A DNA stretch of 64,000 nucleotides, from assembly GCA_014871385.1 (NCBI GenBank), contig CM026421.1:15002548-15066547 (forward strand), read 5' to 3'. This DNA comes from Ceratodon purpureus. Its lineage: Eukaryota > Streptophyta > Bryopsida > Pseudoditrichales > Ditrichaceae. The position numbers were made by a program, and so were the translations under genes. This document shows positions 1-64,000 of the stretch, piece by piece; position 1 is the first letter of the stretch, and each line of letters opens with the position of its first letter. The notes under the pieces were generated by a model. The model saw only the letters and a program-made list of their open reading frames with translations, was not told where the DNA came from and did not search any database.

Positions 1-1851
1 GCTCCTTGGTCCTTCGGGTTTAAAATAAAATAGTCTAGTATATGGACACAACAACCTTTGGAGGTTGAAGGAGCATAGAATACATTGGAATTGATAAAAC
101 AAATACTAATTTCTTCAAATTTAGGAATCTATAGCTCTTCAATTCTATGCAAATGACATGATTTTATTTGAGATATCCAAAAGAACGGGCATTCTTGTTA
201 TTTGTAATGGAATTTGTGTTCTTACATGTTCTTACATTGATATTGTATTACAGATAATAGAATCATGTTGAATTAGATGTGCTTTGGTAAAACAGTGGCA
301 AGAATAAATTATTACTATATTTGACTATCACAAACTTCTTAATAGAAACACATTTTCTAATGATGATAAATCATTTTATAGATTATAATTAGAGAATTTC
401 CAATATAATTTGCAAATTAGGAATTTAGGCATATAAAATAACAATTTTGACACATTTTAAATTCAACTATTCAGATTCCAATGAATTCTAAGGATATAAG
501 CCAAGTTAATAGCTAAGTTATAAGGATATTAATCCTTTATAGATGTGACAATGTTTACATTGCCTCATTATATCATTTGATGATATAGCATCAAAGCCCT
601 TGCAATAAAGCTAGGCCTTGTCTTAAGGTCTTAACCTCTAGAGTTGGAAAGCCCCAAAACTACCAAAACCCTCAAAACTCGCCTTTTCTTAATACAAGCT
701 GTAAGTTCTCAAGTTTTGATGTGTATTGGGAGAAAACAACCGTAGCATCTAGTATCTTACTTGTACGTGTACATGTACTCCAAATCTTAGATTCAAAATT
801 CTTACCATTTGTGCGATCTTAATGTTCAAAGTTTGAAAAAAAGTTTTCTTCGATTGTTGCAATGTGGATTTGAAGTGTCTTGTGAGCCAAAAAAATCAAT
901 TTCAACAGTAAATCTGACTTGAGGCTCTTCAAGTACTTGTTCTGAGGTGGGTTCAGAATATGTCCATGCACTATTTACCTTCACACGGCCTATAAAATCT
1001 AAAGAAATGCTTGTTTTTTTCACATAGAGGTATGTTGAAATTCAAATACAAAGGCTTGTCTTTCATAGTAAGAAAGGCATATGGAGAAATATTTGGATTG
1101 AAAATCCAAGCAGTGGGATCATGCTTCAAAATATTATTTACGTGTCAAAAAACCACAATTTGAAATAAAGTAAAATCTCAATTTCGGTGGATATTTAAAG
1201 TTTCTATGATCTATTTAATTTTGGGCAAATTTTGAGGATAAATGAGCATATACTACAGTTTTAGGCAGATTTTAGATGGCCTTAAAAGTATTCTCAAACT
1301 TTGACAGCAAATATTTTCTAAAGTATGAAGAATTTTGAAGCATGATGGTGGTATTTCCTAAAGTCAAAAGTATTTAAGGTATTTTCTAAAGTATCAAACC
1401 AAAGTATTTAAGGAATTTTCTAAAGTATAAAGAATTTTGTAGATCCTGGTCATTTTGACTTTAGGGATTGATGACAAGGTTGGCCCTCCCTTCTTCCTCC
1501 CTTCATTGCTTCTAAACATAAAGGGCCTACGGTTTCCTTGTAGTAACTTTGACATTTTTAATGAAACCAAGGTTCCCAAATTAGTCTAGAGGGGTCCACT
1601 TAGTTAATTTTAGATTTTATATATATTCATCAATAGAATATTTACAAAAGGCATTTTTAGATTAAAACAACTAACAATTCAAGAGTAGTATTATGGATTT
1701 TATATTGAATTAATTTTGTTGCACAGAAATGAAGGCATTAAAGATGATTTTCAGTAAACAAATATGAAACTTACATCTTAAAGTTAATATTTTTTAATTG
1801 TGTCAAAAAATTTAAGCATAGAAATATTTTTTTGGGCATATATTATTGGTT
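1..1851. other. AT-rich gene-free stretch
   Basis: I see no coding region here; the few open frames are short and unlike any family. Around 780-850 there is a weak match to the internal part of the TTAA-ended elements further on (the sequence ACCATTTGTGCGATC followed by TTCAAAGTTTG). Around 1369-1428 a short unit containing AGTATTTAAGG and TTTTCTAAAGTAT occurs twice about 32 bases apart. Confidence 0.5.
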
Positions 1852-2020
1852 TTAATCCCTAAGGTTTTTTGTCTGTTTGTTTTGCCAAATTTGTCAAAAC
1901 TAACTCCATCTCATTTAAGGCCTAATAATTCTGAACATAGGCATCACTAATTAAATTTAACCGTAAGATCTTGAAATTAATCCGTTACTTTACTCACATA
2001 TCCAAATTGGATTGTTGATT
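1852..2020 (+). mobile_element. Possible truncated TTAA-ended transposon, left end
   Basis: The sequence TTAATCCCTAAGG at 1852 resembles the left end of the complete TTAA-ended elements at 7112 and 10175. About 100 bases on, AACCGTAAGATCTTGAAATTAA matches in part an internal segment conserved between the 4348 and 7112 copies. No matching right end was found; the CACTA-like element at 2150 follows. It is probably an old truncated copy. The call rests on one end and one internal motif, so it is weak. Confidence 0.3.
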
Positions 2021-2149
2021 TGTCTTCATTTAGGAAATCATAATGATTAAGAATGTTGAATTTTTATGCATTTATAGTTGAAACTTCTTTTTATCATACT
2101 TTGAAGCATGACCTTGTAAAATTGACATACAATTTATCTTGGATCACTT

Positions 2150-2303
2150 CACTAGTGGAAAAGGTGTACGAGTAAGCTAAAGGAGAATACCAAGCAGTGA
2201 TCAACTACACCGAAAATTTGAAATATTTGGTGAAATTGATCACTGCTTGGTATTCTCCTTTGGTGTTTTCCTTTGGTGTACTTGTACGCATTTTCCACTA
2301 GTG
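2150..2303. mobile_element. CACTA-like MITE (154 bp foldback)
   Basis: Both ends read CACTAGTGGAAAA in inverted orientation, and the arms continue as an imperfect inverted repeat through GGAGAATACCAAGCAGTGATCAA. Ends starting CACTAGTGGAAAA are typical of non-autonomous CACTA (En/Spm) elements in plants. The flanking triplets (CTT left, TTT right) differ by one base, so a 3-bp target duplication is possible but imperfect. It has no coding capacity. The transcript would fold into a hairpin and could be a small-RNA source (inference). Confidence 0.65.
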
Positions 2304-2350
2304 TTTGGCAGCTTGAATACAAATTTGGTTAAGAACAAATTACAAAAGAA

Positions 2351-2376
2351 TATATATATATATATATATATATATA
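2351..2376. repeat. (TA)13 microsatellite
   Basis: Uninterrupted TA dinucleotide run of 26 bases in AT-rich intergenic DNA. Confidence 0.95.
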
Positions 2377-4347
2377 ACATGAGGTAGATTCTAAAAAAGG
2401 AAAGTTTCAAAATTTCTACTCAATGAGTTTCCTTCTTGTGAAAATAGAACTCTCAAAGGATAACATGTTGTGAATTTTTAATGTTGTTTTATATGGACCA
2501 CTGATGTTAGTCAATAGGGTCTCCCAAAATAAAAGAAGGGAAGAATCCAACCACTTACATGCACTAAATACAACAAACTTGAGAGTGACAAAGTTTGGTT
2601 CACATAAGGTTTTCTCTTGATGGAAATTTTCCATAACGGTTAGCTGCCCCAAATGATGCAACTACTTTACTCAGGAATATCCTGCGCGTGCACAACATTT
2701 TGCAATGTAGTAGATTCAATTGTTACTATCAATATTCCAAGTATATTAAAGGAATTTTGACATTCTAAGCTGGAACAAGATCAATCACTTGCACTTCCAA
2801 AGGATAGAAAAGTCCACGCTCTGGAGGGAGTGGGAAACTATGTCAATTACAATGGATGCATTTTTTACTATATTTTATTTTAGCCAACCCCGTCATAACG
2901 TCTATTTGCGCGTTTAGCAAAGGTAGGGTGATGTTATAACTAGATAAGGATTCTCCGCACATCAGCTTAATTGTACATGTCAAGATACCATTGCAAAATG
3001 CGTTACAGAATACGGACCCATATCCCATGTTCTGCTCTCCAGGAGCACCTCCATGCTTGAATTGTGCATGCCAAACTTGTCAAGGATTCACCGGGAATAA
3101 ACTCCCAAGTAACTGCTTCTATCGTACAAATACTGGATCTAGAAACTCCAGAAATTTAGTTACCATGAATGGGACGGTGCAAGGACTATCTTTAGAGAAG
3201 TTGTGAGGTCAGACTCAAACAAACAACTTTCTCAGAAAATTGAATTTTGAAGCTTGAGGTCTTGGATGGAAAATATTGTTTGTGAGAATGGTAGTAAAAA
3301 CATGTGACAACTAGACCAAAAATCTTCATTTTGAGAGATGTGATTTGATTGGTTGTTTGAGAATTTATGGTTTTGGAACGAGGTTGACATATAATTTATG
3401 TTTCTTTTTGAAAATATGTAATCTTTCTTGACTGTTTGACGGATTGTAAATGTGTCACTAAATATTCTTGAATTTTTTTTGTTTTTGTTTTTTTTTTAGA
3501 CATTCTACATTTTACATGTTATTTCTATTTTCACATTATGCACTCTAAAAATGCATTCATGATTTTTTTAATAGAAATATGAGAAATCTTGAAAAATTAC
3601 ATAAACAAATGTTCATATCAAGAGGATTCATACATGTGAAAATATTAATTTAATATATTTAAAATCATTCAAACATTACATGAACAAAATTTCAAGCCTC
3701 CAATTGTTTTATGTATTTTTCAAAGTGATACTTTAATTTGAATATCGTTTAGAATTTTTTAAGAACCTGTGACATTATTGATTATACTAGAAATAAATAA
3801 TCATTTAAAAAATCAAGTGTAATTGAGATTATTACAAGGTAATGGACCAAAACAATAACAATTGAAAAAAAAATCATTAAAATTGTTATGAAACAAAGAA
3901 GAATTCTATAAGTTTTATCATTACATTCTTTAACAATAGAAAATTTTCACCTTTGTTTAGAGATGAAAAAACTATATAGTTATCTCATTGATTGTCTTTT
4001 CCTCTATGTGGAGGCAAGAAATAAAAATGATCCTGAAAGGTTGATGGGGTGTTTCTTTCTAGGACTTCACTGCCATTGTTATTTAATTTGAAACCAACTT
4101 TTAGATACCTTTCAAAGTGTTATGTGTATTTTTGTAGAGGCGTTCGAAGAAGTCTCTAAGGATATTACGAGCGGCCTCTTTATTCACTTCAAATGGTCAA
4201 ATTAAGGTTCAAAATAATTATCCAACTCTTAAATCTAAAAAAATTCCTTCTTTACTCTCGAATGGTGTCAAGAATTAATTTAACGTTATTTTGAAAGAAT
4301 ACAAATATAATATAAAAAATATTTGTAGTGTACAAATGCTAACATAT
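2377..4347. other. AT-rich gene-free stretch
   Basis: No gene, RNA or clear repeat was recognised. The small open frames here (for example minus strand 2843-3028) have no recognisable domain. The local C/G content rises a little around 2660-3200 without any coding signal that I trust. Confidence 0.45.
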
Positions 4348-4695
4348 TTAACTCCTGAAGGTTCAAGCCGTTTTTGGACCTCCAAAACCAAAAACTGAGA
4401 TTTTTGACAACCTTGTAGAAGTTGGAATATGGTTCTTGTTTTTTATTTTTTTTGGTACATCCAACCGTAAGATCTTGAACCTAACTACCTGAAATAACTT
4501 CATGTCAAATTTCAACGGTTGGATCTTTACCATTTGTAAGATTATAACATTCAAAGTTTTGTTGTTTTTTGTTGTTTTTTTTTTTTTTTTTTTTTTTTTT
4601 TGGCTTTGCGCAAAAGGCATACTCTAAATGGTGCCATATAGGCTGCTTGAAACAACCGAGAGCCATTTTGGATTTCCGGAACCTTTAGGTGTTAA
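4348..4695. mobile_element. TTAA-ended transposon, subfamily A, internally deleted (348 bp)
   Basis: It starts TTAACTCCTGAAGGTTC and ends GAACCTTTAGGTGTTAA, so the 17-base ends are inverted repeats with two mismatches and TTAA stands at both borders. The interior matches the 937-bp element at 7112 from its left end through the CCAACCGTAAGATCTT...TTTACCATTTGT block and again at the right end. The middle roughly 590 bases are missing. A 27-base T run (4575-4601) sits inside. TTAA target duplications are the hallmark of the piggyBac superfamily (also of Kolobok). It has no coding capacity. Confidence 0.75.
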
Positions 4696-6042
4696 TGAAA
4701 ATCTTGATATCATAGTCAAACTGAAGGTGAATTTGCAAGTACTATAGTACTTTATCGAGGAGAACACTTCTTGTATATTTTCACGTGCAACGGTGGGGTA
4801 TTTTTTTTACTTTTGGGGGGGGGGGGGGGGGGGGGGGGAGGTGCTATTTACGTCCCAGAAAGCATTTAAAGGAATCCTATTATTACATAAAGCAAAAAAA
4901 TTACCCATATTATCATATCTATCATTATTTATAATCTATAGGTCGACAAAATATATTAAAGGCTATTTTCTTTGTAAGGAAAAAAACTAACTAAAAAAAT
5001 AATGAGAATACAAGTGACTAATAAATACCTTATAGGAAAAAAGATTCAAATGAAAACAACGCATGAATACAAATACAACACAAATACATGCATGAAAAAC
5101 AAGACATTATGGTTGATGAAGTATTGAAGAGATTGTAGGCACAATACATGTTTGAAAACACAGACATGAAGTGCATCTATCAAGTATGACCAAAAATATA
5201 TGCCTAGTTTAGAAAAGATTACATCTAAGATACGGCGTTCTAATGCCTCACTAGAAGTGCCTTCTTGAACTTGTCAATGCTATCCACTAGCATAGCACTC
5301 GATTTTTTTTTCTAGAATCTAATTCTTGTGCCCCTAATTTATATTTACCTAAAATTTAATGACCCTATTTTTCGGTTTCCTATGTTACTTATAAAGGACA
5401 TGCCACTTTCAATGTACTCTAATTTATATCTAAATTTATTAGAAATTTTAATTTAGTTTATTCAAATATACCCTATATTCCGTTGCATGTAGATTGTTAA
5501 AAACAATAAGTGTCCTCTCCTAGAATACCTTATCACTTTCTCTATTTACAATAGTTTTACTTACATTCTTGGTTTGGAACTCCCATAATTAAAGAATTTT
5601 CTGCTTTTGAAATTTGGAATTTGGAATCCCTAGAAAGACACTAAAAATATTATTTCTTTATGGTAATAACTATGTAAGTTATGATTGCATGAAATTGCTC
5701 AATTTTGGGAATTTTAAAGAATAAATTCACATGGATTTATAAAAAAGGAGAACCGTTTAAAATTCCATTGCTTGTTTAATGAAAATGAAATTTAGACCAT
5801 TTTCATGGTCTAAAAGAATATATTTTAAAAAAATCCCAAAAATCCTAAATACACCACATATTGAATCATTTTACCAATTTTTTAAAATTATTATTATTAT
5901 TATTATTTTTAATTTTTTTTTTGGGTGTGGTTATGGACTCATATGTGATGTAAAATTAACCTAATTAATTCCAACAACACCTGAAAAAGATGACATCATA
6001 TTCCCAAAATTCATTCACAGCAGAAAAAATTAAATGAATAAA
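4696..6042. other. AT-rich gene-free stretch with low-complexity tracts
   Basis: No coding region is supported. It contains the G24 tract at 4815-4838 and an (ATT)n-like run at about 5886-5910. Otherwise it is unremarkable AT-rich DNA. Confidence 0.5.
4815..4838. repeat. Poly-G tract (24 bases)
   Basis: Twenty-four consecutive G on the plus strand after a T-rich stretch. Runs this long can form quadruplexes and are error-prone in sequencing and assembly, so the exact length should be treated with caution. Confidence 0.9.
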
Positions 6043-6052
6043 CATGAGCTGG

Positions 6053-6140
6053 GTTTTTTTTTTTTTTTTTTTTTTTGGAAACGAATGAACGAAATTCATT
6101 GCAAGAGTAAAAGTACACACCCTCATCGGACAAGCCAGGG
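6053..6140 (-). mobile_element. 5'-truncated LINE-type retroposon tail with target-site duplication
   Basis: The 10-base sequence CATGAGCTGG occurs at 6043-6052 and again at 6141-6150, exactly bracketing an 88-base insert. Read on the minus strand the insert is about 64 bases of unique sequence containing CTCTTGCAATGAATTTCG followed by a 23-base A run (plus-strand T run 6054-6076). A poly-A tail plus a perfect short duplication is the signature of target-primed reverse transcription. The pre-tail sequence resembles the 3' end of plant L1 LINEs. It is a severely truncated, dead-on-arrival copy with no coding sequence. Confidence 0.7.
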
Positions 6141-6150
6141 CATGAGCTGG

Positions 6151-7111
6151 TTTAGAGTTGCAGCAGTAATGGGGACCCCTACCAAAAATTGGCATTCTCA
6201 GCAGGCAGGGGTTAGGGACGCAGTCAGGTGGATGAAGGTGAGGATGCTGTCAATGATGAGGTGGGGGCCATGTATATATCACATGGTTGGCTGCGTTCAA
6301 AATTGCATTACAATTTATCCGAAGTAATACAATTCTCAGAGATCATGGCTACACAGTGCCCGGGTTCAATCATGAGCAGTGGCCCAATGTTTTGACCGCC
6401 CAGGGCCACCACTTTCCATTCTGGGACATGTAGATATATAATATAACAAACACAATGAACACACTTTAAGCATGCAGTAATTTTTGATTTGGTTCATGGG
6501 CACACTGCAAAATAATGAAAATACAATACGGTAATGTAACTGAAGCTGCAGCACCAAAAAACCACCACTTTTGGAGCCCTAACTCTACTGAATAAATGGT
6601 ATAACTCGCATAAAAGAATTACACAATAAATATCGTGTTCATTAAAACAGCATTTGAACTAGTTCTTTTATGCAACTAAGCCATGGGTTTCTATGAAGAA
6701 CATTTACAATCATGATGGACACCTCCTATGTATCATGTGTGAATTTTTGAACATTAAATTAAAACTTGAGTAAGTTCTGACTAGTTTGAATTCTTGGTGC
6801 CAAAGATTTCACGGAAATTAAGTTTATCATTTAGCAAAGTTTTGCCCATCCTGAAATAACACTTCAGTATGATGAAATTGAGGAAGAGGGGGAAGGTGCT
6901 GATCCAAGTCCCAAGGAGCTGGATGCTGCTGAGCTTGAGCTCGTGATACCCCATGCTCCGTAACACTGCCCAGTCAACACTTCCATATCATCAGGAACCC
7001 ACTTTGCAAAACTCCGCTCTGCCGGCCCTGCAGGCCCTGCATGCAAAGAAAAGGCTCATGCCTGCTTATCATTTCCCATCATTTCCAGACTCACCACCAT
7101 TGCATGCTCCC
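6151..7111. other. Gene-free stretch
   Basis: Less AT-rich than its neighbours (for example 6160-6290 and 6890-7110), but I found no recognisable coding segment, RNA gene or repeat ends. Confidence 0.4.
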
Positions 7112-8048
7112 TTAACCCCTAAAGGTCCAAGGTGTTTTGGCACTTCCAAAACTGAAAACTGTAGATTTTGACCACCGTATGGAAATTCATGTATATTTCC
7201 AATAAAAGTTTCTTTTTTGGTATTTCCAACCGTAAGATCTTCAACCTAACTACTTGCACTAACACCATGTCAAATTTCAACTGTTGGATCTTTACCATTT
7301 GTGAGATTATAACGTTCAAAGTTTACTGTTTTATTTTTTTTGGCTTTCCTCGAAAAGCATTGTCCAAATGGTGCCAAGGGAGACTTGATGATTGTTACCC
7401 CAAGCATTTTGCTCATATTTTTTTCCATGTAGGTAACTAAGTTGGGCACCTCCATGCAAAATTCTGAAGACTTCTTTTGATTTTTTGGCCTTCATGCAAT
7501 TTTTTTTCCAAAAGCAGGTACAAAATCGTCAATATGGTAAAACTTAAATAACAACAAAGTTTTCGGTTTGGAAAAAAAGTGAATGGTGAGAAGTTACATC
7601 TATGAGTTTGTAAATTTTGGAAGGAGAAAAAATTGAAAACTTTCTAAATCTCAAATTTTGACAATTTTTGAAAGGAAAAATTATAAAATTACAAAAAACT
7701 TTGAAGCTTGTTCATGTATTTTTTGGAGGCTGCCCTTGTAAAATTGGTAAACTTTTTGGCTTGGGTCACTTTGGATTTTGAGTAATGATTTGGTTATGAA
7801 CATACTTTAAAAAAAAAAATTGAAAAAAAACCTAATTTTAAACTGCCCGTTTTGGACTTGAAACCTAAAATTTCTAGATGAAGGTTCTAAAATTGGAATT
7901 TGACTTTGAAAATTTTACCACGTATACCTTGCGGTAAAGGGAGCATCCAATAAAAATATTAGGCAAAAATATTACTTTTAACCTCTTCAACTAGGCTGCC
8001 CAAAATAGAAAAAACCCAAATTGGGTTTCCTGGACCTTTAGGGGTTAA
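7112..8048. mobile_element. TTAA-ended transposon, subfamily A, full-length non-autonomous copy (937 bp)
   Basis: The left end TTAACCCCTAAAGGTCC and the right end GGACCTTTAGGGGTTAA are a perfect 17-base inverted repeat including the TTAA borders. The interior carries the same CCAACCGTAAGATCTT...TTTACCATTTGT block as the 348-bp copy at 4348. No open frame of transposase size is present. With the TTAA counted as target duplication, the element proper begins CCCCTAAAGG, and elements starting with CCC next to TTAA are typical of piggyBac (established for that superfamily). A piggyBac transposase relic at 62.3-63.4 kb makes this assignment more likely, but the two have not been linked by shared ends. 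Confidence 0.8.
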
Positions 8049-8698
8049 ACCGGTAGTGGAAGTAAGGTAGAGACACTTCAAACCAACAAATGAAGGCAAT
8101 GATATTATTTATGGACCAGCTATGAATAGAAAATTATTCTCTTTTCATGGGGCAATTTTTGAAAAAAAGAATGTAATTTTTTGATGATTTACTTAGTGAT
8201 GTCCAAGATATGTGGGACTAATTTCTGCTCATAACAGTATTTTAAACCATCAACTGAATTTTCTCAAAATTTTCAATACTTAGCATACCATTGGATGTTT
8301 GTTTCCTTGTGAATATATTCAATGAACGGTGGCTGACAATAAGTCCATTATGTGGTTATGGGGAAGTTGGCAGTTTGAGGTGTCTCTATCTTATATAAAG
8401 CAGGGGTAGCCCATTTTGATTTAATGTAGCATAATTGCGTGTAACCATTGGCAATCATTTACTTTTTATGATTCAAAAGTGATTTAAAAAAATTCATGCA
8501 TATATTGAACTCCAGATTTCTTTTGGAACAGATAGAAATTGAGGATTTTCAAATGTACCATCCAAGTTAAATCAAAAATCAAAAAACAGAAGAATGTATA
8601 TAATTTTGAAAATCTATAAATATTTAAAAAATTTATACAAGTGTATGAGACCTGTCTACGTGGAATAATTTGTTTGTGTAGATTGACCTTATAAAATA
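8049..8698. other. AT-rich gene-free stretch
   Basis: Nothing recognisable between the TTAA-ended element and the Stowaway element. Confidence 0.45.
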
Positions 8699-8897
8699 CT
8701 CCCTCCGTCTCACTGAAAGACCGTTGTTTGCTCGAAAAACCTCTCTCTAAATAAGATCATTGTTTCTAAAATTGGCCAAATTGTTTCTAAATTTATCCAA
8801 CTTGTTTATAAATTTGGCCAACTTGTTTCAAAATTTAGAATTGTTCTTAAATCTGATATGATTAACAAACAACGGTCCTTTAGTGAGACAGAAGGAG
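8699..8897. mobile_element. Stowaway (Tc1/mariner-type) MITE, 199 bp
   Basis: The left end CTCCCTCCGTCTCACT and the right end (reverse complement CTCCTTCTGTCTCACT) are inverted repeats that extend through GACCGTTGTTTG. TA dinucleotides flank both sides (8697-8698 and 8898-8899), as expected for Stowaway. The CTCCCTCCGT start is the classic Stowaway consensus. The interior holds about four copies of a roughly 21-base unit of the form TTGTTTCTAAATTTGGCCAA. Confidence 0.88.
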
Positions 8898-9519
8898 TAT
8901 GTCTCATGTGAATGTGAAAGTTTCACAAAACTAATGGTGAATCCGAATCTTTGCGTCTTCCAAGAGCTCCATGATGTTGTCAAATCCTTGTTTCCACCAA
9001 AACAGGCCCATATGTCCACATAAATCCCTCGTGAGAGAAAAAAGATAAAAAATGAATTTCCAAAAGTTTGAGCAGCAAAGATTGACAACATGATGTATCA
9101 CCCACCAATATAATACTCGTTCTCACATGATACAAATATTTTTCATCATTTTTTAAAGTTGAATATGGTTTCAAAGGGAAGATGCTACTTTTTTAGATTC
9201 AAAATAAGGACATGTAGATTATTTTATGTTATTTCACATGACATCTCAAGTTCCAACTATAAGGAACGTAGCAAAGATAAGATGTGGTGTTTTTTGGAAT
9301 TTTCATTTTTGGAGCCAAAGTTTCAAATTAAAGGGCCTTGAGTATAGTCTTGAAGGCATGTGAACTACGTTCACAGAATATACTTAATGAAGTTCATAAA
9401 CTCTAATTATCTTCAATTTTGATATACCGAAGAATCCCTCAAGGTTTTTATTCTACAGGAGCTACAAGTTGAACAACAATAGCAACCGGAAGTTATAACA
9501 TGGGGAGCCGTATTTTGCC
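8898..9519. other. AT-rich gene-free stretch
   Basis: No gene, RNA or repeat recognised. Confidence 0.45.
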
Positions 9520-9732
9520 CCTACCAGCGCTTACAGGAGCCACTCCAACTAAAGGCTTTTTTCTTCCAAAATCATGAAATTTTTAATTTGGACCCCCAAG
9601 ACCATTTTTGGTGGTTTTGAATTCAAAAATGGGGTATGCGGCCCCAAATTACTTTAGGAGCATACCACCACGAGTTTTAAAATAAAAAACCAGGGGCTCA
9701 ATCAACCCTCCCTCCAAAAAAGGCTCATAGAG
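9520..9732. mobile_element. Short foldback element, family X, diverged copy
   Basis: It aligns along its whole length to 21115-21340. Both share AGGAGCCACTCC, GGCTTTTTTCTTCCAAAA, a CCATTTTTGG...GAATTCAAAAATGG foldback, GCGGCCCCAAATTACT and AATAAAAAACCA. Terminal inverted repeats are only faint here (CCTACCAGCG left, CATAGAGG right). It has no coding capacity. Superfamily unknown to me. Confidence 0.6.
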
Positions 9733-10174
9733 GTGATCCATGAAAAATGCTTCTTTTTTAGAAAAGGGATGACTTTCATCTACTACATTCTTCTTCATTG
9801 TAATCTTTATTTACAATAGAAAATTTGGAATTTTGTAATATATTTTTTATAATCAATAATTGTTTTTTTAGTTCTTACGTGGAATATAGTAATTTTGAAC
9901 TTCATCATAATCATTTGGAATTTTTCCAATTTATTGTAGGCACATGCTTTCATCTACAAAATGTTCAAATTTGGAATTTTATCACATTTTCCATGAAGAG
10001 ATTGAGTGTGTAATGTAGATTATGGCTATAAGTTGAAATTCTAATGACTTACAATTATGAACTTTAAGGATTATCAACCATCACAATTGGATTACTTGAA
10101 TCATGAAAAAATCAGAAATCAGGATTTTTGAAATGATACATATTGACTCTATTCAACATGTTGATTTTGATTCA
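9733..10174. other. AT-rich gene-free stretch
   Basis: No gene or element recognised. The phrase TTTGGAATTTT recurs several times (about 9830, 9918, 9970), which may be chance in AT-rich DNA. Confidence 0.4.
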
Positions 10175-11122
10175 TTAATCCCTAAACGGCCAAAGTCTTT
10201 GAATGGGCTTTTTGAAATTTCGAGCAAGTTCCTACGATGTCAGTTTTGGATGTAAGTTTCTTAAATTTTTTGTGGACGTAGGGACTTGCAAGAACTTCGT
10301 GAGAGTATAATTTTTTTTGCACTAGACATTGAAAAAAATATTTATGGTGCCCAAAGTGGTTTTACTACTTCTTCAGCAGCTCCAAAATTTTGATACACCC
10401 TTCAACTACCTTTGAGATTTTTAGTGCAAGTAACTAACATGATTAGTTTTGAGATTATCTAAAAAAACATTCTAATATTGTAGAAGATTTTCATTCTATA
10501 AAGAGCTAAAGTTTTATCAATTTTTTTGGTCAAGCATGAAAAAATGTATTTCTTTATCATATAAAAGATAGAGATTTTGTTTTTTTTTCCTTTTTTTAAT
10601 ATATTTTTTTAATTTTTTTTACTTTAAGAATAGACATAGACCTTTGTTTTGACCACATGGATTTTTATTTTAACAAAAAATGGTTTATCAAAAAAATAAA
10701 ATTAGTATTAACAATAACATGAATCCATGTTCCTTGTACAATGTTTATCACAATGCTACGCCTTTTTTTTAAAAATCTAAAATTTGGTGCACAAGTAACT
10801 AACATCATGTACATCATTTTAGTACAAAACCTCCAACATGTATAGTGAAAAGAATTTACTCAAACAGAAGTTAGACTCAGTTACTCATATTTTGAAAGGA
10901 TTAAAAAGAGCAATGTTTCTTATTTCAAACTCTATAATCTTCTAATCCACACGGTCAAATTTATTGAATTTTTTTGTGCATGTTAATTTAGAAGTCTTAA
11001 GTCGGATCCTAAGTTTTGAGATGCAAAGGCAATTTTATTTTTGATTTGTTCACTCTTGCTTGTGAAATGATAGTTTCTGGAGTGTTTTTGGTGAGAAATG
11101 ATCACAGCCGGTTAGGGATTAA
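10175..11122. mobile_element. TTAA-ended transposon, subfamily B (948 bp)
   Basis: It starts TTAATCCCTAAACGGCC and ends CCGGTTAGGGATTAA; reversed, the end reads TTAATCCCTAACCGG. Inverted ends and TTAA borders are therefore present. The interior aligns with the 58465-59390 element: GAATGGGCTTTTT near the left end, a CTTTTTGTG-type segment, GGTGCCCAAAGTGG versus GGTACCCGAAGTGG, and ATAATCTTCTAATC near the right end. No transposase frame is present. Length and ends match subfamily A, but the interior differs. Confidence 0.72.
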
Positions 11123-11356
11123 CATATATTGGCCACACAACATGATTGCTAAAATGAATGATGAAAAAACTAAAATAAAGATCAATCATAAAAATAAAAA
11201 TAAAATACGTTTTTGAACCTATGTTTTCTATTTTTGACATGTTTAGGATCATGTTTACTCATCTCAAGCTCAAACATTTTTTTAAGAAGGGTGAACCATA
11301 TCTTAGAAAAAGGATAATACACCGGCAATTGCGCTTCGTGAGTAGTGCAATCCTGT

Positions 11357-11651
11357 TAAGGTAAATGACTAGTAACCGACCATTTAAGTAATTTTGGAGG
11401 TTATTTTTCAAAGTATGATGTTGCAAAAACTTTTCCCATGTAGGAAGATAAGGTATTTGTGTGTACAGAAATTTACAAGATTTTTTCCTCAAAAATTGAA
11501 AATACTGTGAATTTTAAGAAGGCAAAAGTGCAGTGACCTAGTTTACGATCATTGAAGATTTCCACCCAAAATGTTCACGAAAGCAAAGATTTTATAAATT
11601 TTGCCCAGCGGTCGTAAATTGGTCATGGTCGGTTACTGGTCATTTACCTTA
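11357..11651. mobile_element. Foldback MITE candidate (about 295 bp)
   Basis: TAAGGTAAATGACTAGTAAC at the left and its near-perfect reverse complement at the right end (GGTTACTGGTCATTTACCTTA) form terminal inverted repeats of about 26 bases with one mismatch. The target duplication is not clear because TAA/TTA may belong to the ends. It has no coding capacity. Confidence 0.6.
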
Positions 11652-11739
11652 TGTGACTACCTTCTCCAATCTTTCTACCCAGTTTAATTTCACCTGACTG
11701 CTTCAAAAATTCTTTGATCAATTTACACCATACTCAAAT

Positions 11740-11990
11740 GGCGCATGTCAATGTCCTTTACCAATTGAACATAATCAAGTCAATTAGGAAAGTTTTGGTA
11801 AGAATATCCTCGACCTTATTAGACTGAACAGTGAACTTACTACAGGTTGTTTGCTTTGTGGGTTCCGCGGAAGTCAATACTCAATGTGCATGGGAAATAG
11901 AGGCATATGATATCCTTCCACCAATAACAGGAACAACATTCTGTCTGCGAACTCTTATCAGGCTTTTTCCATAGAACAACATTCCGGATA
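11740..11990 (-). mobile_element. Fossil of an LTR/Copia element (pol 3' end)
   Basis: On the minus strand short stretches resemble the end of Copia RNase H, including an EDILTK-like segment near 11800. The remnant is small and clearly broken, with no LTR recognised on either side. It looks old. The call is based on remembered family pattern and is weak. Confidence 0.3.
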
Positions 11991-11999
11991 AGCCACTAG

Positions 12000-12614
12000 A
12001 ATACATCAATGCTACCCTTATAACCTAACTGTAATATTTATGTGAACCGAAATTGTCACCGCTTGGGGCTCATTATAGCCTTCAGGTTCAAGTACAACAA
12101 AATATGTATAAACTTGGGATTATCTGGTGACTGCATCTATGATTGATTCAGAGAACTTATCACATGGTACTTATAAGTTTTGAAGAGTCAATAAGTTATT
12201 TTATCATACTTTATTTTGGCACAATTGAAGTAAATAGACCACTTCTGGGTCATGTTAGCATGGACTGACTCCAACCCAAGTTGATTAGGAAATTAAAATA
12301 GTGTATTTCAAAATGGGTTGAGTAATGAATACATAGAGTATAAGTTTTAAATAGGATGTATGGACTCTGTACCTTGAATTTGAGACACATTTATATTGCA
12401 TGACAAAGTTACAAACACAAGCCTTGGACGCTGGAGTAGATTAGTACAAGTTAACAGTGCAGTGCAGATCTGACCTAAGTTAAATCACTTCAGATGTATT
12501 ACTGCAGTACGGCACACAAACACTTAGGACTGATGAACTTAGAGGTCAGATCGAAGTGATAAGTTGAGACGGTGCATGCATACTGTAATGCAATACACAG
12601 ACCCTTAGATGTCC
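12000..12614. other. Gene-free stretch
   Basis: No coding sequence recognised. Between about 12450 and 12605 two related phrases ending ACACAAACACTTAG and ACACAGACCCTTAG suggest a decayed local duplication or palindrome. I could not define its borders. Confidence 0.35.
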
Positions 12615-12799
12615 CCTCACAATAAACCTCACCCTCGTCTCAATGATGGGGGGCTGCCCCTGTCCTCCTTCCATGATTTTAATTTTACGGGGCTCAAAAT
12701 TTCATTAACAAAATATTTACGGGATTTTTTGGCCCTCTCCAATGGGAACCCGACTTGGGGACCTCGTCATTAGGACAAGGGCGAGGTTTATTTTTGAGG
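12615..12799. mobile_element. Foldback MITE candidate (185 bp)
   Basis: The left arm CCTCACAATAAACCTC continues into ACCCTCGTCTCAATGA. The right arm, reversed, reads CCTCAAAAATAAACCTC then GCCCTTGTCCTAATGA. The terminal inverted repeats are thus about 32 bases with few mismatches and one indel. The central loop is GC-rich at its left side. It has no coding capacity, and no target duplication is obvious. Confidence 0.65.
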
Positions 12800-13039
12800 T
12801 TAGAATTCCATTTCCAAACTTACACAATCATATGAGTTTACTAGCATTTCACACTCTTGGGCCCGCAAAATCTTTTTTGGCTTTTCTTTGTTTTGGTGGG
12901 AACAAATGACCTAATTCTGAATAGCATGCTTCGAAGCTTTTGTTTATTTGCATTATGATATGGGATTTTACATAAGATTAGCTGCTCCAGGTAATATTAT
13001 TATATGAGTGGTGAACAACACAAACTGAAAAACTTACAT

Positions 13040-13287
13040 GGAAAGTAATTGTTTCCCACACATTTTCTAGTGAAGGAAAGGCATGTGTCTTTCAACATGA
13101 AAAATGCACCTTAATTATATAAGTTAGATATATAACACACATACATATATATGTTGTATAATGTATTCTATATCCATTTATTACGTGCTTAATTTACACC
13201 ATTTGGATGTGTTTTCTAGGTAGAAAAAACACAAACCTTTCTTCCAATGAAAAACATGTTGGAAAGGATTACTTTCCATTACTTTCC
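13040..13287. mobile_element. Foldback element candidate (about 245 bp)
   Basis: GGAAAGTAAT is followed by TTTCC, ACA, TTTT, AAGG and TGTG motifs in the same order on the left arm (plus) and on the right arm (minus), giving an imperfect inverted repeat of about 50 bases. The right end carries a second TTACTTTCC, so the exact end (13277 or 13287) is open. The middle contains short TATA-rich runs. Confidence 0.45.
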
Positions 13288-14748
13288 AAGTTCGAGATGA
13301 ATAAATAGGTTTGACAAGTTTCGCATGGGAATGGTGCAGACTTGTCACAACATGCTGGTTACAAGTAACCTATACTGCGCAGTTGGTTAGTTGGCATTTC
13401 AAATTAAATTTATCCAAGTTCTGCCCCTGAAACTATAAGTTTGTAGTTGTAAGGACTGATCAGAGTTGGAACAGCATTGGAATGTAGGAGTGGTTGTGTA
13501 CCTACCTGGACCCACACAAGCTAAGAGTAATTGAAACTTGTGTACAAGCCTTGGATTGGGTTATCACCTTCCAATCAAAACCTAGTGTTCTTCCTTTCCA
13601 CAAGTGCGCCATTCTTAATGGGCCCGAGCAAAGGCTCATTGCAGCTGAAGATAAGCTAGACTACTCCGGACTCAGCACTTATCTTTGAAAATGATAATTG
13701 GAAAATGTGTCCAAGACTCAACCCCCTCATGCTCAGCCCAACAACTACTGCAAGAACGTGACAATGGAGATGATGTTACATGGTTTTCCGTATAAACTAC
13801 CCCAAGTGAACGTAGCTGTACATTTTTGAAGGCAAAAGTAGATTTTGAAGGAAAGAAAATGAATACGAGTCTAGTAAGCGGTGACCCAAATGAAGTGTTG
13901 GACGTGTGGACATGTGTTGATTCAGTCAATGGCAAAAATCAAACTCACACAGACCCAATTTCAGTTCGATGAAAAAACCCTCCAACCTCATACTAGGTTG
14001 GCATGACCGCGAAGTTAGTTTTCGTTTTTTTTGGGGACAAATATAATAAAGGCAATGGTATACGGTACGCAAGCTCAATCAACATGACTGGGGGCCAGGC
14101 ACTTCAAATACCTACTTACGTGTAGAGTACAAATTATCATACAGTAACAAGTGACTTAGGGTACACTGTCGGACCCTTTTATGAAAGGAAGGGGTGAGTA
14201 CGTACGTATGTGGCCTTCAAAGGGTTCTCAAGGACTCCGGTGTGCAGAGCTTGATCATAGTTTCACCTGTTTACTCACTTTGTCACATCCAAGTCATACA
14301 ATGTGTTTCCAGGTACAACAATTATCGTACAACATTCATCTCATCAACTGTTGGGCTTGAGAAAAACAATGTTGTCATCTTTGCAATGACCTGCGCAAGG
14401 AGACTAATGGCCTGGTCTTCAAAATTACAAATGCGCTTGCTGAGTTGCGGAATTGGTAAATGAAGTAGTTTTTTTCTTTTGATCGGAAGGGCTCACAATG
14501 CTGGTTGATGATTTTTGTGCTGGTTTGGGCTTCCGTGCAGGAGGTGCTTTGTGGTAAGGTAGTGTGCCCTTCCATTCCCACTGATGTATTCTCTAGTTGG
14601 GGGTTTAAAGGAAGTGCTCAGGAAGAACAAAGCAAAATAATCAATGACAAAATTTTGTATGACGGAAATATGTGTGCCATTCCCATATGTCATTCTAAGA
14701 ATGAAAAAATAAAAAATGTGTAATAAATTGGGGTAGAGTTCGGGGTTT
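13288..14748. other. Gene-free stretch before the tRNA gene
   Basis: Composition is more balanced than in the first 13 kb, but no conserved protein segment or splice-consistent gene was found in the open frames at 13494-13688 (plus), 13672-13935 (minus) or 14194-14463 (plus). Confidence 0.4.
14704..14716 (-). terminator. RNA polymerase III terminator of tRNA-Trp
   Basis: Two runs of six T on the minus strand (plus-strand A runs 14711-14716 and 14704-14709) lie 33 and 40 bases downstream of the tRNA 3' end. They are the first T runs long enough to stop Pol III. Confidence 0.6.
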
Positions 14749-14820
14749 TGAACCCGACGTGAATCGAACACGCAACCTTCTGATCTGGAGTCAGACGCGC
14801 TACCATTGCGCCACGGATCC
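14749..14820 (-). tRNA. tRNA-Trp (CCA)
   Basis: On the minus strand the 72-base gene begins GGATCCGTGGCGCAATGG and ends CGTCGGGTTCA. The acceptor stem pairs GGATCCG with CGGGTTC (two G-U pairs), and the discriminator base is A. The anticodon arm TCTGA-CTCCAGA-TCAGA gives anticodon CCA, decoding UGG as tryptophan. The T arm contains GTTCGATTC (B box), and the D arm TGGCGCAATGG serves as the A box. No intron is present and CCA is not encoded, as usual for nuclear genes. The sequence is very close to the standard plant nuclear tRNA-Trp. It lies alone in the intergenic space. Confidence 0.97.
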
Positions 14821-16459
14821 CCTTCAGCACATATGATGACAAAGTATTTTTCTTTATTGTATTTTTTTATTTTCAAAAATTAAATATTTTTGCTTTTTCA
14901 TCTTCTCCTTCATAAAGGTTGAACAGTAAAAATGTTGCTAATAATCCAATTAGTAGGTTCTTAAAACTTTTGACTAACTCGATTTCTTGAATGAGTACTA
15001 GAATGAATTCTTTAGGCAAAGGAGGAATTAATTAGGTTTTTGATAAATTTATAGATCTGTAGATATAGCTTATATTATTTTTGTAAGTGTATATGAAGAT
15101 ATCTAATTATTACCTTATAAACTTCATCTTATTAATTGTATGGAAGACTCCTTTCTTTTTCACTTCATATAATGAAGTTATTTGTAAACTTAAATTTTTG
15201 TTCATCTAAAAAATATATGCATTATGTAACCTTTTGTCCACTTATACTGAAAACTTGAGCACATTCCTTTACAATGTTGAAAGTACGGTTACAACTAATT
15301 CTCACAAATCCCACATGTTAGAAAAAAACAATTCACCACTGAAACTAATGTCAACGGTCGCAATTCAGATTAAGAGCTATTACTGGATTCAGCTTGGCAA
15401 TGGAACAGCTTCTACATAGAGCTGTAAAGCCAAGATGTTTAATCCACAATTTTAATGGTAAATATACTAGTATACTTTCACTTAGAAATATATTTACACC
15501 TTAATGCATATATGTCAGACACCAAAAAAATTGTCTAGAGCTTGGCATTAGGAAGCTTTTCATTTGGTGGAGGAAGTATTCGTATTGTGCCTTCTTGAGC
15601 AAGTGAGGCCACTAACTGCACCACCAATTACCAACATTATACATACTATTAATCAAGGTGGGATAACAACTGGAGTCTGGAGTTTTACACTTTATTTATT
15701 TATATTTATATATTATTTTTGTTTTTATTTTTATTTTTATTTTTGAAGCAAATGGTGGAGTTTTACACTTTTGGGCTTTAAACTTCCAGCTAATACTTAA
15801 AAAACAATTCAACAGAAAAGGGTTGAACAAATGACCGTACCTCACCACTTTGAGTATAAACTTGACCAAAGCACAGCGCGCGTGAATTGCATGCACGATG
15901 GCTCTCCATCTGATCCAATAAATAAGCCCACATACACAAGTCTCTTAGCTTCTGATAACTTTGAAAATATATTGATAACACTTCAGAAAAGTTGGACTCA
16001 AGTTGTTATGTATTATTTCACAAGACAGTAAACTATCGTTTTTATTTGTCCAGAAGAGTGATAGAGAGAGAAGAAAAAAAGTTGAACTTGTCTAGATGAT
16101 TTTGGTGTAAAAGGGGTTGTGTGTGAAATTACGGTTGTCACTTAACACATGGCACAATTCAGTTACAGCAGCTTGGATAAATTTTCGTTACAACTGAACT
16201 CCTCTTCCATTCGGTTGCTTCTCTCTGTATATATATTTATATATCAGTATTGTTTTTTTTATGCTACTCACAGGGATAACAAATGAAGAGTGTGTGAGAA
16301 ATTCTGTAGCTTGTGTGAGGAGTTCTGTAGTTTGTGTGAGGATTTGTTCAAGCCCTGTTGACACAGCGGTGGTTTTCGGAAAAATTGTAGCTCCCACTTA
16401 TTAAGAGTTACAGTTTATCCCAAAACCACTCGCTATGGTAACTGGGTTTGAACAGATCA
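14821..16459. other. Gene-free stretch between tRNA and thioesterase gene
   Basis: No gene is supported. It includes a (TTTTTA)n-like low-complexity run at about 15705-15745. Part of 16000-16459 is probably the 3' untranslated region or decayed 3' end of the thioesterase gene. Confidence 0.4.
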
Positions 16460-19400
16460 TCACACAAATTGCAGTCTACATCTCCACAAGCTCACAGCCT
16501 CCAAGTTATGAGCCTCACGGCCCATCCAGGCAGGCTGAGTGTAAAGAATTTCACTGATTAATGGGAGTGCGTAATTACAAGTCAGAGGAAAGAGATGCAA
16601 GACATAAGGTTTGTATACCACAAATAGGAGATACTCGTCTGCTCGAAATGGTCGGTGAAACCATATCCTGCACCCCATGCCAAGCCAAAGCTGTCAATAT
16701 GAATGCTAATGGCACCATGAAGACTAGTGATGGAGAATATTTGTTATCAAGCCAAGTGGTGGAATGGGTGGAATTGTGGAAGACTTTACGAGTGATCGAT
16801 GCTGAAGCCAAAGACTGGATGTTCGTTCACCAGCTTACTGTGGGGCATCATTGCAGTCTCCAAGAAAGACCAATCAAAAGCATAACCCGCTGCAGACCTG
16901 GTTGAACCATCGCACCCCAGATTGTCAGGATTAGTAATGTCAAACCAGGGTGCAGAGTTTTTAATGTAAAAGCATCAGACTTGGGTGTAGTTCTGGGTTT
17001 TAACACTCACAAGTGGTTGGTTTTGACTTCTCTGATTTGAAAAGCCTGTGACGGCCAAATCGTTTGTACATGACAATATGATTCGCATAATTTCAAAGCA
17101 ATTCCTCATACTCTTTTATTCCTTTGTATCAACTTCTACCTTCAACAAAGTTCAAGTTTACGTACCTGTGAAGGGCCTGATCATCGCCCAGTTTTCCTTT
17201 TGTCCGCACCCAGAGTCTTTGTCTGTAGCAAAGTATGTGTCCATCAGTTCCTCAGCCAGGAACTTGTGACTGTATTTGAATTTTCAAGTTCATGTTTCTT
17301 TAATTTTGCAGTCTTTCATGAAGATACCAATAGCAATCATCACATAATGCTTTAAGAGTTGCCAGTATTTGTATGATGGAAGTGTACCGGGGCTCTTGAG
17401 GTTCATTTGTCAATTGACTCCTACGGTTGAAATATCTCAAGTCCAATGTTTGGCCCATTTGCAAGCATGAAGTAGCTGATTGCCGAATATGTCTAGCAAT
17501 AAGAGAGTTTAATTTACATAAGATCGGTATCGCAAACATCCACAATCCGAAAATACTAGTTAATTGACATAATAGCAAGTCTGCTACGCAAACTTGACAA
17601 GACATGAGCACTACCAAGCAATAGACATATGGTGGTATGAAATTCCACCTACAGCATGAAACCAGCAGCAATAGCAATAGAGGCCTTCGAATCACCAAAA
17701 CTTTTAGGGTACTAGAGTCATGCTTAATTGGACCTTAAAATGCAGACCATAAGAATGAGATGTTACAGCTAATCCTATATGAGGTGAAAGATCATAAGTG
17801 CAGGACACTCACTTGCGTGGGTCATCACAAAGCGGGCCTAGTAATTCCTCATAAGTGGGGAGCTGCAATCAAGACCAGTGATTACACATGAAGTTAATGA
17901 GTTCTAGATGACTTATGGGCAGGATAATCAGAAGACATATGGGGAAATTTGTATTCAAATACACACTGGTGCACAATGTGTAATGAAACCAGAAGGGTGT
18001 TTAGAGGTTTTGTGACATAAGATTTACTTTTAAGTACTAAGCACTGAAATGCACCTCATTCGGAGATGCTGTAGGTGGCATTGGATATTGATGCTCAAGT
18101 CCATCTTCGATTCTCTGCAATTAGGAAAACTATGAAACTGTGAGAAGGGGTCAACAACATTGCCAGATACTTACCAGTGATACACATGAAAGGTAACAGA
18201 CTGGAAAAAGTATGTGTTCTAGTTCAATGAAATCGTAATAATGCTCTTGAACTTCCACCAGGCTCCCAACAGGACTACAGATTAACGAGAATTAATGCTC
18301 ATTAGCCTTCACCACGTTTGAAGTGAAAATTGGTCCATGAAAACATTTTTCTGGAAAAATGCTACCTGAAAAGATGCATACATGGCGAAGCACACTTTGC
18401 CTTTCTGCGTGGCTTGCACATGTCGTGTTGCAAATGTATGACCACTTCGAATCCTCTCTACTTTGAAAGTAACAGGTACTGCAAAAACAATAATCACGTT
18501 TGTAGATAAGAACCTCAACCTGATCCATGGTGAACCAGCCGGAAAATCTAGAAACAAGCAACGGTCTACATCGCATTGGAAGGAAAATACAACAAGGGAA
18601 TGGAGAAAACATACGAGAAGCGATGCCACCGAGGATAAAGTAAGAATGAAGACTGTGGGCAACAAGAGCGGGATCAACCGTCTTACATGCAGCTCCCAAA
18701 GCCTACCCCATGCCACGAAATTATCGTCATGAATGTATTCCGATCTTGAAAATAAGATGACGAAATTCGAAGATGAAATATTGCGAGTGCAGTGTTGGAC
18801 AGATGGAAATGACATACCAGGCCCACCATGCGGCCTCCATACATATTACCCCAGAACGAAGGCACCTCAGGAATGGGATTAGCTTGAAATATGTCGTCCT
18901 GGCACACAAATAACAGAGCCAAACGTGAGAACAAAATTAAGTGAAAATAAAATAAAATATGCCCAATAAGCACTTGTGGTAAATTACGATGTGTTGTCAT
19001 GTAGCCCCTAAAACTCACCTTAACGAATTCCAGCTGCAACAGGCGTTCTACTACTGACAGCTCTCCAGGTGGATGTCTCCATGTTGATGCCGGAGAAAGC
19101 AAATGAGCTTGTTCATGTCGAATAACAACACACGAAATCTGGCGTGAATCCCAAATGCCTATGGATTAGCTTAAGTCATGGCAAGGTCATCACAACCACA
19201 AGATAGCAGTACATGCAATCTGCCCTCCATCAGAAACTCAAAGATCTAGCTAGACATAAAACCGCTCATGTTTAGTGACCCTACCTCTGATCGAGCAACT
19301 ATATCGTACTTTTGTGGTTGCTTTTCTGGTCCAAAGCGAACTGCCAACCAACATAACCCCATTGAGTTTCGGATAGAGCAATTGCACTGAATAATTGTTG

Positions 19401-20414
19401 CTCCGTGAACATGTCAAACTACATCAAAAGGGTTTCAACTTAGACTTCAAGTCAGTTCCCATAACCCTACACACTCTTTCAAATTTTCACACTACAAGGA
19501 TTCCCAGAGTAAGGGCAACACATACCATGGCCAAAATGATCGCCCGTGGTGAGAATCCGTGCTAGGTGTCGTTCTGTTCCATCATCTCCAGTCCTTAAAA
19601 CTTCAGCCTACAAAGAAAGTTGGATCATACGCAAGAATTTATGAAGACGGAAAGCTCATTCAATACAATTCCCCCTCTCGAACCTCAAGAACATTCAAAA
19701 ACGCTTGCCAACTTAAATCCTGATCGTTAAGCACCCTAACTGTTGTGCAACAAAACCTAACCCTCTTCTGCTAAAACATGATAACCCTAACAACCGAAGT
19801 ACCCAGATTACTCAAGAAACCACCCAACAATTGATCACCCAAACCTCGAAACCAAATGCACAGCTTCACCCTGTACCTTGCCCTTCCAAATCACATATAA
19901 TCCTTCACCCGGTTCGCCTGCTCTAACCACCAACTCATCTACCCCTGCACCCAGATCACAACCCCCAATTCTCAAAAACCAAACAACAAACGCAAGAAAC
20001 CAACAATCACCAAAACCACCTCAAATCACAAAACACTCCCCCAAATCCCACAACAAGAGACAAACCAAATCGCCTGAGCTGGGCACGTTCCACGACCTCC
20101 TGAAACGAATCTCCCGGCAGCCGCTGCAAGAATGGTAACGACCCCAGCAGACTCAACACTGCATCATCACCACCAACACAAAACCAACAAGATCAAAACC
20201 ACAACACATACCATCAAACAATCCAACACACTCCATCCAAACCATCACACCATAAATCAGAAACAGAATTCCACATGAAACACCACTAATTCTACCAACA
20301 CACCATCAAGTTAACACCATCAAGCATGATTCTAAATCAAAGATGAATGCCAAAACAAATGAGCTCATGGTGATGAATACCTTGCTGGTGCTCTTGTGGA
20401 GAGAGCGACTCCAT
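16460..20414 (-). CDS. Acyl-CoA thioesterase (TesB/ACOT8 type) with N-terminal cyclic-nucleotide-binding domain; C-terminus damaged
   Basis: It hydrolyses fatty acyl-CoA to free fatty acid and CoA; plant homologues are linked to peroxisomes. Sixteen exons on the minus strand, from the ATG down: 20414-20381, 20158-20066, 19944-19877, 19607-19526, 19340-19285, 19138-19019, 18898-18818, 18702-18615, 18478-18366, 18114-18055, 17862-17813, 17492-17388, 17222-17166, 16897-16790, 16667-16619, 16534-16460. All borders are GT..AG, phases agree, and they give 412 residues. Residues about 10-135 are the cNMP-binding-like domain (VVRAGEPGEGLYVIWKGKAE). ELSVVERLLQL then opens the first hotdog domain (MYGGRMVGLALGAACKTVD, HSLHSYFILGG, FATRHVQATQKGK). 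The second hotdog has GKLGDDQALHR and FSIDHSIWFHRPFRADE, whose Asp (about 370) matches TesB catalytic Asp204. The last exon lacks the expected Ser/Thr-GRG and Gln-Glu segments; pieces of them lie in other frames. Confidence 0.85.
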
Positions 20415-20590
20415 GTTGAAGCAACTGACCTCCAATCCTTGCAACTTGCTCTACAAACTCTCCCACCTGATGCACAAGATGAGGAGTAACTTGTGCCTGA
20501 TTCTGAGCTGATTGTTGAGAGATGGATCTGCATCAGTTACATGAATGAGTTGAGTACTTCAACAGGACTCATGTCCATGGATTAAGAGTT

Positions 20591-20697
20591 TGTCTATCTG
20601 CCTATCTATCTGCCTATTTCTCTATCTATCTGTCTGTCTATCTGTCTATCTGTCTATCTATCTATTTGTCTATCTATCTGTCTATCTGTCTATCTAC
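20591..20697. repeat. (TCTR)n tetranucleotide microsatellite
   Basis: About 107 bases of TCTA/TCTG units with a few interruptions, just upstream of the thioesterase start codon. It may lie in its promoter or 5' leader. Confidence 0.92.
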
Positions 20698-21114
20698 AAA
20701 GAGTGTAGTTTTTCTAGGAGTAAGTTAGTAGTCTTGAGGATGGCAAGTGAAGTGAAGTGAAGTGAGTGAGTTCTTCACAATCTGTGCTTTCAGAGGTACT
20801 GAATTAGTTTGTAGAATGAGATGGTGTTGTGGTTGATTGGTGTTTTGTGAACAGTGTGTGTGTGTGAGGATTGTGTGCCCAGATGGATCCTTCCCACAAT
20901 TGTGCATAAAAGTGGGATTTTTGGGTGATGGGATGGGTCATCAGTGAGTTGGGTTATCATAAAACTGCTCTCTTTGCGTGCATGAGATAATTCTGGAGCT
21001 GTGGAGGCTTTGAGTCACTCTTGGGAGTGAAGTTTTTTTCTTTTCTTTTGTCATTTGTACCATAGAAAGGACAAAAGGGGAAAACACAGGAGTTTTTGGA
21101 CCTCTGTATTTTAG

Positions 21115-21340
21115 TTCTACGAGCGATTTTAGGAGCCACTCCCATTGGTTGGCTTTTTTCTTCCAAAAACCCTGAAATTTGATTTTGGACCTTCCCAAGG
21201 CCATTTTTGGTAATTTTGAATTCAAAAATGGGACCTGCGGCCCCAAATTACTCTAAGAGGACACCTTTAGGAATTTTAAAATAAAAAACCAAAAACTTAG
21301 GGCTCATCAACCCTGTCCCTCCGAAAAACGCTCGTAGGAC
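21115..21340. mobile_element. Short foldback element, family X, better-preserved copy (226 bp)
   Basis: It is bounded by CTACGAGCG (21118) and its perfect reverse complement CGCTCGTAG (ending 21337), with a longer imperfect match outward and inward. The interior carries a second palindrome, CCATTTTTGG...GAATTCAAAAATGG. It aligns throughout to 9520-9732. It has no coding capacity. Superfamily not identified. Confidence 0.7.
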
Positions 21341-23078
21341 TACATTACAGTAATCCGGAGTTTTTAAGCCTTTACTGGGAATAGAAGGGAAATGGTCGCA
21401 TGTGGGCCCGGTAATACTTAGACATGGGTCGGTGAAATGTCAAAAAGAAATTAAAAAAAAATAAAAAATGTAGAAAAATAGAAAGATAAGAAAAAAGAAA
21501 AAAGAGCTCATGTTTTTTTAAAGAGGATGGTGTGAATGGAGTGTTTCTTTGTCCAGATCTTTGCATCAAAGTTCACATGATATTGACGAAGGGAAAAAGA
21601 GAGAATGAGGGGAAAAACTGTCTTGAGGGAATTTAAATTTTGTTCGAAGAAATGTGTGCCATAAAACTAGTTTGGATTCAGGAGAAATCCTGCTTTTTTG
21701 AATGGCTCCATGATATGTAGTGGAATAACAATGTAGGTAATATATTCAAAGGCATGAGATGTAAAAGCTTCAACAATTAACAAGGCCTAAGTATACTACT
21801 TTATGTACCATTTTGAATTAACAACTTAATCTTAATATTGACATTTTTAATTGAAGATCAAAAACGTCTTAAAATTGAAATTTTCTTTCTTGGAAAGTAT
21901 TCAATTAAAAGATAATATAACACATTTTGTATTGTTTTTTGTATAATTGTTTTAGCAAATAATTTATAATTTATAATAGAATCTCTGAGTTATGATAAAA
22001 ATATGCAAATATGGTATCTTAGTTCTACAAATTAACTTAGAATTTTTATCTATAAAATTGAATAAATAACTTGATGATGACATTAATGGATGACAATTCT
22101 AATGGTGTTTGTGTGATGTGAGTTTCAGAAAAACCTACAAAGTGACCCTCATCTAGCAAGAAGTGAGAACACCAAACCATTAGTAAACCAAACACTTTAA
22201 TACCTTTTTGAGACTTGTATTCCTCAATGTCTGAAAGGGAGTTCAGGGGTTGCAATAATCTGAACATGTACAGAAAAGCAGTCCTTCTCATGCCAATCAT
22301 GACTCCACACACATAACATGCTCGCACACAATTCACTCTCAGTCTCTCAGATGGTATTGTAAGAGTACTATATTTCAGCACACCAATGAAGCTGCCAGTG
22401 CAATTGGTTCACACCAACCATGCATCCATGCCAAGTCCAAAAAATATAGCTGAATGCTGTACAAAGTCTACATTGGGTTGACAATAATGACATAAGAATG
22501 TTGGGCCTTAGGTGCCAACACAGGTACCCTCCACAGAGGATAAGGATAACTTCTTTCATGATTGTGTACAGTACATGGTGCAATGGTACTCAATGTGATG
22601 CAATATGTCTTCATCTGAGATACAATACTAAAAAAATAAGATGGGTTTCCTTACATTTGGCTGTAGATGGTACTTACAACAGAATGTGCCCTTGGCCACA
22701 ACTTCTCAAAATTTCCTTTGCAGATAACTTCAATATGGTAACACCTGATGGCAAAACATTAGATACAAGTTCACAGGTTAAAGGCTGGGACCCATTGTTT
22801 CAGTAGCACCGATCATAATGAAAAAAATGTGCTTGGGAACTTGTCATTGTGAGGTCTGAAATTTACATATGATACAGGTAAGATGATACAAGTCAGCCCC
22901 TGAATGCCGAGCTAAAAAAATAAATAGAAGTACACCAATAACCTTCCTGAGCTGTAGGAAAAACGTAATTGAGAAAATACAGTCCGAGCTTCTGATATAC
23001 AAGCATCCCTCCGGCATGAGTTTGCTGGCGGTCCTTAGCTTGGAATTTTCCCAATTCATATCCAACTCACATCCAACT
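21341..23078. other. Gene-free stretch downstream of the helicase gene
   Basis: AT-rich at 21400-22100, more balanced from 22100. The open frames at 22046-22381 (minus) and 22498-22806 (plus) have no recognisable domain. The last few hundred bases before 23078 probably include the helicase 3' untranslated region. Confidence 0.4.
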
Positions 23079-26000
23079 TCATGTGAAACTCAAACTGTCA
23101 ATCAGTTCTGCCGGAAAGAATCCACTTGCTGACAGAAACCATTTCGTTGTCGCATCCATCTCCCCAATATTGGGTGGTTCTTCCTGTTGTTTGCTATTCA
23201 GTCCAATGACACCCGCTACAGCTTCTTGAGTTTCGTCTGGTGAGACCTTGACGGTAGGTTCTTCTTGAATGGGTTGGTGTTGATTAACAACAAGAGAGTT
23301 GGAAGTAACGCTTTTCTGGTCACCTACTGAATAAATCAGCTCTTTTGTCTTGGACCTCTTGCGCTTCTGCGTCACTCCTCCAACGTTTACGACCTCCTCA
23401 TTCCGATGAGCATAAAGTACACCTGCAGAGGATTTAACCGTTTCAATAGAAATACTTTTGGCATAATCAGCAGTGCAATATCAGTTCGTATCAAACTGTG
23501 TGAAGCAATTATTTTCAAAATACAAAGCACAGCCAAACACTACTTAAAGTGTCCAGCTAATCAGTGACAGTTCTAGTAGTCTGTTCTCATGAAGAAATAT
23601 TGTCGTACGTAATTATATGATTGCCGATAGCCTTAGTGTGCTCCAGAAAATGTAAACCAAACGATAACAATACAACATCATAAAGAGGTCAAGGATCCTA
23701 GCAGCATTCGCCAAGCCAATCTAGATACTGAGGTCAGTCTAGTAAAGCGTGAGACCCGAAATGATATGAGCTGCTTACCTGCATCTTCCAACAAATGCTC
23801 GTCCTGGCTTTGAGAGTTATTTTCAATCTCGTCAATACTTGTACTTTGCTCTTCAGATTGGGCGGAGAATTCACTGTCCTCAATGTCATCTTCAAGCTCG
23901 CCTCTTGAGCCATGTATATTTTCTGAACCACTGATATCCCCTCCTTCGGCTTCTTCTATACGTACAATTTGTTTGCTACTCATAGCTCGCTCGTTGGTGA
24001 GTTCTTGTTGAGTACTTTTGCTTAGAGGATTATACTCTGAGCTGGGGCGATGGATGCCTGTCACTCTCTCATCGTGATTTTCAATGATGTCACTTGTAAA
24101 AACGGAGTCTGAAAGATCCCGAAACAGATTGCTAATCCCGAAAAGTTCACCCTTATGTATTTTTGAGTCCTGCAAGTAATCAGTACAAAAGCAGTCAAAA
24201 CAAAATGAACATAACAATTGCGGCTTCTAAAGCTTGTAATATGTTTTTAACAAAAGAAAGTGCCCCTAAACACTGCTTACAGCAGAGAGTAACAGATCAA
24301 AAGAAATTAGGTACGTTCCTTCCCCTTCCTATCAATGTAAACGACCTACAGTAATTGGATGAGATGGTTCTTTGACCATAAGAGGGATAACAACTGAACT
24401 TTTCGCTTTATCCAAACTTATGTAAAGCCATTAAGATGTAATCCTAATTAATCTAGAGGAATTTCTTACATAAGAAATTCCAGTAAGTCACAAAAATCCT
24501 TTCTCTGTGAAGGGAATATTAATAAATATGAAACCAAATGATTACCTGGACACCTTCAAAATAGCGTTTCTCAAATGTGCCATTGACACCAATGCTGAAG
24601 AGCTGCTGCTTGTAGATCTGACGAGAATAAACAAGTTCCTCTATTGAACCTGCAGCTAGCAACCTGTACACTGTTACATGCCGTCGTTGCCCATAACGGA
24701 AGGACCGATCCTGCGCCTGCAGATCCTGGGCAGGATTCCAGTTGGGGTCGAAAATGACCACTCGATTGGCACTCACAAGGTTGAGGCCTAATCCTCCAGC
24801 CCGAGTCGAGATCAAAAACACCTGCGTGCAAACAATAGACTAAGAATTCTTACACATAATGTATAGAATAAAAACTCATATATTTTCATCCAAGGATGCG
24901 CAATAACAGTCCAAGAGCCTCACGAAAAAGATGAAATTATACCTGCTTACTAGGACTGTTATTGAATTCGTCCACAAGGGTCTGCCGCATACCCATTGGA
25001 GTCGATCCATCTAGGCGACAGTAGCTATAAGCTTTTCGTACCAAGAACCTATCCAAAATATCTAGCATTCTGCAAAAAGCCACGGCTGTCAATTAAAACA
25101 GGTGCCAGAAAACTGCCTTCAATAAGTTCGTTTAGACTCAGGTAGTCTACGGATTGCATCAACAATTAAAATAATAACTACGAGGTCAGCATCCGTTACG
25201 AGCCTTAAGAACGAGTCCACGCTAACACAAAGGATAAGCATTTTAGCCTACATAAAATCACCGAAATGCCGATCATCCTAAGACATGAGATGAGCTCCGA
25301 TATGAAGCACAGAAGCACTCGAAAATGAGCAAGAGAAAGCAGGTCTCTCAAGCTCATGAATAAGAATAGGAACTCACTTAACGGAGTAGCTGAAAAGAAG
25401 AACCTTGTCTCCTTTGGAAAGCCAGGTTCCCAGAAGTTTTTCCAGGGCTCGCATTTTGCCGCAGTGCTGAGCATCACTAATTCCCATAAAGCTCTCATCC
25501 TGCTGTACCCCGCCTACCAGCACTGCATCCTCACCTAGTGCAGCTGAAGCAAATTGTTCATCCTTTTTCTGCTTTTCCGGGTCATCCTTTGGACTAGGCT
25601 TGATCAACTCCAGATGATTACTCACCTGCACATCAGTCAAACGCTACTTAAGAATGACAAAGTTCAACATCCCTTTGCAAGTAACTCGGGCCAGTTTATG
25701 GTCATTCCTAAATATCACGACCTGTTGGAAGATCATTGGACCAGATTACAAGTGTCCCAGAGTACCCAAAATGAAACAATTTTGGTATACCGAGTCATTT
25801 AGTCAAGAGAATAACAGACCAAGATGAAGGCTTCGGTACAGCTAATCTGAGATTACTGACAAACTAAATGATTTGATCCCACCAGAATGTTCCAGTGCTT
25901 GTCGTGCATTTTAGTAGAGGCACCTGATTAATCTTCATTGCCAGGTGAAGGATTTATTACCAACTGGTTGCTATATTTATGAGAAATAGTTGCTTGTATT

Positions 26001-28237
26001 AAGGACCAACTCCAAATTGCAGCAAAATTTGAAGAATTTTGCAAAGGACAGGCAATCATACGGAATTGATCCTGAGGATCGTCACTAACCTGCTGCAGCT
26101 TAGTCAAGCACGGAAGGACGATGCAAAATGGGCACCAGTCACAGCCATCAGGGTTGTCCTGATGCAAGTAGGACCAAATGACTCCGTCCGGAGCTGTGCG
26201 ATGGCAACACTCCACACGGGTAAGGTGGCTGCCGCAGGTACATGGCAAGTCTTTGCTGATAAGAAGCTGGAAATCAGGACTTTGAAGCAGACGTCTGTAC
26301 ACTCGAGTCTGCACATCACTCATCTTACAGAATACCACGTTGTCGACTTTGCCTCGCATAAGATGCCCAATGGTTTCTTGTTTTGTTCTCCGAAGTAGAT
26401 GACGGCTAAGAACCTTCACCTGCAGAAGAGAACATCGGCCTTATCGCATGCTAATAATCACACAAGAGAACAAAATTGACTGAACAACTAAGTACCCGAC
26501 TTCAGAATCTGTAGTTTAATAAGAAAAAAAACCTCAAAAGTAAGTACCAATATCTATTTATCAGGTCTCTTACCAGATGTTTCTTGCGCTCCTCAGCGAT
26601 CCGTACAAAACGCTCAGGAGCACTTATTCGCTGACCTTGCTTCAAAGGCTCTCCATAATACTCCTTGAAATGCTCGCGCGGACCGAGGCTACCAGGGGCA
26701 GCCCAATCGAAAACATTGAACATCTCAGTGTACTTATTTTGCATTATCGTCCCTGTTAAACCGAACCGGCGCTTTGTCTTCATCTGAATACAAGCCTGAT
26801 AAAGCTGAGACTTCTCGTTCTTCAACCGGTGACATTCATCTACTATTACACAGTCCCAATTAATCTTGCAAAGATCAGCCAAATTCAGCCGAAACATATC
26901 ATGGCTTGTCAGCAGCACCTGCGTACATTGTTAATCCCTTATCAGTGTTGTTAAAACAACAAGCCTCACAACATCCTTGCAAAAACACAGGCAAACACAG
27001 CCTCTACTACATCGCCACAAAAGAAGCTCAACACCGAAATCTATGAAAGACCTCCAAACAGAGCTGGACAAAGTTATGCACACACCTCCAGCTCATTAGC
27101 CTGGACCTTGTCCAAAATCGCGTCTCTGTTTGCTCCATGATAGATGCCCACCCTGAACGACCCCCACGCTTGAAACTCCTGCTCCCAGTTTTGTAGCACG
27201 GAAGTGGGGCACAGAATGAGGAACACTTTCTGAGGAGGAACAGTCCCCTTGCCGGCACCACCCTCCGGCAACCGCCTCACTGAACGGATGGCCCCAACCT
27301 CGCCATCATTTTGCAGCAGCGCAGCAATCAGGGCAATCGTCTGGATTGTTTTTCCCAGCCCCCTGCCAACAAAACAGTGAGAACATCAAACAAACCTTCA
27401 CAAACATGAAACGACAACCCCAATTCAACACACAAGAGAATACAACACGAGCAAACCTAATACTCACATGTCATCTCCGAGAATCCCACCCCTGTCCTCC
27501 CGGTAGAGATTGTAGAGGAACTTCACGCCGTCACGCTGGTGCGGGAGAAGCCGGGAGTTGATGGACGCAGGAACCTGCACAACCCTGCCATCTTCCACAC
27601 CACTGGAGGATCCCTCCCCCGGGGGTGGCCACAGCACCAGCGGCTCATAAGGGCCCTCCTTCTCCGACTGTATGAACAACCCAGCCTCGCTATCGTGCAC
27701 CGCCCCATCGTCCTCTGTCGCAGGTTTCACATCCAAGCTGATGCTCTCCACCTTCTTCCTGCGTTTCCGCACATGCCCATCCTCATCCTCAACATCTGCA
27801 ACATCTGCAACATCTGCAACATCTGCAACATCTTCCTCTGGCTTTGCAACCCCGACCCCACTGCTACACCTCTGTAACCCAAGGCCTTCCGAGAACGACC
27901 TCTTCACACGCGAATACGAAGCCCCAACAGGTACCGAGCCGCACTCAGGTGCTCTTCGTTTCTCAGCATCTTGCACTGCTGGTGCTGCACATGGCTTCGG
28001 CAGATGCTGGCTCGCAGGAGGAGCACTGTGCAACCGAGGGTTCACAAAAGAGCCAGCGTATCCCCCGAATTGGTCCCTGAGGCTTGTTTTGGGCGGCCTT
28101 CGAGCTACAACAGGCTCTGCTTCAGGTTTAGCTTCAGCTTCAGGCTCAACGTGCCTAGGAGTTGCAGAAGCTGCGCGTCTGCTGATTCTCTGAGCGCTGC
28201 ACGTCTGTAGTGACTCCTTGAAGGCCTTCAAGGACAT
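23079..28237 (-). CDS. SWI2: SNF2-family DNA-dependent ATPase, Switch 2 / ERCC6-like 2 type
   Basis: A Snf2 translocase of the Rad26/ERCC6L2-like group (Arabidopsis Switch 2, CHR9), expected in the nucleus and acting in chromatin remodelling or DNA repair. Nine exons, minus strand: 28237-27468, 27362-27086, 26918-26574, 26419-26090, 25625-25378, 25069-24943, 24821-24546, 24169-23779, 23422-23079; 1,035 residues, all GT..AG. Start chosen at MSLKAFKESL. LPHQRDGVKFLYN is the Q-like motif, GLGKTIQ (about 258-264) the Walker A, DECH (376-379) motif II and LTGTIMQN (403-410) motif III. Residues about 470-530 hold a cysteine-rich insert (CTCGSH...CCH...CDWCPFC). STRAGGLGLNL (about 704) and QAQDRSFRYGQ (about 735) are motifs V and VI. 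The acidic, serine-rich tail after residue 790 is variable. The N-terminus contains a VAD tandem repeat. The gene is head-to-head with the PhoD-like gene. Confidence 0.93.
27791..27831 (-). repeat. 9-bp coding minisatellite (Val-Ala-Asp repeats) in helicase exon 1
   Basis: About four and a half units of AACATCTGC (plus strand) in frame encode VADVADVADVADVED on the minus strand, in the disordered N-terminal part of the SNF2 protein. It is likely to vary in copy number between individuals. Confidence 0.9.
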
Positions 28238-30741
28238 GATGGTTCGCTCATACACTCATGGCTACAGCTGCCCCTCCCGTTGATTGATCGTCGTTCCACT
28301 GCTCATGCAAACCCTAGTTCCTTCGTGTCTCGATGGGTTTGCATTCTGCAAGTAACACACTTAGCTGAGATAGAAAAAAACCAATTCAAACCAATTCAAA
28401 CCAATTCGAGACCCATCCATCTCCACTTTAGCCTCACTCTTACCCTAAATATAAATACTCATTTCCCCGCATCTACAGAGTCACCATGGACTCAACTCAA
28501 CAACAATTCACAATTCCAGAAGCAGACGTTGATCGTAAAATAATTGCAGCGGTTGAAATAAACTCCAAACAATATCCGTAATCCACAAACCCTATGAACT
28601 GACCTCGAATACATCGGCATGTTTAGAGCGTTCTAATCACATACAACCACATAACTCCTGTCAACTGTTGTCACTCCTTGTCAACACAGATCAAAAATCT
28701 TATCACTCTACAGGATTGAGTTCCTGGGAAGAAGTTTAATATCACCCACCTCATGTCATGGCCAAAACACTCCACACCACGCCGCTGTTGGATTCCGATC
28801 ACCGGATTAAGAGCATCAACTCCAAAAAATGCATCGCCGCAGCAGCAATCAGTTCACGAAACGCAGAGAGCCTGCAAATCCATGCAGAGACACAGACAGT
28901 AGAAAACTGATACCGGTACCCATAAGGTCACCACGATATCAACCTCGCACATACAAAACCCAGGTTATGCACCAACCAGGTTGGTTTCTGCACTTGAAGA
29001 GCTGCAGCAAACTTCTGGAGACTGTCCCACAATTCCCACAGACAATGAATGAGCTCTGAATCTCGCAGCCCACATATCGATGCAAGCAGAAAGCCGTAGC
29101 TTGAGAGGCACTTAACTTAACTTAGTGTACAGCAAATAGGACCTGGTCAGCTGCTTCGCCTTGTGCTGCACTGCTCTCTCTCCTCTTGTCGGACATTATA
29201 ATAAATTTGCTACCACCAAATCTAGTTGGAGGATTTCACGACCGACAGTCTGTTATCTCAAGAGCTCCATCTGAACATGCCATCATGCAGTGTTCATCGT
29301 CGTCAGCTCATCACATTACAAGGATGTGTTCATGGTGGCCATGGCAGGGTTTATGCTTTTCGGAGGATTTGTGGGAGGGAAGTACATCATGTGCTTGGAT
29401 GTTGGACACATGAGAGTACTCTGATCTCATGGTGAGTGTGAGGCGATCTCTGTGACTCCTTGCTCTTCGTTTGTGTGTTACCCACTTGGCTGTTCATCTT
29501 ATTGTGTTTGTTAGGAATTCCGTCTTGTTTTTGCTCTTGTTGTCAGTTTTTGCCTCTAGTTCATAAGCTTTGAAGTTAATAAGAACAAGTGTTTTCCTTT
29601 GAGGTAGAAATTTTTAGCAGAGGTTTTGGTATTATGTGGAACTGGCAGCCTATGTCTGGGTTTAGTTTTGAATCATATGGTGAAGCCATGCGAGGTTGAC
29701 AGAGTTTTGCTGATTCTCAGTTGGCTATGTCGTAGCAGTGGATCCATGCGGGCAAGCAGCGCAGCAGCGCTTCAGCAGAGTTTAAGTGACTTCTTAAGTA
29801 GTAAGTTGTCATCACCTTGATCTGAGTTTTGTGGGCCATATGGTTCTGTTTTAAAGGTTTCTCTGACAATTGCGTTTCTTCTCTTGGTACTTGTGTCACG
29901 GTAGCAGATTTTTTCTACTGCATGGGGGAGGCATATCGTAAAATATTCTGAAACCATGTCGGGACATGTGCATTCTGTAGCTTGGATTGTTGATCAAATC
30001 CAGAACGGCAAGCTGCCGTGGTGATGTCTGTGCGGAGTAGGTTATTTGTGTGATCTGTCTCGAGAACCAGAACGTGATGGTTTTGTCTGCATCACTTCTC
30101 CGCTTGGACCAGGCTGTTTCTAGTGGCGTTAGGGCTTCTCTGGTTTTAGAATTGCATCAAAATATGACTTCCACTTCATGGTCTCCAAAATCGCCATTGT
30201 CTGATAATGCATAGCTTTTACGCTGAGAGGCAGGGCTGAGATCAGGGAGTTCTTCGTGGTCGCAGGGTAAATCGTGTTCGGACCATCAGAGTTGAGGACT
30301 TAAGGGGTTTTTTGTTGTTTAACCGGAAAACGTTGCCATCATCTAAACCGATTTCGCGGTTCTGGCAGGAATTGCATGCCGCTATGAGGAAGGCGCTGAA
30401 CTTAAATTGACCATCTCCTTCAGTGGTTTTCGAGGTGGTCATTGCAGGGAAAAGAAAGTCTGTACTGCATGTCGTGAGAGGAGCCTACAATCTTTCCCTC
30501 TATGGGAATCACAGAGGAACCTCGGACTGTGATTGTGTGCGAACATGACGAAGCTAAGGCACTTGTTCGTAACTCATGGAGGAAGATAGGATGCATGGAA
30601 AAGGGCAGGGGTGCAGTGCATGGTGCAGGTTTAAGGCGAAGGGTCAGCTGTGTGATTTTATCTAGCAGTTCATAGAGATCACCGAGTGGAAGTGCTCAGT
30701 GTTTGCATCGTCACCTTCCTTGGAAAACGTTTGCACCAAGT
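28238..30741. other. 2.5-kb divergent intergenic region (helicase / PhoD-like)
   Basis: It separates two genes transcribed away from each other, so it should contain both promoters and 5' leaders. Small open frames occur but none has a recognisable domain or convincing splice context. It includes three short copies of AACCAATTC at about 28379-28405. Confidence 0.5.
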
Positions 30742-33514
30742 ATGGAGGGTGAGAGTGACGAGGCAAGTGTTGGTAGTTCATCTCATGCACCGGCATCAAA
30801 ATGGAAAGCTCGGAAGCGGAATGCGCGACTGAACTTCCTCTCCTCAATCAGCAATCTTCTGCCCATGTATGGGAGCTCACTCTCGAGGGATCTTATGGCC
30901 TTCAGTGTAGAGCCGCAGGTAATTGTTGGACCAGTTATTGGCAAGGTTACTGCGACCTCGGCCCGCATCCTCATTGAAATCGACATGTCAGTGCCCTTGA
31001 CAATTGAAATTCAGGAGAGACCTCCTGCGTTGGAGAAGCAGCCCAGCTCTTTACTGCGGCAGCTGACTGGCGGAAGTAGGGGACGGAGTTCGAATAACTT
31101 CAAGCCTAGGTTACCTTCGGATGAGATATATGACAAATGTACTATCCAGAAGAATGTGACAGCAAAACGGCCTTCTATCTTTGTGTTCAATGATCTTAAG
31201 CCAGGAACTGCTTATGTTGTTGAGGTGAAAGGCTGCATGCCTATTACAAAGAGTAGTTTCCGCACATTCCCCGAAGTGCCTGCAGAGAAGCTCACATTTG
31301 GAGTGATAAGCTGCAACAAGATCTTCATTACCGATTTGTTAGGTCCTCTTGGGCAGGGTCTTTGGACCCATCTTTCCAATTGTATAGAAGCTGGCAAGGT
31401 GGACCTTCTTTTGCACCTCGGAGACCAGGTACAACCTCTTCCGTTGCACATTCCTGACAAGTATGTCGCTTGTAGTTTATTAATTTGCAAGTTCTACTTT
31501 TCGTGTTTTGATGTAGTTATTTGATGACAACTCACTCAGGCCGACTGCTCCAGATTTACGGTGATGGTGATAAGCGCCAAGACGCTGTTGCTGGGGCGGA
31601 CAAGGATAAATGGTCAGATCGTTTCCGGAAAGGCACAGTTAAACTGAAGGGAGTGCCTTCAGACCACTGGAAAGACCACCAGGAGGACATATGCGAGTAT
31701 TACCGGGAAGTTTATAGAGACACTTGGAGATATGAACCCACTGCGAAGTGTTTAGCTAATTGCCCAAACCTAATGATTTATGACGATCATGAGGTTCGTG
31801 ACAATTGGGGGGATGTGAAGGAGGATTGGGATGTTACTAGTGCTGACTTCTTTGTGGCTCGTTGCGCCTGGATTGTAAGCATGGAGTATCAAAGGCAGCT
31901 TTATGAGGATGTGGACTTCATTGCAGTGGAGAACATCCACCAGGTGAATCAGTGGGAGCAACTCACAAACCTGTTTTCTTTTCGTTATAGGAATTTTCGC
32001 AACAATAAAAGCATTTCGTTCTTCTGTGATCATGCATAAAGCATCTATACCTAGTGAAAAAGTATCATCTTCAGGCAATTGTAAGAGTATCTCTTTCATT
32101 TCTTCGTTAATGTGTTGCATGCCGTGCTTACTTCGGAAGGTGGGTGTTCATCAGGACTATCATTTTCATGTGGTGGGAGGAGTAGGGCTTATGTTCATTG
32201 ATATTCGCGGCTCACGAACTTTTCATCGAGTCAATGGTGATGATCAGATTTACCTAGGGAACAGCCAATGGAATGCCATCACAAAAGCGTTGTGTCCAGA
32301 TGGGATTTTTGGGAAAATTCGGGCCTTGTTAGTGTGCTCTCCTGCCCCCCTTGTATTTCTAGAACCCCAGATTACAAAAAATGCAGCTGTTGCCTTTAAG
32401 CGATTAGAAGACTTTAAGGGGCATTGGTCCTTTGGTGAACACATCAATGAGCAAATCAAGATGATCGATGCCCTCAGCGAATGGAAGGCCACGGAAGTCG
32501 GTCGGGAAGTCCTAGTTCTGGGAGGTAAGAAATTAGGCGCTCTCGATGATTTTTATTGAACCTGTTCATGTGTTAGGTTAATGCAACGCGCACCTTCTTT
32601 GGGGGACGTTGCGTTGTAGAGAATGTTTCTAGTCCTTCTGCTTTTCCTTCAAAGAAATTAGCAAATGTTTGTCAGTCTTTTTAACTAGAATGCTAGTTTA
32701 ATATGATATGCAAGAATCACTTACAGCTGCCATGACCACTCAATAGGTGATGTTCATTGTGGGGGTCACTCTGAGATCTTAAAGAACGACGAGATCTTAT
32801 TTCGGCAGCTCACCACAAGTGCGATAGCTAATGAGCCGCTCCCTAAAACTGCGTACTACTTCATGAGAGCAGCTGGTGGCTTTGGATTTCTGCAAGAGGA
32901 CTACAGTTTTCGACATCATAAATGGACAAGAGCTTGTAATTATGGGCTTGTACAAGTCAAACACCACAGCCCTCCGGTACAACTCAATTCTCCTCTTTTC
33001 CACACACCGTATTGTTAACGCGTACACTGTTTTGATTAATTACTTTAATGAACGCTACTAATCAATCACACATGATTTGGCTTTTATGTGTAATGGAGGA
33101 CACTAACATGTACTAATCACAAGACAGGATGCCTCGCGATGGACTCTTGGATAGCAATGTTGCTAAGTTGCTTATGCCGTGATGAAGTGGCAGAGTTCCA
33201 GTTCGATACTTGAATATTATTTGTTATTTTTAAGATTGAAAAGTGATATATCATTCAATCTGTCATTCTACACGTCTTAACGGAAACAGCGGGATTCAAT
33301 ACATTTGCAAACTTCGATTTTAATCTTAAAGTCGCTGGTTTTTCAGGATAATAGTTCAGCCGAACCTCGGGATGTAGAGATTTCAGCACAGCTGGTTAAG
33401 TGGAAGTTAATGAGTGTGCCTGTATATCTGAATAAGGTCAGTAGCCTGAAAAACCACAACAGCACATTGTGTTGCCCTAGTGGGTTGGAACTTCAGGTTA
33501 ATATTGGCATCTGA
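30742..33514 (+). CDS. PhoD-like metallophosphatase
   Basis: A PhoD-family phosphatase of the calcineurin-like metallophosphoesterase superfamily, with a dinuclear metal centre acting on phosphate esters; the substrate is unknown. Exons: 30742-31428, 31554-31943, 32140-32524 (alternatively from 32155), 32747-32976 and a last exon, probably 33347-33514. That gives about 619 residues. ATG 30742 is the first in-frame Met. Residues about 55-110 resemble the PhoD N-terminal beta domain (VIVGPVIGKVTATSARILIE). Metal-site motifs in order are GVISCN, LLLHLGDQIYGDGD, MIYDDHEVRDNWGD, FHVVGGVGLMFIDIRG and LGGDVHCGGHSE, with YSFRHHKWTRACNYG near the end. No signal peptide is evident. An acceptor at 33128 would instead end the protein after eight more codons (33154); both options are in phase. 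There may be a small unrecognised exon between 31944 and 32139. Confidence 0.85.
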
Positions 33515-34225
33515 GGAGGTGTTCTGCGTTGAAACGTTGGAGTGCACTATTGAAGAAGTGGAGCAAGATATGCATTAGTGGGGAGGTGAGACAGTACCAG
33601 CGGTGTCAGGTTTGCTAATCGCAGTTGAAAGCAAACTTAGAGTTGTGTTTCTTGACGCTTTTGATAAATTGAATCTAGATTTAGCGATCTCAGAATTGTG
33701 ACACTCTTACTAAACAAAACCAGTTTATGAGTGTCTCCTGGTCCAAGTGTATCAAACCAGGCTCAAACAGATAGTTGGAACAAGTTGTGCCCGTGGGCCT
33801 CTACACATGATCAAACCAAGATGGTTTGAATAGTTTGAACCTTTTCAGATGCAGCTGGATTATAGTTTCTGAGTCTTAGTGTAAAATATGAAAGCCTCTA
33901 ATAGCGAAGGGCTTAGTTCTGAACAAGCTGGATTGGTTTAGTTCTGAATTGTGTGAAGGCTAGGCTTCTCTTTCTCAGTGGACATTTGTTAAAAATTCGA
34001 ATTAATTTCCTATTTTTAATGCTCAAACTTGAACTAAGTGAAGGATTTCGCTGTGATTGAAAAAATCTGGCAGCCAAGACACCAAAACCATTTATAATTC
34101 AGGGTGGGAACATCTGAAGTGTTCGATGCACGTTGATGTCGGTGTTGTGCTTTGAATTATTAATTGACAGTGCCTCAGTATTAAATACTGGGAGACGCAG
34201 GTTAGGTATGCACATTGGGAGCGGG
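33515..34225. other. Gene-free stretch
   Basis: Downstream of the PhoD-like gene. Probably its 3' untranslated region at first, then featureless DNA. Confidence 0.4.
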
Positions 34226-34308
<83 letters not shown>

Positions 34309-34622
34309 AGAGAGAGAGAGATAGAGCTCGAGAGAGTCCTTGCTCTCTCGAGCGAGCGAGCTCTCTCGCTCCTCCTCTCGAGCCTCACGCGCTCTCTCTC
34401 TCTCTCGATCTCTCTCGCTCTCTCTCTCTCTCTCTCTCGTCTCGCTCTCGCTCTCGTCGCGCTCTCTCTCTCCTCCTCGCTCCCTCTCTCTCTCTCTCTC
34501 TCTCTCGCGCTCTCTCGCGCTCTCTCGCTCTGCTCCTCTCTCCTCTCTCTCGCTCTCGCTCCTCCGCTCGCGACTTCTCTACGCTCGACTCTCTCTCGCT
34601 CTCTCTCTCACTCTCTCGAGAG
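34226..34622. repeat. Large (GA)n to (CT)n compound microsatellite
   Basis: A short (TA)n, then about 80 bases of GA repeats, a GC-containing junction with CTCGAG (near 34330), then about 290 bases of CT-rich repeats with interspersed CG. The switch from purine to pyrimidine on one strand makes the two halves roughly complementary, so the tract could fold into a long hairpin or triplex. The apparent long open frames of Arg-Glu or Ser-Leu here are artefacts of the repeat. Confidence 0.93.
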
Positions 34623-37600
34623 GACCTTCCAGAGTGTTGACATGGGTACGTACACGCTGGCAGGAAACTGGCCAAATCAAAATTTTAATGAAGTAAATTT
34701 CTCTTGTGTTGATGATTCTGTTTCCAGAGCTGTTTGGGCCGGCTCTGCACGAGTCAGTTTATGAATTGTTATTGTTAGAACTTACTTTTAAAAAAATACG
34801 TGATGAATTATTATCATTACTTCCAGTGTCCAATCGTATTCGCTCCGTCTATTAGTTATGTTGAAGTTCTGGAATTGAAGTTCGAGTGTCTGTTGCCGAC
34901 AGAATTCTTGGTTGATTAAAGCGTTTTCTTAATTTGCTCATCAGGAGTTGCATGGCAACAGCGTTCACTTCCTGTGAGACCTTTTTTTCCTGAACCTGCA
35001 TGCACGACGATTCCAGTTCCATGGTGTCCGTTTAACAATTTTAGAGTGATTAGTGATTACTAGTCTGCTGGACCTGTGAAAGGTGACACTGGAAGTTGAG
35101 CGGATCCTGATTACAATTTCACCTCACGCTGATCAATTCTCTATTTCCTTACAAACAACTGCGATGAGTTGGGGCTGAGACGTTATTCTTGAATTATGTT
35201 CCACATGGCTGATTTTTTTGCTGTGAATGATATTATGTGCCAGGTGAACGTGGACTTGATGGAGGTTCCTCACCTTGGAACTCCGGTAGCGTCGGTAGTG
35301 GCACCGGAATAGAGAAGGATAGACACAAGGTGGCAGTTTTCTTGAGAACATTGAGAATGGACGTTGAGTGAACTTTGCCTCGGTTGCCTCCAAAAGACCT
35401 TGAGAAGCATTTGTTGTCAATTGCAAGCATACTTCCATAACTGCCTGTAGAACCACATTCCACAATGCATATAGCGCTGTAATAATGGCTATGAATGGCC
35501 AGTATCATAGTTGTTGACAGAACCTTTCATTTCAAAGTAACGACCATTTCTCTGACTTGTATTACTGCATCAATATTTCACTGTGAATTTCCAGATTACC
35601 GTATTTGATATCTCATTTTGGGGAAAAGGGTTTTTAGGGAAGTCCGAGAATCTGGAAACACACAGAACTATGAAGTGGATCAGGTAAGTACAACTATGAA
35701 CCCATGTAGACAATTGTGGCATATGCTCATGTCCGGCTTGTACATTTCATTGTCTCCCAAACAAAACACATATGGGACGGTTGGGTGCTGCCTACAACAA
35801 GTAGGTATATCGTGCAAATTGAGCTTCCACGCTTTTTGAGAGTGACAAATCTGAGGTGAATAAATTACGAAAAACACGTAATTAGTGGTTTGAAAGAATA
35901 CTGTATTGTTTCAAGTGAGATTATTGGTTCATCACTTCTTATCCTAATTCCTGTCTTGATGAATCGCAGTTTCCTATACAACAGCGTGGTGGTGATACCT
36001 GTGGTATGGTATTGCTCCATTCTAGCCCATAATCAAGGCTTATTTTCTGTGCGCCACTCCCTTCACCATGGCGGACGGAGCATACTTTTGAACGTTTATG
36101 GAGTGCTGTTTAGTTCGCTACATCGACAATATGACACGTCTTCCAGCTACTGGTCAATCTGCAACCTCTTATGATTTTGTCGATTCTAATGGAGAGCTTA
36201 TATCTCTTATACGATTCTTATATTGTCTCATAAAGTATCAATAACTTCAAAGAAAACATGATGCATGCTTAAATATATCATGTATTTTAAAAACATTGTT
36301 CTGCTCTTGTTGTTCCTCAATAGCAGTCCAGTACAAATTCATTCCTAGACATAGAATTCAAAGCACTTCTGGTAGCTCGCCAGTTGGGTTGTACATTTAG
36401 TTGGTTTTGTCTCCAGTTTAGTTACGCAATTCAATAGTATTGTCCTGTGTACGCATTTCAAACAAAGTAGGCTGCCTGAAAAACTAAAACGTTAGTCGCC
36501 CTGCCTCCATACCTGTTATTATTGAGCTGATAGGGACTGACTTTCTGAAATGTTGAAACTGGCTTTGTTTCAGTTAACCTAGCAGTTCACTGGAAATCTA
36601 ACAGGATTCACATAACTTAAGCCCATGATACTCTTTTCTTGTTAATTTTTCTCTCTCCTGAATCCTCTTATGTCAGTGCCAAACAGGTGCAAAACCTGAC
36701 TCGACTAAAAATGTTCCGAAGTCTTCAGTTACTGTTTTGCCCAACAGTGAATATTTTCAAGCGTTGTGCAAACCATGCAGAGCTTGTCACTTGGCAATCT
36801 ACTTTGGAGTGGTGGATTTCGAGACAACTTTGTAAGCTTGTTCAAGTTCGTCTTGAACCAATCCACAAGTTGAAATTTTCGTGGTAAACGAGGACATGAC
36901 TTGGTCAGTAGTGGTTAGATCATTTGACTTCCATTCCTACATGTATCTGGATGCACTCCACAATTCCGGACAAGCCTCCAAGTAGCACTTAGAGTACAGC
37001 AGCATCACGCAACCTCATCATCTCGATTCTCAATTCTATTTTGGTTCTAATACTTTCAAGAGACTGATTAACGGTCTGTTCACAATATAATAATCTTTTA
37101 AAAAAGTTTACGACGTTCTGTTAAACCACTATCAAACGAATGTCTGATCGACTTTTTTCTTGCCATGGACACATCAGGCTGATGAAAACCGGTCTTGGAG
37201 CAAATCCCTCAAAAGCGGCTGTGTCTCTGTTATATCAGTTCGTCACATGGAGTTCAGATTGAATTTGTTCCACCTTTTGAAAAATCTATCAGACAGGACA
37301 ACTTCGGCTACACCAATAATGGAAGTATTATACCCTCGGCACTAGTCAAGGTACTTTAGACCAACCAATTCTTACAATTCACAGTCACCAAAACAGAAAT
37401 CCAACTTTCTATATTTTTTTTGTAAATGAAGGATATGTATCTACTAAAAGAATACCCATACTTTACTACTAGACCCCCTATTCTACAGTATAGGCCTATC
37501 CATAACTACCACTTCACAAGAAATTATCACTCACATGGAGGTGTGTAATATCCTTGAATTAATTTGTTTTTTTTTTCCTTTGTTTTAAGAACTAATGTAA

Positions 37601-38660
37601 ATGTGAAAAGTTGATAGATTCTAATGCTCATGAATTCATTACAATTTTTTTTATAAATTCATATCCATAGGAGCAAAATCAACCATGGAACCACCCTTTT
37701 CCTTTTTCCGAAAGGAATGCATGCACACAATTTGGGGTCCAATGATTGGCTCACACAACAAGTTTCACTGTTGACTGACACCCATTTGTAGAATAAATCC
37801 ATCTTCAGATCCATGGCGGAAAAGCAGCTCCTACCTTCGAAACTTGCACTAATACTGAGGGACCACTCAGAATGTGCATGAATGTCACAATTTACTAGAT
37901 CAAACACTGGCAACCTGGAAAAGTACACCAAAAATATTAGGATGGGAGAATCTATGCCATGAGGTGGCAATTTACAGTGTAATGTACTGTACTGTACACT
38001 ACAGTAGTGGTGGAAGAGTCAGAGAGAGTGGAGGTTGTGGGATGATGGGAGGTTGTGCAACAATCAGTCTGCCTCGTCTTCCACTCGGTGGGACGTTTTT
38101 ACACCTTTGGTATTGCAATCACCATCATATTTTTCTCTTCACTCCACTCCTAGTCATCTTCATCTTGCCTGTGCTTTCTTATCACATCATCATGAAAGCC
38201 TGGAAGGTCATAGCAAATGTAGTTTAGCAGGATGAGGAGAGTGCTCCGGCTCCCCTGTTATGCGAAACAAAAGTCTAGCAAACTGCCGCCTACTCTTTAC
38301 TTCAATTACTTCAATTCTGATAGGAGCTGTTTAGCCGCTGAGGAATTCCTGGTGACGTAGTGTAGCGGATTTGGAATTGGTTGCCGTGTAGCAGAGGAGA
38401 GGAATTCTGCGCTTGGTTGTTAGTTTCATTGGGTTAGTTCCTGAATTGAGGAGACTGGTGTGTTATAAATGTGAGCCGGGGATCATGGTTCTGTGATGAA
38501 TCGTAGCAGCTCCTTTCTTGACCTTGAGTTCTTGAGAGTGAGTTCGTTTTTCCTTTTCCAAGATGTTTTGAAGTATTCAAGCATTTGAAAGGCGTAATCC
38601 AGTGAATTCTTCTAGAGCTTGGAGCTAAAGTGAGTTTGGAGAACTGCAGCAGTATCAGAT
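34623..38660. other. 4-kb gene-free stretch
   Basis: I found no conserved protein segments in the open frames (for example 35133-35465 minus, 35890-36174 plus, 37659-37970 minus) and no tRNA. The last few hundred bases should be promoter and leader of the heavy-metal-domain gene, whose first ATG lies at 38661. Confidence 0.4.
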
Positions 38661-40146
38661 ATGGCTGAGGTACCGAACTCTCTGCCATAGCCTTTCCATT
38701 TCCCAGTTTCCTCTGCTTCTCTATGCTTGGTCTCATTCTCATTTTGCTTGTGAAATATCACTTCTATGGTGTTTCGGTTCTTCAGTTTAACTCCAGTCTT
38801 AAATCTTGTGAAATTAGAAAGAATGTTACTCAGACTTATCAGAGAACCATCGGCAAGAATGTTTTACATTTTGCCAGAGTTTTAAGGTTTACAAGAGACA
38901 GTTTAACCTCAATTGACAAGTTACAAATGAAAGCTAACGTAGCTCATATATACAGAATGTACATTTCAGATGTACGTGAAGCGGAATTATGAGCAAATTG
39001 AGGCCGTGATGATCTCCGTCCTCAAATTGCTAGAGTTTTTGATGATGGTTTGGGTTAATGTTGTGTCAACTTTCAGAACAGTATGTGGGATTTGTGAAAG
39101 TGCACATTGATATCATCACTTAGAAGATCATGATAAGAGCAGACACTGTTCAGGCGTCTGGAAAACCGCTTCTGGGACATCTAGGCCCATATTCCAATGC
39201 GCAAGTAGTCGGTCCACATCACCTGAATGCTGGGTCAAAAATTAATCGCATATACTGAAAATGTTTTAGATTCTTTTGAAGCAAGCGCCTAGGCCAGCAG
39301 CATGAACTGTGAAGGAATGTGAATTTTTGCAGGTGGTGCCTGTCGTGGAGTTAAGTGTCTTGATGCACTGTGAAGGGTGTGCTGGAGCCGTGAGAAAAAC
39401 TTTGAGGAGAATTCCAGGTACTTCTCTCCTTTGAGCAAGCTCATCAAACTGTTCTAGACTTAGTTATTCAACACATGTTGCCGTGTTGACACGATTACCC
39501 AACTGAAACGAAATATTCAACTAATTACAAAAGTCACAATTAAATCAAGCTTAGGTTTGATGAAACAGAAGCCAGTATTTCCCAAACAGTTGATAAGTTA
39601 TGTCCCACATGTAACTTAAACTTTGTTATGTGTTCAGGTGTCCAGTCATACACCGTGGACTATGGACAACAGAAGGCAACAGTGGTGGGAACTGCGGATC
39701 CTGAGACGATATTAACCAGTGTTAGAAACTCTGGAAAGATGGCATCCTTGATTGTCAAGGGCGAGCCTCCACCGGCAGCTACGGCCGCACCCAAGGCAGC
39801 TCCCGGCCAGGAAGAGATCAAAAAAGTCGAGAGCAAATCTGTGGACTCTGAGAAAAAGGAAGAGAAGAAAGAGGCAAAGGCTCGCTTTTCATTTCGCAGT
39901 AAGATGCCAAAGATGCCTCATCGGCCAAAGATGACCGACCTCCGCCAGAAGATGTCAAACCTGAAGATGCATGACCTGCAGAAGAAGATGCCAGATCTTT
40001 GCAGTAGTATGCCCAAGAACTTCATGACCAACGCTTGTCGAGAGTTCATGTCGAAGGGCGTGTTCTACGCTGCAACAGACGATCTCTCCGACTCTGAAGA
40101 CTCTGTCAAAGAGATTGTGAAGAAAGAGGAGCCTGTTAAAGCTTGA
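38661..40146 (+). CDS. Heavy-metal-associated (HMA) domain protein
   Basis: A small soluble protein with one ferredoxin-like HMA domain of the ATX1/HIPP type, expected to bind Cu, Zn or Cd ions or to act as a metallochaperone. Three exons: 38661-38669 (Met-Ala-Glu), 39333-39417, 39638-40146; 200 residues, GT..AG borders and phases consistent. The domain covers residues about 5-70 and its metal site is MHCEGC (residues about 14-19), the MxCxxC motif. The strand GVQSYTVDYGQQKATVVG follows. Next come a Pro/Ala then Lys/Glu-rich linker and a Met/Lys-rich helical region with repeated KMxxL-like units (about 120-160). The protein ends EEPVKA, so the isoprenylation CaaX box of true HIPPs is absent. 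The nine-base first exon is inferred from frame and splice sites and is the least certain part. Confidence 0.82.
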
Positions 40147-41270
40147 TTCGGTTCCTCAACCACTAGCTGAAAATCAAGCTAGAGTTGAAGTCGGTCGAAG
40201 TGCCCATTAGAAAAGAGGATCACCATGATCAGGTTTTGATCACTAATCCTTGTTCGGAGACTTGCCCTTGGAAATAGTGGGCTTTGGTGTTTGATGAAGA
40301 ATCAAAAACTGGGCTGCATTTGTACAGGTTCCAAATATGAGGCAGCCATTTTGGTTTAGTTTTGAACGCATGTTAGGCACAGTCTAATCATGTTCCAATG
40401 TTCAAACTATGTGTTTAAGCCTAGTTTTTGAAACACGTTGGACCATTATCAGACTGGTTTTGATCAGTAGGAGTACCGAAGTTGACAACTATGAGGTCAC
40501 CATCTTTATCTAGTTAGGATATTTCCACTCTCAGCTTCACTGGGTGATCCCGGTGCTGTAAATGAATGTTTCGATGCCTGTAAAGCTGTCCTGAGCACGG
40601 GATTGTTAACTATATCAAAGCAGCTTTTCCTGATAATTATATATCATGCCTTGTGGGAAGGTTTCATGGAAGAATCACATGGCTTTTTAGTCAGTTAGAT
40701 TCCTGGAGTTTCAAAGAGACCAATTAATGTCAAAATAACTTACGTTTTGTACCCATTGAGAGAGTACCTATACACTCTGCACGAAGCAATATGGAGTTCC
40801 ACCTTTGTCAAGCATAAGCCTGTCTTCATTCATGGCAATGAGGATTCTCGTAATGCATTCTGAAACTTGGGCACCTACATTCTTCGGCCTCATGGTGGAA
40901 CTTCGTGCTATATTTCAAAGCTGTTTAGAAATGCATTGGAAATTTAACATTATTCAATTATATTTGATGGCATTGAAATAGAAGATGTTGATGCAAAGGA
41001 GATTAGAATGAACCAGATGCAACGATTGCAAAATTACAAAAATGATGACCCCTGTAAGGAGCTGTTTCTCTAGTTTCTTTGACTGAAGGAAATGTGCTCC
41101 AGGTGGAGTTCCTGCAATGTGATATCTGCCCTAGACAACTACAAGTCTAGTTCATTCTGTCATCCATTATATTGTTCAATTCTTGTTTAAAACCAACATT
41201 AAAAGACTGAGGTGGCACTTCGGCCATGTCCACTGGAGGAACTTTTAGAGGGTGCACCTTGTGGGTTGCT
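40147..41270. other. Gene-free stretch
   Basis: Probably the 3' region of the HMA gene followed by featureless DNA. Confidence 0.4.
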
Positions 41271-41559
41271 CTAAGGTTGAGTGTCCTAAAAGCACCAACT
41301 TAAGCGACCTGACCTATTTTTAGCAGTATTAAATTTGAAATAAAAATATGATCACATTCAAAATAGGTTTTCACGAGGATTGAAAAAATTTGCAACATGT
41401 AATTCGCATTTCTGAATTTTATACAAAATTCCAAACTGCTAAGTAAGATTTGACCCAAATGCGCACTCTACAAATGAGGTACATCTGTCCTTTCACAATC
41501 AAGAGATTCGGACAGTGCGCTTTTGGGTCAGAGGGCGCTTTTAGGTAGTGCAACCTTAG
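41271..41559. mobile_element. Foldback MITE candidate (289 bp)
   Basis: The ends CTAAGGTTG and CAACCTTAG are perfect inverted repeats. The arms continue imperfectly (GTCCTAAAAGCACC left; reversed right arm CTACCTAAAAGCGCC, then CAAAAGCGCAC). No target duplication is clear. It has no coding capacity. Confidence 0.55.
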
Positions 41560-42324
41560 TAACTTTGACAATCAGATGGCAATTTTTTCTTAATGTTTAT
41601 TTGAGGGGCAATCACTTATAATAGAAGCACACACACAGCCCTGCAAGCACAAACCATGGCATCCATACCTACCTTGCAATTGCGAGGACAATCACAAGAT
41701 ATGACAGAAATTGTGAAGTGAGCTAGAGCTAAAATTAGAAATCTGAAATTAGAATGGCAATTTTTGTTGAGATTGAGAGGCTAAGTGGTACAAAGATTGT
41801 CTGTTTAATTTGCTTCTATGTAATAAAAGATTGAGGAAAGTCCATCCTATGAGGCCTAACGGATATATTATTATAATTAAGTTACTACATGGAAGGATTG
41901 AAAAAAATAAATAAACGGGTAGAAAGTTAATATGAATGAGGATATATAATGTAGAAGTACCTATTCTAGTTAATTGTCTGAAGTGGTTCTTTGCTATTCT
42001 TTCTAAAGTGGTTATAATAGAACCTAAATATATCTTTGCTACAATTTCTTTCAATTCTAATTATTGAGTGTTGGATGCATGAAATTTTCATCTTCATTTG
42101 AAATGTTCCTACTTTCCATATTTTTTGTACTTTTTTATTATTTACTTTAACAATTCATAATTTATCTCTACCAACTCCAAAAACTACGAAATCACTAGGG
42201 TTGAACTTCATTTTCAAATACTAACACATTCAAATTATTTTCATGTCTATGTCTTGTTTTGATGACTATGTTCATTACTAATATGTAAATCTGCTTATTC
42301 CAGCCAGAATAGGTACCTCTACCT
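41560..42324. other. AT-rich stretch upstream of the metaxin gene
   Basis: No gene recognised. Composition changes abruptly near 42320 to the GC-rich leader of the metaxin gene. Confidence 0.45.
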
Positions 42325-42499
42325 GATACCCTGACTCAGAAAACAGCGGCGGGTGTCAGTCGCAGACGCGGTGGTAGAGATGTAGAGAGACGGGTAACAA
42401 CCGCGGACTCGATACCTGGAAATACAGCTAGCGAACAGAGGCGGGTAACAACCGCGAGGATTGATACCTGTGTGAGAACAGTGGCGGGTACCAACCGCA
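42325..42499 (+). repeat. Four degenerate GCGGGTAACAACCGC repeats before the metaxin gene
   Basis: Units at about 42347 (GGCGGGTGTCAGTCGCA), 42390 (ACGGGTAACAACCGCG), 42440 (GGCGGGTAACAACCGCG) and 42483 (GGCGGGTACCAACCGCA) are spaced about 43, 50 and 43 bases. GATACC and GAACAG-like words recur between them. Each unit is a small imperfect hairpin (GCGG...CCGC). They end about 150 bases before the ATG, so they lie in the promoter or 5' leader. Confidence 0.75.
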
Positions 42500-42652
42500 T
42501 TCTGAGTGAGAAGAGAGAGACGACGACGACGACACAGCGAGCTTGGAGCTGTTGCAGACTTTTCCTGGCTATGGCGGGTTCACCGAAACCCTAAAATCCT
42601 TCGCTACGCACACGAATTAGGATACGAATCGACTTCGGGATACTCTCCGCTC

Positions 42653-43660
42653 ATGAGCATGATGGAAATGGCGTCGCCGTCGGATGCGACGGGGAGCACC
42701 AGCGTGCCAGGCGACCTAGTGCTCGTCACTCGCCCTCCTGCGTTCGGCCTGCCAACAGCGTGCCCCGCGTGTCTCCCCGCGTTTCTGTACCTGCGCATGG
42801 CTGCAGTGTCCTTCCAGGAGCAGGTGACGGCCGTGGAGCCGGACTCGGAGGATCTGCCTTCGGTGGAGTATGGGGAGAATGTGGGATTCGCGAGCGAGAA
42901 TGGGGGAGTGGTGGAGTTTCTGCGGAGGGAGAAGATCGTGGACTTGGACGCCGGGCTGAGCGACAGTGAGAAGGCGGAGCTGGAGACGTGCAAGGCGATG
43001 ATGGAGTCGTGGGTTGCGGATGCGAGTGCGTATGAGCTTTGGATGCGGGACAATGACCGGCAGTGTAAGGCGGTGTATTTTGCTCAGTTGCCGTGGGGTT
43101 TGGTTCAGGCGTTGGATTGGAAGCAGCGGGTTGCGGTGATGCAGCGGCTCGGGGTGACTCCTGAGAATGCTGCTGTGAGGTCGGAGGAGTTGTATAGGAA
43201 GGCCGGGAATGCTTACTCTGCACTTTCGGTTCTTCTTGGTGACCAGAAATTTTTCTTCAATAATCGACCGACGAGTCTGGATGCTCTTGTGCTCGGGCAC
43301 CTTCTTTTCCATATGAAGGTGCCGTTCGAGATTTCGACTTTGAAGGGAGAGATTTCTAAGCACCAGAATTTGGTGAATTATGCTGAGTCTTGGAGCAAGC
43401 AGCTGCTGGGAGAGGACGGGGCTCCGATTGACGCTGCGTTTCAACCCAAGGTGCCACCGCCTCCGCCTCCCCCTGCGAGGGCAGCGCCTGCGAAGGAGAA
43501 GGAGAAGCCGGCTAAGAAGCCGAGGAGCGAGAAGGATATCTTGTTCAAGAAGCGGGCGAAGTATTTTGTGATTGCGCAGTTCGTGGCTGTCTTGATGTAT
43601 GTCGTTTTTGCGGGTTTTGAGGTTGAAGGTGACGACGAGGTTGGCGACGATGATGAATGA
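42653..43660 (+). CDS. MTX1: Metaxin-like mitochondrial outer-membrane import protein
   Basis: A metaxin homologue of the SAM/TOB-associated import machinery, anchored in the mitochondrial outer membrane with its GST-like part in the cytosol. It is an intronless frame of 335 residues (Arabidopsis metaxin is of similar length). The frame is open further upstream to 42506 but has no earlier ATG. MSMMEMASPSD starts at 42653; ATGs at codons 3, 4 and 6 could also serve. Thioredoxin-like N-terminal region with GLPTACPACLPAFLYLRMA, then VEFLRREKIVDLDAGLS. The C-terminal GST-like helices include FFFNNRPTSLDALVLGHLLF, the typical metaxin motif. Next come PPPPPPP and a Lys/Pro-rich linker, then one membrane segment (KYFVIAQFVAVLMYVVFAGF) and an acidic tail. 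An AATAAA at 43843 may be its polyadenylation signal. GC-rich coding sequence contrasts with the AT-rich flank. Confidence 0.92.
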   Translation: MSMMEMASPSDATGSTSVPGDLVLVTRPPAFGLPTACPACLPAFLYLRMAAVSFQEQVTAVEPDSEDLPSVEYGENVGFASENGGVVEFLRREKIVDLDAGLSDSEKAELETCKAMMESWVADASAYELWMRDNDRQCKAVYFAQLPWGLVQALDWKQRVAVMQRLGVTPENAAVRSEELYRKAGNAYSALSVLLGDQKFFFNNRPTSLDALVLGHLLFHMKVPFEISTLKGEISKHQNLVNYAESWSKQLLGEDGAPIDAAFQPKVPPPPPPPARAAPAKEKEKPAKKPRSEKDILFKKRAKYFVIAQFVAVLMYVVFAGFEVEGDDEVGDDDE

Positions 43661-46051
43661 GAGCTATTTGAGCTTCCAGTTCGGTGACCTTGATCTTTAC
43701 TGTAAGTTTTTCCAGCTGCAGGGATCATGACCGATGGTCCCCATTTGAGATATAACTTGAAAGATACTCTGTTCCAATTTTGACCTAATTTCTCTTTCAT
43801 GCCTTTGACGCTTCGAGGCCCGGGGACCGCCCTAGCGAGGCTAATAAAGTTTGTCCCTTTTCTACTGTTTAGATACATCAAACAAGACAGCTTACCTTGC
43901 TGTAGTTCTACATTGTTTTAGATTCATGGATACAAATATGTGGACCTCTTTCTGTCATATGCGTCACATTAGATGCTGTTTTTGCAGACAGTTGCTGAAG
44001 ATAGCACTGTGAAGAGACTCCACTGTGCATTCTCAGCTTAATCACTTGTGACCCTCTTCTTTGAATACTTTCAAAGATTTCTTACGGGCATGAAAGACTT
44101 TGCTTAACCCTGGGTGATTGGTCATTTCAGTGAGGTTCATTCAATGATGGTACAGTTTAGTTCAGATGAAGGTACAGGTGTTCTTTAGGACAAATTGTAG
44201 TCAGTCTGCTTTAGAGGTGAAGGGATATCTATAGAGATGCAAACTTGTGTATCATCGGGTTCAGAATTGGTTCAAAATTGGTCTCTGTAAGTATTACTTG
44301 TAAGACACAGTTTCACATGACTAAAAGATGGTTTCACTGATTCATTCAAGTTCCTTCAGTACTTCCTGAGTTTTACGTATGGCAAAGATCATCAGTTGTT
44401 AGTACGTCTTAATTGTAGACCATGATTGTCAATCGTGTCAGTCTTTTCCAAATACATATGTGTCTCTCTTGGGGAAGTCCGAGAAAAGAATTGCTGTTAG
44501 AATTTGTGGCTGCCACTTCGCGTTTCTTATGTTGAATCATGTCGGAGTTTCTGCAGGACTCCGATAAATTGGAATTGATTTAAGATCGTTTGCACAGAAT
44601 CTCATACTTGGAGAGCATGGCACTGGATACGGTATACATGCTTATCTTTGTAGCTACACATCCTATGTACAGAAGTTGGAAGCCGGAATAAGTTTCAGTA
44701 GTGACAAGTGTTGTTATGCTCTGATTAGGTTTTCTGTTTACACGCGAGTTTATCATGTTCCAACGCAGCAGCGACTCATGTACCCAGCTTTATCAGGTGT
44801 CCCATCTTTCACCCATTTCCAAAATTCTCAGGGATTGTGAACGTAGCATTTGTGTCAATCAACTCGGGTCACAGTGCATATCTATAATAACACTCAACCT
44901 AAGGTCCAAATGTCGGTTCATGTAGTCCATACAGGCGAGTCTGCCACATGCCCCACCTACTCAAATTAGGGCACAGTCAAATTGTGCCTCTGGATTGAGC
45001 TGCTCCAGTAAAGGAGCTCAGAGTTCACATTTGAACCCACACGAACCAGAAACGCTTGCACAGACAGGGCTTTGCACAAACACCAAACTCTTTGGCCTCT
45101 CCACATAACTCCTGCCACAATGTTTTGTACACATCGAAGCTGGTTTTAACGCTTTAACCACTTCAAAACAGATGCTAGCTACGACGTCACCATGGTGCAA
45201 GTGGGCTGCACCTCCACCCAAACTGCATCTCCAGACCGCAACATGACGCAACCCACCGCATGAACGCGTTAAGGGAATCCAGCCTATTCCTGGGCCCCTC
45301 CCTATTTCCAACCCATGCAAATTCTAAGAAAATATTCATAAACTGGTAGATAACACTAACTTAAAATGTACATCATCTGAACATGAAAGCATTAAACAAC
45401 TTAAATATTTATAACTTATACATATGATGACCAAAAATTATGTTTTAAATCATGTTGGCTTTCTTTTACTAACAAAATCCGATAAAATAATAATTTGGTA
45501 TTTTTACAAATATAATGCCAATTCCTTAAATGGACGAAAATAGGCTGATTTACCTCACCAGTCATCACACAACACATCAGCCACCCTCAGAAACGCCGCC
45601 GCCGCCGCCGCGCGGCAGCGTCACAACATGGAGAGCATCATTACGGAAGACATTCTTTCTTGTCTAGAGTCTAGACACTGAGGCAGCGGGCCGCCGCTGG
45701 GCAACGTTTCTGTTAACTTAGGCTTTCGGCGACGTCGACGCCGTCATGGACTCGTAGTCAAGCGCAAGTTTCCGAGCTCACTGTGGCCGTCGTCGATGGT
45801 GCATGCCTCCCCTGCTTCGGCTCAGGCTCAGAATCTAGCACAGTGGTAGCCCAGGAGCATCATCACGGAGTTCCTCCAGTCGATGTGTTGTGACAGTACA
45901 GTTGCTACGATACTGTAATCTGGAGTTGGTGAGAGTTTCGTGGACTGGCCGCACAGGGCAATGGGAAGTTGTTGATAGTGTCTAGGTTCTTGGATTCTGA
46001 GCTGGTGGCTTTGAAGGAGTGTTTGGAGTTTGTTTCTGGAGGTTACTTGCC
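43661..46051. other. Gene-free stretch between metaxin and PGR7-like genes
   Basis: It begins with the metaxin 3' region. The part from about 45560 to 46051 is GC-richer (including a (GCC)n run near 45596) and is probably promoter and leader of the next gene. No further coding region recognised. Confidence 0.45.
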
Positions 46052-49000
46052 ATGGAAGTTCTTCGGAGTTGCAGTGCGTTGGGAGCAATTGGGTGTGCAA
46101 GTGCTCAGTCTGTTTGCAGTGCTTCGAAAGTGCACTGTGGTTCTGTTCGTGCGTTCGCCTCGGTTGTTTCTGATGATTTGAGGAGTAGTGCGTTTATTGG
46201 GTAAGTGGTTTTTGGTTTTGAGTCGGTATGTTGGAGTGGTCGGCGTTGTGTTGGTGAATTAGAGGATTTTGGAGTGGTGTAGTGTTTAGAGGATGTTTTT
46301 TTTGCTCCAGGGGTTGGATGTTGTATTTACTTGGCAGCTGTTTGTGATCTGGCAGTGAGGGAGTGAGTTTGGGAGTTGGAAAATCGTGGAAGCAAGCTAA
46401 GTGTAGCGGTAGGCATTTTGACGTATCAGCTCTACTTAGAGACAATGCCAAGTCTGGGGACGATAATGGCGCCCCTCAGTTGAAGATTAGCGGCGATAAC
46501 GGCGCACCTAAGTCTTCTGGGAATGCTAAGTCTGGGGACGACGATAGCGCTTCACAGTCGAAGATAAGCGGCTCGATAAAGCCTTCTGAGAATGTCAAGT
46601 CTCAGAATGGGAATGGAAGCTCACAGTCTAACGAGCAGTCTAAGAGAAGCTCTGAGAACGGGGCATTCAAGCCTTCTGATTCTGATGCACAGGTTAGTTT
46701 CTCACGGTGATGTGATAAGTTGGTTCATTTGTTGAGATGTTATGACCTAAATTTAGGAAGTGAGAGCGGCTTGGCTTTTATCCATCCATGTTACAGTTGT
46801 GAGCTTGCTTCATAGAGAACTCGAGCAGTCAAGTTATCTGCTTGTTCGCACCAATGTGGGCTTTGGAGGAAATGAGATGTGGCGAATTTTCTGTATGGAT
46901 TATGAAATTCGAGGCTTTGTATTGTTCTCAGACTACGAGTTCGGATCAAATGGATTGCAATGGTGCCAATAGTAACCGCTCAGGGCTTTTTCGCACACCT
47001 ATATCTGGAGGGGTGCAGAGTGCTACATCGTCTCACAATCTTCCAGCTCCCGCAGTCGCTGTCCGTAACCTAATTGAGCAGGTACTTTTATGAACTACTT
47101 CATAACTTAAAGTCTTTGGTTTAATATAGAACACTGGACAAGTATTTCAATTGGCAATACAAAGTTCTTTTTAGGCTTAACTACATGAGGCAGACTTGTT
47201 CTGGAGGAATGTATATTTCTAGAGACGCTAATGGTATTGATCTGACTTGAGTTTTCCCGAAGATTTCGAATGCGAATTTTGGAGATGCAATGGGCTTATA
47301 TGTTGAATCATACTGGAAGTATTCATCTAACTTTTGGTTCTACGTGTATGAAACGATAGGCACAGTTTGCCCACTTGTGTACCGTCATGTCTCGCATGCA
47401 TCACCGTCGACAAGGGTACCCGTTTGGCTCATTCGTGGATTTTGCTCCGGACGACTCTGGACGTAAGAGTTGCTCTTTACATCTCGTAATTGGTGTGGCT
47501 TCATTTCATAGGATTATAGAATACGATTGGATGACTTTGTATTTACAAGGAGTCAATTAACTGAAACATGACATCGATGTTATCGCAGATCTAATTTTCT
47601 CCTTTTCCGCACTAGCAATTCACACTAGGAACTTGCTGTCGGACCCAAGGTGTACAGTAGTCATTCAGGTTTGCTCCCAACCCGTTCGGTGACACAGTTT
47701 TAGTGGCTTAAATGCTTCAGTACTCTATAATTTTATTAATGCTGTGTGTTGGGATATAAACATTTCTTGATTGTTGACTTAGTTGCACGACGCTTGCTTA
47801 CATTTATTTTGTGTCTGCAGCTACCAGGTTCGGGTGGTTTGGGAAATGCAAGAGTCACAATCTTTGGTGATGTGTATCCTCTGTCCCCGGATCAGCAGGT
47901 GATTACTATTCACACCTGGTTATGAATTCATGGAATTGAGTAGTCAAGTCAGCATCGCAGGATCACTTTGTGTTACAAACCAGACCCTCTTTGTTCTAGA
48001 TGAATTTTCTTACGAATTATGTATCACATTATGCAGAAGATTCTGATTATTTAGGTCAATATTTATTGCATGTGCAGGAATTGGCTCATAAATTCTATGG
48101 TAAAAAACATCAACATTCTCCTTCACATCAGTGGGGCAATTTCACATATTATCGCATGCATAATATAAGGTGGCTACCGTTAACCCCGCTATTATTGAAT
48201 TGCAGCGTACACTCCTTTAGAATAATCTCCAAGTTAAGTTTAACAGAATAACTTGCTCCACGGATTACACTGAGCTGAAGCGTTGGCGTGTGAATACTAT
48301 GCAGTGATATTTACTTTGTGGGCGGCTTCGGTACAGTTGCATGGGTGGATGTAAAAGAGTATGAGAAAGCAAAGCCTGATATTATTGCAGTGAATGGATC
48401 TGAGAACATCTTGAAGGTATTCTTTCACTCCTCTTTCCTCATCCCTCGTACTTCAGACATTCGTTTGTCTTATCTGAGCTATGGATTTATCTAATGCTTT
48501 CTTTTCCTCACACTACAGTAGATACCACTTTTACCCAACAGTAGGAGGCTGGTGAAAGCAAGAATGATTTAAAATTGATCAAGGTCTTACTCACCTTAAA
48601 GATAGAAATTGCAGGAATCTTATATTTACCTGGTTTGCAGGAGTTGAATGCAACGTACTCAATACCTTTGCGGGAGGTGCTGAATACAGAGGTCGAAGTT
48701 GACGACGTTGCGTTGATTTCAATAGATAGTAAAGGGGCCGATATCCGTGTACGTCAAGGCGTTCAGGTAAATCTCTTTCGACGTTCCTCTCAACCGAACT
48801 CATCTTGAATGCTTGTATGAATTGATAATGAGAAAGTAAGGTGCACTAATTTATGATCACTTTTTGCACTGCAAGTAATAGGTGCACTTAGGTGCAGTAA
48901 GCTGACTGAGCTTAGCAAGTTCTGCAATGTTTCTGACTTGGGGATGGTTTTTCCAATGGGTGCAGTTTAATGTGCAAAGAGTTTCATTCGATGAAGTCCA

Positions 49001-49085
49001 TGCTGTAGAGACTCTGGAGCAGGCAAAGAAAGCATTGCAAAAGGTATTGGACCGAGCTTATGCTTGTCTGGCCTATGCAGATTAG
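46052..49085 (+). CDS. PGR7: Chloroplast FMN-binding split-barrel protein, PGR7 / glutamyl-tRNA reductase-binding-protein homologue
   Basis: A homologue of the Arabidopsis plastid protein PGR7/GluTRBP, which affects electron transport and tetrapyrrole synthesis through glutamyl-tRNA reductase. Ten exons: 46052-46200, 46356-46692, 46932-47081, 47360-47462, 47589-47668, 47821-47898, 48078-48169, 48305-48416, 48641-48766, 48966-49085; 448 residues. The first about 50 residues, rich in Ser/Ala/Arg with few acids, look like a transit peptide. Residues about 52-162 are a Ser/Asp/Asn-rich linker with degenerate repeats that I do not know from the Arabidopsis protein. The barrel follows: RFAHLCTV-like AQFAHLCTVMS, RRQGYPFGSFVDFAPD, AIHTRNLLSDPRC and LGNARVTIFGDVYPL. 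Then come DIYFVGGFGTVAWVDVKEYE and the DUF2470-type domain (ELNATYSIPLREVL, VDDVALISIDSKGADIRVRQG). The terminal exon may instead be spliced at 49043. Confidence 0.88.
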
Positions 49086-49535
49086 CCGACGAAACTATAC
49101 ACATTTCTCACGAGGTTGACACACAAATTACATTTATTGTTGGAGCCTGAGCTTTCGACGTGATCGAACGGACTCAGAAATCCATTGATCAAAGAAAACA
49201 TTTACAAGGTATTGTTTATACATTGTTTCCAATTCATGGAGCATACTGCCAGATCTTCCTACGATATCTTCCATCTGCCTGCCATTATGCTGCATGAATT
49301 AGCTTTGATTTCACTGGGCTGGCTCTCCTTGTGAACCTTTGCTAGAGAAATCATGAGGTCTTATTGGTGCAAGGCAATCTGATGGCAAAAATGAAGTGTA
49401 ACAGCCACATACGCTACCAGGTCGGTCAATCATTGTGCAAGGGGCTTTCAGAAATTAGAAAACTGCAAAACGTTAAGATTTTTGTTGGTGCCATGAGCAG
49501 AAGACCTTTTCTCTTGCCCGTGGCCGTAATCGTAC
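49086..49535. other. Convergent 3' intergenic region
   Basis: About 450 bases between the PGR7-like gene (plus) and the aspartic-protease-like gene (minus). It should hold both 3' untranslated regions, and no other feature was recognised. Confidence 0.5.
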
Positions 49536-51617
49536 TCAAATGGAGGCACAATTCGTTGACGTGAAGCCAAGTCTGCTTCGCCCTTTGTCGAAGATGAGTT
49601 GGTGGTTCTGTTGCATCACATTCCCTATGATGTTATACGACGAGAACCTCGAGTCAGTGTATGTGTCTCTGGAGAGCATAGCCAAGCACAGAATGGTCTC
49701 ACCCTCGTCCATATACATGAAAAGATTCTCCGCTGAGCAGGAGTAATCTGCTGATTTTGCGAAATGCAGCACTGCCGACGGTAGGACGGGATTCGAAACC
49801 TCCGCCACGTTGTAACACAAATCCATCCCCTCGTGAGATGTTTCTTCGTACCTCTTCATCTCCTTTCGCACTGCATTGCGTATGAAATTGTACGCCTCAT
49901 CTCCGAAAACGGACAACGCAATCCTCGCGTCAAAGGCAACACCACCAGAGAAGGCACCCCGTGGAATGGACAACCTCCTACCATTGACGGTGATTCCTCT
50001 TAAACCCACATCGTACCCCGTTTCGACATCGACGATGGGCGTGTACACCACACCCGGAAGAGTCCTCACGTTCCCGAACAACACCGACGTGGATTGATTG
50101 GAGGAAATCTCGGCAGCGAGCAAGCAGTAGGAGAATCTGTCATGTGATACAGTCTGGTTGAGTTGTGAGAAAAGTGAGAGAGCCCCTGGTCCTAGCCCCA
50201 CAAAGCCGCCCGCATTCGCATTGCCACTTCCATTCATGCCCGAGAGGTCGTAGTACTCGTGGCTACATCCAAATGCAAAACTGCCAAGGCTGATGTTCGT
50301 ATCCAAGGTTAGTGAATCCGTCACGAAGTCACCAAGGCTGGCCGTATCCTCGCCGTATGGAGCTTCGTCCCCCGCCCAATCGAAGTCATACAAGCATTGG
50401 TTGCTCTCCCCGCACGAGTTCCAATCCGGTCCTTCAACTTCATCTCCAAAACTCTGCACATCATCGTAACAGTAGGTCAGGCTGGGCCGGTTACAAGAAA
50501 CATGTTCCACGAATGGGGGGACACGGCACTGAGTTTCTGTATGATGCTGCAATTGGAACAAGAGAGCTACGAGACATGCATGCACAGTAATTGTGGACGA
50601 GTGAAGAAAGTCGAGCATAGACCATAATGTGGGGCTAAATTTGCAAGACAGTATTCTCCAGCTACAGAGGTGTCTGACTCCTATTGACATGGCTCACTTT
50701 CTATTGGGTGTGAGCACAAATTGGCTTCGACAATTGTTCTACAGAAACCCCACCTGCCCCCCCGAAACTCAACTACTTCGTTTCACCCCATGTTGAGTGT
50801 AGAGTTCCCTTGGATGGCTTGCAATGATCTATCTACTCTGCGACCAAATTCTCATCTCCATGATTGATTGCTCTCTCCACATACGACTACGATGTGAATT
50901 CTATACCATTGTTCATTGTCTGTGAACTGAACCTAAGTAATGGGACCGAAACTCCGATCATCGAGCAACAAATTAACCACTGAACGAAATGACCCAATTA
51001 ATTCACAAGCAATCTTGACAAAATGCCAAATAACCCAGAGGGATGTGCAAAGCTCCCACACATACCGGGCAAGCACGGCTCGTGCAGCTGATATTCCGGA
51101 ACGTCGTCGACAACCGCGGGTTAAACATCGCGCCACGCTGCTCATAACACCCTTGACCATCAACTTCACCACACGGCAAACACTGCACCCACACAACGCT
51201 CTCCACCGTGCTCATCACAGCAGCGAATCGCTGCGGAGGAGTTCCGATCTTCAGACTCATCACATACTCCCCATCACCCATATCAAGAACTCTCCTCATC
51301 CTCCTCCTCCTTGCCCCACCTCCCCCATCGCCAACATACTCACGACTCCTCCTCACAGACCTTGCAATCCTATCCTCCTTGGATGCACCCACATACAGCG
51401 GCGACGAGGGATGGTCTCGGTGAAGAAGCTCAACACTCAGCACACGATGATCATTGGAACCATCACCATGAGCTCCACTGCTCATGTCTGTGAGAAATCC
51501 CTCCACATGTGCAAGAGCAGGTTTGCCATCACCATGATGCCGAATAGCATGAGCTTCATGGTTGGCGATGGCGATCACCATGAGAAGCTGCAGAAGAGCG
51601 ACTGTGCGGATCGCCAT
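49536..51617 (-). CDS. Secreted nepenthesin-like A1 aspartic-protease fold protein, catalytic motifs lost
   Basis: Pepsin-fold protein of the plant nepenthesin/CND41 type, probably secreted. Two exons on the minus strand, 51617-51066 and 50546-49536; 520 residues with a codon-aligned GT..AG intron. The start MAIRTVALLQLL opens a signal peptide of about 24 residues ending HEAHA. A prodomain (VLSVELLHRDHPSSPLY) precedes GEYVMSLKIGTPPQRF. At the first active site, where the family has DTGS before WVQC, this protein reads VMSTVESVVWVQCLPC. At the second, where the family has DSGT, it reads FDARIALSVFGDEAYN. The fold landmarks are intact: paired cysteines, FAFGCSH, GFVGLGPGALSLFSQL, SYCLL, and NIIGNVMQQNHQLIFD near the end. 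The frame is open throughout, so this looks like a maintained pseudo-enzyme rather than a decayed gene. A role such as inhibitor, as in xylanase-inhibitor relatives, is inference. Confidence 0.88.
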
Positions 51618-52515
51618 GGTTTTGTGAACTCGGATCTGCTGCACAAACAATTTCCTAACTGTGATGATGTGCTTGAGATGAGCTCCTTGTGTAATACTTT
51701 GAAGCTCTGATCTGGGAGGATGATACCCTAAGCTGCTGTTCCTTCCTATTCTTTGGGCATCTCCACGGCGGTGCATTAAGAAGCCCTGTAACACAAGAGT
51801 TGGGCCGGGGAAATATTGGGACCAAACATGTATAGGTAGCCCTTCACTCGGGACGTTGAACCAGAGGGAACAGTGGAAGACCTCTTTATCATATCTGTGT
51901 AGAACAAGTGCACATTGAGCATGGAAATCTTAGAATAGACAAGTTTTCCGGATTGGGGTGGAGTTTTTTTATTTTGTTGCAGCCACTCCTAATCCGGTGA
52001 AAATGCAGTTTGCATGTCACAGTGAACAGAGTGCAACCAAATAGTACAGTTGGTTGTTTGCATGTTCTGGGAGTTTGTGGTTGAAAAAGAAAAGCTGCAA
52101 CAGGTACAATGGATCATATTACAGAATTCTTGAATTGAGTTGATTATAATGAGCCAAGGTTACAAATTACAAATTACAATGACACATTAACAGCTCAAAG
52201 TGTAGCTAGGCAACACCTACTGACTCGGCACTAAAACCAAGTCTGGTTAGTGTTTTGAGCTTTTGAAAGTCTTGCAGCTATCGTTTCGTTTCGGACGGTA
52301 CATGATCCGAGAGGGCAGTAACATCTAGAGTAACGTACAGGGCTTTTCTATATATCTTACAATTCACTGATGATTCATTTCAAAATCACTTGAACAATAA
52401 TCAGACAGTGAACTTCCTGCGTATCATGCATGTTTACTTTGTGCCAGTTCAAAGTCGAGTATGTCAACTTATTCTATGGTAATAAGTTTAAGGTGCCGAA
52501 ACAGTGGGTGATTGG
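51618..52515. other. Intergenic region between the two minus-strand genes
   Basis: About 900 bases: leader and promoter of the aspartic-protease-like gene, then the 3' region of the pectate lyase gene. No other feature recognised. Confidence 0.5.
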
Positions 52516-53964
52516 TCATAGCATAAGAGGACCTGCATCGTTTGTCATGGATGCAACGAGAGCTGCAGGACGGGCGGAGAAGCTGGTTGCTTTGGCGTAG
52601 AAGTTGCCACCGCCTGTGGAACCGGAGTCCGTGAAGAAGGCACCATCCTGAAAGACGTCGCCCACGCTTCTCCAGTTCCACTTCTCCCATCCATCAATGC
52701 TGCTGCCGTCGTCCTGGATGCGCTTCGTCACCTCCTTGAACGTCCCAGCCATGAAGAAGTTGCCTTCGCTGTTGACGGTCGGGCCCTCGCTTCCACCGAT
52801 GGCGTACATAAGCCACGGACTATAGAAGTTGTTTACGATGTGGAAGTATCCAAACCGACATCTGAAAAACGCATCAGAGAATGGGCCATGGATAAGTTAC
52901 GACTGCATCATTTGGAGAAAATGTCGTCAAGGATAGTGCTCACAGGTTTTCATGTTCAACCTACCTTGGAATGCGCTCAACGAGACCCTCGCCGAAGTGG
53001 TTGAATGCAACAGTGACCTGCATGCCCTTGTCGAAGCTGTCCTTCGGGTGACCTCCCAGAAGCATCACCTTATCGTGCTTTGTGAAGTAGTTGTTCGATA
53101 TTGTAACGGCAGTCGAAGCTTCAGTGACATCGACCAAACCATCGGCACACTGGGACAGGAAGTTGTGATCAATCCAAATGTCGTGAGATCCATAAATCGA
53201 GATGGCGTCGCCGTCGGCCTTTCCTCTATCTCCGAAGTGGTCGGGGCTGCCTCGAATCACAGCGGGCCCTGTCTGCTTGATGTCGTGGATGTGCACGCCG
53301 TGGATGATCACATTGTTCACGTGTTGGATGGTAAGGGAAGCTCCTCCAGCTATGTGCACATTCACGCCACGCCCATCTATGGTCTTGAAGCTGTTTACAA
53401 TGAGTTCATTCTTCAGCTTGATGTTCATATTGCGGGAGAATATGATCCAGAGAGGCTCAGTCTGCAGAGCGCCGTATCGGAGGGTCCCAGGTGCGGGGTC
53501 GATTACATCGTGGTCGGTGTCGTCCGTCACGACATATATTGCCCCATTCTTGCCGCCGATGGCGTTTTTCCCAAATCCGACAGCGCAGTCTGCAAGGCCT
53601 TGCCGGTTCGACCTCCAGTGCGGATCGCACCTCCAGCAGTCGTCGATTGGGTTGCCTGTTCCGCATCCGGAGAGCACTCTTCGAGTGTAGTTGTCGCTGG
53701 TAGCAAACACGTTACTGCTGCATAAGAACAATTCAGAGGTCAGCCATGTGAACAGAAAACAGAGTAGCCATGGCTTCGGTGCAATCAGGCTCACAACTTT
53801 CGAAGTACTAAAGCTACTAGCTGCAATGTATGTTACCTTTCATGGATTTCTTGAGCACCATTTTCACTGGAGACAGCTCTCGAGGACTCATCAAGTGGCC
53901 GAGCTGCCCAACAGAGTGGCAGCATTGCAACCAGCAAGAGCAGTTGCAGTGAGTTTGGCGCCAT
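52516..53964 (-). CDS. Secreted pectate lyase (polysaccharide lyase family 1)
   Basis: It cleaves de-esterified pectin by calcium-dependent beta-elimination in the cell wall. Three exons, minus strand: 53964-53837, 53717-52965, 52861-52516; 408 residues, phases consistent. The signal peptide is [20 protein letters not shown]. The PL1 landmarks appear in order: [115 protein letters not shown] and [21 protein letters not shown]. The Asp residues of DGDAIS and the CADGLVDV segment are the expected calcium ligands, and Arg in RIPRCR is the conserved catalytic arginine. No motif is missing, so the enzyme looks functional. It lies tail-to-head with the aspartic-protease-like gene, another secreted protein. 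Confidence 0.95.
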
Positions 53965-54124
53965 GGCTTCTCCTCGTTTCTGGTCAAAACAACACGCTCT
54001 AGTTGTTATTTAGAGTAGTATCACTGCGTCTAGAAGACAACTTCTACACGAAAAACTCTTCACATATTGTGTAAGTGAACTGCAGCCGATCTGTGACTCA
54101 ACAACGTAAGAAAATTCCACTTGA

Positions 54125-54131
54125 CTATATA
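54125..54131 (-). promoter_or_regulatory. Possible TATA box of the pectate lyase gene
   Basis: Minus-strand TATATAG about 160 bases upstream of the ATG. The position suits a plant TATA element plus a leader of about 130 bases. The assignment is by position only. Confidence 0.3.
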
Positions 54132-57100
54132 TGAACGTTCCTCAGGAATCAAAAAGGCCTTCCTGAATTATAAAATTTGAATCTGAACTTTAGCATCCGA
54201 CACATTTTCAGTGCTTATACTTTCACACTGTAAGTGTTGTCCTGGAGAAGCAAATGTGTACAGCAGACAAATGCACATCCCGGATATAAAAACTACCAAC
54301 TGATATTAAGGTGTGCAAGATTATGTACTACCCAGTACTCTTCAGCACTCAAGGCCTCACCGACGCTTACCGAAATGCTGGAGCTAAACTTAGTCGAATC
54401 CTAATTCTGATTTCAACTCAGCACCTCAATGTAACACCATCATCCTGCATCTCCGACTGCGAGCTCCAAAACCTCAGCTAAACCAGACACTGCATCCGGG
54501 TGAAGCTGCAAACTCCAAGCTCAGTTCTAAACAGGGTTTCCTAACTTGTCAAAGAGACTGACCGGCAGAAAGCTTTGATGTACCACAATGTGGAGATAGA
54601 GAAAATAACAGTAAACAGTGTACTTGTCTGTGCCTCTCTCCCTCCAAATCAATCAGCCCCAATACATGCAGCTAATGGTATGGACTCTGGAGTCTGGTCA
54701 GGCTTGGTCAGGACCTGGGGTGCAGGAACCTCATGAATCCGGAGGAGGGAGAGGACTTCTTGAACATCTTGGAAGGACTTGATTGGGATTTATATATGTG
54801 CAGGCGTTTCAATGAAGGCTAGAGCCTCTGCAGCCTTCACGAGTAGTACTCTGCTACTTACCTGCAACCTTAATAACTGAGTTAACTAACTTAACACTAA
54901 CCATGACACAAGCTTAACACTCACAGACATCATTGTTAACAATGTCTGACGTTTGGTCGTATCAGGGGAAAAGGATAGAAGCAAATGATTTTATATTTAC
55001 TGTACTCTAAAATGTTAAGATAATTTTCATCTATCGTAACATGATTGAGACTGAAGGTTTTTCGGATCTGCCAGTGCTATGACATATTGCACTGGATTAT
55101 TTAAAATGGGAGTTGTGTATCTGGAAGGCTAGTAGCATAATGGCCGTGAGATAAGTGTCTGGTAGGAGTGAGTACTTTGAGAGGACTGCAGGGGAAGCAA
55201 GGTGCATAGGAAGGCACCACGGAGATTGAAGATATGTATGCAGAGAGAGACGTATGTTGTGTACAAAAAGCAGTGGATACGGATCTACTTGCCCTTCGAC
55301 ATCTGTTGGGAACATGTAAAGAAACTGATACTAGTAACTACTGAATGAGAATTGAATTATATGTAATTGTGGTGGATTGAAATATAATTTGACCCATTTC
55401 TTCCTGTTAAACATATTGCTAACAGAGATGAACTCGTGAAGCTGGCTGGGAGGCAGAGCTAGAAAGTCTAGACTCCAGGCTAGCTTCACCCATAGATCAT
55501 ACGGTAGCCATAATAGAGGCAAGCACGAGGCTGAGCACAGACTCACAGAGTTGACGATGAATTGAAGCAGCAAAGCCTTGCCCCATAATGTGCTTCTCTG
55601 ACACACCTCGTCCTGATTTGAACGCCTCTGCAGCTCCTCTGAGTCCTCTGCATCTACCACTGTGCGTGTACGTTAACTTGTTTGAATTTACTGCAGACCA
55701 TTATCCTTAACACCATTGGAAGCACCTGTGACCTCACTCCTTCAGCTGCAAAACCTGTTGACATATGTCAGACATTTCTGATGAAAGATAGTATTTATGC
55801 GTATTTTTTTCCTGTATTTTTGTAGTAGTACCTTCATGTTGTGAAGCCGTATCTTAAGTTATGACCAAGTTCAACAACTTCACTTGCGATCCTAGATTCC
55901 TACAGTTGGTAACCTAATCCTGTCAAAGAGAAAGCAGAAGTCAGGCAGTACTATCCACACCCCGTGCGAACTTATTTCATGTTTTCCTCTTAAGTCCAAG
56001 AGAAGTGGCTTTTAATGGAATTTGTTGGTTAAGTTAGCCCTTTCAGGAAAGTTTTCATATGCTCCTCAATAATTTGGATCGCGCAGCTGCACCAGCACCC
56101 AACAGTAAAGTCACTTGTACTTGCTTATCTCACAATGAAGTGTCTTAAATGGGTATTCTCAGTCGACAGGCAATGCAATGGAGGAATAGATAAGATTTTC
56201 GTAGTTTGAATTTCAAATTTTCTGGGCCAGAGTTCACACAGTGTAATCTCACTCGCTTCTAAATCGTCACATTATGCCAAATCAATATCGCAAATTCTGA
56301 GTTCCGATCACAGTTCTAGGACTTTACTCGATGAAGAACCTCGCCTGTGAGGTATGTATATACTGCGAAGTATGTATATGCTCTCAAGGCCGCACAGTTT
56401 CTGGTGAGGTGCTTGTTTCCAGCCTGAGCTGTACTTTGACAATCACAGCTAGCCACGAAGAATATCTGATTCTGGCTTCCAACTGATATATCACTTTGCA
56501 GAACCCGTGTGTCCTCTGAAGAGGATTTTTTACTGATTTCATATACTCCAATGCTTTGTTCTGATGTAACCGTAGGAAGTGGCTATCTCGAGCTTCTCAC
56601 TTGCACAGAGTTGAGCTGCAAGAAAACGTGAGCACATGGCCGATCGGACAACGGCCTTGCGACGTCGGAGAGGAATATGCAGGACAAGTAACTCAGAGGA
56701 GGAATGCAACTACTGAATCGCTGTCATGGTGGGCTCTCTGGTAGTATGGTATGGGGCTCTCAGCGCTAGCTAGCTGCGCAGGAAGTGGACACACATGGTG
56801 GCTGAGTTTGCAACCGCGCGCCGGGGCCACCACGCACGTTAGAGTGAGGGTGCACATGCTTATAATTGCATCTCCCAGGTGCTGTCGGCTTCAGAGGAGT
56901 CGTCTGCAACTCTTGCCAGGCATCACCCTCCTCCTCCTCACCAAGGACCAACTGTGCAGTCACGGCGTTTTCATAGAGCGATGGCAATGAAGAGCAACCG
57001 TAAAGTGTGCAAGGGCAGTGGTTTTGAATGAGTGGATAATTTCTGATTGCCCATACTCTGTCATTGCCTCTGTCATCTAGCGTAATGTTCAAACACTCAT

Positions 57101-58018
57101 CTCATACTCTCAAGTAGGGGTACGTACTCCAAAGTTTGTGAAGCCCGCCTGGTTACAGGATGTTCACTTATTCAAACAACATTATTGCACTTGTATGACT
57201 TGTGTGATGAGCTCTAAAGTAAACTAGAGATTCTGACATAGTTCTAGATCATACTTCTAGATCTTACTAGAGACGTTATGCTCAAAACACTAATCGATGG
57301 TACCTTGCCTTGAAGGATCGGGTTCAAGAGACTCCCGAACATTCTTTGTCGGAGGTTATCGGGCTCGAATTAGTCTTCTGAACGCCCTCACAGGAAATCT
57401 TAGTATGTCTACTAGACTTAGTTGAAACTGAAATAACTTTCGGTGAGATTTCTTATCAAATCATCAACCCGGGATAGTACGTTTTCAAAATTGCAACATC
57501 CAAATATCATAATTCTTACACGCGTAGTACGAAAATTGTGTGGAAAAGAACAAGGCTTATTACAGAGCCATCAAGCATTCGAGCCTGTCGAAAGTCTAGC
57601 AAAAACCAGCTTATCCTATCCTGTCAGATTTTCCGTCAAGAATCATTGCGAAGAGATTCTGGCAACGGAGAGCTGTGTCACTCAGATCGTAACTAAGTTA
57701 AGATGCTTCAACCGCATTTGCTGTAAATGCTACCAAGTGCCCTCAACGAGGTATTGATGATCAGAAGTTTCAAATTCCCTAGAACCCTGGATCACTGTTC
57801 ATAAGGACTCATAAACAACCAAAACTTCCTCAATTAGAAGCCAGAGTGTTGCATTAAACCGGGTGTCCGGGTATATATGCACCATTTGCACCTAATCCTG
57901 TGAGCTCTTTCCAACACTCTCAGAGCTCTCAACGAATCAGAGCTGTAGTTCAAGATCTTTTGACTCCAAAGTTAGAAAAAAGGAGGTAACCTCGGGAGTG
58001 ACTGGGGGACTACCGGTT
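54132..58018. other. 3.9-kb gene-free stretch
   Basis: It begins with the presumed pectate lyase promoter. The open frames at 55331-55660, 56766-57092 (minus) and 57443-57757 (plus) show no recognisable domain or splice context. No tRNA or repeat ends were found. Confidence 0.4.
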
Positions 58019-58464
58019 TTAATCCCTAAACGCCTAAATGACCAAAAACTAGTCGATCTTATTTTTCCAAGTTCTATAATTGTCATCCAAATGACAAATT
58101 TTTTTCCATTTTTTTCATGTTGCAAAGTTGTGAGAAATCTATCTAATCTCATTACTGAATTCTCAAAATAATAATTTCATGAATTTTGGTGCTTCCTTAA
58201 AGTTGAGAACATCAATACTGTGTGTGTATTCAAAAATTCCTTAATACAAATAGCTGAAACACAATTTTGACTATCCGGATGATCTTTTTTGCAGTTGAGT
58301 TTAACTGATGAAATGTAGTTTGACAAATCTATTTTCTAGTCCAATTTAAAGTTTTGGAAAATACCTAAACTTGAGTGATTTATAGTTGGTATAAGATGAA
58401 GGGGTATAACCGTGGCTACTACTTGATTTTCCACGGTTTTAGGTTTTTTCATCATAGTTTTGAA
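58019..58464 (+). mobile_element. Left half of a TTAA-ended element
   Basis: It starts TTAATCCCTAAACGCC, nearly the same as the end of the subfamily B copy at 10175. It runs into the left end of a second TTAA-ended element at 58465. No right end was recognised for it beyond 59390, so it is either a truncated copy or the host into which the second element inserted. Confidence 0.45.
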
Positions 58465-59390
58465 TTAACCCCTCAAGGACAATAGTCCTAGAATGGGCTT
58501 TTTTAGAATTCGGGCATGTACCTGTGACTTCAATTGAAGTCAAATTTTTTTTAAACTTTTTGTGAATATAGGCCATAACAAGAACTTTGAGGGAATCTAT
58601 TTTTTTTTCAATTGGACATTTATAAAAATAGTAATGGTACCCGAAGTGGAAAAAGCTGCTCGATGGGCAATTCGGGCAGCCATGCTAAATACATCAATTA
58701 CCTCTGAGAATATTTCTATAAATACTTCATAATGTCATCTTTGAGGTTTCCAAAAAAAAAAGACTTTGAGTGCATAATGTTCACTCCACAAAATATCAAA
58801 ATTTTCTCACCGTTTTGGGCAATGTTGTAAAAACAATTCTTCTTTCCTTTATAAAAGTTAGAAAAAGTATTATTTTAGGTTTTTTCTTTTTTTCAGTGAA
58901 AATATGAACATCAATTCTTAATTTGACCGTTTGGATTGGGCCTTTGATAAATTATGGAATTTCTAGGAAAGAAATAAGATTTAACATTCTTGTGTATTCA
59001 ACTTAACAAAAATATTGTTTTGAACATGCTACACTTGACTTTTGAGAGTGATTTTTTTTATACAATTAGCTAACTTAGTCTTCTTTGACATGCATCAAAA
59101 CCCCAACAATCTATAATGCAAAAAACCTAAGAAAAAAAAGTTAGAGTGTGTCAACCTAGTCAAAAATCTTGTCAAAAAGTTTGTTTTCAAATTTCAATTG
59201 CTATAATCTTCTAATCTCTACGGTCGATTATATTGAAAATTTTGGAGCTGTCTATTAAAATAATCTAGTTGAAGATATTACGGTTATAATTAGAAAAAAT
59301 GAATTTTTAGTCATTCATGCTTTCTACATTGGAAATGGCAATTTTGGAGCGTTTTTTGGTGAAACATAGTTAAGGAACTTTAGGGGTTAA
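58465..59390. mobile_element. TTAA-ended transposon, subfamily B (926 bp)
   Basis: It starts TTAACCCCTCAAGGAC and ends GGAACTTTAGGGGTTAA (reversed TTAACCCCTAAAGTTCC), so inverted ends with TTAA borders are present. The interior aligns to the 948-bp copy at 10175. Length and ends match the family. No transposase frame is present. Confidence 0.72.
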
Positions 59391-59786
59391 AACATAATTT
59401 TTTAGGACGGTAGCTACTATAAGGTTTGTAGTTGTCATATACATCTATACTAAATATTTCGTAATTTTTTAGTATAACCTATATTTGATATGAATTTTCT
59501 TTGTTCGTTTTTATTAGAATTGCATAATGAAACCATTAATTTTGATAAAATTATTGCTTGTAGATAACATGTGTATCTAGCTAAGAAAAATTTTAAATTC
59601 ATATTTTACATTATTTATAGTAGAAAAATAGAGCATCCAAAGTTAAAGTCTATTTCTGTGGTCATAAGCTCAGGCATTTGGAAGTTAATATCCCAGTAAG
59701 CAGTCCTTCTATTTGCTAACTTTCTTCATTTTTAGTCGAAGACTAAGAACTGTAGCATTGCTCCATTCATGAGCATGTACGTGTTA

Positions 59787-60298
59787 GAGCATCACTAGTG
59801 AATCACTATAAAGCTCACTGTAAACCAAAACTTATGTTTGATTGACCTAAAATTAGAGAAAAAAACTACCATCATTAGAAGCACAACGGAATAAACGTGA
59901 GATATTTCTCAAGAAAAAAAAATTGTAAAAATTTGACGTAGGTGAAATGTCCCATTGAAAACACCACATTTTTAAAATTAAGAGGCAGTGCACCAAACCT
60001 TGCTTAAAAATGGAAAGATCTTCCTACACTCCCTCTAAATTTCAGAAATATAGAGGGAGTGTAGGAGGATATTTCCATTTTTAAGCAAGATTTGGTGCAC
60101 TCCCTCTTAATTTTGAAAATGTGGTGTTTCAAATGGAACATTTCATCTAATTTCAATTTCACAAATTTTTTTCTTGAAGTGTGATTTTTGTAAAATTAAC
60201 TGTACTTCTAATGATGGTAGTTTTATTCTCTAAATTTAAGTCACTCAAAAGATACATTTTGGTTTGGTGAGCTCAACAGTGACCCACTACTGATGCCC
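59787..60298. mobile_element. Tourist-like (PIF/Harbinger) MITE, 512-bp long hairpin
   Basis: The two halves are nearly complementary over about 240 bases each, around a short loop near 60045 (CTACACTCCCTC facing GAGGGAGTGTAG). The ends read GAGCATCACTAGTG and, reversed, GGGCATCAGTAGTG. TTA flanks both sides (59784-59786 and 60299-60301), the 3-bp target duplication of PIF/Harbinger elements. It has no coding capacity. A transcript would form a very long duplex. Confidence 0.8.
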
Positions 60299-60363
60299 TT
60301 ATAGTAATGCCCTTATATTGCAAGGATGAATTGGAGCAGTGGCATCAAATGCTCAGTACATTT

Positions 60364-60920
60364 GAAGTCCAACGAGGTCACTGATTTAATCAGTTATCTA
60401 GACTTGTAAGTGACATTGCTTTTAGCTGGTCAAGCTTGAAGTCCAACAAGGTCACTGATTTGATCAGCTGTCTAAGGTAGAAGCATCTATAACCACCAAA
60501 ATAAGGGTTTTCACTTATTTGTGGCAGTTCTATTTTTAGGGAGTAATTTTCTTGGATTGGAAGATAGTTTTTTTACATAACGCATATTTTTTCCATAATT
60601 TAAGTCCTCATAGATTAATAGATACAAATTTTCAAAGTGAAAAGTAGTTGTTTTCCTATAACCCACATGTAGGTTTCGCTAGAAACCACTTCAGTCAATA
60701 CGTTAAACCACCAAACAATTTATTCCAAATTCTACAAATTTATTCCAAACCCTGGCTTGCCATTGTTTTGCTTGTTTCATGGGTGTTACAGTGGAATGGT
60801 GGTGATGGGTTCTAACAAATGGTATTGCAAGGAAAGTCTACAGTTTGGCCAAGTGTTATGTGGTGGTAATGGGTATGTCAACCTTAGACTTGTAAGTGAC
60901 ATTGCTTTTAGTTGGTCAAG
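60364..60920 (+). repeat. Local direct repeats
   Basis: A 36-base sequence starting TAGACTTGTAAGTGACATTG occurs at 60399-60434 and 60885-60920 with one difference. A 30-base phrase (GAAGTCCAAC...GGTCACTGATTT...TCAG) occurs at 60364-60393 and 60438-60467. The origin is unclear: unequal duplication, or the ends of an unrecognised element. Confidence 0.7.
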
Positions 60921-60959
60921 TAGGAACTGCAAAATATTAATTCCTAAAATTCGTTGACA

Positions 60960-61150
60960 ATTTATGTTCCAAAAGTTTCAAAATCTGCCATTTTGATTAA
61001 GAATGGTTTCATTTTTTTTTTAAAGTTTTTTTTGGAGTTTAAATGTAGGATCTAAGAGAACATGATATTCAAAGTATGTCTAATTTTTTTCATGATTTTT
61101 GACCACACGGATTAGAAGATTATAGCGTTTGATAAAATTTTAAAAAATAA
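60960..61150 (-). mobile_element. Possible inverted fragment of subfamily B
   Basis: The minus strand contains CTATAATCTTCTAATCC followed by GTGGTCAAA. This matches the segment near the right end of the 10175 copy (CTATAATCTTCTAATCC, then CACGGTCAAA). Ends are missing. Weak. Confidence 0.3.
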
Positions 61151-61519
61151 TTTGGGCAATGCCCGACCAAATGAGCAAGGTTTGACTTCTCAAGGAATGT
61201 GATTTCTCCACTTTACAATTTGGTGCTTTTGTAATTTCAAAAAATAGACGTTGTAAAGTACATGTACATCAAAGAAAAATGTACAAAAAGAGTCTAACAA
61301 GAATGAAATAAATGTTTCTAATTTCTATAGGGAATTCTGCAACACATTCACTTTATTTGCTTTCAAAATTCTAGTAATTCCAGTTTTTAAAAGAAATGAA
61401 ATCTGAGCAGTGATTACAGTGCCAACATCATATACTTAAAGTTGATGGAAAAAAATATTAATAATGTTCAAAAAACAAGCTCTAAATAAGTAACTTGAAT
61501 AATTACAGAAATTTAAGGA

Positions 61520-61985
61520 TGGTGCAAGGGGTAGAGGCCTGGGAATGAACGGTCTAGCCACTCCTACTGGACGCCCACCTATACAAACCCCTGACCCCGC
61601 AAAGCCCAATCCAATATCCTTCAAATCCTCGCCCATGTCCATCTCCCTTCCTCACGAGTCACGACCCGTCCCTCCTCCGTAGCCCGATCCTTTCCTCCAA
61701 CTTTCAACCCGACTACCCTTATCTGACCTCCTACTCCTACTACCCTTGCCCTTGATCCCCTATACCTCGACCCCGTGCTCAAGTCCTTTCATGTTTCTTC
61801 TCCGACCATGCTCTAGCCATCCCTCGTCCTGATGACAGGGCAAGCATTTCCCTCTCCGCTCCCGTCATTTCGCCAAACACAGAGCGTTCCACCCCCTCCT
61901 TGCAGCCCTAAATCCACGAGTCACCCCAAAGCACCCTCGCCCCATATCCCATCACCTCCTCCGACCTAAAGGAACCTAATTTTGT
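61520..61985. other. C-rich, strand-asymmetric block
   Basis: About 460 bases that are strongly C-rich and G-poor on the plus strand, standing in AT-rich DNA on both sides. No conserved protein segment is evident in any frame. It could be a fragment of a GC-rich element or gene leader; the identity is unknown. Confidence 0.5.
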
Positions 61986-62296
61986 CTCTGTTAGAGAGAC
62001 ATTGGCTGTGAGGAACTCAAAAAAACGCATTTTCTCTTCCCTACTCCTTCTACACCATATCTTGTGTAAATCAAAGTGTAGACACTTAATAGTAATTTTT
62101 TGGATTACTTTGCTTCTATGAAATTACTATTAGAGGAATTTGAGGTTAAGGCTATATAAACTTTATAAGTACCATATAGGAGAAACAGACAAATTACAAA
62201 AAGAATGAGAGGAAAAAATTGACTGTACTACATTTACTCAAATAAATGTAAATATTTTGAAGGCCAAAACAATTTAGATAACGTGAAATAAAAAAC

Positions 62297-63420
62297 TTAC
62301 ATTATCAAGCCTTCACCGACAAAGTTCATCATGATACCTTCGGAACATGTAACATTTGTCACACACATGTATTTGGAACCGCATGACCCGCAATAGTAAA
62401 TCGGCCTCTTTCCGGTGTTAGTTTTGACATTGTTGCATACCACGCAATGATTTCTCTTTCTTGAGTATATAGGAAAACATAAATCTTTATCTCAAAGGAT
62501 AGCTATAATGTCCTTGCATTTGCATCCATTCTAATTTCGTAACAAAGCCTCACACAATTATGTTCTAAACTGTAAATCCGTCGTAGGTTTACGAAACGGA
62601 GTAACAAACTTACATTTGTCAATGTATACCAAAAACATATTCACCACGGTCTTGTCTGGTTAAAAAAAAACAAATCGGATGCCACCACTTGTGCGATCGG
62701 TTTTTGGATGCAATATGAGACTTGAAGTTGGTCTGCTCCATCAACTCTTTGCATGTGAGTTATGTACTTTAAGTGCATGGGTGATGTGGGAATGTTGTCA
62801 CAAGTTGTTCCATATCGACACGGTACGGTTTGGATAGGCAAACATGGAGTTGTAGTCAGTTAGGCATGAGCTCATAGAAGAAATATTGATTTTTGTCTTT
62901 CCATACCACCATTGAAATTGACCGCGATGCATGCATTCTCCAATTTATCCACCTTTGTTCATTCTTCATATAAACCTTGGTGTTTTGAAACACATTAGGC
63001 AAATTTATGCGATTAGATCACATAATTTTCGTTGCATAAATCACTAGACTTAACAAGTTCTTGAAAAGTTCGATACTTGTAAATAAAGTTGTCCATGGCA
63101 TGTCCGTTTCCGCATATATTGCTTGTAAGATCTAATACTACTTTGTGTGCTAATTTCAGCTCACCTTTAGCAACCTGAGGCCCTCTTTCTTGCAAACATT
63201 TAGTCAAATCCATAAATTGGAAACTTCTCATGATGCTAAAGATAATAAAACAATGAAAAATTAAATTCTATTTATGCCAATACAATTTGATATTTAGTTA
63301 ACACTTCATTTCCATACACAACCAAATTGCCATCATAAAAGCTTTCAATTCTTGCACTATAAATTTCCTTCCATTCTTCACCTCCCATAGTATTCCCCTA
63401 TCCATCAACCTCCGTTGCAT
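62297..63420 (-). pseudogene. Degraded piggyBac-family transposase
   Basis: Minus-strand segments in the right order match a piggyBac (DDE_Tnp_1_7) transposase. First is GRKFIVQELKAFMMAIWLCM (63420-63298), the N-terminal conserved region. Next is LKLAHKVVLDLTSNICGNGH followed by AMDNF and FQEL (within 63231-63013), the GxGHxVxMDNF motif. Then come SNRINLPNV and VVWKDKN (about 63015-62885), and MQRVDGADQLQVSYC with VVASDLFFF (within 62841-62641). Last is a zinc-ribbon tail HCVVCN...YYCGSCGSKYMCV ending in a stop at 62297. Several stops and frameshifts interrupt it. Roughly 150 residues, including the region that should carry the first catalytic Asp, are missing between the first two pieces. 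No terminal repeats were found. It is not functional. Confidence 0.82.
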
Positions 63421-63847
63421 AGGGGTTTGTTTCTCTCACAATGTCCCATAGTACCATAACCAAGGGTCAGCTTCGACACCCCTTAGTTGAATAATTAATT
63501 CATTTCAAAATTTAATGTCCGACAGTAAAAAAAGTAATTTTTTGAATTTCAATTTTTTTGAAAATATAATTAATTGGAAGTTCGACTTTCATCTAGAATT
63601 GATAAATTTCATCAAATGTTTGTTATTTTGTCATCTTCATTTGAAAGTGACAGCCGCCCTTTCAATTAACTTACTCTAAGCATTCATTTTGCTTTGCTTA
63701 ACCAACCCAAATTTCAGTGTTTTTCATGGAGTTTGCTTGTGCAAGTGGTTGTTTGTCGACATTCTTTTGTGAGCTTTACAATACTGTAAGTATTTAAATT
63801 TGTAAGAGTTTGTTAATTGTAGGGCTTTGATTTGAATGATTGATAGT

Positions 63848-64000
63848 ATGGCTAAGCAACAGCTTTTGAGCAATATGTTCACCACTATAGACAAAGAAGA
63901 AATGGAAGATAGGGTTGAGCGTAACTTCGCACAGATGCATGTGAAGATGGACTTGGAGCAATCTATGAAGGTAGAAGTTCAAAAGCGAATAATGGGTAAG
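63848..64000 (+). CDS. Partial open frame running off the right edge, unknown
   Basis: From ATG 63848 the frame stays open for 51 codons to the window end (MAKQQLLSNMFTTIDKEEME at the start). The sequence is highly charged and predicted helical (…RVERNFAQMHVKMDLEQSMK…). I do not recognise the family. An N-terminal fragment of another transposon protein is possible given the surroundings, but this is a guess. Confidence 0.45.
   Translation, partial: MAKQQLLSNMFTTIDKEEMEDRVERNFAQMHVKMDLEQSMKVEVQKRIMGK

Follow-up and report, generated by a model that had tools for sequence, protein, structure and literature searches.

piggyBac is classically an animal element that also serves as a standard genetic tool; it excises at TTAA without a footprint and reinserts at TTAA. 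A decayed transposase of this type in a moss raises the question of what the remnant belonged to and how such elements came to reside in a plant genome. In this study, the question was addressed for a window of 64,000 nucleotides (the whole stretch of DNA analyzed, C1:15002548-15066547) in the Ceratodon purpureus assembly, which comprises 362,488,568 bases in 151 contigs. The feature is almost certainly a dead, once-autonomous DNA transposon of the piggyBac superfamily, 4651 bp long and flanked by TTAA, which belongs to a large population resident in this plant genome.

Identity of the transposase remnant

An earlier note, made from the letters alone, had described a piggyBac relic consisting of five ordered segments. 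When the minus strand of 62297-63420 was read in three frames, all five were found in the order given, and the order and strand are therefore retained; the number is not, as more than five exist. A further segment, LWDIVRETNPYATEVDG, lies upstream of the five at 63451-63401, LNIKLYWHK follows MAIWLCMEMK, FTSIELFKNLL follows MDN in a different frame, and SHKWWHPICFFL, TVVNMFLVYIDKCK and LQFRT-LCEALLRN complete the additions. The features of the remnant are as follows.

62309..63460, minus strand: transposase remnant of eight segments in three frames, with seven stops
63190..63191, minus strand: junction of an internal deletion of about 293 bp relative to locus L033, with loss of the first catalytic Asp block (TIDEMM)
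63085..63111, minus strand: GNGHAMDNF block, second catalytic Asp kept (frame reading and PDB alignment of kin)
62728..62748, minus strand: RVDGADQ block, third catalytic Asp kept (frame reading and PDB alignment of kin)
62331..62446, minus strand: C-terminal zinc-finger motif CxxC...CxxC...C..C..H, seen on the joined reading and frame-shifted near its end

The eight segments were joined across six frame changes, with the seven stops entered as X, and the only Pfam family reported for this reading was DDE_Tnp_1_7 (E = 7.4e-16; 58.8 bits against a cut-off of 22.4). The choice of frames could inflate this E value, and more weight is therefore given to the unjoined comparison, in which transposases of the same genome were matched by tblastn to the raw relic DNA; the matches were colinear from 63454 to 62345, with a best E of 4.2e-60 (a BLAST value for linked pieces). 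Among six single pieces compared with Pfam, four had no match and none matched DDE_Tnp_1_7; one matched Albumin_I (E = 0.063) and PapD-like (E = 0.17), and the C-terminal piece had Baculo_ME53 as its best match (E = 0.028) and zf-Tnp_2 as the next (E = 0.059). The six unjoined whole-frame translations of 62309-63460 gave a single Pfam match, to Albumin_I at 0.36. A phmmer search of the relic against the PDB returned no piggyBac chain and a weak match of the zinc motif to ribosomal L37Ae (E = 0.31), and no close relatives of the relic were found in the viral contigs searched. The C-terminal zinc ribbon of the earlier note is present as a motif but stays below the Pfam cut-off; the PF13842 zinc finger does not reach significance in the relic.

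The catalytic residues were located through intact kin. The transposase of locus L004 matches piggyBac 6x67 with E = 1.2e-28 and piggyBat 9c0f with E = 7e-26; we take 6x67 and 6x68 to be the transposase of Trichoplusia ni piggyBac, and piggyBat is presumably a bat element. By residue counts on the printed alignment, the residues D268, D346 and D447 of 6x67, assumed here to be the catalytic residues, align with TIDEMM, MDNFF and GVDVAD of L004. The first Asp block, identified through this alignment and intact kin, lies within 293 extra bases that L033 carries between relic bases 63191 and 63190. The D-D-D triad of the relic is consequently incomplete, the first block being deleted and the second and third kept, and because of this deletion the relic is regarded as a dead descendant and not a working member.

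Extent, termini and interior of the dead element

The interval 62297-63420, to which the relic had been assigned, does contain most of the remnant, but homology begins at about 63460 and the unit is the element at 60937-65587 (4651 bp; C1:15063484-15068134), which extends past the end of the window.

60937..64000, minus strand: part of the dead piggyBac element within the window, delimited by end alignments to kin, with TTAA at both ends of the element
60937..60961, minus strand: 3' terminus, TTAA and degraded TIR (TTAATTCCTAAAATTCGTTGACAAT, compared with TTAACCCCTAAAGTTCTTTGACTAT in L027)
63463..64000, no strand assigned: start, within the window, of a multi-copy repeat of about 940 bp (63463-64402), from matches to query 2527-3466

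The other end of the element, TTAATCCCTAAAGGACAAT at 65587, lies outside the window and was found by matching to intact kin. The relic termini are degraded (TCCCTAAA and TTCCTAAA, compared with CCCCTAAA and CCCCCTAACG in kin, which are CCC-type TIRs), and a TTAA target-site duplication is present at both relic ends, as it is in the kin.

These termini bear on two other readings of the remnant. Pfam describes DDE_Tnp_1_7 as 'Transposase IS4', and the remnant could accordingly come from another DDE superfamily that merely shares this IS4-like fold. However, the kin match the piggyBac and piggyBat chains, and the TTAA target site, the CCC-type termini and the C-terminal cysteine motif contradict such an origin, which was rejected as highly improbable. 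A domesticated, PGBD-like host gene derived from piggyBac would be in keeping with the survival of coding-like stretches and of two catalytic residues, whereas six frame changes, seven stops, an internal deletion and TTAA termini are found; this reading was also rejected and carries almost no weight. The identification as a piggyBac relic is upheld by the DDE_Tnp_1_7 match, the TTAA and CCC-type termini and the intact kin.

By homology, intact members would move by cut and paste of the piggyBac type, in which a D-D-D transposase would bind CCCCTAAA-type ends and the element would be excised at one TTAA and then inserted at another. The relic copy is no longer mobile because its first catalytic Asp block is lost, its frame is broken repeatedly and its termini have decayed.

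A genome search with the 4651-base relic gave 79 matches, with 40 of 1573 candidates scored; among these, the relic itself aside, nine matches have base 1 as their exact start and one (C6:98087219-98087281) has base 4651 as its exact end, in support of the two termini. The nearest kin among the fetched loci are L033 (74.6 and 77.7% identity in two blocks) and L039. In a tree of 40 rows, all from this genome and with a warning from the tool about the long relic branch, the relic was grouped with L033 and L039 within group B (described below) with support of 95/98, and DNA identity agrees with this placement. The relic thus falls into one subfamily of the population, with L033, L039 and a copy at C6:98082506-98087281 among its nearest kin.

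The repeat of about 940 bp at 63463-64402 occupies the expected place of the N-terminal coding part of the relic. Neither a terminal repeat nor a target-site duplication was found for it, and beyond it a search for N-terminal transposase code gave no convincing match (best E 0.022). At the position of this repeat, the kin copy has a stretch of about equal length (C6:98085045-98086037), for which no match was reported.

The piggyBac population of the genome

A profile search with PF13843 yielded 998 candidates; the 116 that were scored all exceed the Pfam cut-off, so that the copy numbers given here are lower bounds. By a recount of the table, the domain is free of stops in 93 of the 116 copies and interrupted by a stop in 23, in accordance with the expectation of the earlier note that intact relatives exist elsewhere in the same genome. 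No PF13843 match was found in any of 14 control genomes, and each of contigs C1-C13 carries at least one scored copy.

Intact-looking exons in the window encode a metaxin/Tom37-like protein (42506-43660), a TAXi-type aspartic protease (49536-50693) and a pectate lyase (52961-53839). The latter two families presumably indicate a land plant, and on this taxonomic basis the window is taken to be of land-plant origin, which agrees with the earlier description of the genome as plant-type. The classical association of piggyBac with animals would suit a stray animal or fungal contig in the plant assembly. Such contamination was rejected and is scarcely credible, since the relic has land-plant genes as neighbors and is embedded 15 Mb deep in a contig of 29 Mb, and scored copies occur on all of C1-C13; in addition, its nearest DNA kin, in a search confined to this plant genome, are in the same assembly.

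Flanks were examined for 20 loci (L009-L028). TTAACC-type termini were recognized by pattern at both ends in 11 loci, whose elements measure 3.9-6.8 kb; six loci had a single usable end and three (L015-L017) had no usable pair by pattern. For L010-L013 the other end was outside the fetched sequence or not found, and the second end of L021 was recognized by eye instead of by pattern. Three groups were distinguished by their ends: group A (L021-L023; TTAACCCCCTAACG ends, about 4.6 kb), group B (L009, L019, L020, L027 and L028; TTAACCCCTAA ends) and group C (L010-L013; TTAACCCCTAAAAAACC ends). L010 and L011 are 99.9% identical over 5821 bases, with the alignment ending at TTAA on the single side where an end was seen, and L010 and L013, on different contigs, are 99.1% identical over 4972 bases. 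L022 and L023 share 95.5% over 4650 bases, with both limits of the match within 2 bases of TTAA. Recent movement is likely because near-identical copies occupy different places, and these identities point to probable recent piggyBac activity in this genome.

Within L009, two group-B elements (214-5532 and 5529 onward) stand head to tail and share one TTAA; the two have equal BLAST scores to other loci.

The transposases of the kin are well preserved at the catalytic positions: all three strict Asp motifs were present in 41 of 45 sequences, a set that includes overlapping loci, and were absent in L035, L044, L047 and L049. The 17 long frames measure 506-1207 amino acids from stop to stop, and in many of them the N-terminal part is long and of low complexity. 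A C-terminal cysteine/histidine motif occurs in 15 of these 17, as well as in the joined relic, and is absent in L022 and L023; a Pfam search of nine intact ORFs at E 0.01 reported only DDE_Tnp_1_7, and PF13842 was not among the results. In ten of 20 pairs, the older ones with finite dS of at least 0.14, dN/dS was 0.03-0.14, four of these ratios being rough because they rest on saturated dS above 1. Eight younger pairs gave 0.14-1.16, one further pair had saturated dS and one had no synonymous change. The pattern agrees with purifying selection in the past, the power for the newest copies being low.

An ESFLEAPRRS start is common to the group-B frames. ATG does not occur for 154-189 codons in four of them and for 488 in L027, which suggests a possible upstream exon in the group-B transposase genes.

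Compared with Trichoplusia ni piggyBac (6x67), the plant kin have the same DDE_Tnp_1_7 core with three aligned Asp residues, and the plant elements share the TTAA target, CCC-type termini and a C-terminal cysteine motif. The plant frames differ from the 594-residue chain of 6x67 in their range of lengths and in their N-terminal parts, and the window relic differs in lacking the first Asp block. The same differences apply to piggyBat, to which L004 is related in its core, as noted above.

The tree within the genome has about ten separate branches. On balance, we favor the reading that piggyBac in this moss forms a species-rich population, active recently and perhaps to this day, and that it is a long-term land-plant resident and not an animal-type curiosity. 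On this reading, the population is made up of some ten deep lineages, its long transposases are intact and carry large N-terminal extensions, and it is accompanied by swarms of short non-autonomous elements whose ends match. A recent horizontal arrival from animals or protists, in place of an old resident plant lineage, appears rather unlikely. Some copies are 99-99.9% identical and piggyBac is patchy in plants, as far as the print found goes, both of which would suit a transfer; the diversity among the branches, in a tree of sequences from this genome only, is deep, however, dS between some group members is saturated and old relics such as the window copy exist. Long residence is argued from these three observations. 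Several independent entries of piggyBac into the plant genome are conceivable.

Short elements and piggyBac in other plants

The window also contains shorter sequences with piggyBac-type ends.

58465..59390, plus strand: non-autonomous piggyBac-type element of 926 bp, with TTAA ends, TTAACCCCT, and termini like those of L027 and L009
7112..8048, plus strand: non-autonomous piggyBac-type element of 937 bp, with TTAACCCCTAAAGGTCCA at both ends
4348..4695, plus strand: older, degraded short element of 348 bp, with TTAACTCCT and TTAACACCT ends
10175..10275, plus strand: left-over group-B piggyBac terminus, TTAATCCCTAAACGGCCAAAG

No transposase match was found in the window below 62000, the short TTAA-CCC elements included. 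The 926-bp element matches L027 or L009 over about 110 bases of one end and 58 of the other; its family has at least 40 copies, counting that in the window (40 scored of 3215 candidates), all 40 of which cover at least bases 8-920 and are 88-100% identical. The two ends of the 937-bp element have 18 matching bases, and its family likewise has at least 40 copies with the window copy included (40 scored of 2606 candidates), each covering at least bases 9-923 with 86-100% identity. Both elements are MITE-like in combining TTAA, a common TIR, the absence of a transposase and many copies of one length. Relatives from the same group probably supply the transposase that mobilizes the short TTAA-CCC elements in trans; for the family at 58465-59390, the shared ends suggest group-B enzymes.

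In L020, a 929-bp short element, TTAACCCCTAAATGC, is nested at 1706-2634 within the group-B element. It is absent at the matching place of L019, where the flanks align at only 153/243 positions and no clean TTAA is seen.

The earlier note had called piggyBac seldom described in land plants. This is fair, but the superfamily is not absent from the literature, as shown by the portions of the following papers that were available. PiggyBac is among the superfamilies found in all groups studied, of which land plants are one (PMC4438587); 1230 PiggyBac repeats are given for the fern Ceratopteris (PMC6890710); angiosperm MITE superfamilies include PiggyBac (PMC10004981); and insects, fungi and plants are named as sources from which piggyBac has been isolated (PMC10813416). 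Other plant genome papers mention piggyBac in the text retrieved and may list PiggyBac repeats (PMC9845207, PMC5963338, PMC3325252, PMC12873296, PMC8319324, PMC6294377). Two further mentions, 'piggybacking' in PMC10619864 and a vector in PMC13325672, do not concern native elements in the extracts at hand. A description of native moss piggyBac was not found in the partial texts searched, and the repeat annotation of the Ceratodon genome may already name the families described here. Like the angiosperm PiggyBac-type MITEs, in the available part of PMC10004981, the window elements are short non-autonomous members of the superfamily; unlike them, they are accompanied here by full-length transposase copies with matching termini in the same genome. 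As far as these excerpts extend, land-plant piggyBac is already known at the level of annotation, and the abundance and integrity seen here are unusual for a land plant.

If a land plant carries numerous copies that look intact, are diverse and are young, it would be a source of piggyBac systems native to plants and would test vertical inheritance against transfer of piggyBac in plants. Furthermore, autonomous and non-autonomous partners could be matched by their ends within one genome.

Contig C6, of 110,524,308 bases, makes up 30.5% of the assembly, the other large contigs seen being 16-29 Mb. In the part of PMC8000587 available, the U and V chromosomes of Ceratodon purpureus are each given as more than 100 Mb, about 30% of a 360 Mb genome. 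C6, the putative sex chromosome, carries 19 of the 116 high-scoring copies, whereas its length would predict 35.4 (binomial p = 3.8e-4), a shortage that applies to well-kept copies only because 116 of 998 candidates were scored. Elsewhere in the window, a long GA/CT-type repeat at 34092-34764 gives rise on both strands to spurious open frames rich in RE or SL.
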